DNA of 64,000 nucleotides from Metallumcola ferriviriculae (GTDB taxonomy: Bacteria; Bacillota; JADQBR01): assembly GCF_035573695.1 (NCBI RefSeq), contig NZ_CP121694.1, positions 3,170,001 to 3,234,000 on the forward strand, in the 5' to 3' direction. The position numbers and the translations under genes are program-made. The notes below the pieces were generated by a model that had not been told where the DNA came from, did no database searches, and saw only the letters and a program-made list of their open reading frames with translations. Shown one piece after another: positions 1-64,000 of this stretch (position 1 is the first letter of the stretch; each line of letters begins with the position of its first letter).

Positions 1-2978
<2,978 letters not shown>

Positions 2979-3204
2979 AATTATCTTAAGCTCATTTGAG
3001 CTTAATTATCTTAACTTGAAGTTCTCTCCGGCTCCTCTTTGCTTTATTTTCTTACAAAAAGGGTCCGCTTAAATCTTTTGCCTCGGTACTTCAAACGCTT
3101 ATCACGCTTGGTTGCCGCTGCTTTAAAATTTAGGCTTTAAAACTTTCTTTCCGCTGTTCAGTTTTCAAAGACCTCTCTCGCCGCCGCTTTCGGCGACAAA
3201 TACT

Positions 3205-3233
3205 ATCTTATCATATTTCTTCCCGCGTTTCAA
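3205..3233 (-). promoter_or_regulatory. rrn promoter, proximal (TTGAAA-17-TAAGAT)
   Basis: Read on the minus strand, TTGAAA (3228-3233) and TAAGAT (3205-3210) are separated by 17 bp. This is the promoter nearest the 16S gene. The ~225-nt leader between it and 16S contains no open frame and probably holds processing and antitermination sites. Confidence 0.6.
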
Positions 3234-3292
3234 CTGATATTTTCTACCTCGTCTCTCCGCTTCTTCCGCCGCCTCTAAAAGCGACAAAATCT

Positions 3293-3321
3293 ATCCTATC
3301 ATCTCTCGCCTTACTTTACAA
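3293..3321 (-). promoter_or_regulatory. rrn promoter, middle (TTGTAA-17-TAGGAT)
   Basis: On the minus strand TTGTAA (3316-3321) and TAGGAT (3293-3298) are 17 bp apart. The sequence just downstream of the -10 (GATAGATTTTGTCGC) nearly repeats that of the proximal promoter (GATAGTATTTGTCGC), which suggests a duplicated promoter cassette. Confidence 0.6.
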
Positions 3322-3382
3322 CTGGTAGTTTTTGGTCAGTTGCTCTGTTGCGAGAAGGTCACTTGTAGAAGCGACGCTTTGA

Positions 3383-3412
3383 AATATAGCATATTTTATT
3401 AGTCGTTGTCAA
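3383..3412 (-). promoter_or_regulatory. rrn promoter, distal (TTGACA-18-TATATT)
   Basis: On the minus strand a perfect -35 TTGACA (3407-3412) and a good -10 TATATT (3383-3388) are 18 bp apart, upstream of the other two rrn promoters. It is the strongest match of the three to the sigma-A consensus. Confidence 0.7.
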
Positions 3413-3566
3413 GTAAAGCCCTGAATTTATTTCAATGATCGTCATAAATACTGTTTCCCTAATTATATATTGCAATTTTAGTAGAAAATATACAAATCCG
3501 GGTGAAAATTTCCCCGGATTTATTTAATCACATTTAGTTTATAGATAACTCCCTATTAAAACTTGA

Positions 3567-4256
3567 TTATCTGTCAGAAATACCAAATAACGAACTGTCC
3601 TTGCCCAAATCTAACTTTAAGTAAGTCTCCGGCACATCACCAACGATTACAGTATCAGCAACGGGCACCTGTGCATTTACCGTTATTTCAGAGTTTAATA
3701 AGGGTATGATCACGCGTATATCACTGCTCACATTTAAATATATTTTATGCCGAGTCTGGTTAATACCGGCGTCTTCAAATTTATCCTGCACCTTGACCTC
3801 CACCGTACCAACAGGAAGCAGCCACAGATTTATACTCGGCCCGTAATTTGCTAACAGGTTACTGCCGGTTATCTGCCCTATCGGTATTTGGATTTTTTGG
3901 TTGCGTAACTTTTTTAACTCCTCTTGTATTTTTAAAGTAGCCTTGGTGTTGATCTTATTTAACTGCAGCAGGTTTTGCTGCATATATAATATGTTGCCTT
4001 TTTCGTCTTTTTCGATATGCACTAGTTTAGCATAGTCCATGTCTTCAACGACAGCAGACAATATTGCTTCATTTATAGCCTCAGTTGCCCGCCAATTAGC
4101 CTCTGCTTCGGCAAAGGCTGTTATGGTGGGAGCAAGTAAGAATTCCAATATAAAAAACGCAGCAAGCAAGGATGCTAAAAAAATCACTAACCAACGAGGC
4201 TTCCTTGGCCTATGGTTGCGTTTACGCTTGATGCTCACTTTTCTCCGCCCGAGCAT
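3567..4256 (-). CDS. yunB: Sporulation protein YunB
   Basis: The 229-aa protein matches the YunB family, made under the mother-cell sporulation programme in Bacillus and needed for normal sporulation by an unknown mechanism. Seen: a basic N-terminus, one membrane segment at about residues 20-45, then a soluble domain with the family signature LLANYGPSINLWLLPVGTVE near residue 138 and GINQTRHKIYL. ATG at 4256 is preferred because AGGTGA sits 6 nt upstream; a TTG two codons earlier would overlap that site. It is followed by ~500 bp of rrn promoter and leader. It is the only sporulation gene in this part of the window. Confidence 0.9.
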   Translation of the reverse strand: MLGRRKVSIKRKRNHRPRKPRWLVIFLASLLAAFFILEFLLAPTITAFAEAEANWRATEAINEAILSAVVEDMDYAKLVHIEKDEKGNILYMQQNLLQLNKINTKATLKIQEELKKLRNQKIQIPIGQITGSNLLANYGPSINLWLLPVGTVEVKVQDKFEDAGINQTRHKIYLNVSSDIRVIIPLLNSEITVNAQVPVADTVIVGDVPETYLKLDLGKDSSLFGISDR

Positions 4257-4335
4257 GCACAATCACCTCTCAACTGTAATATATGTAGAAAGTGTTGAAA
4301 GGTGAATAGTTTCTGTTAGTCAATGCCTTTTTTAC

Positions 4336-4382
4336 AAAAAGTCAACTCATGCGTCACATGGTACTACAGTCGTTGACTTTTT
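4336..4382. terminator. Bidirectional terminator between yunB and tyrS
   Basis: AAAAAGTCAAC at 4336-4346 pairs with GTTGACTTTTT at 4372-4382, giving an 11-bp stem with A/T tracts on both sides. It lies just after the tyrS stop. Confidence 0.65.
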
Positions 4383-4420
4383 AAATGATTAGTTTTTCTG
4401 CCTAATCGTTCAAGCCAATA

Positions 4421-5641
4421 TTAAGCCAGGCGTAATCGGGCGAAGCGGCGCTTACCCACACGCAGCACCATGCCATCTGCAACCTTCAACTGGTAATCCA
4501 CGTCCTCAATCTTTTCGTCATCCACTTTCACTGCGCCCTGCTTAAGCATCCGGCGAGCTTCACTGGTGCTGGATGTAAGGTCACAATACACTATAAGCTT
4601 AGGCAGCAAAATCTCTCCGTCTTCCAAAACTTCTGAAGTTATCTGCACTTCAGGCATATCATCAGGGAGGTCCCCTTTTTGAAACACTTTTTCGAACTCT
4701 TCCTGAGCCTGATCTGCTGCCTCTTCACCGTAATACTGTTTGACTAGCTGCCAAGCTAACTGCATTTTATAATTTCTGGGATTGGCTCCCTGCTCCATAT
4801 CATCTTTAATTCTTTCAATGTCTTCAAGCGACACTGAAGTAACCAATTCAAAGTATCTGACAATCAAATCATCCGTCAAAGACATAGTTTTACCGTAAAT
4901 TTCTTTGGGAGCTTCATTAATACCTATGTAGTTACCCAAGCTCTTACTCATCTTTTGCACACCATCTAATCCTTCAAGGATAGGCATGGTAAGCGCCACT
5001 TGGGGCTCTTGTCCGTATTCTTTCTGTAATGTTCGGCCCATGAGCAGGTTGAATTTCTGGTCGGTCCCCCCTAGCTCTACATCTGCCTCTAAAGCAATAG
5101 AATCATACCCCTGCATTAATGGATAAAAAAACTCATGAATGCTGATGGGCCGGTTTGATTTATATCGTTTGGAAAAGTCATCTCGTTCCAGCATCCTGGC
5201 TACAGTTATCTTAGCCGATAGCTCGATGATATCCTGAAACTTCAGTGCTGCCAACCATTCGCTGTTAAAAACCACTCTGGTTTTTTCCGGGTCAAGCACC
5301 TTGAAAATCTGTTCCTTGTAAGTTTCCGCGTTAGCAAGCACTTCTTGCTCAGTAAGCTGTTTACGAGTATCAGATTTGCCGGTAGGGTCACCAATTCGGC
5401 CGGTAAAATCCCCAATAATAATAATCACCTGGTGCCCCAAGTCCTGAAATTGGCGCAGTTTCTGCAATACCACAGTGTGCCCCAAGTGGATATCCGGAGC
5501 AGTGGGATCCAAACCCAATTTAACCTTTAAAGGTTTGTTAGCGCTAATTGCCTTTTCCAATTTTTTCGTTAACTCTTCTTCCGGAATGATTTCCTCCACA
5601 CCGCGTTTTAGCACCGCCAGCTGTGTCTGCGCATCCTTCAT
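4421..5641 (-). CDS. tyrS: Tyrosyl-tRNA synthetase
   Basis: The 406-aa class I aminoacyl-tRNA synthetase charges tRNA-Tyr with tyrosine in the cytoplasm. Seen: the HIGH-like ATP motif HLGHT near residue 52, the tyrosine-binding GGTDQKFN region around 190-200, the KMSKS loop at about 230, and a C-terminal S4-type RNA-binding domain ([26 protein letters not shown] onward, from ~345). Length matches the TyrZ-like branch of the family. It is monocistronic behind a tyrosine T-box leader at 5691-5895. Confidence 0.97.
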
Positions 5642-5690
5642 GAATTACCAGCTCCTTTACAAATAGTTTCCCATAAACTCATAAAAATAC

Positions 5691-5895
5691 AAAAAACACT
5701 TGTCCACTTTAGGGACGAAGTGTTCCGCGGTACCACCCTAATTGCTGCCATAGGCAGCCACTTTCCACCCGTTAAGGGGGGCCACCCTGTAAGCTCCGAG
5801 TGTAATTTCACCTAAAACCTTGACCGGTTTGCAGCAACCACCGGCTCTCTGAATTCAAGATTTTTAGGGTATTGTACCCATCTCCTCACTTACTC
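5691..5895 (-). promoter_or_regulatory. T-box leader (Tyr) of tyrS
   Basis: The minus strand carries the T-box core AGGGTGGTACCGCGGAA (about 5725-5741) and then a terminator hairpin (ACACTTCGTCC...GGACAAGTGT plus T run, 5691-5724). The upstream stem I has a TAC codon at 5802-5804, followed by a purine, in the expected specifier position, consistent with sensing uncharged tRNA-Tyr. Transcription continues into tyrS when the antiterminator forms. Confidence 0.93.
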
Positions 5896-5900
5896 ACGAT

Positions 5901-5930
5901 ATTTTATCACGACTAAAGCTGGAAGTTCAA
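5901..5930 (-). promoter_or_regulatory. tyrS promoter (TTGAAC-18-TAAAAT)
   Basis: On the minus strand TTGAAC (5925-5930) and TAAAAT (5901-5906) are 18 bp apart, positioned so that transcription starts just before the T-box stem I. Confidence 0.55.
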
Positions 5931-5963
5931 GCAGTTTTTGTCGTTTTACTAGGAAATCCTTTG

Positions 5964-5972
5964 TGTTATAAT
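5964..5972 (+). promoter_or_regulatory. Extended -10 promoter of the PBP gene
   Basis: TGTTATAAT (5964-5972) is a perfect extended -10 element (TGn plus TATAAT). There is no good -35. A strong AAGGAGG ribosome site follows, 7 nt before the ATG at 6016. Confidence 0.55.
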
Positions 5973-6015
5973 GTTTGGGAAGTGATGTGAGAAATTCCTT
6001 TCAAGGAGGCCGCTC

Positions 6016-8847
6016 ATGGCTAAAAAGACAAAAAAGCAAAAACGTAAACTTAATATATTTAGAGTCTTCGTGCTGGTGTTTTTGTTGGTTACCTTTATTG
6101 TAGGTGGTGCCGGTGTTGGGTTCGTAATGGGAGTTATTCGTAATCTTCCCGATTACAAACCTCAAGAAGGACCCGATTGGAATTTAACCACCTTCGTATT
6201 CGATAGTCAGGCTGCTAAAGTTGCCGAACTTCACGGCAGTGAAAATCGTGTCCCCGTCAATTTCGAGCGAATTCCCCAAGATTTAAAGGATGCCTTTGTA
6301 GCGATTGAAGATAATGCCTTCTATGACCACTTTGGTGTCAACCCAATGGCCATAGCCAGAGCTTTATGGGTCAATATGCAGAAGGGTTATAAAGCCCAGG
6401 GCGGCAGCACCATTACCCAACAATTAGCTAAAAACGCCTTTCTCAAGAACCCGAAAAAAACATACAAAAGGAAAATACAAGAAGCTCTCTTAGCTATCCA
6501 ACTAGAAAGAACTTATACTAAAGATGAAATTTTTAATTTTTATTTAAATACTATTTATTTTGGTCACGGTGCTAATGGCGTACAAGCTGCCGCCCAAACC
6601 TATTTCGGTAAAAACATTGAGGATCTAACTTTGGCTGAAAGTGCACTGTTGGCAGGTGTTGCTAACGTTCCCGGCCGGTATTCTCCCTTTATCAACATGG
6701 AGGAAGCAAAAAACCGCCGCGCCATCGTGCTCAACGAAATGGTTGAACTTGATATGATTAGTAACCAGGACTCAGAGCAAGCCAAAAAAGAACCAATTAA
6801 GCTGGCTGATTTACAACAAAAAAGAACTTATAAGTATCCTTATTTTATGGACCACGTCATTGCTGAAGCAGAACGTCTGCTTAAAGAGAATGGTGTGGAA
6901 GAAATGCAGCTTTATACCGGCGGTTTAAAAATATATACTACTTTAAATACTGATATCCAAGAAAAAATCGAGGAAGTATACAAAAACCGGGATAATTTCC
7001 CGCAAGTGAATACCGAAGAGCCGGTACAAAGTGCCATGGCACTTGTCGACCCCCATACCGGCGCTGTTCAAGGCCTAATAGGCGGGCGGGAACATGTAAC
7101 TAAAAGAGGACTTAATAGAGCAACACAGCTTAAGCGTCAGCCTGGCTCTTCCATTAAACCCGTAGCAGTATATGCACCGGCTTTGGAAAGTGGTCTTTCC
7201 CCGGCGACCGTTGTTGACGATGTCCCGGTAAGCTATCCAATTCCCAATCAGGAAAACTACGAACCAGGAAATTATGACGGTCGTTACCGTGGTTTAATAA
7301 CCATGCGTGAAGCGGTGCGGTGGTCCGTAAACATTCCTGCTGTCAAATTCCTAGATCAAATTGGTGTAACGACCGGCTACGACTTTGCCAAAGATCTTGG
7401 CCTACCGCTTTTAAAAACTGACCGAAATCTCAGCTTGGCACTGGGTGGTTTAACTAAAGGCGTATCGCCTTTAGATATGGCCTCTGCCTATGGCGCATTT
7501 GCCAACAAAGGAGTATATATAAAGCCTTACGCAATTACAATGATTACTGACAGCGATGGAAATGTCCTGGTGGAAAATAAGCCGCAGAAGCGCATTGCCA
7601 TGTCTGAGTCAACTGCATACTTAATGAGCAATATCTTAACAACTGTAGTTAAAGATGCCCAAGGCCGGACAGGTACCGGATGGCGAGCTGCTATCCCCGG
7701 TTGGCCGGTAGCGGGTAAGACCGGTACCACTCAATTGACCGGCAGTGAATTTAGAAATGTCGCCGGCAACAAAGATGCCTGGTTCGCCGGCTTCACTCCA
7801 GAGCTGGCCGCAGTAGTATGGCTGGGTTATGATGTGACCGATAAGGACCATTATCTCAAGCAGGTTTACGGCGGAAAATATCCGGCATTGATTTGGAAAG
7901 CTGTAATGGAAGCTGCCTTGAAGGATGTCGAACCCAAACCATTTGAAAAACCGGGAAACATTATTCAGGTTGCGGTAGATAGTAAATCCGGCCTTTTACC
8001 CAGCGAATTAACCCCGGACAAATTTATCCGGACAGAACTGTTTGCCAGAGGAACAGAACCGCAGAAAGTATCTGATACTTGGGTGGAAGCGGAAGTCTGT
8101 GCCGAATCCGGCAAACTGCCCTCGCCGTTTTGTCCTGATGTTATAACAGGAGTATTCCTCAAACGGCCCATTCCATACACCGGTAATAAGAAAGTAGAGG
8201 ATGCTGAGTTACAGGTGCCCACTGAAGTGTGCGATGTGCACACTAATTCCACAACGGTTTTACTGAGCACCTGTGATGACCCGCGCCACGAAGGTAAAAT
8301 GGTATTGGCTAATATTCCTGCTCCGGGGCAGGAAGGGGGTTGCCCTGAAGAACTTATAGTCCAACGAGTATTTTCCCCGGGGACCGCTCCTAACAACTAC
8401 TGTGATATACCGGAACATCAGTTATCCGGTTCAGCGGTCGGTCGACCTCGCCCGGTACCCGGAAACAACGATACCTATCCCGGTAGGGCGGATGATAATA
8501 GCCAAGGTAAGGAAAACGATCAACCGACACAAGTACCACCTGCAGAACCAACACTCTTTGGCAGTAGTGCCAAAAGTGAAGACGCCCCAAACGGAGTAAA
8601 CGTCTCATTGGAATGGAAGGTGGAATCAGATGAAATTTCTGCCGGCCAAGACGTGGTATATTCCATTGAACGGTGGACCGACTCCAGCAGTAACAAATAT
8701 AACATCGCTCTTACCACGGAAACTAATTGGATTGATGAAAAAGTGTCTTCGTCAGATGTATATTATTACCGCGTGACTACGATTGATGTAAATACTAGTC
8801 TTACTTCAAAATCAAACATCATTAAAATACATGTGCAAAATAACTAG
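6016..8847 (+). CDS. Class A penicillin-binding protein (PBP1A-type)
   Basis: The 943-aa bifunctional murein synthase polymerises lipid II and cross-links peptides at the outer membrane face. In order: a lysine-rich cytoplasmic start, a membrane anchor at ~15-40, a GT51 transglycosylase domain (EDNAFYDHFG at ~97, GGSTITQQLAKN at ~129), then a transpeptidase domain with SSIK at ~378, SVN at ~437 and KTGT at ~568. The tail from ~690 is Cys-containing and Pro/Gly-rich and ends in a fibronectin type III-like module (~850-935). It is a stand-alone plus-strand gene between divergent tyrS and a terminator. Confidence 0.95.
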   Translation: MAKKTKKQKRKLNIFRVFVLVFLLVTFIVGGAGVGFVMGVIRNLPDYKPQEGPDWNLTTFVFDSQAAKVAELHGSENRVPVNFERIPQDLKDAFVAIEDNAFYDHFGVNPMAIARALWVNMQKGYKAQGGSTITQQLAKNAFLKNPKKTYKRKIQEALLAIQLERTYTKDEIFNFYLNTIYFGHGANGVQAAAQTYFGKNIEDLTLAESALLAGVANVPGRYSPFINMEEAKNRRAIVLNEMVELDMISNQDSEQAKKEPIKLADLQQKRTYKYPYFMDHVIAEAERLLKENGVEEMQLYTGGLKIYTTLNTDIQEKIEEVYKNRDNFPQVNTEEPVQSAMALVDPHTGAVQGLIGGREHVTKRGLNRATQLKRQPGSSIKPVAVYAPALESGLSPATVVDDVPVSYPIPNQENYEPGNYDGRYRGLITMREAVRWSVNIPAVKFLDQIGVTTGYDFAKDLGLPLLKTDRNLSLALGGLTKGVSPLDMASAYGAFANKGVYIKPYAITMITDSDGNVLVENKPQKRIAMSESTAYLMSNILTTVVKDAQGRTGTGWRAAIPGWPVAGKTGTTQLTGSEFRNVAGNKDAWFAGFTPELAAVVWLGYDVTDKDHYLKQVYGGKYPALIWKAVMEAALKDVEPKPFEKPGNIIQVAVDSKSGLLPSELTPDKFIRTELFARGTEPQKVSDTWVEAEVCAESGKLPSPFCPDVITGVFLKRPIPYTGNKKVEDAELQVPTEVCDVHTNSTTVLLSTCDDPRHEGKMVLANIPAPGQEGGCPEELIVQRVFSPGTAPNNYCDIPEHQLSGSAVGRPRPVPGNNDTYPGRADDNSQGKENDQPTQVPPAEPTLFGSSAKSEDAPNGVNVSLEWKVESDEISAGQDVVYSIERWTDSSSNKYNIALTTETNWIDEKVSSSDVYYYRVTTIDVNTSLTSKSNIIKIHVQNN

Positions 8848-8848
8848 T

Positions 8849-8884
8849 CTAAAAAACACCCAACATTGTTGGGTGTTTTTTAGA
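8849..8884 (+). terminator. Terminator of the PBP gene
   Basis: TCTAAAAAACACCCAAC pairs perfectly with GTTGGGTGTTTTTTAGA around a 3-nt loop directly after the stop codon. The stem is symmetric, so it may also stop transcription arriving from the minus strand. Confidence 0.9.
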
Positions 8885-8985
8885 CCAAGCAGCCACGTCA
8901 TTGCCTAGTCAGAAAGTATAAGTTCTGGGAGACATAAGTTCAACTAGGCTTCCGCCTACGTCCCAAAGACTTGCACTTGGGGGAT

Positions 8986-9924
8986 TTAATTATCGGCGTC
9001 ATTAAGCGTTTCCTGGATAAGAATTCGCCGACCGTTAGCAGTATTCAGCCATACTGGTCCTTTAATCCCGGTATCGGTGATACTACCAATGGCATGAGCC
9101 CCAGCACTTGGGGGATATTCTGATAGCAGTTCAATGACATCCGTCGCGCAATCCCCACCAACTACCAGAAGTAATAAATTGTCACACGCTAAATTAAACG
9201 GGTCAGTTTGAAACCCCTTTAAACCGGCAAAGTTTTGGCGGCAAACTTCCGCCCGCGGCTCAACCAAGCTGATTTCGGCGGGCACCCGTGCTGCTATTTC
9301 GCTTACTGCACCAGCTATCCCCCTTCGTCTCGGCATGCAGATGAGGCGTACCCCGCCTAGTGTTAAAACTTCCTGAATCACATCAGTAAAAACTTCAGGC
9401 CCTGAACTATCAACCAATGTACTATCCTCCGCGAACCTGCTGCAGAGAATAAGAATATCACCCCGTTTAACACGATCACTTCCCAAAGTCAACTCCGCTG
9501 GCAAAAAACCAATGCCTGCGGTGGAAACAAAAATACCATCCATGTCGTTATTTTTTTCAGTGGTGGCAGTTATCAGCACATTTTCCCGGGCTGCCACTTT
9601 TTTAAAAGCTGCCAGCAACTTTTCCAAGAAACCTTGGGAAGTTCCCTTTGATGCTACCACGGACAAATTTAACGCCATAGGGAGAGCGCCGGTAACTGCA
9701 ATGCTGTTTAAAATTCCACATGCAACCTGATGACCAAAATCCCCCGCAGAAAGATTATCTCCACCGCTCCGCGCCGTTTCTGTCTGAAAAACCAGTTTCC
9801 CCCCGGCAACACTAAATAAATCCGGTCTAGTTAGACCATGTATATCCTGCCTGTGAAAAGGGTCAAACAACATATTATTATGTACTGACTCCATCGTACC
9901 CGCTTCCTCTTCAAATCCACCCAC
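8986..9924 (-). CDS. AIR synthase/HypE-like protein lacking the C-terminal Cys
   Basis: The 312-aa protein has the two-domain PurM/HypE fold. The N-terminal half carries the ATP-binding features seen in HypE (SGGDNLSAGDFGHQVACGILNSIAVTGALP), and the C-terminal half has PRRRGIAGAVSEIA and a glycine-rich end. HypE makes the thiocyanate ligand of [NiFe] hydrogenases on a C-terminal cysteine (PRIC-type tail). This protein ends NDADN, and no hyp genes are nearby, so it is probably a paralogue of unknown substrate. The GTG start has GGGAGG 9 nt upstream; ATG at 9894 is an alternative. It is downstream of mutS2 on the same strand but separated from it by a hairpin. Confidence 0.65.
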   Translation of the reverse strand: MGGFEEEAGTMESVHNNMLFDPFHRQDIHGLTRPDLFSVAGGKLVFQTETARSGGDNLSAGDFGHQVACGILNSIAVTGALPMALNLSVVASKGTSQGFLEKLLAAFKKVAARENVLITATTEKNNDMDGIFVSTAGIGFLPAELTLGSDRVKRGDILILCSRFAEDSTLVDSSGPEVFTDVIQEVLTLGGVRLICMPRRRGIAGAVSEIAARVPAEISLVEPRAEVCRQNFAGLKGFQTDPFNLACDNLLLLVVGGDCATDVIELLSEYPPSAGAHAIGSITDTGIKGPVWLNTANGRRILIQETLNDADN

Positions 9925-10033
9925 TTTGGCTGCCTCCCACCAAGATAGTTAATCTTACGCAGTTGTCTTCATGCGCACTATTTAATATCTCCATGCGGCC
10001 GCTTATTAATAACAAATCAGATAGAAAACTTCT

Positions 10034-10060
10034 AAGGCCCGGAGATAAATCCCGGGCCTT
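10034..10060 (-). terminator. Hairpin after mutS2
   Basis: AAGGCCCGG and CCCGGGCCTT form a GC-rich stem ~45 bp after the mutS2 stop. The following T content is modest, so termination may be partial. Confidence 0.55.
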
Positions 10061-10104
10061 AATGCGGCATCTGACACGCAGGGGTTGATTTTAAAGTTCT
10101 GCGA

Positions 10105-12474
10105 TTAGCGGTTTAGTTTTACTTCGGTGGCGCCGCTGCCACCTTGACGCGCGTCCGCCAAAAAGAACTCCGCTACTTGAGGATGATTTTTAAGCAGCCC
10201 CTTTAATGCACTACGCAAGGCACCGGTACCTTTACCGTGGATCAAACGTACCTGATTGAGACCGGCTAAAACCGCATCATCCAGATATTTATCCACCCTT
10301 TCCTTTGCTTCGTCAGCCATCAGGCCTCTTAAGTCCAATTCAGGGGCAATGTGGAAACTTTTATCGGACACCAGCTTAACAACGCCGTCCCTATTTTGCT
10401 GACCTTGTTCAGAGGTCTCCAACAGCCGAATTTCTGACTTTTTTACTTTAATCTTCATGATACCTGCCTGAATCTGTACTTCATCCTGATTGTCAGGCCC
10501 TTCTATTATAAAGCCATTTTGTGCGAGTTTCGGAATATGCACTTCCATACCAGGTGAAATCTGTTTTGGTGCCTTACCAGGTGTCTTGAATCGGTATTTT
10601 TCCTTTTGTTCTTCCAGTTCTCGTTCCCGCTCGGCTAGGCCCTTACGCGCCTTTTGCGCCGCTTCAACATTAGCCTGCTCCATCTGCCTGCTGAATTGTT
10701 CCCTAATTTTTTTCAACATATCATCTGCTTCTTTATTTGCTTCCTTAATTATCTGTGCAGCCTCATCGTGGGCATCACGCATAATCCTGGTCTGTTGATT
10801 GTCCCATTCCAACTCTTTCTCCTTAAGTTGGGATCGGGCAGCAGCTAAATGTCTGCGAATACTTTCCGCTTCCTGTCTTTCCTTGGCGCTGGCCTTTTGG
10901 TTTTCTTCCAACCCTTGAATAAGGTCAGCCACTTTTACCTCTTCACCTGTGAGAAACTGTCTGGCTCGACCAACCAAGTCTTCCGGCAGCCCTAACCGGG
11001 ATGCAATTTCAAATGCATTGCTACCGCCGGGCACACCAATCATCAAACGATATGTTGGCCTAAGGGTCTTTACGTCAAACTCTACTGAAGCATTCTCTAC
11101 CCCGTCGGTGCTATAAGCATATGCCTTTAATTCGCTGTAATGGGTGGTAGCCACAGTCTTAACTCCCCGCTGATGGAGATACTCTAAAATTGACATGGCC
11201 AAAGCGGACCCTTCGGTAGGATCGGTACCGGCCCCCAATTCATCTAACAATACCAAGCTCCGTCCACCCGCCTGCCCTACTATATCAATGATATTTGTCA
11301 TATGAGAAGAAAAGGTGCTGAGAGACTGTTCAATACTTTGCTCATCGCCAATGTCCGCAAAAATATTTTGGAAAATTGAAATTTCAGTACCATCCTGGGC
11401 AGGCAGGTGTAAACCGCACTGGGCCATTAAGACAAATAATCCCACCGTCTTAAGAGTGACGGTTTTCCCCCCGGTATTTGGTCCGGTTATAACCAAAGTG
11501 TCAAAATCAAAGCCAAGGTTTATTGTTACCGGTACAACTTTCCCTTCTATTAAGGGGTGTCGACCCAGAATTATATGCACCTTTCCTTGGTTGTTAAGAC
11601 CCGGGGCACCTCCATCCATCAGTTCGCTGAGACGCCCTTTAGCAAATATCAAGTCCAAACACGCCGCAGCTTCCTGAGAAACGTTTAATTCGGCAGCAAA
11701 GGTAGCTACTCGTTCGGTAAGCCGACGTAGTATGTCCTCTACTTCCTTCTGCTCAGCTGCTTCTGTCTGACGCAGCTGATTATTAATCTCAACCACCGAC
11801 ATGGGCTCCACAAATAAGGTCGCCCCACTGGCAGACTGATCATGTACTAGGCCGGGGAACTGGGGTTTGTATTCTTGTTTTACGGGTACTACATAACGTC
11901 CATTTCTAATGGTCACTATGGGGTCCTGCAGTAGTTTTTGCGTACCCGGCGAACGAATTATTTCGTTAAGCTTATCTTTGACACGGGCCTGATATGTTCT
12001 CGCTTTCTGGCGTAGACTATACAATCTTTCTGAAGCCCTGTCCGCTACTTCACCTTCATCAGTAATACTTTTTGCAAGAATACTTGCCAGAGTGCTAATA
12101 GGCACAATCTGCTGGGCCAGGTCTTTTATTAAAGGTAAATCTTGTTCTAATGCCAAACAAAACTCCCGTAAGCGTTTGGTGCCGCGCAAAAAGTCGCCAA
12201 CCGCGAGCAGGTCCTCCGCCGGTAACACAGCCCCTTTCTGACAGCGCTGCAGTGCAGTGCGGATATCTTTAATTCCTCCAAACGGTGCAGCACCTTTAAG
12301 CCGCAAGATATCTCGAGCCTCACTGGTCTCGGTAATTCGCTTTTTCACCAGAGTCAAATTCTCCGCAGGTTTTACCGCCGCAGCCAATTCTTTACCATAA
12401 TTGGTGGCACAACATTGGGCCAGTTTTGCCATGATTTTATCCAATTCAAGTTTCTTTATAGTTCGGTCGTTCAT
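10105..12474 (-). CDS. mutS2: Endonuclease MutS2
   Basis: The 789-aa MutS-family ATPase lacks the mismatch-recognition domain. The family suppresses recombination and, in Bacillus, rescues collided ribosomes. Seen: a clamp region, Walker A GPNTGGKT near residue 328, Walker B LVLLDELGAGTDP near 406, a long charged coiled coil (~510-630) and a C-terminal Smr nuclease domain (ELDLRGLMADEA, then LIHGKGTGALR; residues ~710-789). ATG at 12474 is preferred over the one at 12483 because GGAG is then 8 nt away. The U32 peptidase gene lies 27 bp or so upstream on the same strand. Confidence 0.95.
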   Translation of the reverse strand: MNDRTIKKLELDKIMAKLAQCCATNYGKELAAAVKPAENLTLVKKRITETSEARDILRLKGAAPFGGIKDIRTALQRCQKGAVLPAEDLLAVGDFLRGTKRLREFCLALEQDLPLIKDLAQQIVPISTLASILAKSITDEGEVADRASERLYSLRQKARTYQARVKDKLNEIIRSPGTQKLLQDPIVTIRNGRYVVPVKQEYKPQFPGLVHDQSASGATLFVEPMSVVEINNQLRQTEAAEQKEVEDILRRLTERVATFAAELNVSQEAAACLDLIFAKGRLSELMDGGAPGLNNQGKVHIILGRHPLIEGKVVPVTINLGFDFDTLVITGPNTGGKTVTLKTVGLFVLMAQCGLHLPAQDGTEISIFQNIFADIGDEQSIEQSLSTFSSHMTNIIDIVGQAGGRSLVLLDELGAGTDPTEGSALAMSILEYLHQRGVKTVATTHYSELKAYAYSTDGVENASVEFDVKTLRPTYRLMIGVPGGSNAFEIASRLGLPEDLVGRARQFLTGEEVKVADLIQGLEENQKASAKERQEAESIRRHLAAARSQLKEKELEWDNQQTRIMRDAHDEAAQIIKEANKEADDMLKKIREQFSRQMEQANVEAAQKARKGLAERERELEEQKEKYRFKTPGKAPKQISPGMEVHIPKLAQNGFIIEGPDNQDEVQIQAGIMKIKVKKSEIRLLETSEQGQQNRDGVVKLVSDKSFHIAPELDLRGLMADEAKERVDKYLDDAVLAGLNQVRLIHGKGTGALRSALKGLLKNHPQVAEFFLADARQGGSGATEVKLNR

Positions 12475-12509
12475 AACATTCACTCCAAGTTTTCATATCG
12501 CCGGCACAA

Positions 12510-15014
12510 TTATATCACACCGCGGTAGTAATGTCCCTTGGTAAACCCTTGGTCACTTGCCTTCTCCAAGGCATCTTTTAGTTGTTCCCCGTCCGCCTGG
12601 TCATCCAATACCTGCCGGTAGGCCTTAACTAACCTAACTACCTCACCTGCTTCTTTTTCCCGAGCAAGAATACGCAGCCATTGAACACCCAGCTGCTGAA
12701 AACGATGTAAGTCATCTAAGACACATAGCTCCTTCGGATTATGAATATGCATCCGGCAAAACTGGTCTGTTTCCACAGGGAATATCATTTGCATCCGGTC
12801 CTTTAATCCCACTCGCTGGTTCTTACAGGGCTGGCTGCATTTATTCGATCCAGCCTTACCACCCATGAGAGCACCTAATGCACAATGTTCGGAAATCATC
12901 AAGGGTATCCTCCCGTGTACCAAACACTCTGCCGGTAGGTCAACCCTCATATTTTCTAATTGCCGAAAAGTTAATTCGGGAGACAAAGTGACCTGCGATA
13001 AGCCCCATTCTTTTAACAAGTCAGTACTAAAACTGTTAAAGGCATTAAGGGTATAATCGCCAACCAACGGCAAACTTGTCACAGCTTTCGCCAAAGCTAT
13101 ACTCCCCTTGTTACCCACCAGCAGACCATCGGGGTGCCATTCTTCAACCCGCCGGAGGTAATTGCTGATAGTTTGTTCCTGGCCCTCGAACCACAGACGC
13201 GGCAGGGCAATCAAAATATTGCACCCGACTTCTTTGGCCATTTTCACTGCCTCTTCCTGCTGCTTTAAAGTAAAGGCAGGGCGTCCGTGAAAGTGTTCGC
13301 CCCCAATAATGATACGATCAGCGCCAGCACTTATTGCTGCCTTAGCAGCGTCCAATGACCCTACCTGTACTGCTAGTTTTGGCATATCAGCAACTTTTCG
13401 GGATTTGCTTTGTGCGGATTTTTGGAACTCGTGAACTCTTTTCTCAAATATATTGGCTCGAAGATGGGGATTTGCCATAATCTTTCTTGAGCGCCTTTTC
13501 AGTTCTTCCACGGCTCGTTGGCGCAGCTTATTGATTTCACTCAACGGATACATTACTTCCCCTCGGATTTCCGCCTCCAGCTCCGCCAATTTGTACGGCG
13601 TATTGCCTAAGCGAGAAAGCTGTTCCCGCAGTACCTTCTCAGTAAGAGGTCTTTTACGCGCTGCTTCGCCGATAAATTCACCGCTCACTTCGATGTCTAT
13701 CCCCTTTTCATCCTTTATAGTCAATGTCATGGGGCTGCCGACGGCAGCCGTAACTCTAAAATAAAGTTTGTTTACTCTTTCTTCCCTGGGAGATGTATAT
13801 GAACGTTTTGCTTTTTCCATCAATTGAGCATCATAAGTCTTAAAAACCCGATCACCTGCCCTGCCGGCATTTAACTCTAGCAGGACAGTTTCACCCGCAG
13901 CCGTGGAGGTAACCTGAGTCCCGTCCCGCAGCATAATATTCCTAATGGTTGTTCCTTCACGTCCCCTAGGTATCCAAACCTCCACACCATCACCTACCGA
14001 TAAAGGAAGATCCGAGGTCAGCCGAACCCTTCCCTGACTAATCTCCTCAATCCTGCCCAAAAACAGACCACGGTTATTTGGACGATGGTAGCTCATAATG
14101 TCCCGGCCCGGGTTTGTATGATAGTAACCGGTAGTAAAGTCACGATTAAATACTTGGCCCATTTCGCGCTGTTCGCCGGGTGCAAGCTCGAAAGTCTCGG
14201 GACTTTCTAAGGAACGGTTAAGTGCCTGCCGGTAATTTCTCACTACCACTGCTACATATTCCGGCCGTTTCATCCTACCTTCTATTTTTAAAGCACTAAT
14301 GCCGGCCTCCACCAATTGGGGCAGCAAGGCCAGGGTATTTAAATCCCTGGGGCTGAGCAGATGATCCCCTTCAGTTTCAACGTTTAGTGGCGTCCCATCC
14401 TGTTCCACCAAAGTATATTTAAGCCGACACGGCTGTGCACAGCGTCCCCTGTTGCCGCTGCGTCCGCCAATCATACTACTCATCAAACACTGTCCCGAGT
14501 AGCTGATACATAGCGCCCCATGGATAAAGGTTTCAACTTCCACACCGGTGCGCCGAACAATTTTAGCAGTGTCTTCCAATGAAACCTCCCTGGCCAATAC
14601 CACCCGGTGGATACCAGCCTGTGACACCATCTCAACACCCCTAGAATTATGAACTGTCATTTGGGTGCTTGCATGAAGTTCAAGTTCCGGAAGCACCGTA
14701 TTAATCGCAAGAAGCAGCCCCATATCTTGTATAATTACCGCATCCACACCGGCATTATAAAGCCAATAAAGATATTCTACGGCACCCTCCAATTCTTGGT
14801 CATCCAATAAAGTATTAACGGCAACATAAATTTTGACATCGCGAGAGTGTGCATACTCAATAGCGGCCTGCATTTCCTCACGGTCAAAATTAGCCGCATA
14901 CTGCCGAGCACTAAAATCTTTGCCACCCAGGTATACTGCATCAGCGCCGTTTTCCACTGCCGCCTTTAATGCTTCAAATGAACCCGCGGGAGCGAGTAGT
15001 TCCGGTTGCATCAT
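12510..15014 (-). CDS. Long U32-family peptidase-like protein
   Basis: The 834-aa protein consists of two U32 modules. The first has LLAPAGSFEALKAAVENGADAVYLGG at the start and a Cys-rich site (ALCISYSGQC...GNRGRCAQPC) near residue 165-200. The second repeats this at ~715-760 (HCALGALMGGKAGSNKCSQPC, then FCRMH). U32 proteins such as RlhA and TrhP are iron-sulphur enzymes that hydroxylate cytidine or uridine in rRNA or tRNA rather than proteases, so an RNA-modification role is likely. A DUF3656-like region lies between the modules. Which RNA it modifies cannot be read from the sequence. Confidence 0.85.
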   Translation of the reverse strand: MMQPELLAPAGSFEALKAAVENGADAVYLGGKDFSARQYAANFDREEMQAAIEYAHSRDVKIYVAVNTLLDDQELEGAVEYLYWLYNAGVDAVIIQDMGLLLAINTVLPELELHASTQMTVHNSRGVEMVSQAGIHRVVLAREVSLEDTAKIVRRTGVEVETFIHGALCISYSGQCLMSSMIGGRSGNRGRCAQPCRLKYTLVEQDGTPLNVETEGDHLLSPRDLNTLALLPQLVEAGISALKIEGRMKRPEYVAVVVRNYRQALNRSLESPETFELAPGEQREMGQVFNRDFTTGYYHTNPGRDIMSYHRPNNRGLFLGRIEEISQGRVRLTSDLPLSVGDGVEVWIPRGREGTTIRNIMLRDGTQVTSTAAGETVLLELNAGRAGDRVFKTYDAQLMEKAKRSYTSPREERVNKLYFRVTAAVGSPMTLTIKDEKGIDIEVSGEFIGEAARKRPLTEKVLREQLSRLGNTPYKLAELEAEIRGEVMYPLSEINKLRQRAVEELKRRSRKIMANPHLRANIFEKRVHEFQKSAQSKSRKVADMPKLAVQVGSLDAAKAAISAGADRIIIGGEHFHGRPAFTLKQQEEAVKMAKEVGCNILIALPRLWFEGQEQTISNYLRRVEEWHPDGLLVGNKGSIALAKAVTSLPLVGDYTLNAFNSFSTDLLKEWGLSQVTLSPELTFRQLENMRVDLPAECLVHGRIPLMISEHCALGALMGGKAGSNKCSQPCKNQRVGLKDRMQMIFPVETDQFCRMHIHNPKELCVLDDLHRFQQLGVQWLRILAREKEAGEVVRLVKAYRQVLDDQADGEQLKDALEKASDQGFTKGHYYRGVI

Positions 15015-15043
15015 TCATCTTCCTTCCTTAGTATAGATATGGT

Positions 15044-15073
15044 AAAAAGAGACGTGCCGAAAAGACACGTCTT
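15044..15073 (-). terminator. Terminator after the NIF3-like gene
   Basis: On the minus strand AGACGTG and CACGTCT form a 7-bp stem followed by CTTTTTACC. It separates the NIF3-like operon from the U32 gene. Confidence 0.65.
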
Positions 15074-15140
15074 ATTGATGTAACTATTTATCTTCATGGT
15101 CTTAACCTTTCACGGCAAGAGTTTTCCCACTCAAATGCAA

Positions 15141-16103
15141 TTATCCCCTCGTCACCCGAGTAAGCCCGGAGCAGGTAATTATTTCAATTCCCTTAGCTGC
15201 CAACGAATCAAGAAATAAATTCATGCCCAAAGAATCACTGGCTATGTGTCCGGCAATAACTACATTGAGGTGATTTTTCTCCGCTTCCTTTCGATGTTTT
15301 TCTCCCATGTGCATCCCCACAATAGTGCCCACCCCTGCTTGGGCGAGTTTTTCGTAGGCATCTTCAGAGCCACCGGTACCTCCAGTCATATCTACAAATA
15401 TTTTACCTGCACGCCTGTCACTGCTGCCTAAAATGATAGTAGGGCCAGCGTTAATTTCCATTGCCTTCTGATATTCCGGAACTCCTTTGAGACCAGTTAC
15501 CACATCACCCACAGTTTCTGGTTTTTTATCATTGAACAAATCATCTAGAAATTTGCTTACTAAGTTATCCGCCGGCGTATGTACACACATTAAAGGAATG
15601 TCAAAAATCTTCGCCGCATCTACGGTACGATTGTGATTAACCGGCATCAACCCCCGTTTAACCTCTCCTATCCGTCTGCTTAGTATTCCCTCGGCAACAT
15701 TAATGGGGACACCTAAAATATGTAATATATCTTCCTGTAAATGCATTACCTCATGCAGTGCTGCCAGTGCCTTTCCTTCAGGGTGGTGGGCCATAATAAG
15801 GTCTATCGGCGTCCCTTTTTCCCGCAGCCTGTCCGCCATAAGTACTTCAGCAGCCTCAATATCGATTCCGGCCAAAATGGTATTAACCTTCCGGCCACTG
15901 TCACCGTAGAGAATCCGGGTGTCATTAAATGGGTTACTGAGGTTTTCCTGGTCAAATGCCGCCTTGTCCTCTTCCTTTAAATCCCGATATTTTTTCTCCT
16001 GCCTCGCTAACATTTCTTTAATTCCTTTTTCACCGCGATAATCTGCGGCGATGCCCTCATTAATTGCTAATTGATAAATTTCTCCCAGCTGCATGTCAAT
16101 CAT
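15141..16103 (-). CDS. NIF3-like dinuclear-metal protein
   Basis: The 320-aa protein shows the metal-binding pattern of the NIF3/YqfO superfamily: IMAHHP near residue 104, NHNRTVDAAK near 160, and a C-terminal GMHMGEKHRKEAEKNHLNVVIAGH. These proteins form toroidal hexamers with two metals; their reaction is not firmly known. The N-terminal ~70 residues are charged and unlike the short NIF3 core, so this is a diverged branch. It overlaps the upstream phosphomutase-like gene by 8 bp, so the two are translationally coupled. Confidence 0.75.
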   Translation of the reverse strand: MIDMQLGEIYQLAINEGIAADYRGEKGIKEMLARQEKKYRDLKEEDKAAFDQENLSNPFNDTRILYGDSGRKVNTILAGIDIEAAEVLMADRLREKGTPIDLIMAHHPEGKALAALHEVMHLQEDILHILGVPINVAEGILSRRIGEVKRGLMPVNHNRTVDAAKIFDIPLMCVHTPADNLVSKFLDDLFNDKKPETVGDVVTGLKGVPEYQKAMEINAGPTIILGSSDRRAGKIFVDMTGGTGGSEDAYEKLAQAGVGTIVGMHMGEKHRKEAEKNHLNVVIAGHIASDSLGMNLFLDSLAAKGIEIITCSGLTRVTRG

Positions 16104-16995
16104 CCTCCCTAATAATTTTTTCTATCTCGGACGCAATGCCTGATATATCTTTAATGCCTAGCAGCAGTTCATGATTCCGGCCAATACCAATCAGAGGAAC
16201 CATATTCCTAGTGTGCCCTTTTATAGTAAAATCTTCGATATTCCCATGATCGCTAGTTAATATAACCAGGGTAGAATCTAGATCAATCCCATTCACCACA
16301 GCCGCGATAAATTCGTCGAGTGTCTGCCAAATTTCCTGTACCCGGTTCCAGTCATCCTTGTGGCCGGCAATATCAGTCTGGAAATATTCAAACACGGTAA
16401 AGTCAAATCCTTGACTGATACGTACCAAATTGCGCCCAGCAGCGGTAGGCGATACTAACGGCTCTACATACCCATAATTGCATAAAAGTTGGTTGGTAAT
16501 ATCCTGATAGACCGCATTACCACATTTAAGGTCATTCATTGTCCGCAGTTTTAGGCCTGCTGCTTGCGCGGCATGGGTGGAAACTGAAATGTGACCACTG
16601 CCATGCGTAAAAAAAGCTGGGCGGTAAGCGTTGGCAAAGGTTACCGCTTTACCGTACCCCTGTAATTTTAGATAAATATTATCGCGGCTGATAATCCTCT
16701 TTAACTTAGCATTTGGTAAACCGTTTAAATGATAACCCAACTCTGCCGGAGCATTAACCCCGGTCCAAATTGCGGCCTGTCCTGTGGCACTTTGAGGTAT
16801 GCCCTCGACCCCCAACGCAGCATCTATCCCTTTTATCGTCAGCTGCCCGCCAGAGATGGGCATTACTTCCCGATAAAGCTTATGCCCACCCATTAGATGG
16901 TTTAAAAAAGGCGTATTTGCTTCACAATAGGGATTGGCCTCACTACTATTATCACCCAAACCTAGCCCATCAATAAACAATAAGATAACTTTCAT
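16096..16995 (-). CDS. Phosphoglycerate mutase/phosphatase-superfamily metalloenzyme
   Basis: The 299-aa protein belongs to the alkaline-phosphatase superfamily that includes cofactor-independent phosphoglycerate mutase and phosphopentomutase. Seen: MKVILLFIDGLGLGD (first metal Asp), the nucleophile region QSATGQAAIWTG near residue 70, HGSGHIS, DIAGHKDDW near 207, and LTSDHGNIED near 255. It is too short for iPGM (about 510 aa), so the substrate is unknown. It lies in an operon with the NIF3-like gene (8-bp overlap) and 10 bp after the glycosylase gene. Confidence 0.75.
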   Translation of the reverse strand: MKVILLFIDGLGLGDNSSEANPYCEANTPFLNHLMGGHKLYREVMPISGGQLTIKGIDAALGVEGIPQSATGQAAIWTGVNAPAELGYHLNGLPNAKLKRIISRDNIYLKLQGYGKAVTFANAYRPAFFTHGSGHISVSTHAAQAAGLKLRTMNDLKCGNAVYQDITNQLLCNYGYVEPLVSPTAAGRNLVRISQGFDFTVFEYFQTDIAGHKDDWNRVQEIWQTLDEFIAAVVNGIDLDSTLVILTSDHGNIEDFTIKGHTRNMVPLIGIGRNHELLLGIKDISGIASEIEKIIREDD

Positions 16996-17005
16996 CTATT
17001 TCTCC

Positions 17006-17590
17006 TCACCGAACCGATACATGTTGATTACCGGCTAAATAAAATCGCAGCGGCTTTTCCACAGCTTTGCTAATACCTATTCTGGTAGTAACGACGACAT
17101 CCGCTCTCTTTATAGTAATTCCTTCACTTACAAAAAGCTGCTCAGACTGGAGATTGCAGCCATTAATGCCCAAGTTAAATGCCATGGCCTGGGCCAATTT
17201 GCCCGGACCGCTGCAAAGCTGCCTCAGCGCAGGTATACCTCGGCGCCTTTGCATAATATCTACACCCTGACGAGGCTCCAAAGCACGAATTAATACCGCG
17301 GTAGGAAACCTTTCGAGGTCAGTGGTTATGTTAAAGCAGTGATGAATTCCATAAATCAAATAAACATAGGCATGACCGGCCGGGCCGAACATGGCAGCGT
17401 TGCGCTTAGTCTTTCCCCGGGCAGAATGACTTGCATCATCCCCCGGCCCCAAATAAGCTTCAGCTTCCACTATTAAACCCGAGGTAGTCCCCTGCTCTGT
17501 TTCATGAAATAATTCTTTGCCCAATAATTCGCGTGCCACTATATCTGCTGGGCGTTGGTAAAACTCCTTGGGAAGCTTAGCAGACATCAA
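17006..17590 (-). CDS. 3-methyladenine DNA glycosylase (AAG type)
   Basis: The 194-aa enzyme excises alkylated purines, starting base-excision repair. Family signatures: LLGKEL near residue 22, IVEAEAYLGPGDDASHSARGKTKRNAAMFGP (catalytic Glu and DNA-facing residues, ~40-70), VYLIYGIHHCFNI, and SGPGKLAQAM near 127. Length is typical of bacterial AAG/MPG proteins. It sits between polX and the metalloenzyme gene on the minus strand, suggesting a loose repair group with polX. Confidence 0.95.
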   Translation of the reverse strand: MMSAKLPKEFYQRPADIVARELLGKELFHETEQGTTSGLIVEAEAYLGPGDDASHSARGKTKRNAAMFGPAGHAYVYLIYGIHHCFNITTDLERFPTAVLIRALEPRQGVDIMQRRRGIPALRQLCSGPGKLAQAMAFNLGINGCNLQSEQLFVSEGITIKRADVVVTTRIGISKAVEKPLRFYLAGNQHVSVR

Positions 17591-17644
17591 ATAATCACTC
17601 CAAATATCCCACTTAGTAATTCAATGTACCACTGCTTAATTCCT

Positions 17645-19369
17645 TTATTTTCCTCCCTTTAACCAAGCGGACACCTTTTTTCTGTCCCAGGCATTTACCA
17701 CATCCCCAGCTTCCAACCATCCTCTTCTGGCAGTTATGACACCGTAGGCCATTTCACCCAGCCGTACGATATCATGAGCATCGGTATTAATAACTATCGG
17801 TATACCCATATCTTTAGCCAAACGCACATGTTCATCGCGTAAGTCCAACCGGTCAGGAGAAGAATTTATCTCCACACCTTTTCCCTCATCCTTCGCAGCT
17901 TCCAAAACCGCATTGATATTTACCGCATATCCCGGTCTTCTGCCCAGCAACCTTCCCGTAGGATGTGCCAGCAGATTTACCCAGGGATTAGATAATGCCT
18001 TAATAATACGCTTAGTCATCTGATCTTCTTCCATCCGAAACCTACTGTGTACAGAAGCAATCACTATGTCCATTTCCCGCAGCATTTCGTCAGGATAATC
18101 CAGGCTTCCGTCTGTTAGAATGTCCGCCTCCACACCGGCAAAAATCCTAAACGGAGCCAATCTCTGATTTAGTTCGTCGATTTCTCGCCTCTGCTCTCTT
18201 AATCGTTCAATACTCAGCCCACCGGCGATTTTTAAGGAACGGGAATGATCTGTAATTGCCATATATTGGTATCCCCGTTGTTTAGCTGCCTGGGCCATTT
18301 CTTCGAGAGTATTGACCCCATCGCTCCAGCGGGTATGAAGGTGTAAATCACCCTTAATATCATTTAAAGTCACAAGTTCTGGTAAGCTGCCACTTGCAGC
18401 AGCTTCCACCTCGCCCCCATCCTCCCTTAGTTCAGGTGGTATATATTGCAGTCCCAGCCGCTGGTAAATTTCCTTTTCGCTGTCCACAGCAATAAGCTCA
18501 GCATCTTCCCATACACCATATTCATTTATTTTCAGGCACATTTCTTTAGCAATATGCCTTAATCTTACATTATGTTCCTTTGAACCGGTAAAATGGTGTT
18601 TGGCCGTAACAAATTGTTTATCGGTCACTAACCTGAAATCCACCTGAATGCCCAGCCAAGTACGCACGCTCACTTTAGTCTCACCCAGAGCCAGCACCTC
18701 CCTCACTTGAGGGTGCCTAGCGAGAATTTCTCCGACCTTTATGGGCTGGTCAGTGGCGATGATAATGTCCACATCTCCAACCATATCCTTTCCACGACGC
18801 ACGCTGCCGGCAATTTCCAAGCGATTTATTTCTTTAATCTCTTTCATCCCTTTGACTATTTCTTCCGCCACAGATTTAGCCACACCCAGGGGAGTTTCGC
18901 CGCTTCCCCGTCGTAATAAGTCTATGCCCCTAAGGATGCTTAATTCAGTCTTACTGCCCATACCCGATAATTTCCTGATCTTTCTTTCTTGAACCAGCTT
19001 TTGCAAATCATCTAAACTATCGGGCGCTAACTCTTTATAAATCAGTTTGGCGGATTTCACGCCCACATTAGGTATGCGTACCATCTCTCTGAGAATTTCC
19101 GGTACATTGCGCCGTAATTCTAAGTAATATTCACATTGCCCTGTCTCTAAAAGTTCTTTAATTTTAGCCTCAATATTACTGCCGATTCCCGGTACTTCAC
19201 GCAGGCGACCTTCCTGGTAAAGCATTGTTAGGTCCTCATTAAGACGTCGAACCACTCTGGCGGCCTTTTGATAAGCCCGTACTTTAAATACATTATCCTG
19301 GCCGATTTCCAGCAAACCGGCAATATCATTCAGCACCCAAGCTACTTCCAAATTGGTCATTTCACCCAT
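17645..19369 (-). CDS. polX: DNA polymerase/3'-5' exonuclease PolX
   Basis: The 574-aa family X polymerase used in gap filling. Order seen: an N-terminal helix-hairpin-helix 8-kDa domain (VPGIGSNIEAKIKELL; RIPNVGVKSAK), a nucleotidyltransferase palm with GSVRRGKDMVGDVDIII near residue 187-203 (metal Asp pair), and a C-terminal PHP domain from ~340 (GDLHLHTRWSDG, ITDHS, NTDAHD) that supplies exonuclease activity. Full length for the bacterial type. zapA lies ~95 bp upstream on the same strand, with a terminator between them. Confidence 0.95.
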   Translation of the reverse strand: MGEMTNLEVAWVLNDIAGLLEIGQDNVFKVRAYQKAARVVRRLNEDLTMLYQEGRLREVPGIGSNIEAKIKELLETGQCEYYLELRRNVPEILREMVRIPNVGVKSAKLIYKELAPDSLDDLQKLVQERKIRKLSGMGSKTELSILRGIDLLRRGSGETPLGVAKSVAEEIVKGMKEIKEINRLEIAGSVRRGKDMVGDVDIIIATDQPIKVGEILARHPQVREVLALGETKVSVRTWLGIQVDFRLVTDKQFVTAKHHFTGSKEHNVRLRHIAKEMCLKINEYGVWEDAELIAVDSEKEIYQRLGLQYIPPELREDGGEVEAAASGSLPELVTLNDIKGDLHLHTRWSDGVNTLEEMAQAAKQRGYQYMAITDHSRSLKIAGGLSIERLREQRREIDELNQRLAPFRIFAGVEADILTDGSLDYPDEMLREMDIVIASVHSRFRMEEDQMTKRIIKALSNPWVNLLAHPTGRLLGRRPGYAVNINAVLEAAKDEGKGVEINSSPDRLDLRDEHVRLAKDMGIPIVINTDAHDIVRLGEMAYGVITARRGWLEAGDVVNAWDRKKVSAWLKGGK

Positions 19370-19433
19370 CCTTTACCAAAACAGTCCTATGGTAGTATTC
19401 CCGCAAATAATACCGTCCTATTAAAAGAACAAA

Positions 19434-19465
19434 AAAGATAAAGCGCCGGTGGGCGCTTTATCTTT
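19434..19465 (-). terminator. Terminator overlapping the zapA stop
   Basis: AAAGATAAAGCGCC pairs perfectly with GGCGCTTTATCTTT across a short loop, with a T tract on the minus strand. The last stem bases include the zapA stop codon. Confidence 0.85.
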
Positions 19466-19718
19466 AGTTTCTGCCTTCCCTCACCATCTTTAAGAGTTCA
19501 GCATGTTTTTGTCTCAGTTTTTCAAGTTCATCCGCCAGGTTTAAGGCAGTTAACACCGCTATCTGCCCAGTTTGCAGTGTACTTTTCTCCCCGATTTGGG
19601 TCATCATTCTATCGATCCTTGCCGCCAGAGTTTCAATGTACTCCGCCGTCTCTTCACCCCGCACCACATACTCCTGACCGTGAATTTTTACCGCAACCCT
19701 ACTTTTATTTTGAGACAT
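19464..19718 (-). CDS. zapA: Cell division protein ZapA
   Basis: The 84-aa protein fits the ZapA family, which bundles FtsZ filaments at midcell. Seen: the N-terminal beta part (VAVKIHGQEYVVRGEETAEYIETLA) and a C-terminal coiled coil (LADELEKLRQKHAELLKMV). In Firmicutes zapA commonly sits just after pheT, as here (63 bp downstream). Confidence 0.92.
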   Translation of the reverse strand: MSQNKSRVAVKIHGQEYVVRGEETAEYIETLAARIDRMMTQIGEKSTLQTGQIAVLTALNLADELEKLRQKHAELLKMVREGRN

Positions 19719-19781
19719 TTGCCACTCTCCCGGCTAAGCTTCTATACCAAATATTTCTCTACTTACGACAAATTTCCTTCT

Positions 19782-22217
19782 TTAGCGCAGCTGAGCGTCA
19801 AATTTCTTCCGTAATGTTTCTTGAATGCGCTGATGGTGTTGGGATACCTCTTCGTCCGTAAGGGTCCGATCATCTGCCTGGTATTTCATAGAGTAAGCCA
19901 GGCTCTGGTAACCTTCGGCTATTTGTTTGCCGGTGTAGACATCAAAGAGATAAGCTTTTTTTAGCAAGTTACCTCCAGCTTCCATAATTGCCGCATCTAC
20001 TTCCGCCACTTGATAATTCTCGGGAATTACCACAGCCATATCCCTCACCATAGCCGGGAATTTAGGCAGTGCTTGGTAGGTGGGAACCAAATTGACATAA
20101 TCGATTAACCCGCTCAAATACAGTTCCACCACCGCAGCCCGCTGCTGCAGACCATAATTATCAAGTACATTAGGATGGACCTCGCCAAGATAGCCAATTA
20201 TACTGCCGCCGGAATTACCACCGCCAACCATAATTTCGGCGCTGCGTCCCGGGTGGAGTGAAGGATAGCGGTCAGTATTTTGAAACCAATATTCTTTAAC
20301 TCCCAATTGCTGAAGGATTTCTTCCACGATACCCTTGGCATAAAAGAAATCCATTTGTTCCGGTTTGCTCATCCAACCCCGGGCAGCCTCGCCGCTGACC
20401 ACAACCCCTATATGCTGTCTCTCATCAGGCAAAGGTGTATCTGCCGCTTGAAAAACACTGCCTATTTCAAACAAGGCCAAGTCCGTCTGCCTGCGTTTAA
20501 AGTTCTTTGATGCTGTTTCCAATAATCCCGGCAGCAAGGTGGTACGCATCACACTTTGTTCCTCGCTGAGGGGATTTTGTACGACGACATTCTTCCGCCA
20601 ATTGTGCTCAGCCGACACCATCAATCGATCCATGGATTTAGGACTGATGAAGCTATAAGTTATAATTTCGTTTAGCCCACAGCCGAGAACCGTCTCTGTG
20701 ACTTTCTTACGCAGTTTTTGCTCCGGCGTGAAGTCCTCTACTTCGGCTCGTCCACCGGCAGAGTTAGTTTTAATATTGTCATAACCATAAAGTCGGGCTA
20801 TCTCTTCCACCAAATCGATCTCAGCGGTCAAATCGCCCCGATAAGAAGGCACCCGTATCTCCAATAACGCCCCTTCTAATTGCTTAACTTCCAAAGAAAG
20901 TGAGGCCAACATTTCCTGCATACGGCCGCCGGATATATCGGTACCCAACAATTGATTGACACGATCGCAACTCATCTGGATAACCGTTGGGGACCATGGC
21001 CGCGGGTAGGCATCAACACTGCCCGGTACCACTTTCCCTCCTGATACTTGCATCAACAGCTGTGCCGCCCGATCCGCAGCCATAGCAGAAGCTTCCTTAT
21101 CAATTCCTTTTTCAAATCTACTTGATGATTCCGAGCGGAGCCCCAGTTTACGCGAGGTACGTCTGATGGAAATCCCCTCAAAATATGCTGACTCCAATAA
21201 TATTGTTTGAGTCTTCGCAGTAACCTCAGTTTCCAAACCGCCCATAACCCCAGCAACGGCCACTGGCCGCCGCGCATCGGCAATAACGAGCATGTCAGCG
21301 TCCAATTCGTATTGATCTTCGTCCAGTGTGGTAATCTTTTCGCCTTGAACCGCCTTACGCACCACAATTCTATGCTCTTCCAGCTTGTCATAATCAAAAG
21401 CATGCATGGGCTGGCCCAGTTCCATCATGATATAGTTAGTGACATCCACTACATTATTAATCGGCCTGACCCCAGCAGCGTTCAGTCGATGCTGCATCCA
21501 CAAAGGTGAGGGACTGATGGTAACATCGGTAATCACCCTTGCAACATAGCGCTGGCACAAATCTTGAGCATCTATACGCACTTTGGCCCACTCATCGGCC
21601 GGTGCTAGTGAAGCTTCATCAACTTGAAAATTAGGAAGCTTTATGGCCCCACCGGTAATTGCGGCCACTTCCCGGGCCACATTAAGCATAGACATGCAGT
21701 CAGCCCGATTTGGAGTCAGATCCAACACCAAAATATAGTCGTCCAATCCCAATACACTCTTAATATCCTCACCCACCGGCACATCATCAGGCAGGATGAT
21801 GATCCCTTCTCTCTGCTCCTCCGGGAAGTTTTTCGGGTCCAAGCCCAGTTCTTTAGCAGAACACATCATACCGGCGGAACTCTCCCCGCGAAGCTTTGCC
21901 TTTTTTATCTTCGTTCCGCCGGGCAGCACTGCCCCTACCAAAGCCACCGCTACCTTTGCGTCCTCCTGAACATTGGGCGCACCGGTGACAATCTGCACAC
22001 TCTCTTTTCCCACATCAACCTGACACACCACAAGTTTATCGGCATTAGGGTGAGAAGTTATCTTTGTTATATGACCCACTACCACATTGTCAATGCCCTC
22101 GCCGGAATAATCAACTGCATCCACAGCAATTCCTGCTAATGTCAGCTGGTGCGCTAACTCTTTTGGAGATAAGTTTATATCAACGTATTCCTGTAACCAG
22201 TTATATGAAACTTGCAT
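19782..22217 (-). CDS. pheT: Phenylalanyl-tRNA synthetase beta subunit
   Basis: The 811-aa beta chain of the alpha2-beta2 PheRS. Order: an N-terminal EMAP/tRNA-binding OB fold (~40-150), B3/B4 editing region (~210-390), B5 domain, a catalytic-like core (~480-690), and a C-terminal ferredoxin-fold anticodon-binding domain (KFPAMVRDMAVV... to the end). ATG at 22217 is the start (MQVSYNWLQEYV): it has AGGAGG 8 nt upstream and lies 13 bp after the pheS stop; a longer in-frame extension would run into pheS. Expressed with pheS from the Phe T-box. Confidence 0.97.
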   Translation of the reverse strand: MQVSYNWLQEYVDINLSPKELAHQLTLAGIAVDAVDYSGEGIDNVVVGHITKITSHPNADKLVVCQVDVGKESVQIVTGAPNVQEDAKVAVALVGAVLPGGTKIKKAKLRGESSAGMMCSAKELGLDPKNFPEEQREGIIILPDDVPVGEDIKSVLGLDDYILVLDLTPNRADCMSMLNVAREVAAITGGAIKLPNFQVDEASLAPADEWAKVRIDAQDLCQRYVARVITDVTISPSPLWMQHRLNAAGVRPINNVVDVTNYIMMELGQPMHAFDYDKLEEHRIVVRKAVQGEKITTLDEDQYELDADMLVIADARRPVAVAGVMGGLETEVTAKTQTILLESAYFEGISIRRTSRKLGLRSESSSRFEKGIDKEASAMAADRAAQLLMQVSGGKVVPGSVDAYPRPWSPTVIQMSCDRVNQLLGTDISGGRMQEMLASLSLEVKQLEGALLEIRVPSYRGDLTAEIDLVEEIARLYGYDNIKTNSAGGRAEVEDFTPEQKLRKKVTETVLGCGLNEIITYSFISPKSMDRLMVSAEHNWRKNVVVQNPLSEEQSVMRTTLLPGLLETASKNFKRRQTDLALFEIGSVFQAADTPLPDERQHIGVVVSGEAARGWMSKPEQMDFFYAKGIVEEILQQLGVKEYWFQNTDRYPSLHPGRSAEIMVGGGNSGGSIIGYLGEVHPNVLDNYGLQQRAAVVELYLSGLIDYVNLVPTYQALPKFPAMVRDMAVVIPENYQVAEVDAAIMEAGGNLLKKAYLFDVYTGKQIAEGYQSLAYSMKYQADDRTLTDEEVSQHHQRIQETLRKKFDAQLR

Positions 22218-22230
22218 GCCAATATCCTCC

Positions 22231-23253
22231 TTAGAACTGCTGCAAAAAACGCAGATCGTTATCAAATAGTACCCGCAGGTCATCGATGTCATACTTCAGC
22301 ATGGCGATACGTTCGACACCTATACCGAAGGCAAAGCCGGTCACTTCCTGGGGGTCATAGCCAGACATTTCCAATACTTTAGGATGTACAAGCCCTGAAC
22401 CAAGGATTTCCAGCCAGCCGGTATTGCTGCAAGCACGGCAGCCCGACCCGCCGCATACACCGCAGGATATATCCATTTCGGCACTAGGCTCGGTAAAGGG
22501 AAAGTAGCTGGGGCGCAGTCTGATACGTCGGTCCTGGCCAAACATTCGTTTAACAAAAGTAAGCAAGGTCCCTTTTAAATCACCAAACGTGACATTCTTA
22601 TCGATAAGCAGGCCTTCAACCTGGTGGAACATAGGTGAATGAGTAGCATCATCGTCCCGGCGATAGACTTTCCCCGGTGCAATAATTTTAATGGGCAGTT
22701 GCGGATGCTTCTTCTCCATGGTCCTTACCTGTACCGGTGAGGTATGAGTACGCAGCAGCACTTCTTCCGTTATGTAAAAAGAATCCTGCATATCCCTGGC
22801 CGGGTGGTCTTTGGGGATATTTAATGCTTCAAAATTGTAGTAGTCCAGTTCAATTTCCGACCCCTCAGCAATAGTAAAACCCATATTACGGAAAATATCC
22901 TCAATCTCGTCCAAAACTTGGTAGAGCGGGTGCCGTGTACCCGAGTTAAACTTACGCCCAGGCAGGGTGACATCTATTTCTTCGGCCTTAAGCTTTTCCT
23001 GCTGGGCGGCTTTCTCCAGGTCCTCGCCCTTGCTGCGCAGTGCCGCTTCTAACTGCTCTTTCACCTGATTAGCCAGCTGTCCAATAACCGGTCTCTCCTC
23101 AGGACTAAGCTTGCCCATACCGCGTAAAACCTGGGTAAGTTCACCTTTTTTGCCCAAATACTTTACCCGCAGCTGTTCTAGCTGCTCCAAGTCAGCTATC
23201 AATTTGAGCTCATTGACCGCTGCCAACCGCATCTGTTCTAACTGTTCTCGCAT
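22231..23253 (-). CDS. pheS: Phenylalanyl-tRNA synthetase alpha subunit
   Basis: The 340-aa catalytic alpha chain of PheRS. Seen: an N-terminal coiled coil (~1-90), then the class II core with [19 protein letters not shown] near residue 108, motif 2 at [20 protein letters not shown] (~198), [25 protein letters not shown], and motif 3 [16 protein letters not shown] near 310. The CxxCxxxxCxxC-like insert is found in many Firmicute PheS proteins and may bind zinc. First gene after the Phe T-box leader. Confidence 0.97.
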
Positions 23254-23284
23254 ACTCTAACCTCCACATTCAAGATATCAAACA

Positions 23285-23462
23285 AAAGCATTTCATGCCT
23301 TTCGGCACTTAAAGGTAATGCTTTTGTTTTTACCCAGGGAACCCCTGGTTCCCTAGGTCGCTTCGCTGTGACCCTCCTGCATTTAACATAAGGGGGCATG
23401 CCCCCTTAATAACCCCCATGTATAGGAAATTATCCACAACCCATAATTTCCTATACATAAAC
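23285..23462 (-). promoter_or_regulatory. Extra hairpins between Phe T-box and pheS
   Basis: After the T-box terminator the transcript passes three further inverted repeats before pheS: a 15-bp arm pair TGTATAGGAAATTAT (about 23419-23459), the palindrome AAGGGGGCATGCCCCCTT (about 23391-23408), and a stem AACAAAAGCATTACC/GGCATGAAATGCTTTTGTT (about 23284-23331). A smaller one, AGGGAACC/GGTTCCCT, lies in between. Function unknown; they could be mRNA-stability or repeat elements. Confidence 0.5.
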
Positions 23463-23735
23463 AAAAAAAGCTTAAGTCCATCAGGGACGAAAGCTCCTTC
23501 TTCCGCGGTACCACCCTAGTTAACCACTAGTGGTTCAATCTCTTTTACGATACGCATGATATCGTCTTCCATATAACGGCGGAAGATCCGACCCGGCCTA
23601 CTAAGATATATTTTCAACCGGCTACTCCTGGGCGAACTTCGCTTACCTACTCTCAAAGAGGCTTCCAGTCTTTGGCCTCTTATCCCTGGGGAGAAGCTTT
23701 GTAAGTTACTTTTCCCAATCATCGCCTTTATTACA
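23463..23735 (-). promoter_or_regulatory. T-box leader (Phe) of pheST
   Basis: The minus strand has the core AGGGTGGTACCGCGGAAGAA (about 23500-23519) followed by a terminator (AGCTTTCGTCC...GGACTTAAGCT and seven T, 23463-23495). The TTC codon at 23634-23636, in GCGAAGTTCGCCC, is in a suitable position as the Phe specifier. The promoter was not identified with confidence; it may lie in the short gap after yqzL. Confidence 0.9.
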
Positions 23736-23747
23736 TATAAAATTAGT

Positions 23748-23773
23748 GGCAGTTAAAAAATTAATGCACTGCC
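23748..23773 (-). terminator. Inverted repeat at the end of yqzL
   Basis: GGCAGT (minus strand, 23768-23773) and ACTGCC (23748-23753) flank a T-rich loop that contains the yqzL stop. It could be a weak terminator separating yqzL from the T-box. Confidence 0.4.
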
Positions 23774-23853
23774 AGTTTGCGATAAATCATGTAAGCTTTA
23801 ATCGAGCCAGTCAGCTCAAAAACACGCCAAAAAAACTCTGCAGGTAGCATCAT
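23761..23853 (-). CDS. YqzL-like small protein
   Basis: A 30-codon frame encodes MMLPAEFFWRVFELTGSIKA... ending YMIYRKLAVH. The pattern FWxVFxxTGxxxxYxxYxxL is that of the YqzL family, small proteins of unknown function usually next to recO or era in Firmicutes. GGTGG lies 4 nt before the first ATG and 7 nt before the second (23850), so the second may be used. recO is not in the neighbourhood, so the usual context is broken. Confidence 0.6.
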   Translation of the reverse strand: MMLPAEFFWRVFELTGSIKAYMIYRKLAVH

Positions 23854-23909
23854 TTACCACCCTTTCTAACGGTTGGCCTTTCTACCTGAGTAGATTATAC
23901 CATAGGGTT

Positions 23910-24716
23910 TCAACCATTGGCAAGTGTGACACGGCGCTGTCTGACCCCTTCATAAAGAATAATACTACCGGCCACCGCCGCGTTCAGCGATTCCATTTCA
24001 CCGGCCATTGGTATCTTTACCACTTTATCTGCCAGTGCCACGGTTCTAGTGTCATTGCCGCGGCTTTCATTGCCAACTGTTAATGCAAAATCCCTGCTAA
24101 TATCAATTTCGTAGCAGCTATCCCGGGCAGAAACATCGGCTATTATTAAATCCAGCCCCTGCTTCTTTACCCATTCCGCTGTTTCCAGTTCTGTAACACC
24201 CTGAATTAACGCAATTCGAAAAATTGCTCCCATAGTGGCGCGAACCACCTTGTCATTAAAAAGATCTACCGTACCCTTGGTGGCAATAACCCCGGCGCAT
24301 CCGGCAGCAGCAGCAGTCCTAATCAGGGTGCCCATGTTGCCGGGGTCCTGCAACCCTGCCGCAATTAAAACATTTCCGCCCGAATAACGGAAATTAGTCA
24401 GGTTAACCTCAGGCTTTTGCACAACCGCCATTACACCTTGAGGCGATTCAGTGGCAGCTAAATCATTAAAAAGTACATCCGGTACCACCAATAAGGAGGT
24501 CTCTTCCTGCAGCTTTTCCTGCCACATCTCTCTTTCCGCAAATTTCTCAGAAAGAATTAGATGTTTAACTTTACCATAATTAATCGCCTCTTTGGTTAGG
24601 TTGACACCCTCCACTAGAAAAAGACCTTGTTTGTATCGTTCCTTCCGTAAACGCAGCGAACGGATGAGCTTTATTTTACTATTTTGTGTTGATTGTATAT
24701 GCTGCATCGTAAGCAC
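23910..24716 (-). CDS. TrmH/SpoU-family RNA 2'-O-methyltransferase
   Basis: The 268-aa SPOUT methyltransferase uses S-adenosylmethionine on a ribose 2'-OH, probably in 23S rRNA or a tRNA. Seen: an N-terminal substrate-binding domain (TQNSKIKLIRSLRLRKERYKQGLFLVEG), then the knotted core motifs LQDPGNMGTLIRTAAAAGC near residue 126, TVGNESRGND near 213 and KIPMAGEMESLNAAVAGSI near 233. It lies between rplT and yqzL/pheST, the standard Firmicute neighbourhood of this gene (ysgA in Bacillus). Confidence 0.9.
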   Translation of the reverse strand: MLTMQHIQSTQNSKIKLIRSLRLRKERYKQGLFLVEGVNLTKEAINYGKVKHLILSEKFAEREMWQEKLQEETSLLVVPDVLFNDLAATESPQGVMAVVQKPEVNLTNFRYSGGNVLIAAGLQDPGNMGTLIRTAAAAGCAGVIATKGTVDLFNDKVVRATMGAIFRIALIQGVTELETAEWVKKQGLDLIIADVSARDSCYEIDISRDFALTVGNESRGNDTRTVALADKVVKIPMAGEMESLNAAVAGSIILYEGVRQRRVTLANG

Positions 24717-24847
24717 AGCCCCTTTATTCTTTCCGGCTTAATCTTGTAATAATACCCCTTTAGCTGATAATTCAACCAATAAGAATATCTTCTTCCGGAT
24801 AATGCTAGCTTGCCCCGGGTTTGCTTTCCCTTAAAATTCCACGGCCA

Positions 24848-24880
24848 TTAAAAAGGACCCCAAAACATATTTAGGGCCCT
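24848..24880 (-). terminator. Terminator of the infC-rpmI-rplT operon
   Basis: On the minus strand AGGGCCC and GGGTCCT pair (one G-U) and are followed by TTTTTAA, 17 bp after the rplT stop. Confidence 0.75.
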
Positions 24881-24896
24881 GACAATTAATGTTCTG

Positions 24897-25256
24897 TTAT
24901 GCCTGAAGTCTTTCTTTTGCCACATTAGCCAATTGAGCAAACGCTTCTTGATCATGAATAGCAAGCTCCGCCAGCATTTTACGATTAATTTCTACACCTG
25001 CTTGCTTTAGACCGTTGATAAATCTGCTGTAGGACAAACCATTCATCCTGGCAGCTGCATTAATTCTGGCAATCCAAAGCTTACGGAAATCACCTTTACG
25101 TTTACGCCGGTCTGCATATGCATTTGCCAGCGCCCGCATTACCGCTTGGTTAGCCGGTCTAAAGATTTTTGATTTCATGCCAAAGTAACCCTTGGCCAAT
25201 TTAAGAACTTTTTTATGACGTCTTCTGGCTGTTACGCCTCTTTTAACCCGAGCCAT
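24897..25256 (-). CDS. rplT: 50S ribosomal protein L20
   Basis: The 119-aa protein is a typical L20: [24 protein letters not shown] at the start and [21 protein letters not shown] in the middle. It binds 23S rRNA early in 50S assembly. In Firmicutes L20 also represses its own operon by binding the leader, and a matching leader is present at 26060-26214. Last gene of the operon, 14 bp after rpmI. Confidence 0.98.
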
Positions 25257-25270
25257 GACTAAACCTCCCC

Positions 25271-25465
25271 TTAATTAGGTAACAATTTTTTCATTCTTTT
25301 CTGATCGGCATCACTAAGCACACCGGATTTTCTCAAATTACGTTTTCTTTTAGGACTCTTCTTTTCCAAGATATGGTTTGTGAAAGCCTTGGAACGTTTA
25401 ATTTTCCCGGTAGCAGTCTTTTTAAACCTTTTAGCTGCACCTCGGTGAGTTTTCATTTTCGGCAT
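25271..25465 (-). CDS. rpmI: 50S ribosomal protein L35
   Basis: The 64-aa basic protein has the L35 signature [24 protein letters not shown] and a Lys/Arg-rich C-terminus ([20 protein letters not shown]). It lies 14 bp after infC and 14 bp before rplT in the conserved operon. Confidence 0.98.
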
Positions 25466-25479
25466 GATTATCCTCCTCC

Positions 25480-26007
25480 CTAGTCAGCTTGTTTCACTTC
25501 ATTTTTTGGAGCTAATATCATAATCATGTTTCTACCCTCAACTTTGGGATATTTCTCTACATTGGCAATATCCTTTAGTTGTTGAGCCAGTTTTTCACAA
25601 ATAACCTTACCCAAACGGGCGTGAGAAATCTCCCTGCCTCTAAACATGATAGTAACCTTTACCTTATCACCGTTGTCAAGAAAACGGATAGCATTCCGCG
25701 CTTTGACCTGGAAATCGTGTTCCTCAATGTTTAAACGGAATTTTACTTCCTTAACGTTGATAATACGTTGGTTCTTTCGCGCTTCTCTTTCTTTCTTGCT
25801 CATTTCGTACCTATATTTGCCGTAATCCATCACTCGGCATACCGGCGGCCTGGCCTGAGGAGCAACCTCCACCAGGTCCAACCCTTTGTCACTGGCCACC
25901 CGAAGAGCTTCCTTTGCGGGCATTACCCCCACTTGCTCCCCATCAGCCCCAATAAGACGCACTTCATGGGCCCGAATTCCCTCGTTTATCCTTAAATCCT
26001 TGCTAAT
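25480..26007 (-). CDS. infC: Translation initiation factor IF-3 (ATT start)
   Basis: The protein is 175 aa if it starts at ATT (25 nt-level evidence: GGAGGTG sits 7 nt upstream of ATT at 26005-26007, and the predicted [19 protein letters not shown] is the conserved IF-3 N-terminus). A later GTG at 25962 would cut off this segment and has no ribosome site. IF-3 rejects non-AUG starts, so a rare ATT start makes infC self-limiting; this is known in other bacteria. The N-domain, linker and C-domain ([24 protein letters not shown]) are complete. Confidence 0.95.
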
Positions 26008-26059
26008 GTTTTGTCACCTCCATAAATTCTTCCTCCAACACAAAGTCTTCCTCCAAAAT

Positions 26060-26214
26060 TAAAAACGGCGGATGGATTATCCATCCGCCGTAAAAATGCT
26101 GAAACAAAATGAACCATTTCAACAATTAGGTCTTGACCTTATCAACTACCGTAAAAGGCGCTATAAGGTGAGAAGCGGATGGCCTCTACTTGTCATTGTC
26201 CACATACCTTGATT
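26060..26214 (-). promoter_or_regulatory. L20 leader of infC-rpmI-rplT
   Basis: The leader RNA begins with TGGACAATGACAAGTAGAGGCCATCCGC-type sequence and ends in a strong terminator (GGCGGATGG and CCATCCGCC, then TTTTTAATTTT, at 26060-26091). The early segment CCATCCGC can pair with the terminator arm GCGGATGG, giving alternative folds. This matches the known L20-leader class, where L20 binding favours termination. Confidence 0.8.
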
Positions 26215-26243
26215 AGTATAGCATACCATCGGGAAACGGTCAA
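26215..26243 (-). promoter_or_regulatory. infC operon promoter (TTGACC-17-TATACT)
   Basis: On the minus strand TTGACC (26238-26243) and TATACT (26215-26220) are 17 bp apart, directly upstream of the L20 leader. Confidence 0.75.
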
Positions 26244-26268
26244 CTCTTGCTAGAAAGCTCCCTTTTTA

Positions 26269-28182
26269 CTAGCTGCGTTTTTCCGCTATTGCCAAAAGCA
26301 AATCTTCAATAAATTGATTCACCGGTACTGCTCCCATATCTCCTTTTTCCCTTTGTCGCACGGAAACAGTATGCTCTTGCTCTTCTCTTTCACCGACAAT
26401 TAACATATACGGAACTTTTGCCATCTGACCCTGTCTAATCTTATAACCGACTTTTTCGTTTCGCTCATCCACTTCCACTCTAATGCCCCGCTCTGCCATC
26501 ACCTGCTTCAGTCCAAAAGCGTATTCATTAAACCGCTCAGCAATGGGCAGGATCTTTACCTGAACTGGTGCCAACCACGAGGGGAATGCACCGGCATAAT
26601 GTTCTATTAAAATACCAATGAACCGCTCAATACTGCCAAAAACTACCCGATGTATCATGACAGGACGATGTTTTTGACCGTCTTCCCCGATATAAGTGAG
26701 GTCAAATTTTTCCGGCATGAGGGAATCCAACTGGATTGTACCACACTGCCAGGTTCTACCCAAACAATCCTCCAGATGAAAATCAATTTTGGGGCCGTAA
26801 AACGCTCCGTCCCCTTCATTGATGACATACTCCATCCCTTTTTCCTTCAAAGCGGTTTCTAAAGATGCTGTGGTTTCCTCCCATATCTCGTCTGAACCCA
26901 TGGCTTTTTCCGGTTTAGTAGAAAGCTCCACGTGGTACTTAAAACCAAAGACATTATAAAACTTGTCCACAAGATCAATAACATTCTTGATTTCATCGGT
27001 AATTTGTTCGGGAAGCATAAAGATATGTGCATCATCCTGGGTAAATGCCCGTACCCGCATCAAGCCATGCAGCACGCCGGATAATTCATGACGATGAACT
27101 AATCCCAATTCCGCGGTACGCAAAGGCAAGTCACGATAACTGTGCTGCTGCTGGCGATAGACCAGCATGCCTCCCGGACAATTCATCGGTTTTATTGCAA
27201 AGTCCTGCTCATCTATTTGAGTAAAATACATATTTTCTTGATAGTGTTCCCAGTGGCCAGAGTTCTCCCAAAGACTACGGTTAAGAATTATCGGCGTTTT
27301 TATCTCCAAATAACCCGCCTTAGTATGTTCCCTGCGCCAAAAATCTTCCAGCTGATTTCTAAGAACCATCCCTTTTGGCAAGAAAATAGGGAATCCTGGT
27401 CCTTCTTCAACAATAGTGAATAGCTCTAACTGAGTGCCTAATTTACGGTGGTCCCGTTTCTTGGCCTCTTCCCGCCTATGCAAGTATTCCTCGAGTTGAG
27501 ATTTTTTTTGGAAACTGGTTCCATAGATACGCTGCAGCTGAGGATTATTCTCGTCCCCCCGCCAGTAGGCACCAGCTACGCTTAACAACTTGAAGGCCTT
27601 TAAATAGCCGGTATCCGGCACATGAGGTCCGGCACAAAGGTCCGTAAAATCTCCTTGGCTATAAAAACTAATGGCTTCCTCATCAGGTAAATCTTTGATT
27701 AATTCCACCTTAAATTTTTCTTCTTTTTCGTTGAAGTACCCAAGTGCCTCCTCACGGGGCATTTCCCTACGCACGAAGGCCTGCTTCTCCTTTACCAGCC
27801 TTTGCATCTCCTTTTCTATTTTTTCTAAATCGTCAGGGGTAAACTTATGTTCACTATCGAAATCATAGTAAAATCCTTCCGCGATTGCCGGCCCAATACC
27901 GAGTACAGTATGCGGGAACAAATTCTTCACCGCTTCAGCCATTAAGTGTGCAGAACTATGACGAAAAACTCGCTTACCTTCTTCATCATTAAACGTAAAT
28001 ATTTTGACTGAACTATCATCAGTTACATTATAATCAATATCCACTACACGTCCGTTCACCTCGGCAGCTAAAGCCTCTTTCGCCAATCGCCCGCTAATAG
28101 ATTTAGCAACATCCCTGACGGGGACCCCGCTGGCAAACTCCTTGACTGAACCGTCGGGGAAAGTTATTTTTACATCGGACAT
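26269..28182 (-). CDS. thrS: Threonyl-tRNA synthetase
   Basis: The 637-aa class II synthetase. Order: an N-terminal TGS domain (ITFPDGSVKEFASGVPVRDVA), an editing domain with HSSAHLMAEAV near 75 and GPHVPDTG near 183, the catalytic core with the zinc cysteine in MNCPGGML near 335, RVRAFTQDDAHIF, and a C-terminal anticodon-binding domain from ~535 (PVQVKILPIAERF). All motifs are present, so it should both charge and edit. Monocistronic behind a Thr T-box. Confidence 0.98.
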   Translation of the reverse strand: MSDVKITFPDGSVKEFASGVPVRDVAKSISGRLAKEALAAEVNGRVVDIDYNVTDDSSVKIFTFNDEEGKRVFRHSSAHLMAEAVKNLFPHTVLGIGPAIAEGFYYDFDSEHKFTPDDLEKIEKEMQRLVKEKQAFVRREMPREEALGYFNEKEEKFKVELIKDLPDEEAISFYSQGDFTDLCAGPHVPDTGYLKAFKLLSVAGAYWRGDENNPQLQRIYGTSFQKKSQLEEYLHRREEAKKRDHRKLGTQLELFTIVEEGPGFPIFLPKGMVLRNQLEDFWRREHTKAGYLEIKTPIILNRSLWENSGHWEHYQENMYFTQIDEQDFAIKPMNCPGGMLVYRQQQHSYRDLPLRTAELGLVHRHELSGVLHGLMRVRAFTQDDAHIFMLPEQITDEIKNVIDLVDKFYNVFGFKYHVELSTKPEKAMGSDEIWEETTASLETALKEKGMEYVINEGDGAFYGPKIDFHLEDCLGRTWQCGTIQLDSLMPEKFDLTYIGEDGQKHRPVMIHRVVFGSIERFIGILIEHYAGAFPSWLAPVQVKILPIAERFNEYAFGLKQVMAERGIRVEVDERNEKVGYKIRQGQMAKVPYMLIVGEREEQEHTVSVRQREKGDMGAVPVNQFIEDLLLAIAEKRS

Positions 28183-28210
28183 TACTATTCCTCCCTCTAT
28201 AAATTAAAAT

Positions 28211-28440
28211 AAGCCCTCTCATCCGTACAGGGACGAAAGGACCGCGGTTCCACCCTAATTGAGAGCTGTGCTCTCCTCCTCGAACACCGTTAACGGCGGT
28301 AACCGGTCTGCCTTAGTAAGGTTGGGGCAGACACTCAGAGATGGTTTTCAGTAATACATCGGTTTAAAGGGCTTCCAGCCAGCGGCCCTCATTCTCTGTA
28401 AACATGAGTTACCTACTTTTTCTCTTCATCATTTTCGCTA
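28211..28440 (-). promoter_or_regulatory. T-box leader (Thr) of thrS
   Basis: The T-box core AATTAGGGTGGAACCGCGGT lies at 28241-28260 and is followed by a terminator-type hairpin (CTTTCGTCCCTGTACGGATGAGAGGG, 28211-28240). Stem I has an ACC in GAAAACCATCTC in the 3' part that is the likely Thr specifier, though an ACT a few bases before it is also possible. Confidence 0.88.
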
Positions 28441-28457
28441 CTTTACATTTCCTCTAA

Positions 28458-28486
28458 ATTATAAGACTAAAGCCTCTTGCTGTCAA
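28458..28486 (-). promoter_or_regulatory. thrS promoter, perfect sigma-A consensus
   Basis: On the minus strand TTGACA (28481-28486) and TATAAT (28458-28463) are exactly 17 bp apart, immediately after the stop of the DUF445 gene. Transcription would start just before the Thr T-box. Confidence 0.9.
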
Positions 28487-28488
28487 AC

Positions 28489-29091
28489 TCACTTAATAAA
28501 TTGGAATATTCCCACCTGAGCCAGACCAATAAAGAACCCCAGTATGGCACCCAAAACTTCAATATGCTTTAGTTCGGTTGAAGCAATACCTAGCACCAAG
28601 TTCTCTAACTGTTTTAAATCGAATTGCTTCAGTTTCTCTTCTACCAAGTGCTCTACTTTAATCTCATTCATTAATTCCGCAGAAATATTGCCCGTTAATC
28701 CTTCCAAGACATGGGCTGCTTCTTTTCTAATGACGTCATCTAACATACCGTTAATAATTCCCTTTACTGACTGAGGTAAGATTCCAGGTAGTCTCCGCTG
28801 TACCCGTTGTTGTACCGCGACAGCGATCCAGTCTACCACTTGATCACGTCGTGATTCGTTATTAACCTCCTGGAGAATTTCTTCCATGGAAATTAGCTCA
28901 TTTTCCACTACCTTACCTATATTAACCGCTATTTCATTCTGGCGTTTGGGTATCAAACCCTGGATAGACCAAGGAGTTAGCGGAATTTTGACCGGTTTAA
29001 ATGGTCTAAAGATCAATTTGATTGCTAGAACATTAGTTACCCATCCAATTAAAGCCCCAATTAAAGGGATGATTATCAGCTGCAGCCACAT
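28489..29091 (-). CDS. DUF445-family membrane protein
   Basis: The ~200-aa protein has a hydrophobic N-terminal segment with the DUF445 signature IGWVTNVLAIKLIFRP, an amphipathic middle (VQQRVQRRLPGILPQSV) and a C-terminal membrane segment (VLGAILGFFIGLAQVGIF). DUF445 (YheB-like) proteins are widespread in spore formers; their function is unknown. ATG at 29091 has GGGGG 6 nt upstream and is preferred over a TTG 21 nt earlier, whose spacing is too short. Confidence 0.85.
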   Translation of the reverse strand: MWLQLIIIPLIGALIGWVTNVLAIKLIFRPFKPVKIPLTPWSIQGLIPKRQNEIAVNIGKVVENELISMEEILQEVNNESRRDQVVDWIAVAVQQRVQRRLPGILPQSVKGIINGMLDDVIRKEAAHVLEGLTGNISAELMNEIKVEHLVEEKLKQFDLKQLENLVLGIASTELKHIEVLGAILGFFIGLAQVGIFQFIK

Positions 29092-29167
29092 CCTGAGCCC
29101 CCATTTCGACAATATTCCTTTACAAAATATATTGTACCACTTAGATACAAGAAAAGCGATTTACATT

Positions 29168-29197
29168 AAAAAAACCAACGCTTAACGATTGCGTTGG
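29168..29197 (-). terminator. Terminator overlapping the ytxC stop
   Basis: On the minus strand CCAACGC and GCGTTGG pair across a loop that contains the ytxC stop codon and are followed by eight T. Confidence 0.8.
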
Positions 29198-30078
29198 CCT
29201 TTATCCCGACACACTTGGCATCCGGGGCATTCTTCTGCCCGTTTGCCGAAAACTTTTTTTATTGTTCTGATGGCATCGTAAGTATTGGGGCCGATGCTAT
29301 TATGCAGAATTACCTTCCGAGGAGCAATTGTAATCAGCGCACTTATTAGCAAATCCTCATAATTTATTTCATTGTCAGTCATCTCTAATATAAACCCTTC
29401 TAGGTAATCATTATCAATAGGATCATTCTTGCCGTCAAAAAGTTCAAAAACACCATCATTTTTTAACAAGACATTTACCGTATCTATCCTGGGGTCCTGT
29501 ATATCCACAAAATACTGCAGCAGCTGGATGAACTCATCATATTCCTTTTCCATTAGATAGTCGTCCACGGCTTTATCAATTACATCTGTCAGAACGCGTT
29601 GATAATCCTTTAAGCGAAAGTTAATAAAGCCCTCCATATTGATTTCTTTATTTTGATCTAAATATTTTTCAATCTGCGCTGACACATCTTCAATACGCAG
29701 ACGCACCTCCGTTTCTTGGGCAGTATTACCCAACATTTGTAAGGCTCTCAATAATACTTCTTTTCGCTCGTCTCGGTTAAAATAATAATAGTGATTTTTG
29801 ATGATATTATATACCAGCTTGTGCTCTAAATTATCAATAACTAACTTTGTTAAGATTTGCGCTAGTTTTTCGTTGCACCGCTGAAATAAAACCCCTGAGT
29901 TTCGGGGTTCACTGGTGTTTTCTTCTACAATTAGATTTAGAAAAGTAAAACCACCCATTGTCTCCTCTACCCAGTCTATGTTCATCCCATCCTGAAGAAA
30001 AATGCTGGTATGAGATTGAATTTTCTCTTTGATTGTCTTAGGATACTTTGCCGACCCCAAATGATATTGAACACTCAC
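29182..30078 (-). CDS. ytxC: Sporulation-associated protein YtxC
   Basis: The 298-aa protein resembles YtxC, a mainly helical family restricted to spore formers; the gene is next to thrS in Bacillus and also in this window. Seen: KLVYNIIKNHYYYFNRDERKEVL near residue 85, FINFRLKDYQRVLTDVIDKAVDDYLMEKEYDEFIQLLQYFV around 145-190, and a C-terminal CPGCQVC pair of cysteines. The GTG start is supported by AGAGGTG 7 nt upstream. Function is unknown. Confidence 0.8.
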   Translation of the reverse strand: MSVQYHLGSAKYPKTIKEKIQSHTSIFLQDGMNIDWVEETMGGFTFLNLIVEENTSEPRNSGVLFQRCNEKLAQILTKLVIDNLEHKLVYNIIKNHYYYFNRDERKEVLLRALQMLGNTAQETEVRLRIEDVSAQIEKYLDQNKEINMEGFINFRLKDYQRVLTDVIDKAVDDYLMEKEYDEFIQLLQYFVDIQDPRIDTVNVLLKNDGVFELFDGKNDPIDNDYLEGFILEMTDNEINYEDLLISALITIAPRKVILHNSIGPNTYDAIRTIKKVFGKRAEECPGCQVCRDKGQRNR

Positions 30079-30262
30079 ATTCTGTCACCTCTCTTTGATC
30101 ATAGTATATGTGCAGCCTATTTGATGTATACAACAGCAGTAATTAAAGCTAGTGGGTTACTATCAATTATTAACCTCCACTACCAATTTTAGACTGCAGT
30201 AAGTATATTTCAGTTCTCATTTAAACATAATGATATTAAGAAAAATTGGAGGTGTATATTTC

Positions 30263-30451
30263 ATGAAAGTCAAAGTAGATCCCGATGAGTGTATTGAATG
30301 TGGTGCCTGCATTGATACCTGTCCAGAGGTTTTTGATTGGGATGAGGATGGTAAGGCTAAGTCTATCGTTGACGAAGTGCCTTCTGACCAACAAGATGAT
30401 GCTCACGAGGCTGTGGAAGGCTGTCCCACTGAGGCTATCAGTGAAGACTAA
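30263..30451 (+). CDS. Ferredoxin, single [4Fe-4S]
   Basis: The 62-aa acidic electron carrier has CIECGACIDTCP near residues 10-21 and the fourth ligand in EGCPTEAI near 54, so it binds one [4Fe-4S] cluster, as in Thermotoga-type ferredoxins. ATG at 30263 has GGAGGTG 9 nt upstream; an upstream in-frame ATG at 30230 has no ribosome site. It is the first of a plus-strand redox group including the multiheme lipoprotein, though a terminator at 30664 separates them. Confidence 0.93.
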   Translation: MKVKVDPDECIECGACIDTCPEVFDWDEDGKAKSIVDEVPSDQQDDAHEAVEGCPTEAISED

Positions 30452-30507
30452 AATTTGAATTTTTTTAATTAATATATAGCATACTAACTTCAGGAGGGAT
30501 GCTTAAA

Positions 30508-30639
30508 ATGTTTCACAAGGTCCATACGAGACACAGGATGCGCAAAATGCATTGGTTGGCAATGTTGGCTTATCCCTTGGCATTCTTAAAAGGTATGCTG
30601 GTCGGTCAATTTCTTGGGAGAAAATTGTCGAGGGATTAG
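30508..30639 (+). CDS. Small 43-aa membrane-like protein
   Basis: A 43-aa frame starts with ATG 7-8 nt after AGGAGGG. The N-terminus is basic (HKVHTRHRMRKMHW) followed by a hydrophobic helix (LAMLAYPLAFLKGMLVGQFLG). It lies between the ferredoxin and a terminator, so it is probably transcribed with the ferredoxin. No family is recognised. The ribosome site and codon pattern support it, but there is no homology evidence. Confidence 0.55.
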   Translation: MFHKVHTRHRMRKMHWLAMLAYPLAFLKGMLVGQFLGRKLSRD

Positions 30640-30663
30640 CCCCCCTCCTTTTTCCAGAAGAAG

Positions 30664-30693
30664 AGCCTGCGATGTCTTATGCAGGCTTTTTTT
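30664..30693 (+). terminator. Terminator after the 43-aa gene
   Basis: AGCCTGC and GCAGGCT form a 7-bp stem followed by eight or more T. Confidence 0.88.
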
Positions 30694-30786
30694 ATAATTT
30701 GATAAATAAAATTTGGCTCATGTTACCATACTAAAAACAGTTTGCAGTTTCAAATGCGATTTGACTAATTTTAAGGAGGGAAAAAA

Positions 30787-31830
30787 ATGAAAAGAAGAGG
30801 TATACTGTTGCTAATGGTCCTAGCTTTAGTTGTTTTGAGCGGGGTCGGATGCGCAAACAACACCCCAGCTCCAGATACGAACAACAATAACAACAACCAA
30901 GGCGATGTACAGGGTAACCAACAACAAACCCCAAAAGACATGAACGTCGCACAAATCATTTATGACCAGTGGAAGGGCTCTGCCCACGCCACAGCTGTGG
31001 AGGAGAATGATCCGGAAAACTCACCGGCGCTGCGAGAAGGCGGTGGCTGCTTTAAGTGCCATAATGGTTATGGTTTCGAACTCAATCCGGACACTCTGGA
31101 GGGAATTGGCATCTTAAAAGGCCAAAGCTGCGATACCTGCCATACCAAATACGGTCATGATTTGGCGACCAGCGGCTCCGTAGAAATTCCGCTGGGTACC
31201 ATCAAAGGCGGCAAAGGCGCACTCTGTATCGCGTGCCACAATGGCCGTGGTAAAGAGCCGGACCAAGTTAAGGCCCCTCACCATTCTGTCCAAACTGACA
31301 TGCTTTTGGCAAAATCCGGTGCAGAAGTTGAAGGATTTGATTACAGCACCCATTCCCATGCCGGGGCAGATAATAAGTGCCTGGCATGCCATATGGCGGC
31401 AGATGATAACACAATTAAAGATCATACATTCAAAATGAATAAGGAGAATATCGCCAACTCCTGTGGGCGCTGTCACGATTTCGATTCATTTAATCCCACT
31501 GCCAGGGACGACTTTGATGGGGATGGTAATAAGGAAGGTTATCAGGATGAGGTTAAGGGTCTTGCCGATATGCTGGAAAAAACCATTAACGAAAAACTGG
31601 GTGACAAGAAATTTGAATCCAGCCACGGTAAAATCGTATTTACTGATGCCCAAGGTAATGCACTTGATGCTCCTCCCAGCGAAGAAGTCTACAACGCTGC
31701 CTGGAACCTTTTATTCGTAAGATATGACGGTTCTAACGGCGTTCATAATCCTAATTACTCCGTTCAACTGCTGCAGCAATCCTATAAGCTGTTGACCGGA
31801 GAAGACGTACCCAACGCGAAAATGAAATAA
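30787..31830 (+). CDS. Pentaheme c-type cytochrome lipoprotein
   Basis: The 347-aa secreted protein has a signal peptide and probable lipid-anchored cysteine (MKRRGILLL...LSGVGCANN), followed by an Asn/Gln-rich linker. Five CxxCH haem sites are seen: CFKCH, CDTCH, CIACH, CLACH and CGRCH, within residues ~78-230. The C-terminal domain (NLLFVRYDGSNGVHNPNYSVQLLQQS) resembles the GVHNP segment of cytochrome c nitrite reductases, but the CxxCK active-site motif is absent. It probably moves electrons on the outer membrane face. AAGGAGG is 9 nt before the ATG. Specific donor and acceptor cannot be named. Confidence 0.85.
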   Translation: MKRRGILLLMVLALVVLSGVGCANNTPAPDTNNNNNNQGDVQGNQQQTPKDMNVAQIIYDQWKGSAHATAVEENDPENSPALREGGGCFKCHNGYGFELNPDTLEGIGILKGQSCDTCHTKYGHDLATSGSVEIPLGTIKGGKGALCIACHNGRGKEPDQVKAPHHSVQTDMLLAKSGAEVEGFDYSTHSHAGADNKCLACHMAADDNTIKDHTFKMNKENIANSCGRCHDFDSFNPTARDDFDGDGNKEGYQDEVKGLADMLEKTINEKLGDKKFESSHGKIVFTDAQGNALDAPPSEEVYNAAWNLLFVRYDGSNGVHNPNYSVQLLQQSYKLLTGEDVPNAKMK

Positions 31831-31894
31831 GAGGATTTCATCTCTAAGCCCTAGAATTTCAGGGACTTCTAAAAAAAGTATTGGAGGAACAGAT

Positions 31895-32047
31895 ATGGAC
31901 GAAAAAAGTAAGACTGAATATGTCTACCCCAAGCTTGGCGCTGCCAATGGTACCAAAGTAAAAAAGAAAAAAGATTATGTGGATAAGGACTTAGCAGTTG
32001 AAAGCGGCTTTATGGCCCATAACGAAACTGATGCCAAACCGGAATAG
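31895..32047 (+). CDS. Small 50-aa hydrophilic protein
   Basis: ATG at 31895 follows TTGGAGGA by 7 nt, 64 bp after the cytochrome stop, and a terminator follows the stop, so it is probably co-transcribed with the cytochrome. The protein is charged, with a KVKKKKDYVDKD core and no cysteine or membrane segment. No family is recognised. It could be a small accessory or regulator of the cytochrome. Confidence 0.55.
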   Translation: MDEKSKTEYVYPKLGAANGTKVKKKKDYVDKDLAVESGFMAHNETDAKPE

Positions 32048-32060
32048 CAAGGTTAACCAA

Positions 32061-32107
32061 ATAGACAGAAAGTCAGGAGTAATGTCCGACTTTCTGTCTA
32101 TATTTTT
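32061..32107 (+). terminator. Terminator of the cytochrome operon
   Basis: ATAGACAGAAAGTC pairs with GACTTTCTGTCTAT and is followed by ATTTTTG. Confidence 0.85.
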
Positions 32108-32194
32108 GCTCACCCGGCTACACCCATGACCTTCCATGTCATTGCTGTAGTCCAACCGGCAGCTACCGCTTCGACCTTCTCATTGGTTATAGGC

Positions 32195-32515
32195 AGCTTT
32201 TATCCTATCTTTCATAGGACAAAAGCTTATAACTTCTGCGGTGCCACCTAAATTGATATAATTGCATCCCACTCATTATACCTACCATTATAGACGTTCT
32301 ATCTTTAGGCATATATATAAAACCACTATCACTTGTAACGAGCTCGATACACTTCAATGGCGGGGAGAAAACCGTCAGAGAGTTTCAGTCCCCTTTAATC
32401 TGGAGTCATCAATGTAATCCCGGCACGTAGAGTAATATGGGCATATCTCGCTGCATTCTTCTGGCAATCCGGGGTCTACCTCATTTTCTAATCATGTGCA
32501 TTTTTTCGTCCCTTT
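32195..32515 (-). promoter_or_regulatory. Orphan T-box leader remnant
   Basis: The minus strand carries a T-box core AATTTAGGTGGCACCGCAGAAG at about 32234-32254, preceded by ~250 nt of stem I-like structured RNA and followed by a hairpin (AGCTTTTGTCCTAT...ATAGGATAAAAGCT, 32195-32227). That hairpin lacks a T run, and no minus-strand gene lies in the next 2 kb. The leader therefore appears detached from its gene and decaying. The specifier could not be read reliably. Confidence 0.7.
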
Positions 32516-32562
32516 CTTCAATAAACCATTGACGCATTTCGTCGTCAACAAAATCGTTCTTA

Positions 32563-32976
32563 TTATAAATAACCTATAACCTCTTTGGCAAACTGATCGA
32601 AATCTCTTAGCCCGTTGGTGATAATTTTATGAACCCTAATAGAATCAATTTCTAGGTAATCATGAACCAAAATATTCCTGAATTTTATCATCCCTTTTAC
32701 TTTTTGAGCAAGTTCATTAGAAATAACCTGGTTTTCTCCCAAAATGACAAATACATTTTCCTCATCATCAGGAACTTTTAATCTTTGACGAGAAATAATA
32801 TAGCTTCCAATATCAATACAACATTGAATGCTTAGTTGCAAATTTCTTTCCACAATATCCTGGACATTTTCATCTTCTTGATAATCTTGCAAAGTCATCT
32901 GGGAATAATTCTGTACCTTCCCGACACATTTATTTAGCCTGCGGAGCCTTTCTTCTATTACTCGAATATCCAACAC
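32563..32976 (-). CDS. hepT: HepT-family toxin (DUF86)
   Basis: The ~137-aa helical protein carries the HepT catalytic motif RX4HXY as RNILVHDY near its C-terminus. HepT pairs with MntA, which inactivates it by polyAMPylating the Tyr of this motif. The start is uncertain: an upstream ATG at 33000 would give a 71-nt overlap with mntA, whereas GTG at 32976 (or TTG at 32973) has AAAGGGG 5-8 nt upstream and gives VLDIRVIEERLRRL, a typical HepT start. Located downstream of mntA, as in known pairs. Confidence 0.85.
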   Translation of the reverse strand: MLDIRVIEERLRRLNKCVGKVQNYSQMTLQDYQEDENVQDIVERNLQLSIQCCIDIGSYIISRQRLKVPDDEENVFVILGENQVISNELAQKVKGMIKFRNILVHDYLEIDSIRVHKIITNGLRDFDQFAKEVIGYL

Positions 32977-33379
32977 CCAGTCCCCTTTCTTTAATTTCAT
33001 TAATTAAATAACGGGAGTGAAAATCATAAAACCGTTTGAAATCATAATAACGACTTAAAAAGTGCATTTGGTAGGTAGCCCTTTTGTCAGCGTCTTTTTC
33101 ATAAATGATTTTACCTTCCTTGAAAATCTGAAATTGAAGTATAAAGGGGGCCTGGTTAATAATAACGAAATCAACCTGTTTACCTAAAATCTTCTCTAGC
33201 TCCATTGCCTTCTCTATACGATAATCAGTAGGGCTGTCCGGAAATTTTCCCAACAGAACTCCGATATCAATATCGCTATCATCGCGAGCCACCCCTACGG
33301 CATGTGAGCCGAAGAGGTAGGCGGCGATAATATCGTCACCATTATGGGCAAAGTATTTTACTAACTTGTCCAAGGTCAT
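32930..33379 (-). CDS. mntA: MntA minimal nucleotidyltransferase antitoxin
   Basis: The ~149-aa protein has the minimal nucleotidyltransferase motif GSX10DXD as GSHAVGVARDDSDID near residue 27-41. MntA transfers AMP to the HepT active-site Tyr. ATG at 33379 follows AAGGTG by 7 nt; a TTG 15 nt earlier is less likely. The 3' end overlaps the start of hepT by ~47 bp, consistent with a coupled TA pair. It borders the CRISPR locus. Confidence 0.87.
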   Translation of the reverse strand: MTLDKLVKYFAHNGDDIIAAYLFGSHAVGVARDDSDIDIGVLLGKFPDSPTDYRIEKAMELEKILGKQVDFVIINQAPFILQFQIFKEGKIIYEKDADKRATYQMHFLSRYYDFKRFYDFHSRYLINEIKERGLGVGYSSNRRKAPQAK

Positions 33380-33894
33380 AGGTTTCACCTTCAAATATTT
33401 ATTGATGTAATTACAAAAACTATTTTCGCTATCACGGGGATCCCACCGGTGGCTTCCTAATTATCACACTGGTAAAATGGTATGAGGAAATACTTATCCC
33501 AATAAAATAATCAAACCACCCGCAACCTGATATAAACCAATTTTCCCCTGAAGTTTTCCGGCATTTGGCCTTACGTATATGGCAGCAGCTGAGGCGATCA
33601 TGAACAGATAGTTATATTAACAACACTAAAAATTTATGCTCAATTTCTTCCGGACAAGTAAAGGCTATGTGACTGTCCGGCTCGAAACCCATCTATATAT
33701 ATCATATCGTTTTTTTCATTATACCAGCTAGGCATATCATAATACCAAGAAATTGATATTCAAATAACTATTTCCATTTGTTTCCTCCTTGTTGCTTCGA
33801 CCTTTGTTTCCTTTTTCCTTTTTTTGTTAGTTTGTTAGTTAATCAAGCTTTGCTGCGACTCCACTATGATTGGTAATCTCATGACTACTGCGCA
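33380..33894. other. 515-bp stretch between MntA and the CRISPR array
   Basis: No full gene is visible. It is AT-rich, holds a possible 35-codon gene fragment (33494-33601), an inverted repeat CCGGACA/TGTCCGG at 33650-33680, and a pyrimidine-rich run ending in GTTAGTTTGTTAGTT. It is the trailer side of the array (oldest spacers) and may be decaying DNA. Confidence 0.5.
33494..33601 (-). pseudogene. Possible C-terminal fragment of a small membrane protein
   Basis: From ATG at 33601 the minus strand encodes 35 residues beginning MIASAAAIYVRPNAGKL, with a hydrophobic end GGLIILLG and a stop at 33494. No ribosome site precedes it, and the hydrophobic frame extends a few codons upstream (LF). It looks like the tail of a lost membrane-protein gene. 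No family is named. Confidence 0.3.
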
Positions 33895-36800
33895 ATTTCA
33901 ATCCACGCACACATATAGGGTGCGACTTGAAAACCGCTGCGGCTGTTTGGTGTTCCTGGCCAAATTTCAATCCACGCACCCATATAGGGTGCGACGCGGT
34001 TATTCCGCTGAGTACGTCAGCGACCTGAGGATTTCAATCCACGCACCCATATAGGGTGCGACGATTTTGGTCTGTTATGCGTTTCCCTGCTGCATAATTT
34101 CAATCCACGCACCCATATAGGGTGCGACAACCAAACCCAAAGGGAGGAATAACAATGTTAAAGATTTCAATCCACGCACCCATATAGGGTGCGACTTACT
34201 ATCAGCTTTAGCACTGCCGGTGCTCCGATATTTCAATCCACGCACCCATATAGGGTGCGACACCCCGATTACGATGTTCAAATGGGAGAGTAGGTATTTC
34301 AATCCACGCACCCATATAGGGTGCGACCCCGCAGCGCCTGTGCCTCATTGGTTCCGCTTTTGATTTCAATCCACGCACCCATATAGGGTGCGACACGTCG
34401 TACCTCTAGCGCGGCGTCGTACTTTTCTATATTTCAATCCACGCACCCATATAGGGTGCGACTATTCGGCATCCCTCGTCCCGAGGATAACGAAAAGATT
34501 TCAATCCACGCACCCATATAGGGTGCGACGCAGATACACTTCGCCTTTGACGATGTTAAGACAATTTCAATCCACGCACCCATATAGGGTGCGACATCAA
34601 AACTACGAAAGATGCCACAAAACAGGCCAATTTCAATCCACGCACCCATATAGGGTGCGACTCGAGCACCTTAATAAACGCAATATTTTTTGATGATTTC
34701 AATCCACGCACCCATATAGGGTGCGACGCCATACCGGAGTTGAGGATATAAGACTCAATATAATTTCAATCCACGCACCCATATAGGGTGCGACGTCTTA
34801 CCCGACTCCCGCTTGCCATAAGCAAAGAATTTCAATCCACGCACCCATATAGGGTGCGACGCTCTGAAGGAAGCAGTTACTGCTGCAGTAGCTGATATTT
34901 CAATCCACGCACCCATATAGGGTGCGACGGCATGCACATGACTATTGGGACGATTACGTGCCGATTTCAATCCACGCACCCATATAGGGTGCGACAGGTT
35001 TTGCCGTCAATTTTAATTTTAGGTGCTTGTATTTCAATCCACGCACCCATATAGGGTGCGACATTTATTAAGGAGGCCTTTTAAATGTCTAAAGTAATTT
35101 CAATCCACGCACCCATATAGGGTGCGACGTATGCTCCAATGCCAGGACTGCAAAAAGTCATGATTTCAATCCACGCACCCATATAGGGTGCGACTATGAA
35201 GTGGCGATACTACTGATGGACCTGGGGAGATTTCAATCCACGCACCCATATAGGGTGCGACCAGACACTTTGAGCCGGTACAATAGTTAAATAGTCATTT
35301 CAATCCACGCACCCATATAGGGTGCGACGTTACAATAACAGTATTATCTCAAATACTCCTGATTTCAATCCACGCACCCATATAGGGTGCGACGCCAGTC
35401 CCTGCATTTTACCGGGTCTTCCACTGGGATTTCAATCCACGCACCCATATAGGGTGCGACCACCACTTCCACTAGGATCTCGGCAATCCCCGCCAATTTC
35501 AATCCACGCACCCATATAGGGTGCGACGGTACCAAGCAGCCGGTTCTAAAGTTCGATGCTGATTTCAATCCACGCACCCATATAGGGTGCGACGCGATTA
35601 CCTAACCCAAAAGGTAACTCATAAAAAATTTCAATCCACGCACCCATATAGGGTGCGACACCCCCATTAGTTTAATTTATACTGCTATGCTAAATTTCAA
35701 TCCACGCACCCATATAGGGTGCGACATCTTTCCGGGAGCGTGGATTATTGCCACGGTAGTATTTCAATCCACGCACCCATATAGGGTGCGACAGGGCGAC
35801 GTATTTGCTTTGTATCCGAAACGTGAATTTCAATCCACGCACCCATATAGGGTGCGACGCGCTCCGACTGGCCGTGCTGCAAAAAGGATGAGTATTTCAA
35901 TCCACGCACCCATATAGGGTGCGACGTGGCCGGTGACGGTTGACCCGACTACCGTTACAATTTCAATCCACGCACCCATATAGGGTGCGACCCACCGGCG
36001 CGACTAATAGCATTAGTCTTATCAAATTTCAATCCACGCACCCATATAGGGTGCGACTTCTGATGCAAGATTAGAGCGGATTGTTTCGACGATTTCAATC
36101 CACGCACCCATATAGGGTGCGACAATAAATTCATCGCGCACCTGGTAAGTGTCAGGGATTTCAATCCACGCACCCATATAGGGTGCGACAGCAGGCGGGT
36201 GAGATTTTGGTTGATATTGACAAATTTCAATCCACGCACCCATATAGGGTGCGACAAGCTATCTGGCCCACGGTCAATGTAATCACCAAATTTCAATCCA
36301 CGCACCCATATAGGGTGCGACATAAGCGGTGCGTATTTTCTTAATGAGCTTTGGCCATTTCAATCCACGCACCCATATAGGGTGCGACATCGTTTAATTT
36401 CTGGAATTTTATCTGCTAGTTTATATTTCAATCCACGCACCCATATAGGGTGCGACTGGAGCACTTCATTTTTGGTTTCAGCCGCTCGATATTTCAATCC
36501 ACGCACCCATATAGGGTGCGACATAGTACCGGGCCCATCGCGTAGTTTACACCATCATTTCAATCCACGCACCCATATAGGGTGCGACGTCGCTGGGTTT
36601 CTTTTACTGTGGCGCCGGTTGTATTTCAATCCACGCACCCATATAGGGTGCGACGTGAAGTGTGAGTGTTGTGCGGAGTTGGCGGAGTTATTTCAATCCA
36701 CGCACCCATATAGGGTGCGACACGACATGGCATCGTTTTATAACCTTAAGCCGGAAATTTCAATCCACGCACCCATATAGGGTGCGACGAGATACAAAGG

Positions 36801-38721
36801 TAGCGGTAAACTCAGCTTCTGTAATTTCAATCCACGCACCCATATAGGGTGCGACCCGAGACCTTTGACCTTACCGGAGTAGGCGACGGTGATTTCAATC
36901 CACGCACCCATATAGGGTGCGACAACCACCAATAGTACCACCAATATAACTGCCAAAATTTCAATCCACGCACCCATATAGGGTGCGACGGTGGCAGCAG
37001 GGGAGCCACGGTTTGTGGACGGGATTTCAATCCACGCACCCATATAGGGTGCGACAAGAAATGGAGAACTTTTTGCTATATCACATGGAAATTTCAATCC
37101 ACGCACCCATATAGGGTGCGACGGAAAACGCAAAAGCGAGTAAGTTTTTCACAAAAATTTCAATCCACGCACCCATATAGGGTGCGACGGCTCACGCTCA
37201 AGATGATGAGTTTGAGGTAATCGATTTCAATCCACGCACCCATATAGGGTGCGACTACCATGCGACTACGCTATAGACGCAGACGGAGCAATTTCAATCC
37301 ACGCACCCATATAGGGTGCGACTATACAAGCGAATGTTAAACCAATACCACGACGATTTCAATCCACGCACCCATATAGGGTGCGACGAAGCGCAGGAGA
37401 TGGGGGGTAGTTTCTTTGACTATTTCAATCCACGCACCCATATAGGGTGCGACGAAAAAACTTATGACATTTATACAGGTGATGTAGATATTTCAATCCA
37501 CGCACCCATATAGGGTGCGACGTGTGTGACTCTAGCGGGGTAGTGGTGAGGTGGAATTTCAATCCACGCACCCATATAGGGTGCGACGGTAGTAAGTAAA
37601 AGTAGATAATAAAGCAGTTCGATTTCAATCCACGCACCCATATAGGGTGCGACGTCTGGTACATTGAGGCATGGCAACGCGGTAAACCATTTCAATCCAC
37701 GCACCCATATAGGGTGCGACTGTTAAGCTATGCTAAGGTAAAGCAATCTATCACCATTTCAATCCACGCACCCATATAGGGTGCGACACCTGACCAGGGC
37801 AGATGCGGAAGCAGTCAGAAAAATTTCAATCCACGCACCCATATAGGGTGCGACCAGATTAAAGCTAATTAGTGACAGATGCGCACAAATTTCAATCCAC
37901 GCACCCATATAGGGTGCGACGGCTAGGGGTTCGATTCCTCTCGGGTGCTCCAATATTTCAATCCACGCACCCATATAGGGTGCGACGTTCCTAGCATCTG
38001 GCAGCTGTGTATTTGATAAAGAATTTCAATCCACGCACCCATATAGGGTGCGACAACTGCTGCCTTACATGATAGCAAGGTTGTAACATTATTTCAATCC
38101 ACGCACCCATATAGGGTGCGACGAGTGGTGCCAGGAATTGGATCCGACGCCTGATATTTCAATCCACGCACCCATATAGGGTGCGACTCCTGCCGATATT
38201 CCCTGGTCCTCCACCACTCGTAATTTCAATCCACGCACCCATATAGGGTGCGACTTGGCAGCATCCGGCGTGTGCATGAGGTGCTGGTGATTTCAATCCA
38301 CGCACCCATATAGGGTGCGACGTCACATCGACGCTTATCTGTTCTTTTGACCAGGCAATTTCAATCCACGCACCCATATAGGGTGCGACATCCGGGTAAA
38401 CATAGACTTGTCTATGCCGTTCCGATTTCAATCCACGCACCCATATAGGGTGCGACTCTAGCCGCATTTGACTAGCTCTCTCCTTCCGGTTTATTTCAAT
38501 CCACGCACCCATATAGGGTGCGACAATGGTCCCTCTCACCCTTTTTTTGTCGGTCCAATTTCAATCCACGCACCCATATAGGGTGCGACAAGTAATAAAA
38601 GCTATAGCCGACAATCCGGAAACATTTCAATCCACGCACCCATATAGGGTGCGACGACTTGTGCCTGGTCATACTATCCTCTCCTGGCTATTTCAATCCA
38701 CGCACCCATATAGGGTGCGAC
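33895..38721 (-). CRISPR. Type I-C CRISPR array, 73 repeats/72 spacers
   Basis: A 32-bp repeat (on the minus strand GTCGCACCCTATATGGGTGC followed by GTGGATTGAAAT) recurs every 65-69 bp from 33895 to 38721; I count 73 copies and 72 spacers of about 33-37 bp. This is the type I-C repeat, with GCACCC/GGGTGC forming the crRNA hairpin cut by Cas5. The cas2 side (38721) is the leader end. At the far end (33895) the last repeat is mutated (CACACATA in place of CACCCATA), as expected for the oldest copy. Apparent ORFs inside (HPIWVRGLK/APYMGAWIEI repeats) are artefacts of the repeat. Confidence 0.99.
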
Positions 38722-38880
38722 AGCGATTTTTATGAAAAAACACTGCGTTATCCATGTTTTTTCACAATAGATCGCCATTTCCCAATTTACCCACCGGTTA
38801 ATTGGTATACTATGGAGCAAAAAGCCTAATTTTTCGGTGCGAATGCCCCTGGATAATTATGTTCGCTTTACATTCGCACT
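38722..38880 (-). promoter_or_regulatory. CRISPR leader and cas2 trailing hairpin
   Basis: The AT-rich ~158 bp between cas2 and the first repeat is the leader side of the array. Next to the cas2 stop, GTGCGAATG (38837-38845 on the plus strand) and CATTCGCAC (38871-38879) form a 9-bp inverted repeat followed on the minus strand by CGAAAAATT and later TTTTT. It may end the cas mRNA or separate it from the array. No convincing array promoter is called. Confidence 0.5.
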
Positions 38881-39179
38881 TAAATGATCAAAGGACCTTC
38901 TACATCAATTGATCCTTTAGTACCAATGTGCTCAACTTTTGTTTTATAATTGTCTCCTAACCGATAGATACGCAAACTATCTTTTTTTTCATCAATAGTT
39001 TCTACCAATTTATACTTTAATTGTCTTAATTGTGCTGAGTCGACAACACATTCAAAAACTGAGTTCTGGACTCGAATACCATAGTCTTGGCAAATCTTAG
39101 ACACTTTTCTCAACCGTTTTGACCCGTTTGAACTTATTGTGCTAACATCATAGGTAATAACAACTAAAATAATAATCAC
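38880..39179 (-). CDS. cas2: CRISPR-associated endonuclease Cas2
   Basis: The 99-aa ferredoxin-fold protein forms the Cas1-Cas2 spacer-integration complex. The start VITYDVST and the later QNSVFECVVD and DSLRIYRLG segments are standard Cas2. A GTG at 39179, one base after the cas1 stop, is chosen because it gives the normal Cas2 length; the longer upstream frame would overlap cas1. The ribosome site is weak, so translation is probably coupled to cas1. Confidence 0.9.
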   Translation of the reverse strand: MIIILVVITYDVSTISSNGSKRLRKVSKICQDYGIRVQNSVFECVVDSAQLRQLKYKLVETIDEKKDSLRIYRLGDNYKTKVEHIGTKGSIDVEGPLII

Positions 39180-39180
39180 C

Positions 39181-40212
39181 TTACTTCCATAAAAATGGAG
39201 GATATTCATCTAAATCGCCTCTTAAGTATCTTGCAAGCAGCATCGATTGGGCATATGGTACAAGCCCCCACGATATTTTTTCGCCAATATATGGGTGTTT
39301 GATCTTCTCCTGCTTTCGATCTTGCCAATGCTTTAAAAACTTTTTTCTTGCTTCGTCAGTCATTAGAACCGCTCCACTTTCTTTCGTAAAGAAGTCATCT
39401 TTGTTTACTACTTTTTTGTTTACTAAAGAAATTACAAATCGATCCGCATAAACCCCTCTTAGCTCTTCCATAACATCAAGAGCTAGTGAAGCTCTACCGG
39501 GCCTGTCTCGATGTAAGAACCCCACATACGCATCCAACCCCACGCTTTCTAGAGAAGCTGCTACATCATTAGAAAGCAAAGTATAAACAAATGATAACAT
39601 TGCGTTTACTCTGTCTAAAGGAGGTCGGCGGCTTCTTCTATGAAAATAGAAATCTTCTTTCTGCTGTAGTATGATCTGATCAAATACTTCATTATAACTT
39701 ATGGCGGCTTGTCCTTCATAACCCCTTAACAAATCTAATTTAGCAGTATGCCTGACTTGAATTAAAAGTTCAGATAGGTGACAGGATGTGTCTTTGAATT
39801 TTTGTACATCAATTCTTAAAGGGTAATCTCTCGTAGCTCTTTCCAGCATCCATTTATTATTATATATCTTACCAACAATGAAGTTTCGTGCTATTTCCGC
39901 ACTCTTATTTTCATCTTCAGATATGCGATACTGATTTTTTCTCAATGTCACATTTCCTCTACTTTTACCAATTACTCTTGCTAAAAATCGCCCATTTCTC
40001 GTTAAGAAAACTAATGATATACTTCTCTCTGCACAAGCTCCCATTAATGAAGGGCTTGCCCCACTATAACCAAACGTATACACCGCCTCTAGATTATGAA
40101 GAGGGATGCGTCCAATACGTTCTTTTTCTTTCATTACAACGATATTTTCACCATTTAGAGTTAAATATACATCAGGACTAGTAACGAACAAAGTGTTAAG
40201 CAACTTCTTCAT
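39181..40212 (-). CDS. cas1: CRISPR-associated integrase Cas1
   Basis: The 343-aa protein is the type I-C Cas1 that inserts new spacers. Seen: MKKLLNTLFVTSPDVYLTLNGENI N-terminal beta domain, then the C-terminal helical domain with LHRDRPGRASLALDVMEELR near residue 232-251, carrying the metal-binding His and Asp. It overlaps cas4 by 4 bp (ATGA) and is followed at once by cas2. Confidence 0.95.
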   Translation of the reverse strand: MKKLLNTLFVTSPDVYLTLNGENIVVMKEKERIGRIPLHNLEAVYTFGYSGASPSLMGACAERSISLVFLTRNGRFLARVIGKSRGNVTLRKNQYRISEDENKSAEIARNFIVGKIYNNKWMLERATRDYPLRIDVQKFKDTSCHLSELLIQVRHTAKLDLLRGYEGQAAISYNEVFDQIILQQKEDFYFHRRSRRPPLDRVNAMLSFVYTLLSNDVAASLESVGLDAYVGFLHRDRPGRASLALDVMEELRGVYADRFVISLVNKKVVNKDDFFTKESGAVLMTDEARKKFLKHWQDRKQEKIKHPYIGEKISWGLVPYAQSMLLARYLRGDLDEYPPFLWK

Positions 40213-40868
40213 TCGCTAATTTTCCTTTCTATATAGGTACTCACTGCTTGTTTCCCCATTAACTCTGGCAAACAAAGATTTTGCAATGAGCAGCTTTTAC
40301 AAAAAGCACCTGTTTTTACTCTAGGTGTATGCCGTTTATAAAAATAGTGATGCATCTCTTTAAATACTTCTCTCACCTTCTGCCTATCTGAATAATTAAC
40401 CGGCACCTCAATTCTACGCTTAATCTGATCGTAAAAAATATGGCCAAGACGAACTTCACAAAGAAGCATTTCTTCAAGGCATATTGCTTGAGCTACTAAT
40501 TGTAAGATATCTGATTCATCTGATTTAGGCTTTCCTCTTTTATATTCTATTGGAACTGGTATATATTTTTTTGATGAACCTTTAATTGATACACCATTAT
40601 GGTCTTCCTTAAATTCCACAACATCACAAACGCCTGTCGCGCCCAACTCTTTTGATTTAATCGGCAAAGCACGTACAATAAACTTATCTGTCCGTGTTTC
40701 TTTAATAAATGGTTGGTCTGCTTTTTGATGGATATGTTGCCCTTCGATCGTTCTGACATTTTCTTCCCATTGTTGTTCAATATGAATTAAAGCCCACTGT
40801 CGTTTGCAAAATAGGAAATGTTGAATTCCTGACAACAGCAAAAAGTTTTCTTCACTATTGGCCGTCAT
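40209..40868 (-). CDS. cas4: CRISPR-associated nuclease Cas4
   Basis: The 219-aa RecB-like nuclease selects and trims PAM-bearing prespacers. Seen: the first iron-sulphur Cys in FLFCKRQWAL (~20), GVCDVVEF and PIEYKRGKP (catalytic Asp and Glu-x-Lys) near 75-115, and CKSCSLQNLC near 190, giving the four cysteines for a [4Fe-4S] cluster. It overlaps cas7 by 14 bp and cas1 by 4 bp. Confidence 0.93.
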   Translation of the reverse strand: MTANSEENFLLLSGIQHFLFCKRQWALIHIEQQWEENVRTIEGQHIHQKADQPFIKETRTDKFIVRALPIKSKELGATGVCDVVEFKEDHNGVSIKGSSKKYIPVPIEYKRGKPKSDESDILQLVAQAICLEEMLLCEVRLGHIFYDQIKRRIEVPVNYSDRQKVREVFKEMHHYFYKRHTPRVKTGAFCKSCSLQNLCLPELMGKQAVSTYIERKISE

Positions 40869-41694
40869 AGACTTTCACATCAAGCCCTTCCAAATCTGTC
40901 AAATTTATCTCAATATCTTCGAATGATCTTGGCTCATCTGTTTTTAATTCCATAGATAGGGAACGATGGACTTTACCTGATGAATATTGACCTAATTTAG
41001 AGTTATGTTCCCACCAGTACACGTGATGAATCTCCATGCTTCCATCTGGGCGTGCTGATGATGCATCGTTTTCAAAAAGCGTCAAAAGAGCTTGTCGAAT
41101 TTTTTCAGCATCTTCTTCTGTAAATTTTGTCTTTTCAGCGAGCTGAGTATTAATACTTCCATAAAATGCGTAAATGCCAAAATCAACACGATGTTTCATC
41201 CCCATCGTATCAGAGCCTTTTTTATCAGAAGTTGTTGAATTAACGCTTTTTGTAATTTGGATGCTTGATATATTAACCGGATGCAAACTAACTGCTGGAT
41301 GGACAGACACGGGACCTCGTACTCCAACAGAAGTTGATTCTCCACCTTTAAAAGCAAATACTTGCCCAAAGCTTCTCACATCTGTCCAGGTTCTACACGA
41401 AACATCATGATACAGATCTTTATCCTTAGTTTTTTTTAATTCTTCAATAGCATCAGCACGCTCTTTTAAACTCTTGAAACCATCATCTTTTCGCTCGTCC
41501 GACTGCACAAAAATTGGTTCCCCTAGGTCCTGAAGACGATTTCGAATCTTTCTTTTTAAACAAACGTCTGATACTTCGCCGTATCCTTCGTAGTTTTGCC
41601 GAGGACGGTTTCCATTCAATGGGTCACCATTTGGGTTTGCGTTTTTCACAGAAAATACCACAGCAAAATCAATCTTATGGTCTAAAATAGACAT
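40855..41694 (-). CDS. cas7: Type I-C Cascade backbone Cas7 (Csd2)
   Basis: The 279-aa RAMP protein forms the filament along the crRNA. Family features: FAVVFSVKNANPNGDPLNGNRPRQN at the start, RTWTDVRSFGQVFAFKGG, and SVHPAVSLHPVNISSIQITKS. The gene sits 2 bp from cas8c and overlaps cas4. The base composition is clearly more AT-rich than the flanking core genes, like the other cas genes. Confidence 0.95.
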   Translation of the reverse strand: MSILDHKIDFAVVFSVKNANPNGDPLNGNRPRQNYEGYGEVSDVCLKRKIRNRLQDLGEPIFVQSDERKDDGFKSLKERADAIEELKKTKDKDLYHDVSCRTWTDVRSFGQVFAFKGGESTSVGVRGPVSVHPAVSLHPVNISSIQITKSVNSTTSDKKGSDTMGMKHRVDFGIYAFYGSINTQLAEKTKFTEEDAEKIRQALLTLFENDASSARPDGSMEIHHVYWWEHNSKLGQYSSGKVHRSLSMELKTDEPRSFEDIEINLTDLEGLDVKVYDGQ

Positions 41695-41696
41695 AT

Positions 41697-43619
41697 TTAT
41701 TCCTCCTCTTTTGTTTGCGTAATTTTATCCTGATTTTCTTTTTTGCTTCTATATAATTCATGTCGCTGACTATAGAATCCTAATAAGTAGATTCCGCTTA
41801 ATGATTTATTACTAAAATCGTCGATATTTATATTAGAAGCAATTTCATCTATTAAACGATTGTAATAAATTACCTGATTACCAAGTTTAGCTTGATAGGG
41901 TTGCAAATTTGCCTGAATAACCTGCCATGTTCTAGCAGGATGTCTGGCAAAAGCGTTCATATACCGTAACGCATTTGATGCCCGTCCTTCATTTGTTGAT
42001 AATGCCCTTCTTTCGAGAACATCAGCAACTGCTAATAAGCGGCCAAATAAATAATCTCTGTTCTTATTTGTCACGTCTAAAGACACGTCATACCCCTCCT
42101 TTTCATAATGCTTATTTAATAAAGCACACGTAATGCTTAGTGTTTTTTCCCACTCCCATCTTTCCATCGAAACCGGATTAGAAGCTCGGTGGAATGCACT
42201 TCTAATAATATCTAGTGGGATTTTCTGGCCATCCACCACACAAGGAAGCATCCTTTCCATCGTCCCTTTAATTACTTTGTCACTAGCTTTAAATCCATAA
42301 GCAGCATACGCGATATCTTTAGTCGCCGGTGCTCCATAAAACAAAATTTGCTTTTTGTTTTCATCTTTTCTGTAACGATGTAACCACGAGCAAGTTTGAT
42401 GCCAGTTCTGAATACGATTTAAATATTCCTCTTTATCTATGTGTCGATAATACATGATTGATAATCGCCCAGGAGTTGCTGCATCAAGAATCATGATTGT
42501 CACTTCGGATTTATAGGGCAGATCATTCTTATACCCATCAATTGCTCTATTAATCTCTTCTGCAAACATTTCGTGAGTATTGCTCTCGTTTGTTTTTTTA
42601 GCAAGACTTATCCCTAGTTCATTGAAAAAAGAAACTGCATCGTCTTGTGGTGAAGGAATACTCGTTTTTTGACTTCCCCATACGAGAAAAACTCTCCCAT
42701 CAACGGTTTTTCCTTGCTTTAATATCAACCATTTCAAAGCGTTATGGGCTTTTTGTGAAACATCGTAGCTAACACATGTTACATCATTACCTTTAGCAAA
42801 ACGACCTCGATAAGTAAACCCTGTGGTATCATTAGAAGATATAAGCTTAGCCTTATCACCAGCTCGCCTCAAGCCACTTGAATGCATAACTGTTCTTGGC
42901 TTTCTTTCTCCCGTTACATAGCATAGATCGTTTTCTTGTAATTTATCTTTATAGAATCCGATAAAAGAATCATATACCTTACCATCCTGCCAAATCTTTA
43001 TATTATTGATTTCTCCAGGTTTATGTGTGTTGAAGCGAATAAAAACTTTGTCCTGTGTATCATTGATTACTTTAAAAAGTTCTGGTTTATCGCCATACTC
43101 TTCGGTAGCTTCTTTCGACCATTTAGAAATCAATTTATTGTTTTTATCTAATGTGAGAATAGAAACCGCAACAAGATCTTCAACAATAGTCCCCTTCTGA
43201 ACGTATTGATAGATTGCTTTTACCCTATCATTGGAAAAAGCAGATTCACTCCATTCATGCAATTTCTCTAAATAGTCATCATAAGGCGAATCCTCTTTTT
43301 TTATCTTTCCTCCATACTTTTCAAAATCTCCTGCCACATAAACTAATTTATCATGCAAGGGATGTGGTCGAACTGCTGAGCCAGCTCTCCCAAAAGATCC
43401 TTCCGTACAAGGGATAACTGTAGTAGCATCATCTTTATCTATCACTTTGGCTTGATAAAAATTTCCCTGTTCATCGACAGTAATTTCAATTTGAGCATTT
43501 TGTGTTGTATGGGCAATTGGCAACAATGTATACTCCCGGTTACTTCTAGTTCTTACCACCTTGCCTACTTGATCGATGTTTTCTTCATATGTCTGAAATA
43601 AATCATACATCCAGCCCAT
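41697..43619 (-). CDS. cas8c: Type I-C large subunit Cas8c (Csd1)
   Basis: The 640-aa large Cascade subunit recognises the PAM and, in I-C, also yields an internal small subunit (Cas11c) from its 3' end. Seen: LFQTYEENIDQVG at the N-terminus, CYVTGERKPRT and GFTYRGRF near 250-290, and the helical C-terminal third (YLFGRLLAVADVLERRAL, ARHPARTWQVI). It starts one base after the cas5 stop codon, so the two are coupled. Confidence 0.94.
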   Translation of the reverse strand: MGWMYDLFQTYEENIDQVGKVVRTRSNREYTLLPIAHTTQNAQIEITVDEQGNFYQAKVIDKDDATTVIPCTEGSFGRAGSAVRPHPLHDKLVYVAGDFEKYGGKIKKEDSPYDDYLEKLHEWSESAFSNDRVKAIYQYVQKGTIVEDLVAVSILTLDKNNKLISKWSKEATEEYGDKPELFKVINDTQDKVFIRFNTHKPGEINNIKIWQDGKVYDSFIGFYKDKLQENDLCYVTGERKPRTVMHSSGLRRAGDKAKLISSNDTTGFTYRGRFAKGNDVTCVSYDVSQKAHNALKWLILKQGKTVDGRVFLVWGSQKTSIPSPQDDAVSFFNELGISLAKKTNESNTHEMFAEEINRAIDGYKNDLPYKSEVTIMILDAATPGRLSIMYYRHIDKEEYLNRIQNWHQTCSWLHRYRKDENKKQILFYGAPATKDIAYAAYGFKASDKVIKGTMERMLPCVVDGQKIPLDIIRSAFHRASNPVSMERWEWEKTLSITCALLNKHYEKEGYDVSLDVTNKNRDYLFGRLLAVADVLERRALSTNEGRASNALRYMNAFARHPARTWQVIQANLQPYQAKLGNQVIYYNRLIDEIASNINIDDFSNKSLSGIYLLGFYSQRHELYRSKKENQDKITQTKEEE

Positions 43620-44339
43620 CTAGGTCCTCCTTCCTTTCGCCATTTCTTTTTCCAAATCTTCCACAGATTGCACGTTTTCTTTTAGGAAGGATTTTGGTGT
43701 TAGCTCAGAAATAGGTCGAATTAATTCACACTCATCCGGTCGGATAAAGTGAATATACCCATCTTCCAACACTGGATTCCATAATCTTGTCTCTAGCATA
43801 TTGACCCCAGTTTCATCGGGGTAATTTAACCCATGTACCATTGTCCCTAAGTGAATTGAGCCATACTGATCGTAATAACCCTCCCCTTTGCCAAATTCAC
43901 ATGGTTCGACATAGGCCGGGCACTCTCGAGTTCCTAAAAAAACATCTCTTCTTCCACCTGCATTCACGCATCGTATTGCAATGTTATGATGTTTATGCTC
44001 GTTTCGGTCATAAGCTAGATCAGGACGATGAGGATTGAATATAAAATGGGCACGTACCTGATACCGCACATTTTTCAAATAAGTATAGTTAGCTAATGTA
44101 TTTCCACCTTTGTACTCAATTGGACGGATTCCCTTTGCCTCCATTTTAATTGGATTCATTATTCTAACCCCATCAATGATCCAAAGAATCGTCGGTTTCC
44201 AGTAAAGCGATTCAGTAATACCCTTAAGTGCTTGGTATGTGGGAACTTGATAAGATAGTTTCTCTCCTCCCATCTTTGTTACAGGATCAGTAAATAACGC
44301 ATAAGCACCATATACCTCAAATTCAACTTGATTTCGCAC
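43620..44339 (-). CDS. cas5: Type I-C crRNA-processing Cas5 (Cas5d)
   Basis: The 239-aa RAMP protein takes over crRNA cutting in type I-C, which lacks Cas6. Seen: [37 protein letters not shown] (N-terminal RAMP domain) and [16 protein letters not shown]. cas3 is ~15 bp upstream and cas8c abuts downstream. Confidence 0.94.
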
Positions 44340-44354
44340 AGTCTCACCTCTTTT

Positions 44355-46763
44355 CTATAAAATGTGTGGGGCCATTTTCCCTTCTTCCCCAACTGAAATG
44401 CCATAATTTAAATCATACGCATTTTCCCTTAAGGCCAGTATTCTTCCATCCAATAAGGGGATTAAGTCTCCTGAATTACTAAGCTCTTGAAGCTCGTATT
44501 TAAATACGTTAACAACGTATTGTTGTGACTTTTTCAATATGGATGACATCTTCTTTAAATCAACATCCCCATTTAGTTCTGCTATGATATCTGCTCCACC
44601 TTTATAGGGAACTATAATTGACGTTGCTTGCTGGTCAATGACTTGAAAATGATCGCCAACTGTTTTCATACTTGTATAGAGTTGCAAAGGAAAATGTTCG
44701 CCCGTCTTGTTTTTATAATGCTGTTTGTATGTTTCACTTCCTGCAAGTAAATTGTATAGATTTTCTTTCAACGATGGCACATGAAAACCTAGCTCATTTT
44801 CCAATTCCGTATAATAATTTTTGAAGTACAGATTCATTACTTCAGCCGATAATAGGTCCTTGGAAATATTCCCGTTTTGCTTATCTATCAACATCCGCTC
44901 TGTAATTTCTGCCCCAGCTTTGATAGTCTTTAAATAATTAAGGTTTTCTTCTTTATGATTAACTACATAGACGTTCCGTTGTTCATGTTCACCATGGCGA
45001 TTACACCTGCCTGCCGCCTGGGCAATTGAATCCAATCCAGCTAAAGACCTAATCACACAATCAAAGCTAATATTAACTCCTGCTTCGATTAATTGCGTAC
45101 TGATACAAATTACTTTCGCACCACTTTGCAAGGTGCTCTTGACTTTTGCCAATATCGCTGTCCGATGTGCTGCACACATCGACGTACTCAAATGGTATAC
45201 TACTGTATCCTCGTTCTTACTTAGTTGGTTGAACAACTTTTTTACCACTGTCTTTGTATTTAGGATAACTAATACACTAGATGATTCATTAAGGACATCT
45301 AAAACAAAATATGATAACTCCTCTGTATTCCAGCCGCCATGTCTTGTCCGGTCCACAATTTCTACTCGCTTAAAATGATCTGTTACCTTATCAAGATTCG
45401 GAACAATTTCTCCGTCGATACCATCAATACTATCCTCAACAAATTCAAGGGCAGGCTGAGTCGCCGTACATAATAGAATACTTGAATTGCAAACATTCCT
45501 TAGATAGTTCAATGCTTCATTAAACATGGATATACATTTAACAGGAACTGCTTGCACTTCATCAAAAATAATGACCGTATTTGCCAGATTATGAAATCGA
45601 CGAATATCTCTTGTACCTTTTGAATAGAAAGTATTTAGAAATTGGACCATTGTTGTGAAGATAATAGGTACTTCCCAGTTGTCCTTTGTTAACTGATGTG
45701 TCTTTCTCTTCTGATATGGTATTTTGGCATCTTTATCTTCATCTTCTTTAATTACATTTGAATGGTGCTCAAGAATATGCTCATCTTCTTTTAAAATTTC
45801 TCTAACCTCAGCTGCATTCTGTTCAATAATTGAAGTATAGGGAACCACATAAATGATTCTGTCCTTACTAAATTTGGCTGCATGCTTTAGTGCATATCGT
45901 AAACTTGATAGCGTTTTTCCGCCACCAGTAGGAATCGATAATGTGTAAATACCAGATGGACGGTCAGCGAATTTATCACACTCCTCAGACATTTGCTCTC
46001 GAAGACGGTCAATTGCATTAATGTTAACATCATTATTTAATGAGTTTAAATGTTCTGTTAGTCTTTGATAGAATAAATTAAATAAATCATTGTTATTTCG
46101 CGATTCAGGAACATTAATATCCTCTTCAAAACACCTTGAATCTGTCCTATCCGCATCGATTAAACAGCTGAAAATATATTTAGTTAAAAATGTCATCGTG
46201 AGGTATGGATTTTTTGATTGAGATCGCTTATTGTTTCGCGTTAGAACGTCTGTTAATTCGTTCTTACTATTCTGAAGGTCGTCTGTAAGGGATTTTAAAG
46301 GAGCTATCAATTGAAAGAAATTGTCTTTAACTCTGTCAATGTCATTAATTTCTTTCTCTTTTACTCGTCGCATATAGGTAGAGGTTGTATCTGGAGATAG
46401 AAAATCTTGTAGGCCCATATGGTGAGATAATATAACGTTACCTAATATTTCAGCAATAATCTGCATGGGCACATTTTGACCATGGTGATGGAAATACTCG
46501 AATAATATTTTTCCACCTGCGGTCGAGTGGTCTACACTTCCTTTTTTAGGTGGATGATTTGGGTTGTTAACTGCTTCTAAAATATAGTCCCGAAATTGAG
46601 TGCTCAATTTACCTGAGTCATGTAACAAACCTGCAATATATGCTAACCGTTCTACTCCTATTTTTTTACCATACCGAGCAGATAATTTACTTACACTCAT
46701 TAAATGCTCTTCAACCGACTGAATATGACCATCTTCATTACGTATATGGGCAATATACTCCAT
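44355..46763 (-). CDS. cas3: CRISPR helicase-nuclease Cas3
   Basis: The 802-aa effector degrades target DNA. Order: an N-terminal HD nuclease with AGLLHDSGKL (~47) and VDHSTAGGKI (~77); SF2 helicase motifs with Walker A PTGGGKT (~278), IIFDEVQAV (~402) and STQLIEAGVN/QAAGRCNRHGE (~560-590); and a C-terminal domain. First gene of the operon; GGAGGC lies ~10 nt before the ATG. All catalytic motifs look intact, so the system is probably functional. Confidence 0.95.
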   Translation of the reverse strand: MEYIAHIRNEDGHIQSVEEHLMSVSKLSARYGKKIGVERLAYIAGLLHDSGKLSTQFRDYILEAVNNPNHPPKKGSVDHSTAGGKILFEYFHHHGQNVPMQIIAEILGNVILSHHMGLQDFLSPDTTSTYMRRVKEKEINDIDRVKDNFFQLIAPLKSLTDDLQNSKNELTDVLTRNNKRSQSKNPYLTMTFLTKYIFSCLIDADRTDSRCFEEDINVPESRNNNDLFNLFYQRLTEHLNSLNNDVNINAIDRLREQMSEECDKFADRPSGIYTLSIPTGGGKTLSSLRYALKHAAKFSKDRIIYVVPYTSIIEQNAAEVREILKEDEHILEHHSNVIKEDEDKDAKIPYQKRKTHQLTKDNWEVPIIFTTMVQFLNTFYSKGTRDIRRFHNLANTVIIFDEVQAVPVKCISMFNEALNYLRNVCNSSILLCTATQPALEFVEDSIDGIDGEIVPNLDKVTDHFKRVEIVDRTRHGGWNTEELSYFVLDVLNESSSVLVILNTKTVVKKLFNQLSKNEDTVVYHLSTSMCAAHRTAILAKVKSTLQSGAKVICISTQLIEAGVNISFDCVIRSLAGLDSIAQAAGRCNRHGEHEQRNVYVVNHKEENLNYLKTIKAGAEITERMLIDKQNGNISKDLLSAEVMNLYFKNYYTELENELGFHVPSLKENLYNLLAGSETYKQHYKNKTGEHFPLQLYTSMKTVGDHFQVIDQQATSIIVPYKGGADIIAELNGDVDLKKMSSILKKSQQYVVNVFKYELQELSNSGDLIPLLDGRILALRENAYDLNYGISVGEEGKMAPHIL

Positions 46764-47191
46764 ATATTTGCCTCCAATTCTTAAAAAACTAATAATTAGC
46801 CCGCCGATAGCTTCATAATCACATATCTAGGACGGTTCTTATATTTAATACTCACGCCAAAAGGTTTTGTCTGCATTTGACTACGTGTCCTGCTATTACT
46901 TATACCTAGATCAAAAAAATAAACGTAGGGAAATAGGGAATTTATAAACTGCGACTGCAGTCGGTTGGGGCAAAAAAGTTTAAACAAAGGTCGGTTGAAG
47001 TGACAATCAAATATACTTACCATTAATAGTAAGTATATTTGGTTAATTTCCCATATAATTTACATTTCCTGCAAAATTATTAAAAACCTTTATTTCTGCC
47101 CTCTGTGTTATGATAGTTAGCCTAGGGGCTAATAGCGCACCCAGGGAATATACTTAAAACCTCCTCATGCGCAGAAGTCGTCCCAAAGAAA
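46764..47191 (-). other. Non-coding stretch upstream of cas3
   Basis: About 430 bp with no supported gene. It holds the cas promoter region, two direct copies of GTCGGTTG 30 bp apart (46960-46967 and 46990-46997), the palindrome GACTGCAGTC at 46953-46962, and a 13-bp inverted repeat at 47008-47041. A 75-codon frame at 46796-47023 (minus) has no ribosome site and no recognisable family. Confidence 0.5.
47008..47041. promoter_or_regulatory. 13-bp perfect inverted repeat upstream of cas operon
   Basis: CAAATATACTTAC (47008-47020) and GTAAGTATATTTG (47029-47041) are perfect complements with an 8-bp spacer. The AT-rich dyad ~245 bp before cas3 is typical of an operator for a dimeric repressor. 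No regulator gene is adjacent. A terminator role is less likely because no T run follows. Confidence 0.45.
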
Positions 47192-47224
47192 AATAAAAAA
47201 AAGCAAGGTAATTAACCTCGCTTG
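47192..47224 (-). terminator. Terminator of tRNA-Val
   Basis: On the minus strand AAGCGAGGTTAATTACCTTGCTT is a hairpin followed by a long T tract, 10 bp after the tRNA 3' end. Confidence 0.85.
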
Positions 47225-47233
47225 ATTTCAAAA

Positions 47234-47308
47234 TGGTGGGCGATACTGGATTTGAACCAGTGACTTCTACGATGTCAACGTAGCACTCTGCCGCTGAGTT
47301 AATCGCCC
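47234..47308 (-). tRNA. tRNA-Val (GAC)
   Basis: The minus strand folds into a full cloverleaf: 5' GGGCGAT acceptor, D-arm, anticodon stem CTACG with loop TTGACAT (anticodon GAC, Val), T-arm CTGGTTCAAATCCAG, and acceptor ATCGCCC with discriminator A. CCA is encoded (47234-47236). It lies at the edge of the CRISPR/defence region. Confidence 0.97.
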
Positions 47309-47369
47309 TTGTTGCCCAGCTTTATCATAAAACTGGGCTTATTAAGTTATAAAAAGCTTATATTTTTTC

Positions 47370-47421
47370 ACGATTGAATTTCGACCACTTTGCTCGTTCT
47401 AACCGAGTGAGCTATGGGTCC
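47370..47421 (-). pseudogene. Decayed tRNA remnant
   Basis: On the minus strand from 47421, GGACCCATAGCTCACTCGGT followed by TAGAACGAGC reproduces a tRNA 5' acceptor and D-arm. It is followed at once by a T-arm-like GTGGTCGAAATTCAATC, with no anticodon arm and no matching 3' acceptor. It is therefore likely a deleted tRNA. A GC-rich hairpin (ACGGCGG/CCGCCGT at ~47427-47449) lies upstream of it. Confidence 0.5.
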
Positions 47422-47506
47422 GTAAAACGGCGGTAATTCCCGCCGCCGTAGGATATATTATGACTGAAAAAGTGGGAAATGTCAAGCAGCGCAGTGCTGC
47501 ATATTT

Positions 47507-48241
47507 CTAGTAATGGGTGTACAGGTTACCATAAGGACGTGCATTGTATGGTACCAGTTTGATAAATTCTCCCTTTAGAATATCCTCGGCGGAGCAATCA
47601 AAATGGGCAGCAAATTGCTTTACATAAGTATTGATTGTATCTTTGTCCTGCTCAGTCAATGGCTCTACCCGGACTTCTTTACCAAGTTTATATTCTGCTA
47701 CTTCACCCCTGACGTACATCACGCCACCATGCATGCCGGTACCGCAGTAGTCACCTACCGGTTCCTTCTGCCCGTTTAGGTTAAGCACCATCAAGATACC
47801 ACCGGCCATATATTCACCGAAAAAACTCCCCGCCGAACCGCCTACCACCATTGCCGGCACCATTTCTTTATACTCCTTCATGTGAATGCCACCACGATAG
47901 CCCACATCGTCTCTGATAAAGACGCTGCCACCTCGCATGGCATATCCCGTGGCATCGCCGCTGCGACCGTGAATTACCAGAGTTCCGCCGCTCATGGTAT
48001 TGGCAGTACCTTCCTGGGTGTTCCCCTGAACCAAAACTGTTGCTCCATTCATATATGCGGCCAAGTCATTACCGGGCGTACCTTCCAGAAGTAATTTAAT
48101 GTTTCCCGGTAATGCATCGCCAATATAGCGCTGACCGTTAACATTTCTTATCTTAATATTGGTTTCCCCGCCGGCTATCATTTCATGAATTTTTTCATTT
48201 AATTCCTTATAATATACACCACTGGCATCAATTACCGCCAT
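47507..48241 (-). CDS. Glutamate synthase GXGXG-domain subunit
   Basis: The 244-aa protein is a stand-alone version of the C-terminal right-handed beta-helix of GltB (many GG and GxxG turns: TMSGGTLVIHGRSGD, GGSAGSFFGEYMAGG, GTGMHGGVMYVRG). In the archaeal-type split enzyme this subunit helps form the ammonia tunnel and the FMN contact. It is the last gene of the operon and overlaps the oxidoreductase by 10 bp. Confidence 0.92.
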   Translation of the reverse strand: MAVIDASGVYYKELNEKIHEMIAGGETNIKIRNVNGQRYIGDALPGNIKLLLEGTPGNDLAAYMNGATVLVQGNTQEGTANTMSGGTLVIHGRSGDATGYAMRGGSVFIRDDVGYRGGIHMKEYKEMVPAMVVGGSAGSFFGEYMAGGILMVLNLNGQKEPVGDYCGTGMHGGVMYVRGEVAEYKLGKEVRVEPLTEQDKDTINTYVKQFAAHFDCSAEDILKGEFIKLVPYNARPYGNLYTHY

Positions 48242-49509
48242 GTTACCGCACCTCCCTCAAGTCGGGAATGACGGGTATCTGCAGGTAATACTATCAACCC
48301 CGGTTCAACGCTTAGTAGGCTTTCCAACATTCCGCTGACATCAACCCGGTCTATCATCAAACCGGTAAGAATACCGCTTCTGTCCACGGCGTTAATGCGG
48401 ATAAAGCCGACTAATTTATGGTCTTTAACCAGCAGCTTAACATAACTGTCATCAGCAGCATTGACATATTCTTCGGCGTCTTTGTCCTTTACCAGGCCCG
48501 CAGTAGTCATGGCCAAACCAAAAAAGCCGATGGCATTTTTGGCAAATCCGCCGGGGTAAACTACCTCATTGCCGGTCATATTTATCCCCGCTGTGTTACC
48601 CTGTTGATAAGCGTTGGGCAAAATGGGGATCACCCGGTTTTCGCCGGCAAGCAGATCATAATTCTCCGCCACATCTCCGGCCGCGTAAATGCCTTTGATA
48701 GATGTCTCCATATGATTGTCGGTGACAATGCCCCGGTTAATCTCGATATCGCTGTCTTTGGCCAGGCCATGATTGGGAACTACGCCCACTGCCATAATAA
48801 CCATATCTGCAGTAATCTCAGTACCATCGGCCAAAGCAACTATCTTTTTCCCATCATTTTCCGTTATGGCGTCCGCTGTGACGCCAAAGTGAAACTTTAG
48901 GCCTTTACCCACTAGATGCCTTTGAACCAGCTGAGCAGCTTTTTCATCCAGAATGCTGCTCAGAACATGCGGTGCCAAATCCACTACCGTTACATCTACC
49001 CCTAACTTAATCAGCCCTTCAGCTGCCTTCAGCCCGATTAGTCCTGCGCCGATAATGACTGCCGTTTTGCCGGCGCCGGCATGCTGCTGCAGCTCTTTGG
49101 CATCGTCCAGCTTAATAAATGTAAATATTCCTTCATTTATAGCGGATAACCCTTTGACGGGAGGGATAAAGGGCTTACCACCCGTGGCTAATAGCAGCTT
49201 ATCGTAAGCTATCTTCTGCCCGTCAGCCAAGACCACCTCACCGGCGACAGTATCCAAAGATACCGCTTTTTTCCCCAATAGCACTTCGACATTATTTTTC
49301 CGATAAAAATCCTTCGGCCGGTAAATCATTCCCTCTTCTTCCTTCGTACCAGCCAAAAAATATGAGATTAACGGTCGGGAATAAGTGTGATATGGTTCAT
49401 CGGAGATTACCGTAATCGGGTTTTCCCGGTCTAGCAGTCTGATACCCTCTATGGCACCAACTGCTGCGGCAGAATTGCCAATAATACAATAGCGCACCTT
49501 ATTCCCCAC
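48232..49509 (-). CDS. FAD-dependent NAD(P)H oxidoreductase of the GltS operon
   Basis: The 425-aa pyridine-nucleotide disulphide-type flavoprotein has an FAD-binding start (VRYCIIGNSAAAVGAIEG), NAD-binding AVIIGAGLIGLKAAEGL near residue 150, and GIYAAGDVAENYD near 272. It resembles NADH-rubredoxin/nitrite reductase subunits and probably feeds electrons to the ferredoxin and FMN subunits of glutamate synthase. It starts with GTG (49509) and overlaps neighbours on both sides. Confidence 0.88.
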   Translation of the reverse strand: MGNKVRYCIIGNSAAAVGAIEGIRLLDRENPITVISDEPYHTYSRPLISYFLAGTKEEEGMIYRPKDFYRKNNVEVLLGKKAVSLDTVAGEVVLADGQKIAYDKLLLATGGKPFIPPVKGLSAINEGIFTFIKLDDAKELQQHAGAGKTAVIIGAGLIGLKAAEGLIKLGVDVTVVDLAPHVLSSILDEKAAQLVQRHLVGKGLKFHFGVTADAITENDGKKIVALADGTEITADMVIMAVGVVPNHGLAKDSDIEINRGIVTDNHMETSIKGIYAAGDVAENYDLLAGENRVIPILPNAYQQGNTAGINMTGNEVVYPGGFAKNAIGFFGLAMTTAGLVKDKDAEEYVNAADDSYVKLLVKDHKLVGFIRINAVDRSGILTGLMIDRVDVSGMLESLLSVEPGLIVLPADTRHSRLEGGAVTWR

Positions 49510-49951
49510 CTTTCTCTTTTAGTACCAGGGCAGCGTTAGGACAATTTGCCACGCAGGCAGGTTCGCCCTGCTCTAGACACAAATCACATTTTGCTACCAC
49601 TTTACCGACACCTTCATCCCGGAAAATTGCACCATAGGGACAAACCACGATACATGTCCAACACCCGACACAGCGTTCCGGGTCATTTAAGATAGCCCCT
49701 GTTTTCTCATCCCTGTACATAGCACCGGTTATACATGCTGTCAAACAGTGCGGTTCTTCACAATGCCGACACTGCAGGGCGAAGGACAAGGGGATATCCT
49801 CCTCTACCTTTACCCGGGGAACGGGAAGTACTTCCGCTTTCTTAAAAGCTTTTACCAAATCATCGGGATATTTGCTATGTGCCGCCGAACAGTGGATTTC
49901 GCAGAGACGACAACCGATACAGTGTTCCTCCCGAGCATAAATCTTTTTCAT
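49499..49951 (-). CDS. Multicluster ferredoxin subunit
   Basis: The 150-aa protein is of the HycB/DmsB type, with four Cys clusters: CIGCRLCEIHC, CRHCEEPHCLTAC, CVGCWTCIVVC and CDLC...CVANCP. It binds up to four [4Fe-4S] clusters and should carry electrons between the flavoprotein and the FMN subunit. It starts 12 bp after the FMN-subunit stop and overlaps the flavoprotein by 11 bp. Confidence 0.92.
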   Translation of the reverse strand: MKKIYAREEHCIGCRLCEIHCSAAHSKYPDDLVKAFKKAEVLPVPRVKVEEDIPLSFALQCRHCEEPHCLTACITGAMYRDEKTGAILNDPERCVGCWTCIVVCPYGAIFRDEGVGKVVAKCDLCLEQGEPACVANCPNAALVLKEKGGE

Positions 49952-49963
49952 CTGCTCAACCTC

Positions 49964-51466
49964 CTATTCACCGGCAGCCTTAATGCCTAAGATATTTAAA
50001 TCACGATCGGATAACCCCACTCCCCGCAGCATCAGTCGATTACCGCGAAGACTTTCTATGGCGTTAATACCCATACCGCCCAACATTTCCTTAATCTCAT
50101 GTTTCCATGCCCGCAGCAGGTTGGCTGCTCTCTCGGCACCAATTTCCGGGTTAAGTCTTTTTACCAGCTGGGGATTCTGCGTCGCAATACCCCAGTTACA
50201 TTTCCCGGTATAACACTTTTGGCACATATGGCAGCCCAGAGAAATTAATGCCGCGGAACCGATGTAGACCGCATCTGCACCCAAGGCAATTGCCTTCATC
50301 ACATCAGCACTGTTGCGAACACTACCGGCTACCAATAAGGATACCTGATGGCGAATACTCTCTGCCCGCAAGCGGCTGTCCACCGCCGCTAAGGCCAGCT
50401 CGATGGGTATACCTACGTTATTCCTGGTTCTAAGCGGGGTTGCTCCGGTACCGCCCCGGAAGCCGTCAATGGTGATAAAATCTGCACCGGCTCGGGCAAT
50501 TCCCGAGGCAATGGCCGCCACATTATGCACAGCAGCAATCTTAACACCTACCGGCTTTTCATAGCGCACTGCCTCTTTCAACGAATAAATCAACTGCCTC
50601 AGGTCTTCAATGGAATAAATATCATGATGCGGTGCCGGCGACAGGGCGTCACTTCCTTCAGGTATCATCCTGGTCTCGGAAACCTCTCGACCAACCTTTT
50701 CTCCAGGCAGGTGACCACCGATGCCCGGCTTGGCTCCCTGACCGATTTTAATTTCCACCGCCGTTCCGGCATTGAGATATTCGGGATGAACGCCGAAACG
50801 CCCGGACGCAACCTGGACAATGGCATTATCCCCGTATTGATACAAATCCTTATGCAGCCCACCTTCACCGGTATTAAATACCGTGCCCATTTCTTTAGCG
50901 GCAGCCGCCAGCGATTTAATGGCATTTAGGCTGATGGAGCCAAAAGACATGGCCGAAAACATCACCGGTAATTCAATATCTATTTGAGGGCTAAGTTTTG
51001 TTTCCAACTGCCCATCCTTAAAGTCAAGTTTATCTGCCTTCCGCCCGACAAAAGTCTTAACCTCCATTGGTTCCCGCAAAGGGTCAATGGATGGGTTAGT
51101 AACCTGACTAGCGTTTAACAGCATATGGTCCCAGTAAATGGGGTATGGCTTGTCATTACCCATACCGGTTAATAAAATACCGCCGCTGTCAGCCTGCTTA
51201 TAAATAGATTTAATAGCATCCGGAGTCCAATTGGCATTGGCCCTGAAATCCATCGGAAACTGCTTGATGGAAATAGCATTTGTGGGACAAAGGGTCACAC
51301 AGCGGTGACAAGCCACGCACTGCTGGTCCACCGCCTGCACTTTATCCAACTCTTCATCATAGACGTGAGCTTCGTTAGCACATTGCCGGACACATACTTT
51401 ACATTTAATACATCTGTCTTGGTTTCGTTCAATTAAAAATTCTGGGGTACTCATTGATTGCCTCAT
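49964..51466 (-). CDS. Archaeal-type glutamate synthase FMN subunit (GltB2-like)
   Basis: The 500-aa catalytic subunit reduces 2-iminoglutarate. Order: an N-terminal dicluster ferredoxin (CIKCKVCVRQC, CVACHRCVTLC; residues ~15-60), then the FMN-binding barrel (AMSFGSISLNAIKSLAAAAKEMGT, VEIKIGQGAKPGIGGHLPG, DFITIDGFRGGTGATPL) and the 3Fe-4S site CHMCQKCYTGKCNWGIATQ near 405-425. ATG at 51466 overlaps the upstream stop as ATGA and has GGGGTGG 7 nt upstream. Confidence 0.95.
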   Translation of the reverse strand: MRQSMSTPEFLIERNQDRCIKCKVCVRQCANEAHVYDEELDKVQAVDQQCVACHRCVTLCPTNAISIKQFPMDFRANANWTPDAIKSIYKQADSGGILLTGMGNDKPYPIYWDHMLLNASQVTNPSIDPLREPMEVKTFVGRKADKLDFKDGQLETKLSPQIDIELPVMFSAMSFGSISLNAIKSLAAAAKEMGTVFNTGEGGLHKDLYQYGDNAIVQVASGRFGVHPEYLNAGTAVEIKIGQGAKPGIGGHLPGEKVGREVSETRMIPEGSDALSPAPHHDIYSIEDLRQLIYSLKEAVRYEKPVGVKIAAVHNVAAIASGIARAGADFITIDGFRGGTGATPLRTRNNVGIPIELALAAVDSRLRAESIRHQVSLLVAGSVRNSADVMKAIALGADAVYIGSAALISLGCHMCQKCYTGKCNWGIATQNPQLVKRLNPEIGAERAANLLRAWKHEIKEMLGGMGINAIESLRGNRLMLRGVGLSDRDLNILGIKAAGE

Positions 51467-52560
51467 AAGCTTTCCACCCCTTCCAATAAGCCAATTATCG
51501 GTTCGCCGCCTTGAGGTGACCATACTTTTTCGGGGTTAGCACAAACAGCGCGAATGGCGGCCTCTTCGCTGGCGACATAAAGTTCTTCTTTATCTTCTGC
51601 TGCCACCAGCGACCGCAGTTTTAACCTGTCATTTAACGCCATAAAACCATTCTTAGAACCGAGTATTATGGAAAACGGCCCATTGATTAAAAGACTGCTG
51701 TAGGTTGTCCTAAGCGCTTTGACAACACGCTTCTCTTGCTCGTCCATCCGGTCGATACTCTCCCAAAATGGCGCAGCCACTGTTTTTACAGCTAGGTCTA
51801 ACGGTAGTCCGTGTTTCCTTAATAACAAATCAAAGGTGTAGGTAATTGCTTCGGTATCGGTCTGCAAAGTACATTGGTAGTCAAACATCTCCAGATATCT
51901 CCTATTAGCATCATAGGATGAAATTTCACCATTATGCACCACCGACCAATCAAGCAAAGTAAACGGGTGAGCCCCGCCCCACCAGCCCGGTGTATTAGTA
52001 GGAAAACGGCCGTGGGCCGTCCAAATATAGCCGCTATACTCATCTAAACGGTAATATTCACCCACATCCTCAGGAAATCCCACAGCCTTAAATGCCCCCA
52101 TATTCTTACCGCTGGAGGCCACAAACGCCCCCTTATAACAGCTGTTAATCTTCATGACGCATTGGGCCACATATTCGTCCGCTGAAAGCTCAGCATCACG
52201 TAATTTGTCCTCTAATGGCGTCATGAAATAGCGCCATAATATCGGTCCCCTGCCAATGCCGCAGACTTTCCGGGTAGGTATCCGACCGGATAAATCCACT
52301 GCAAAATGACTGTTGAAAAAGCGTTCCACTTCTTCTTTGGCCTGCAGCGAATCAAAGAACATATGAAAAGCATAATGATTCTTATATTCTGGGTAGATGC
52401 CGTATGCTGCAAAACCACCGCCTAAGCCGTTGGAACGGTCATGCATCACCGCAATTGAGTCAATGATCTTGGTACCGGAGAAACTCCTGCGCTTCCGGTT
52501 GATAATCCCACTGATAGCGCATCCTGACGGAATACGCACGTCTCCTTCCATAAACACCAT
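51463..52560 (-). CDS. Class II glutamine amidotransferase subunit (GltB1-like)
   Basis: The ~365-aa Ntn-type glutaminase releases ammonia from glutamine for the synthase. The catalytic Cys is in SGCAISGIINRK about 14 residues from the predicted start (ATG 52560, with GGAGG 4 nt upstream), so an N-terminal propeptide would have to be removed, as in GltB. Other GATase features include RFPTNTPGWWGGAHPF and VVHNGEISSYDANR. First gene of the split glutamate synthase operon. Confidence 0.88.
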   Translation of the reverse strand: MVFMEGDVRIPSGCAISGIINRKRRSFSGTKIIDSIAVMHDRSNGLGGGFAAYGIYPEYKNHYAFHMFFDSLQAKEEVERFFNSHFAVDLSGRIPTRKVCGIGRGPILWRYFMTPLEDKLRDAELSADEYVAQCVMKINSCYKGAFVASSGKNMGAFKAVGFPEDVGEYYRLDEYSGYIWTAHGRFPTNTPGWWGGAHPFTLLDWSVVHNGEISSYDANRRYLEMFDYQCTLQTDTEAITYTFDLLLRKHGLPLDLAVKTVAAPFWESIDRMDEQEKRVVKALRTTYSSLLINGPFSIILGSKNGFMALNDRLKLRSLVAAEDKEELYVASEEAAIRAVCANPEKVWSPQGGEPIIGLLEGVESL

Positions 52561-52589
52561 ACCACCTCCAAAAATTCTCATCAGGAGCC

Positions 52590-52636
52590 GGGGGCATATA
52601 CGGAGCCCTAATGCATCTAGCTCATATATTGCCCCC
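52590..52636 (-). promoter_or_regulatory. GC-rich stem-loop between glnA and the GltS operon
   Basis: GGGGGCA (52590-52596) and TGCCCCC (52630-52636) enclose a second stem GAGC/GCTC. There is no T run, so this is not a clear terminator. It may stabilise or attenuate readthrough from glnA. Confidence 0.45.
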
Positions 52637-52676
52637 GCCTTTTAAAAACTTATTTGTGTTGCAAGGAAATTGGAAA

Positions 52677-54008
52677 TTAAAACATGGTCAAATAATTTTC
52701 TAATTCCCAATTAGTTACCTGAATTCTATACTTATCCCATTCCAATTGTTTTGCATCTACAAAGCGCCGATAGATGTGTTCTCCCAATGCGCTCTGAATT
52801 ATTGTATTACCTTTCAATTCGACTAAAGCTTCTTCTAAACTGCCCGGTAAACTATCAATCCCTACTTCTGCCCGCTGGGCGGCGTTCATTTCGTAGATAT
52901 TCTGGTTTACTGGTTTTGGCGCTTCTATCTTATTCTTGATTCCGTCCAAACCGGCCTTAAGCATTACTGCAATAGCCAAGTAAGGGTTAGTTGACGGGTC
53001 AGGGTTTCTCATTTCTACCCTAGTCCCCACTCCACGTCTAGCAGGAATACGAATCAGCGGGCTGCGGTTACGGGCAGACCATGCCACGTATACAGGGGCC
53101 TCGTAACCGGGCACCAAACGCTTATAGGAGTTTATTGTGGGATTGGTAATAGCAGCCATTGCCCGGGCATGTTTTACCAAACCGCCAATGTAGTAATGAG
53201 CGTCTTCACTTAACTCCAATTCTCCATTGGGGTCGTAAAAAGCATTTTTACCGTCTTTAAATAGCGACTGGTTGCAGTGCATACCGGAACCATTAATTCC
53301 CATGATGGGTTTTGCCATAAAGGTAGCATGCAGTCCGTGACGCTGAGCCAAGGTTCTTACCACGTATTTAAAAGTCAGTATATTATCCGCAGTGGTCAAA
53401 GCATCGTCATATTTGAAGTCAATTTCATGCTGACCGGGGGCCACTTCATGATGTGATGCCTCTATTTCAAACCCAAGCTGCTGCAGGGTAAGCACCATAT
53501 CTCTGCGGGCGTTTTCACCCTGATCCACTGGAGTTAAGTCAAAATAACCGGCTTTGTCATGAGTCTCCAAGGTGGGTTTTCCATTTTGGTCGGTATGGAA
53601 GAGAAAAAATTCAGCCTCGGGACCGACGTTCATGGTATACCCCATTTCCTTTGCTTCAGCAATTACCTTTTTTAAGGTGTTACGCGGGCAGCCGCTAAAT
53701 GGAGTGCCGTCAGGATTGTAAATATCGCAGATTAATCTTGCCACAGCGCCTTCTTGGGGTCGCCAGGGAAATACAGCGAAAGTATCGGGGTCGGGCTTCA
53801 AATACATATCTGATTCTTCAATACGCACAAAACCTTCAATAGAAGAACCATCAAACATTAGCTCCCCGTCCAGGGCTTTTTCCAACTGGTCACGAGTAAT
53901 AGCGACATTTTTCATCACACCAAAAATATCTGTAAATTGCAGCCGAATAAATTGAACATCCAAATCCTTTGCTTTTTTCAAAATCTCTTGTTTAACTTCC
54001 GGTTTCAT
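52677..54008 (-). CDS. glnA: Glutamine synthetase type I
   Basis: The 443-aa enzyme makes glutamine from glutamate, ammonia and ATP. Seen: [11 protein letters not shown]-type latch ([18 protein letters not shown]), EAEFFLF near residue 135, [12 protein letters not shown] near 245, and [13 protein letters not shown] followed by [14 protein letters not shown]. The adenylylation-site segment is absent, as in the Firmicute GSI-alpha type. Its leader carries an ANTAR-type antiterminator, and a REC-ANTAR regulator gene is just upstream. Confidence 0.98.
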
Positions 54009-54039
54009 AGTTAAAACCTCCCAAAATTAATTTAAATTA

Positions 54040-54125
54040 AAAATGCGTCCCAAACATAAGGTGCATAAAAACACCTAGTTCGGAACGCCTTTGCTCCAGT
54101 CATACCAGCAGACATCATTGCCTGC
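54040..54125 (-). promoter_or_regulatory. ANTAR dual-hexaloop antiterminator and terminator, glnA leader
   Basis: In the leader RNA, hairpin 1 is GCAGGC-AAUGAU-GUCUGC (54108-54125) and hairpin 2 is GGAGC-AAAGGC-GUUCC (54082-54097), separated by 10 nt. Both loops have six bases with A at position 1 and G at position 4, the ANTAR recognition rule. The 3' arm of hairpin 2 (GCGUUCC) is also the 5' arm of a long terminator (54045-54088) ending in a U tract, so the two are mutually exclusive. ANTAR binding should allow readthrough into glnA. Confidence 0.85.
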
Positions 54126-54251
54126 TAAAATATTTGATTTTATTAATTGTAACATTACATCCAATTTTGCTCAAGCAGCAATTTCCATGTATACAATATT
54201 TCCATCAGAAACTTCTGGGAAAAAAGTAAAATGCGGGGTGCATTCCCGGAT

Positions 54252-54833
54252 TTAGCTGCCTAAATCATGAGCTAAAATAATTGCTTCCGCCACCTGGCGC
54301 ATAGAGACACATTTATTCATGCTTTGCTTACGAATCAACTTATAAGCTGCTCCTTCGCTAATATTTTTTGTCTCCATTAAAATTCCCTTCGCTCTTTCCA
54401 CCAGCTTTCTGGTTTCCAAAGTTTCTTTTAGCTCAGCCACTTCCTTTTCCAACTGCTGAATGCGTTGAAAGTTACTTCGGGCAATGCCGATACTGCTTAT
54501 TAGGTTAGTGTCAGTAACCGGTTTTATCAACCAGGATATCAGCCATGGCTCGTGCCCCTTTGTCGTATGCTCCCGCTGCCAGTTATTTAATAAAACTACT
54601 GCAGGAGCTATATTATCTTCATAAGCGATGCGGGCAAGTTCCATACCGTTAAGCCCTGGCAGGTCAGCATCGACAATGATAAGAGCCGGCAGGGTAGACC
54701 TGATCCCCCTAATAGCAGTGTTTCCGTCGGCTGCCTCACCCACAATTTGATACCCTTCACGGATTACCGCCTGCCGTACCTTTTCCAAAACTCTTTTATC
54801 TTGTGTCGCCACGAAAATTTTAGACTGAAACAT
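54252..54833 (-). CDS. REC-ANTAR antitermination response regulator
   Basis: The 193-aa protein has an N-terminal receiver domain (phospho-acceptor region IVDADLPGLNG near residue 55), a short coiled coil (QLEKEVAELKETLETRKLVERA) and a C-terminal ANTAR RNA-binding domain (AKGILMETKNISEGAAYKLIRKQSM near 148-172). Such proteins bind dual-hexaloop RNA and block terminators. Its gene is directly upstream of glnA, whose leader contains such RNA. No histidine kinase is adjacent, so the activating signal is unknown. Confidence 0.93.
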   Translation of the reverse strand: MFQSKIFVATQDKRVLEKVRQAVIREGYQIVGEAADGNTAIRGIRSTLPALIIVDADLPGLNGMELARIAYEDNIAPAVVLLNNWQREHTTKGHEPWLISWLIKPVTDTNLISSIGIARSNFQRIQQLEKEVAELKETLETRKLVERAKGILMETKNISEGAAYKLIRKQSMNKCVSMRQVAEAIILAHDLGS

Positions 54834-55056
54834 AAAGTTCCCTCCAAAGTCGTCCTGTCTATAGTCTATACAAATCTTGTCGTAAACTACAATGAATAGT
54901 TAAAATGAATACTTGCAAGTCTTTTAAGACGCAGCAGAAGGCTTAGTTCAATTTATGCCTCCTCAAAGATATGCTTTCTGAATGGTACAAAGAAATCCCC
55001 ACCAGAAACCTGATGAGGACGCCATTGCCCTAAAACCGATGTAATTCAAACTAATT

Positions 55057-55404
55057 ATGAATAAAAATGACCCCGGTGTCAAGGAATACCCTAGAAAATA
55101 TTGTATACTTCATTTCGGCATCTGGCCATCCCTTGTATATAGATGCCATAATTGTAACAAACTACCTATTGAGGGGGTGGCGACGCTGTTAAGTGAACAG
55201 CTTCAGTTAAATGTAAGCGATGCCCAAGCAGTAGAACATTTTTTGGATAAAACCCAACTGGTGGCGAAAAAACTTCTTTTGTATGCCGATTCGGCCCAAA
55301 ATTCTTCGGTGAAGAGTATGTTCAAGAAGGAAGCTTCGCTGCTGGTCAAGGTAGCTGAGGAATTAGAAGGAATGAAAATAAGTTTGCTTAATGCTGAGGA
55401 GTGA
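55057..55404 (+). CDS. Small helical protein of unknown function (first of pair)
   Basis: A frame of up to 115 aa. The first ~40 codons (with CHNC) may be non-coding, because a GTG at about 55178 begins a clearly helical, charged protein (ATLLSEQLQLNVSDAQAVE...). No strong ribosome site marks either start. It is followed at once by a second small gene that looks related in its C-terminal part (SSVKSMFKKEASLL versus NSLKKKFLKYSALA). No family is recognised; a helical bundle is likely. Confidence 0.5.
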   Translation: MNKNDPGVKEYPRKYCILHFGIWPSLVYRCHNCNKLPIEGVATLLSEQLQLNVSDAQAVEHFLDKTQLVAKKLLLYADSAQNSSVKSMFKKEASLLVKVAEELEGMKISLLNAEE

Positions 55405-55412
55405 GAAATAAT

Positions 55413-55616
55413 ATGCCTGATATTAATAAATATATCAGTGACTTCGAAATGCTAAGGGATTATGAGAAAGACGCCCACCTTGCCTCAATTGCCTATCAGG
55501 CCTTATCAGTGCTGGTAAGTGATAATAGTTTAAAAAAGAAATTCTTAAAGTACAGCGCCCTAGCCTCAGAATCTGCCGAAAAGTTTGGTAAAAAAGCACT
55601 AGAAATAAGACCATAA
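55413..55616 (+). CDS. Small helical protein of unknown function (second of pair)
   Basis: A 67-aa mostly helical protein starting MPDINKYISDFEMLRDYEK. ATG at 55413 lies ~11 nt after GAGGAG and 8 bp after the stop of the previous gene, so the two are co-transcribed. A terminator follows at 55650. No family is recognised. Similarity to the preceding product is faint but consistent in position. Confidence 0.55.
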   Translation: MPDINKYISDFEMLRDYEKDAHLASIAYQALSVLVSDNSLKKKFLKYSALASESAEKFGKKALEIRP

Positions 55617-55649
55617 AACATATTTTTAGACAATAAACTACCCTTAAAA

Positions 55650-55677
55650 CTGTACCATCAAATTGGTGCGGTTTTTT
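55650..55677 (+). terminator. Terminator after the small-protein pair
   Basis: CUGUACCA pairs with UGGUGCGG (including G-U pairs) across a 6-nt loop and is followed by TTTTTT. Confidence 0.75.
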
Positions 55678-55741
55678 CAATTGTTCAATTCTATTTTGAC
55701 TTACTTTGCACAACTGAACTGCTATAGCATAGATTGTTATT

Positions 55742-55760
55742 GAGAATGAAAATCATTATC
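55742..55760 (+). promoter_or_regulatory. Fur-type iron box in front of asnB
   Basis: GAGAATGAAAATCATTATC closely matches the 19-bp Fur consensus (GATAATGATAATCATTATC). It lies 35 bp before the asnB ATG and just after a possible -10 element, so binding would repress asnB when iron is plentiful. Confidence 0.6.
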
Positions 55761-55794
55761 TAATAAGAGGAAATATCATTAAGGAGGATTTTTT

Positions 55795-57639
55795 ATGTGT
55801 GGCATTGCCGGATGGGTAGATTGGCAAAAAAATTTGTTACGAGAAAAGAATGTACTACAAAAAATGGGTGATACGTTAAACTTGCGGGGGCCTGACGACG
55901 CTGGCGTCTGGCTTTCTCTCCATTGCGGGCTGGTTCATCGAAGATTGGTGGTGATTGACCCAGAAGGTGGCAAACAGCCGATGACGCGTTATCTTGGTCC
56001 CAGGGCTTATACCCTGGTGTATAATGGCGAACTTTATAATACTGAAGACCTTCGTCGACAACTTCTCCAGCGCGGATACCGATTTTCCGGTCATTCGGAT
56101 ACTGAGGTATTGCTGTTATCCTTTTTAGAATGGGGACCGGAATGCGTAGAGCATTTCAATGGGATATTTGCCTTCGCGCTTTGGGACGATACGGAAGAAA
56201 GCTTGTTTTTGGCCCGGGACCGACTAGGTGTAAAACCCCTTTTTTTTAAAACTCATAACGGTGGTTTACTGTTTGGGTCGGAATTAAAATCCATCCTGGC
56301 TCACCCGGAAGTAAAGCCCCAGGTGGATAGCGACGGCCTGGCGGAAGTGATTGCCCTTGGTCCCGCGCGCACACCGGGTCATGGAGTGTTTAAGGGTATA
56401 GACGAATTAAAACCGGGCACTTGGCTATTTTTTAGCCGCCAGGGAATAAAACAGCAGCAGTACTGGCAGCTTCAAAGTAAGGAACATCATGACAGTCTGC
56501 CACAAACAATCGAGACTGTGCGACATTTGCTTACCGATGCCGTAGAGCGCCAGCTGGTATCCGATGTGCCGGTATGCACCTTATTATCCGGCGGTTTAGA
56601 TTCCAGCGGACTATCAGCAATTGCCGCTAAATACTATCAAAAACATAACAGAAAAACCCTTAACACTTACTCAGTTGATTACGTTAATAATGATAAACAT
56701 TTCCATGCCAATGAATTCCAACCAAATTCAGATTCACCGTGGATTCCCCTGGTGGCAAATTATCTGGGTACCAAACATCATGATATTCAATTAGATACCC
56801 CCGAATTGGCATCATCCCTGTCCGATGCATTAATGGCGAGAGACCTACCGGGTATGACGGATATTGATTCTTCCCTCTACCTCTTCTGTAAAGAAATAAA
56901 GCAAGATGCCACAGTAGCACTTTCAGGAGAATGTGCTGACGAAATTTTCGGTGGTTATCCTTGGTTTTACCGTCAAGAGGCTCTGAACGCCGAGACTTTT
57001 CCTTGGATGCGCATGCAGCATAGAAGACTTAGCTTCTTTTCACCCTCTCTGATAAAGAAAATAAAGGCCTCGGATTATCTGTACCAGCGCTACCAGGCAG
57101 CCCTACAAGAAACCCCTACACGGGCTGAGGAAACACTACATGAAACCAAAATGCGTCAGATGCTTTACCTCACTCTTACCCGTTGGATGCCGACTTTGTT
57201 AGACCGTAAGGACCGTATGAGCATGGCTGTAGGGCTTGAAGTAAGGGTTCCTTATTGTGACCATCGTCTGGTGGAATATGCCTGGAATATTCCCTGGGAA
57301 ATGAAGAACCACGGCGGCCATGAAAAAGGCATTCTTCGCAGCGCCTTAGAGGGCCTGCTCCCCCTGGACGTTATTTATCGAAAAAAAAGTCCTTACCCCA
57401 AAACCTATAACCCCAGCTATTTAAAAGCGGTAAGCCTCAAAGTAGACAATATTCTTCAGGACCCCTCTTCACCTATTCTACCGCTAATTAATGAAAAAGC
57501 TGTACGGAGCTTAATTGACGAAGATGCCCGACAAATAAATCTGCCCTGGTTCGGCCAGCTGATGAGCGGACCCCAAATGCTGGCTTTTCTGATACAGCTA
57601 GATTTGTGGCTGCGCCATTATGACGTGGAGTTGATATAA
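55795..57639 (+). CDS. asnB: Glutamine-hydrolysing asparagine synthetase
   Basis: The 614-aa enzyme makes asparagine from aspartate, glutamine and ATP. Seen: catalytic Cys2 (MCGIAGWVDW), class II GATase motifs RGPDDAGVW, VYNGELYN and GHSDTEVLLLSF, then the synthetase domain with the PP-loop LLSGGLDSSGLSA near residue 262 and SGECADEIFGGYPWF near 377. AAGGAGG precedes the ATG by 8 nt. It sits between the ANTAR/glnA and amtB groups but is on the opposite strand. Confidence 0.96.
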   Translation: MCGIAGWVDWQKNLLREKNVLQKMGDTLNLRGPDDAGVWLSLHCGLVHRRLVVIDPEGGKQPMTRYLGPRAYTLVYNGELYNTEDLRRQLLQRGYRFSGHSDTEVLLLSFLEWGPECVEHFNGIFAFALWDDTEESLFLARDRLGVKPLFFKTHNGGLLFGSELKSILAHPEVKPQVDSDGLAEVIALGPARTPGHGVFKGIDELKPGTWLFFSRQGIKQQQYWQLQSKEHHDSLPQTIETVRHLLTDAVERQLVSDVPVCTLLSGGLDSSGLSAIAAKYYQKHNRKTLNTYSVDYVNNDKHFHANEFQPNSDSPWIPLVANYLGTKHHDIQLDTPELASSLSDALMARDLPGMTDIDSSLYLFCKEIKQDATVALSGECADEIFGGYPWFYRQEALNAETFPWMRMQHRRLSFFSPSLIKKIKASDYLYQRYQAALQETPTRAEETLHETKMRQMLYLTLTRWMPTLLDRKDRMSMAVGLEVRVPYCDHRLVEYAWNIPWEMKNHGGHEKGILRSALEGLLPLDVIYRKKSPYPKTYNPSYLKAVSLKVDNILQDPSSPILPLINEKAVRSLIDEDARQINLPWFGQLMSGPQMLAFLIQLDLWLRHYDVELI

Positions 57640-57648
57640 TAAAAAAAC

Positions 57649-57695
57649 CAATAACTTGACAAAATGGTGCCAGGCACCATTTTGTCAAGTTATTG
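57649..57695. repeat. 23-bp perfect palindrome after asnB
   Basis: CAATAACTTGACAAAATGG and four more bases (57649-57671) are exactly complementary to 57673-57695, with a single central base. The centre is GGTGCCAGGCACC. No T run follows, so it is not a standard terminator; it looks like an extragenic palindromic repeat unit. A diverged copy of the centre occurs at 59577-59616. Confidence 0.7.
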
Positions 57696-57739
57696 CTCAA
57701 GAGCAAAACTCAATTGTATTTTATACTTTCTAATACTTA

Positions 57740-57790
57740 AAAAACCTCCCCGGCTATTGAACGAGAAGATGCTCATTCACTGCCGGGGAG
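57740..57790 (-). terminator. Terminator of amtB-glnK
   Basis: On the minus strand CTCCCCGGC and GCCGGGGAG form a 9-bp stem with a long loop, followed by GTTTTTTAAG. Confidence 0.8.
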
Positions 57791-57797
57791 TCCTTCT

Positions 57798-59485
<1,688 letters not shown>

Positions 59486-59576
59486 TCTTATCCTCTCCTT
59501 TTTAATCTATTGAGACAATTAACTAACTTACAGCTACTTCGAATCACCTCCGGAATTAATTTGTATCAATATTCAA

Positions 59577-59616
59577 AGTGGCACCATTGACCTGTAATAC
59601 CGGTTCAATGGCACCA
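59577..59616. repeat. Imperfect palindrome with GGCACCATTGA arms, amtB leader
   Basis: GTGGCACCATTGACC and GGTTCAATGGCACCAC lie around a 9-bp centre and pair except for two mismatches and one bulge. The arm GGCACCATT also forms the centre of the palindrome after asnB, suggesting a common element. Confidence 0.5.
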
Positions 59617-59652
59617 CTGCCACGGTCTCCTTAGTCCATAAAAGGATAAAAG

Positions 59653-59714
59653 AAAAATGCCCCCCGAAAAATATTAACGAGAGGCATCATCGCTCCAATC
59701 CGCACCTGTGCGGA
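59653..59714 (-). promoter_or_regulatory. ANTAR-type module 2 and terminator, amtB leader
   Basis: Hairpin 1 UCCGC-ACAGGU-GCGGA (59699-59714) fits the A1/G4 hexaloop rule. Hairpin 2 GGAGC-GAUGAU-GCCUC (59681-59696) has G4 but G at position 1 and one A-C mismatch. Its 3' arm overlaps the terminator stem UGCCUCUCG/CGGGGGGCA (59658-59686) that is followed by a U tract. It is less perfect than the glnA copy. Confidence 0.6.
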
Positions 59715-59718
59715 AACT

Positions 59719-59783
59719 AAAAAATGCCCTGCAAACCTTAAGTTCACAGGACATCGTTGTCCTTTTGGCAACATCATCGTTGC
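59719..59783 (-). promoter_or_regulatory. ANTAR-type module 1 and terminator, amtB leader
   Basis: Hairpin 1 GCAAC-GAUGAU-GUUGC (59768-59783) and hairpin 2 AGGAC-AACGAU-GUCCU (59748-59763) are 4 nt apart. Loop 2 has A1 and G4; loop 1 has G at position 1. The 3' arm of hairpin 2 overlaps the terminator CCUGUGAAC/GUUUGCAGG (59728-59750), followed by a U6 run, so the folds exclude each other. Confidence 0.7.
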
Positions 59784-59804
59784 ACTAATTTTGAAGTTTG
59801 AATT

Positions 59805-59833
59805 ATTATAATACCATTTACTGAGTAAGTCAA
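59805..59833 (-). promoter_or_regulatory. amtB promoter (TTGACT-17-TATAAT)
   Basis: On the minus strand TTGACT (59828-59833) and a perfect TATAAT (59805-59810) are 17 bp apart, about 22 bp before the first ANTAR hairpin. Confidence 0.85.
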
Positions 59834-59889
59834 TGTATTTTAGCGAGTATGTTGTATACTCAGAAGGAAACGCAGCAAAAAAAACGAAA

Positions 59890-60591
59890 TTAAAATTTGC
59901 TAAGGAAATCTTTTAGTTCCGTTAAATCTCCTCGCCCATCTGGTTCATATGTAGGGTCACCACGATCAATTAAATTCTTTGTAACCAGGAAAGTTGTCAT
60001 TCCTAAGGATTTAGAGACTATATCCTCTTGCACATCATTACCGATCATCAAGCATTGCGCTGGCCTGACTTTGATCTTATCAGAAATTTCTTGGTAATAA
60101 CGGGGATTTGGTTTACAGGTGCAGGTATTTTCATATGCGGTTACCAAAGCCCATGGGAAGTGCCCCACCCCTGCCCACTCCATCCGATGACGGATGGCGG
60201 CTTCAGGAAATACCGGGTTTGTGGCTAATACTATCTTATATCCCTTATCCACTGCTAGTTGTACCACTTCGGCTGCTTGTTCAGTATACCCTGCATACTG
60301 TTTTAGCTGGGGAAATTCGTCCCGATAAAAAGTTTCAAAGAGTGGTGCCATCACTTCTCTTTCCTGTTTAATAGCAGGGAGAAACTGCTGCATGAACAGC
60401 TCCTCGTTGGAAACGGTACCATCATTTTGCAGCATCTTTTCCGTCGCCGTCAGCAGGTATTTGAGAAATTCAGCAGGCGCGGCAACATCACGAAAGTAGG
60501 GGGCAACGGTGCCAAAATACTTTTTGAGAAATTCTTCAGTATTTAACGGCAGCAGCGTGCCGTCTAAATCGAATAAAATAGCTTTAGACAT
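59890..60591 (-). CDS. HAD-superfamily hydrolase
   Basis: The 233-aa phosphatase-like protein has the HAD motifs: LFDLDGTLLP (nucleophile Asp) near residue 8, VLATNPVFPE near 124, CKPNPRYYQE (Lys) near 163 and CLMIGNDVQED near 180. It is likely a small-molecule phosphatase; its substrate cannot be read. It ends ~57 bp before the amtB promoter, on the same strand. Confidence 0.9.
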   Translation of the reverse strand: MSKAILFDLDGTLLPLNTEEFLKKYFGTVAPYFRDVAAPAEFLKYLLTATEKMLQNDGTVSNEELFMQQFLPAIKQEREVMAPLFETFYRDEFPQLKQYAGYTEQAAEVVQLAVDKGYKIVLATNPVFPEAAIRHRMEWAGVGHFPWALVTAYENTCTCKPNPRYYQEISDKIKVRPAQCLMIGNDVQEDIVSKSLGMTTFLVTKNLIDRGDPTYEPDGRGDLTELKDFLSKF

Positions 60592-60680
60592 TTTCTCACC
60601 TCATTATCATAAAAGTTTTGGGAATAATAACCGGCAGCTACATGGCCCCTGATAATCGTTTAATGTGAGGACGTGATTTC

Positions 60681-61190
60681 TTGAAGCCCATTCCAGATCA
60701 TCTATCTCACACACTCAATGTGTTATTTGTCGGTTTCAGCCCCAGCATCCGCTCAGGGGAAACCGGGCACCACTATGCCAATCCTCATAATAGGTTTTGG
60801 GCCATCCTTTACCGGGCAGGCTTAACGCCACATAAATTCCGGCCTGAAGAAGACCAGAAACTGCTTGATTTAGGCTATGGGCTTACTAACATTGTATCTC
60901 GGCCCACCCGAGGCGCTGCAGATATTAACAAAGAGGAATATCGCCGCGGCAAAAAGGTACTAATGGAAAAAATCAAATATTACAACCCCAAGGTTGTTTG
61001 TTTCGTGGGCAAAGGGGTTTACCAGCAGTATAGCGGACAAAGGCAAACAGCATGGGGCATTCAAACCCAGCCCGTGGTACCCGAAACCATCGATTTTGTC
61101 GCCCCTTCGTCAAGTGGTTTAGTACGCATCAAGCTAGACGAAGTGGTGGAAATATATCGTCAATTACCGGATCTGATTGATACCCCCTAA
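60681..61190 (+). CDS. Mug-type mismatch-specific DNA glycosylase
   Basis: The 169-aa protein resembles Mug/TDG, which removes uracil or thymine opposite guanine. Seen: FVGFSPSIRSGETGHHYANPHNRFW near residue 15-40 and GYGLTNIVSRPTRGAADI near 65. The active-site Asn of the usual GINPG motif is replaced by Ser (GFSPS), so its activity may be altered. The start is TTG, ~10 nt after GTGAGG. The gene is alone on the plus strand. Confidence 0.8.
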   Translation: MKPIPDHLSHTLNVLFVGFSPSIRSGETGHHYANPHNRFWAILYRAGLTPHKFRPEEDQKLLDLGYGLTNIVSRPTRGAADINKEEYRRGKKVLMEKIKYYNPKVVCFVGKGVYQQYSGQRQTAWGIQTQPVVPETIDFVAPSSSGLVRIKLDEVVEIYRQLPDLIDTP

Positions 61191-61468
61191 TAAGCATGAC
61201 TTGCCAAACCAATCAAGAATGCAGCCAAGCCCAAATACGCGGCCCAATGTTTTATCTTTCTATTAACATTAGGCTTAAAAACAATCAAGAAGATTATAAA
61301 ACCTAACGGGAAATATAATTGGTTAATATTGAAACGAAAACTGCCGAGAAAGTAGTAGCCAATCAGTTTCAGGACCAAATATTCTTCCTCATTCTCTCGC
61401 TGTTGATAAATGTACACCAGTGCGGCTATAATGAGAATGCTAAATACAACCGTATTAAAGAAACCCAT
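61187..61468 (-). CDS. Small membrane protein
   Basis: A ~93-aa protein with three hydrophobic segments (TVVFSILIIAALVYIY, QLYFPLGFIIFLIVF, WAAYLGLAAFLIGLA) and no recognised family. ATG at 61468 follows GGGGG by 7 nt; an earlier in-frame start lacks one. It converges on and overlaps the end of the glycosylase gene by 4 bp. Confidence 0.6.
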   Translation of the reverse strand: MGFFNTVVFSILIIAALVYIYQQRENEEEYLVLKLIGYYFLGSFRFNINQLYFPLGFIIFLIVFKPNVNRKIKHWAAYLGLAAFLIGLASHAY

Positions 61469-61525
61469 ATTAATTCCCCCATACATTTATTCTACATACT
61501 AAAATTACACGAAAGGATGCTTAGC

Positions 61526-63070
61526 ATGCCAAAGATAGACCTCTCGAAATTCGAGCGAAAAATCACAATGCGAAATATTAGGTTTGAAGACATCAATGAC
61601 ATTATTGAACTTGCCAAAGTCTGCTTTCCCACCATGGAACCCTGGGAAAAAGGCCACCTTGAAAGCCAATTAGAGACTTTTCCCGAAGGTCAATTTTGCG
61701 TAGAGTATGACGGCAAAATCATCGGCTCCTGCTCCTCATTAATTATAGAATTTGATGAATACGATGATAAACACACTTTTGACGAAATCTGTGATGATGG
61801 CTATATTACAAATCATGACCCACAGGGCAAGAACTTATATGGCATTGAAGTAATGGTTCACCCTGACTACCGCCGCATGAAAATCGGCCGCCGGCTTTAT
61901 GAAGCAAGAAAACGGCTGGCACAAAAACTAAACTTAGAAAGTATCATCATCGGCGGACGCATACCTAATTACCACAATTATGCTGAAGAAATGCGCCCAA
62001 AAGAATATGTTGAACAAGTCACCCAACACAACATCTATGACCCGGTACTCACCTTTCAACTTATGAATGGCTTTACAGTGAAGCGGATTAATTCCGGATA
62101 CCTAACTGATGATATTGCATCGTTAGAATATGCTACGTTAATGGAATGGAACAATACAGATTATATGCCCGCGCAAAAGAGGCCTCGCCGCCATTATATC
62201 AGGTCTGTCCCAGTACGCATCACCGTTATTCAGTATATGCTTAAAAAAATTGATTGTTTTGAGGATTTTGCCCAGCAGTGTGAATACTATGTCAACGTCA
62301 GCTCGAACTATAAAGCTGATTTTGCGGTGTTTCCCGAGATATTTACTATCCAGTTGTTATCTTTCTTAGAGGAAACCATCCCCAGCCAGCAGGTAAAAAG
62401 GCTGGCAGAGTTCACCGAACCGTTTATTAAACTGTTTTCTTCATTGGCAGTAAACTATAATATAAACATCATCGGCGGGTCACACTTTGCCGAGGTGGAT
62501 GGTTCCATTTATAACGTATCATACCTCTTTCGCCGGGACGGGAGCATTGACCGGCAGACAAAGCTGCACATTACACCTAATGAGAAAAAATGGTGGGGTA
62601 TCCAAAACGGTGATGAAATCAAAGTGTTTGATACCGATTGCGGTAAAATTGCCATTCTTATCTGCTACGATATAGAGTTCCCTGAGTTGTCTCGAATTGT
62701 AACTGATAGAGGAGCCAATATAATTTTTACCCCATTTTGTACCGATGACCGTCAAGGCTACCTTAGAGTTCGTTATTCCGCTCAAGCAAGAGCAGTGGAA
62801 AATCAGATATATACGGTTATTTCCGGCACGGTGGGCAATCTGACCCATGTGGAGAATATGGATGTACAGTTTGCCCAATCTGCTATTTTTACGCCATCGG
62901 ACTTGGCATTTCCACCAGACGGTATCGCGGGCGAATGCAGTATCAATACCGAAACCGTGATTGTCGGTGAAGTAGATTTAGAAACATTAAGGCGCAGTAG
63001 GCGAAATGGTACTGTAACCCAGTTAAAAGACCGACGTAAAGACTTGTACCGCATTAAAGTGATTGATTAA
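61526..63070 (+). CDS. yhcX: GNAT-nitrilase fusion protein (YhcX type)
   Basis: The 514-aa protein joins an N-terminal GNAT acetyltransferase-like domain (EVMVHPDYRRMKIGRRLYEARKRLA near residue 110) to a C-terminal carbon-nitrogen hydrolase. The hydrolase triad is visible as Glu in FAVFPEIF (~272), Lys in TKLHITPNEKKWW (~350) and Cys in ILICYDIEFPE (~380). This is the domain order and length of Bacillus YhcX, an amidohydrolase of incompletely defined substrate. ATG at 61526 has GAAAGGA 9-10 nt upstream; an in-frame extension to 61319 overlaps the opposite-strand membrane gene and is unlikely. Confidence 0.9.
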   Translation: MPKIDLSKFERKITMRNIRFEDINDIIELAKVCFPTMEPWEKGHLESQLETFPEGQFCVEYDGKIIGSCSSLIIEFDEYDDKHTFDEICDDGYITNHDPQGKNLYGIEVMVHPDYRRMKIGRRLYEARKRLAQKLNLESIIIGGRIPNYHNYAEEMRPKEYVEQVTQHNIYDPVLTFQLMNGFTVKRINSGYLTDDIASLEYATLMEWNNTDYMPAQKRPRRHYIRSVPVRITVIQYMLKKIDCFEDFAQQCEYYVNVSSNYKADFAVFPEIFTIQLLSFLEETIPSQQVKRLAEFTEPFIKLFSSLAVNYNINIIGGSHFAEVDGSIYNVSYLFRRDGSIDRQTKLHITPNEKKWWGIQNGDEIKVFDTDCGKIAILICYDIEFPELSRIVTDRGANIIFTPFCTDDRQGYLRVRYSAQARAVENQIYTVISGTVGNLTHVENMDVQFAQSAIFTPSDLAFPPDGIAGECSINTETVIVGEVDLETLRRSRRNGTVTQLKDRRKDLYRIKVID

Positions 63071-63102
63071 CTTCCTTTTCGTAGTGTTCTCCCGAGTACT
63101 AA

Positions 63103-63930
63103 CTATGCCCTGGCTTTTAACCAATGCAGGATGATTTCCCTTAATTCGCAGCTTCCAGGTTCCTGCATTAATTCATGGTAAAAACCTGGGAAGAGTTTAA
63201 GGGTTTTGTCCGCAGCCGGTATCCTTTTTATAATTTCTTCCGAGCGATTAAAAGGGATAATCTTATCATCCTTCCCATGCAGTACTAAGCAGGGCAGACG
63301 GTAATCCCGGTCATTCTCTTTGGCCCAACTGATAGCTTTAAAAAATTCACAGAAAAAACCTACTGTAGCATACTTAAGCACATATGGGTCCTTCTTTAGT
63401 CCACGAAGAAACTCTTCATTTCTACTGGCACTTCTCGAAACCACCGGGTAAACACGTAACTTAGAGAAGTATTTGCAGGCAAAGCCATATAACCATCTGG
63501 GAATGATGCTTGTTCCCCAGGGTAGACCTAAAGCAGGCGCCGAAAAAATTTGTCCTTTAATCTTTTCCGGGTATTTAATCCCGTATAAAAAGGTAATCAA
63601 CCCGCCCATACTATGCCCAAAAGTAAATATAGGCAGTTTATGTTCCATGGTAATAAAATCAACCAAGGTCTGCATATCAGCCACAAAGTCCAAGTAAGTA
63701 GTTATGTGCCCCTTCTCACCCGGTGCACGGCCATGCCCCCTATGGTCCAAAGCATAAACACCATATTTGTTGGCGATAAGACAATCCGCTAATTGATTAT
63801 ACTGACCCGCGTGCCCACGAAATCCATGACTAATAGTTATGATTGCTTTGGCACCTTTAGGCACCGCACTAAAGCAGGGAATATTGTGGCCATTTTTTCC
63901 TTGGACGGTGCGATATCGCATTTTCCCCAC
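63103..63930 (-). CDS. Alpha/beta hydrolase, monoacylglycerol lipase-like
   Basis: The 275-aa protein has the serine hydrolase nucleophile elbow FGHSMGG near residue 105, an oxyanion HG-containing strand (ITISHGFRGHAGQYN), VYALDHRGHGRAPGEKGH, the acid in LVLHGKDDKIIP near 218, and the His in FPGFYHELMQEPG near 255. These fit the lysophospholipase/monoacylglycerol lipase subfamily. There is no signal peptide, so it is probably cytoplasmic. It converges with yhcX. Confidence 0.9.
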   Translation of the reverse strand: MGKMRYRTVQGKNGHNIPCFSAVPKGAKAIITISHGFRGHAGQYNQLADCLIANKYGVYALDHRGHGRAPGEKGHITTYLDFVADMQTLVDFITMEHKLPIFTFGHSMGGLITFLYGIKYPEKIKGQIFSAPALGLPWGTSIIPRWLYGFACKYFSKLRVYPVVSRSASRNEEFLRGLKKDPYVLKYATVGFFCEFFKAISWAKENDRDYRLPCLVLHGKDDKIIPFNRSEEIIKRIPAADKTLKLFPGFYHELMQEPGSCELREIILHWLKARA

Positions 63931-64000
63931 ACCCTAGCTTTTTTGATCATATTCAATCTATTCCACCTTATTGTAGTCAATCCTGCTGAAAATCTGCCAT
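63931..64000. other. End of window, no feature seen
   Basis: The last 70 bases hold the upstream region of the hydrolase gene (minus strand) and nothing else recognisable. Confidence 0.6.

Follow-up and report, generated by a model that had tools for sequence, protein, structure and literature searches.

Candidate tandem ANTAR antitermination modules in the amtB-glnB leader of Metallumcola ferriviriculae

Results

Genes at the locus

The window analyzed here is the whole stretch of 64,000 nucleotides from the M. ferriviriculae genome. On its minus strand lies amtB (58148..59485; PF00909, 429.8 bits), with glnB, which encodes a P-II protein, in the same operon and on the same strand (57798..58136; PF00543). 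About 3.3 kb downstream of amtB, and beside glnA (52677..54008, minus strand), the minus strand also carries the gene of a response regulator with an ANTAR output domain (54252..54833; PF03861, 80.1 bits; PF00072, 40.0 bits). This protein, whose relatives include EutV (6WW6) and Rv1626 (1S8N), is the linked ANTAR protein that an earlier reading of the DNA from its letters alone (the sequence-only reading) had supposed, and is the presumed binder of the RNA elements described below. When aligned to EutV, its receiver domain keeps the phospho-Asp and the Lys, and reads as T at one expected acidic residue and as N at an expected T/S position. No kinase gene is adjacent to it. A similar arrangement is seen for NitR of Clostridium saccharobutylicum, an ANTAR response regulator that likewise adjoins glnA. 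The M. ferriviriculae genome has a second ANTAR response regulator (G000:C1:240882-241040), located near a glutamate-synthase-like gene, which brings the total to two.

Elsewhere in the window, the 16S rRNA match (1264-2979, minus strand) spans 1716 bases and is longer than the model of 1533 positions, so that ~180 extra bases (insertions) are apparently present; a partial 23S match likewise looks longer than its model. T-box leaders on the minus strand at 5708-5893, 23480-23731 and 28226-28438 stand before apparent tyrS, pheS and thrS genes, and the region 35955-46763 has a CRISPR array, with repeat frames SHPIWVRGLK and VAPYMGAWIE, adjoining CRISPR-associated genes that resemble subtype I-C. 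Both the T-boxes and the array are ordinary.

Two dual-hairpin units in the amtB leader

The amtB leader is preceded by a sigma-70/A-type promoter, TTGACT-17-TATAAT (59833-59805, minus strand), which matches the consensus at 11 of 12 positions and was called strong in the sequence-only reading. That reading had also claimed two dual-hairpin units, each sharing a 3' arm with a terminator, and both direct inspection and folding bear this out. The two units, as well as all of their parts given below, are on the minus strand, within ~145 nt of the predicted transcript start. In unit 1, hairpin P1, GCAAC[GAUGAU]GUUGC (59768..59783, loop in brackets; read from the sequence and found by our scanner), is separated from the putative antiterminator hairpin P2, AGGAC[AACGAU]GUCCU (59748..59763; scanner and covariance model R1), by the 4-nt linker CAAA, a length common in this phylum, and both stems are perfect over 5 bp, where the definition of these RNAs asks for 3 bp or more. 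The following terminator T1 (59723..59755), a 15 bp hairpin with a subsequent U run, has GAUGUCCU in common with P2 and folds at -18.6 kcal/mol (z -6.7). In unit 2, P1 is the perfect hairpin UCCGC[ACAGGU]GCGGA (59699..59714; scanner and R1), the linker is UU, whose 2 nt place it among the shortest in a set of 80 units, and P2, GGAGC[GAUGAU]GCCUC (59681..59696; scanner, folding and R1), is imperfect, as its pairing requires either a single A-C mismatch or the bulging out of a C. Terminator T2 (59656..59688; 11 bp, again with a U run) has GAUGCCUC in common with this P2 and folds at -15.8 kcal/mol (z -4.9). In both units the 5' arm of the terminator thus overlaps the 3' arm of P2; the terminators had been recognized before, although the extents then assigned to them, 59728-59750 and 59658-59686, were a few bases short.

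The loop letters had been reported accurately. G stands at position 4 of all four loops (GAUGAU, AACGAU, ACAGGU and GAUGAU), while position 1 is A in two of them and G in the two copies of GAUGAU. As each unit contains one such G1 loop, the strict seed rule of 2012, namely A1 in both hairpins, fails once in each unit.

P2 and the terminator are mutually exclusive in folding. For unit 1, the terminator state was computed at -24.4 kcal/mol, as compared to -16.5 kcal/mol when P1 and P2 were held, while for unit 2 the corresponding values were -23.7 and -10.0 kcal/mol, i.e., gaps of ~8 and ~14 kcal/mol, respectively. The terminator states are thus predicted to be favored when no protein is bound, which fits default termination.

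Since just 33 nt separate P2 of unit 1 from P1 of unit 2, a single transcript carries both units; a second promoter between the units was considered and rejected, given these 33 intervening nucleotides. We likewise rejected the idea that cooperativity arises through cross-pairing of the freed 3' arm of T1 with the 5' arm of T2, as the cognate and non-cognate duplex energies were equal. Between unit 2 and amtB, the minus strand also contains a long hairpin without a U run (59574-59619; AGUGGUGCCAUUGA ... UCAAUGGUGCCACU) and, around 59550 and ~65 nt 5' of the amtB start, a perfect Shine-Dalgarno-like GGAGGTGATT with no evident reading frame.

Related elements in the window and the genome

A third unit, overlooked in the sequence-only reading, was found by the scanner in the glnA leader (54043..54128, minus strand; 37.3 bits with R1), downstream of the ANTAR response-regulator gene. 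Its loops, AAUGAU in P1 and AAAGGC in P2, both have A1 and G4, and it too has an overlapping terminator. In the genome as a whole, R1 recovered the unit at glnA and the pairs at both amtB genes, along with two weak matches; the initial filter of this search missed unit 1, which scores 34.1 bits when searched directly.

The leader of the ANTAR gene itself (54995-55082, minus strand) presents a different picture. A strong promoter, TTGACA-17-CATAAT, precedes a lone hexaloop hairpin, AGGGC[AAUGGC]GUCCU, with a terminator-like hairpin overlapping it (54995..55031, minus strand; R1, folding and alignment), and the first hairpin is missing, as the predicted start leaves too little room for it. Two further genera of the family (L276 and L277) have conserved both the hexaloop and the hairpin, and full dual units precede ANTAR genes in other families. 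This may be a single-hexaloop autoregulatory leader.

Chance expectation and covariance model

Our scanner demanded two hexaloop hairpins with a purine at loop position 1 and G4, allowed one mismatch, and required an overlapping terminator. On both strands of the 64-kb window it found three units, two at amtB and one at glnA, whereas 30 shuffled versions of the window, with dinucleotide content kept, averaged 0.07, a figure that is somewhat flattering, as the lenient purine and mismatch settings were chosen after the units had been seen. With zero mismatches, unit 1 and the glnA unit were the only ones found in the window.

Covariance model R1 comprises 40 positions and was built from 14 training units, namely both amtB-leader units, the glnA unit and units from seven other loci. 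Units 1 and 2 score 34.1 and 23.1 bits, respectively, although it should be considered that both are in the training alignment. A closing C-G pair is found in 28 of 28 seed hairpins, even though the scanner made no such demand. When loops were scanned without any demand on their letters, G4 was present in 25 of 39 P1 loops and 33 of 39 P2 loops, and position 1 was A in 22, G in 11, T in 4 and C in 2 of the P1 loops, and A in 28, G in 5, T in 4 and C in 2 of the P2 loops. Pair covariation, the check put forward in the sequence-only reading, was positive in the seed and in the matches of a sequence-only model; as it was counted on units that had been selected for pairing, it is partly circular and is not used here as main evidence. 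Rfam gave no ANTAR family match over the amtB leader, its matches there being weak chance ones.

Survey of the phylum

R1 matches at E<=0.003 were found in 41 of 398 genomes of the phylum, and all 41 encode a PF03861 protein, as compared to 205 of the 398 overall (hypergeometric 1.8e-13). Of 134 other amtB loci, picked by the AmtB protein alone, 59 have a sense R1 match within the 800 nt upstream and none an antisense one; a terminator-coupled unit is found at 49 of the 134, again with none in antisense. The scanner alone, when applied to the 80 last-fetched amtB leaders, all outside the training set, yielded 10 sense units and 1 antisense unit. A scan of genome contigs by AmtB alignment, which gave 80 named loci, produced almost no units and one convincing case (L103), with near relatives possibly absent from this set. 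Among relatives, single units occur 5' of glnA, of glutamate-synthase genes and of ANTAR genes; at three loci (L178, L180 and L185) an ANTAR gene is again followed by a unit and then by glnA. An ANTAR nitrogen regulon seems common in the phylum, with about one third of the surveyed amtB leaders having a unit.

For the tandem layout, defined as two coupled units whose starts are at most ~200 nt apart, 8 of 50 unit-bearing amtB leaders, from 6 genomes, were positive; the window leader, which prompted the tandem hypothesis, is included in this count. The seven others, found upon comparing amtB leaders, a check that the sequence-only reading had suggested for relatives, are those of the organism's own amtB2 (L026), of both amtB genes of G004 (L003 and L021), and of amtB loci in G033 (L018), G013 (L024), G128 (L111) and G089 (L199). 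A ninth pair, before an amtB2 relative of G058 (L177), is outside the count of 8 in 50. As G013 and G128 belong to the same genus, the independent tandem events number fewer than eight. No tandem pair was found among the 44 glnA leaders with a coupled unit (70 glnA loci), so that 8 of 50 at amtB versus 0 of 44 at glnA gives a one-sided Fisher P of 0.005. No close orthologous leader of the window pair exists for comparison.

Discussion

Antiterminators that depend on a protein are, as a rule, portrayed as switches acting singly. The known RNA targets of ANTAR proteins include those of EutV (eutP, eutG, eutS and eutA of Enterococcus faecalis), NasR (nasF) and AmiR (amiE) (Ramesh et al. 2012, PMC3369931). 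Upon activation, the EutV dimer binds the hexaloops, such that the terminator is prevented (PMC3369931, PMC8934654). The elements described here resemble these RNAs in having a pair of hexaloop hairpins with G4 throughout, a closing C-G pair and a P2 that cannot coexist with the terminator, in preceding nitrogen-metabolism genes, and in occurring in a genome that encodes an ANTAR response regulator. In contrast to these RNAs, a single leader, that of the window amtB, contains two complete units one after the other, each unit has one G1 loop, and in unit 2 P2 is mismatched and the linker measures 2 nt. In eutP, altered closing pairs abolish induction and A1 is needed, although the change tested was from A to U (PMC3369931). 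In practice the A1 rule is followed loosely, both in the scan with free loop letters and in actinobacterial ANTAR RNAs, just over 50% of which keep A1 (PMC8164766). The eut linkers measure 5-12 nt; linkers of 3 and 14 nt were impaired, and the 3-nt linker failed in eutP (PMC3369931). With its mismatched P2, short linker and G1 in the P2 loop, unit 2 is the weaker candidate and may not be fully active.

Taken together, the architecture described in 2012, the linked regulator, the glnA unit, the co-occurrence with ANTAR proteins and the recurrence of tandem pairs at amtB make the ANTAR-type interpretation given in the sequence-only reading the best one. We consider it quite probable that the amtB-glnB leader contains two ANTAR antitermination modules in series, driven by an ANTAR regulator, whose leaks would multiply. 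Points that speak against it are the G1 loop in each unit, the imperfect P2 and short linker of unit 2, the T and N at the two receiver positions, and the lack of a kinase gene next to the regulator.

Three other explanations need to be considered. The one to be taken most seriously, although we regard it as unlikely, is that unit 1 alone responds to the ANTAR protein, unit 2 being degenerate and its terminator acting as a fixed brake or being constitutively read through. The features that make unit 2 the weaker candidate (imperfect P2, G1 in the P2 loop and 2-nt linker) speak for this, as do its lower R1 score (23.1 vs 34.1 bits) and its antiterminator state, which lies ~14 kcal/mol above the terminator state, rather than 8 as in unit 1. 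Nonetheless, unit 2 retains G4 in both loops, both closing C-G pairs and an exact overlap with its terminator; moreover, linkers of 1-2 nt and G1 loops recur in units elsewhere, and tandem pairs recur at amtB. Alternatively, the two units could be read by different ANTAR proteins as a two-signal AND gate. The genome does have two ANTAR response regulators, yet the loops show no division of units into two classes, and in G033, which also has a tandem leader, one of the two ANTAR matches is a frame of 61 aa, such that we find this explanation improbable.

It could also be argued that T1 and T2 merely terminate transcription of the HAD-phosphatase gene upstream (59890-60591), which has the same orientation and whose end is ~55 nt from the promoter, with the small hairpins being incidental. 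However, the promoter separates that gene from T1, the terminators are within the amtB transcript, and each of them overlaps a hexaloop hairpin, an arrangement that shuffled sequences yield at 0.07 units per window. We consider this explanation very unlikely.

Two serial ANTAR modules, the interpretation that we prefer, would operate as follows. By default, RNA polymerase would halt at T1, and any polymerase that passed T1 would halt at T2. Nitrogen shortage would activate the ANTAR regulator, most likely that encoded at 54252-54833, which would then dimerize and bind both hexaloops of each unit upon their emergence, holding P2 closed and so preventing formation of either terminator. A complete amtB-glnB mRNA would need read-through at both T1 and T2, while the single glnA unit would answer to the same regulator. 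Since transcripts must pass both modules, the read-through fractions should multiply, resulting in a lower off level and a steeper rise; for example, if each terminator let 10% of transcripts pass, 1% would get past the pair. The AND-like gate and the steeper response proposed in the sequence-only reading would be expected on this reasoning, and the doubling probably serves a tighter shut-off of ammonium uptake.

ANTAR elements 5' of ammonium transporters were already reported in the 2012 survey (PMC3369931). According to the legend of its Fig. 9, Desulfotomaculum acetoxidans has 13 attenuation systems in six transcriptional units of nitrogen metabolism, a regulon that is similar to the present one in having several ANTAR attenuators per transcription unit at nitrogen genes. 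The available text is silent on whether the 13 systems stand in tandem within a leader, but with 13 attenuators in six units, tandem copies may already be tabulated there. In the text available to us, neither the tandem layout nor its bias towards amtB is described, and the new aspect appears to be that the doubling recurs before amtB and is absent before glnA, a pattern specific to amtB within this nitrogen regulon.

Serial arrangements of two full sensor-terminator modules that respond to one signal are also known from tandem riboswitches and T-boxes whose expression platforms are independent, for which a digital-like, pseudo-cooperative response is expected (PMC12452182). There the sensor recognizes a small molecule or a tRNA, whereas in the amtB leader it would be a protein; ANTAR elements are not mentioned in that survey of tandem riboswitches and T-boxes.

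Tentatively, and with somewhat less than an even chance of being right, we propose that serial ANTAR units recur in several lineages and, within the nitrogen regulon, only at amtB, which would thereby leak less and have a sharper threshold in comparison with glnA under a shared regulator, such that uptake would be turned on only in deeper nitrogen shortage. If true, the number of modules would be a simple, countable means of tuning the dose-response of uptake versus assimilation under one regulator, and the amtB leaders would represent a protein-driven counterpart to tandem riboswitches and T-boxes.
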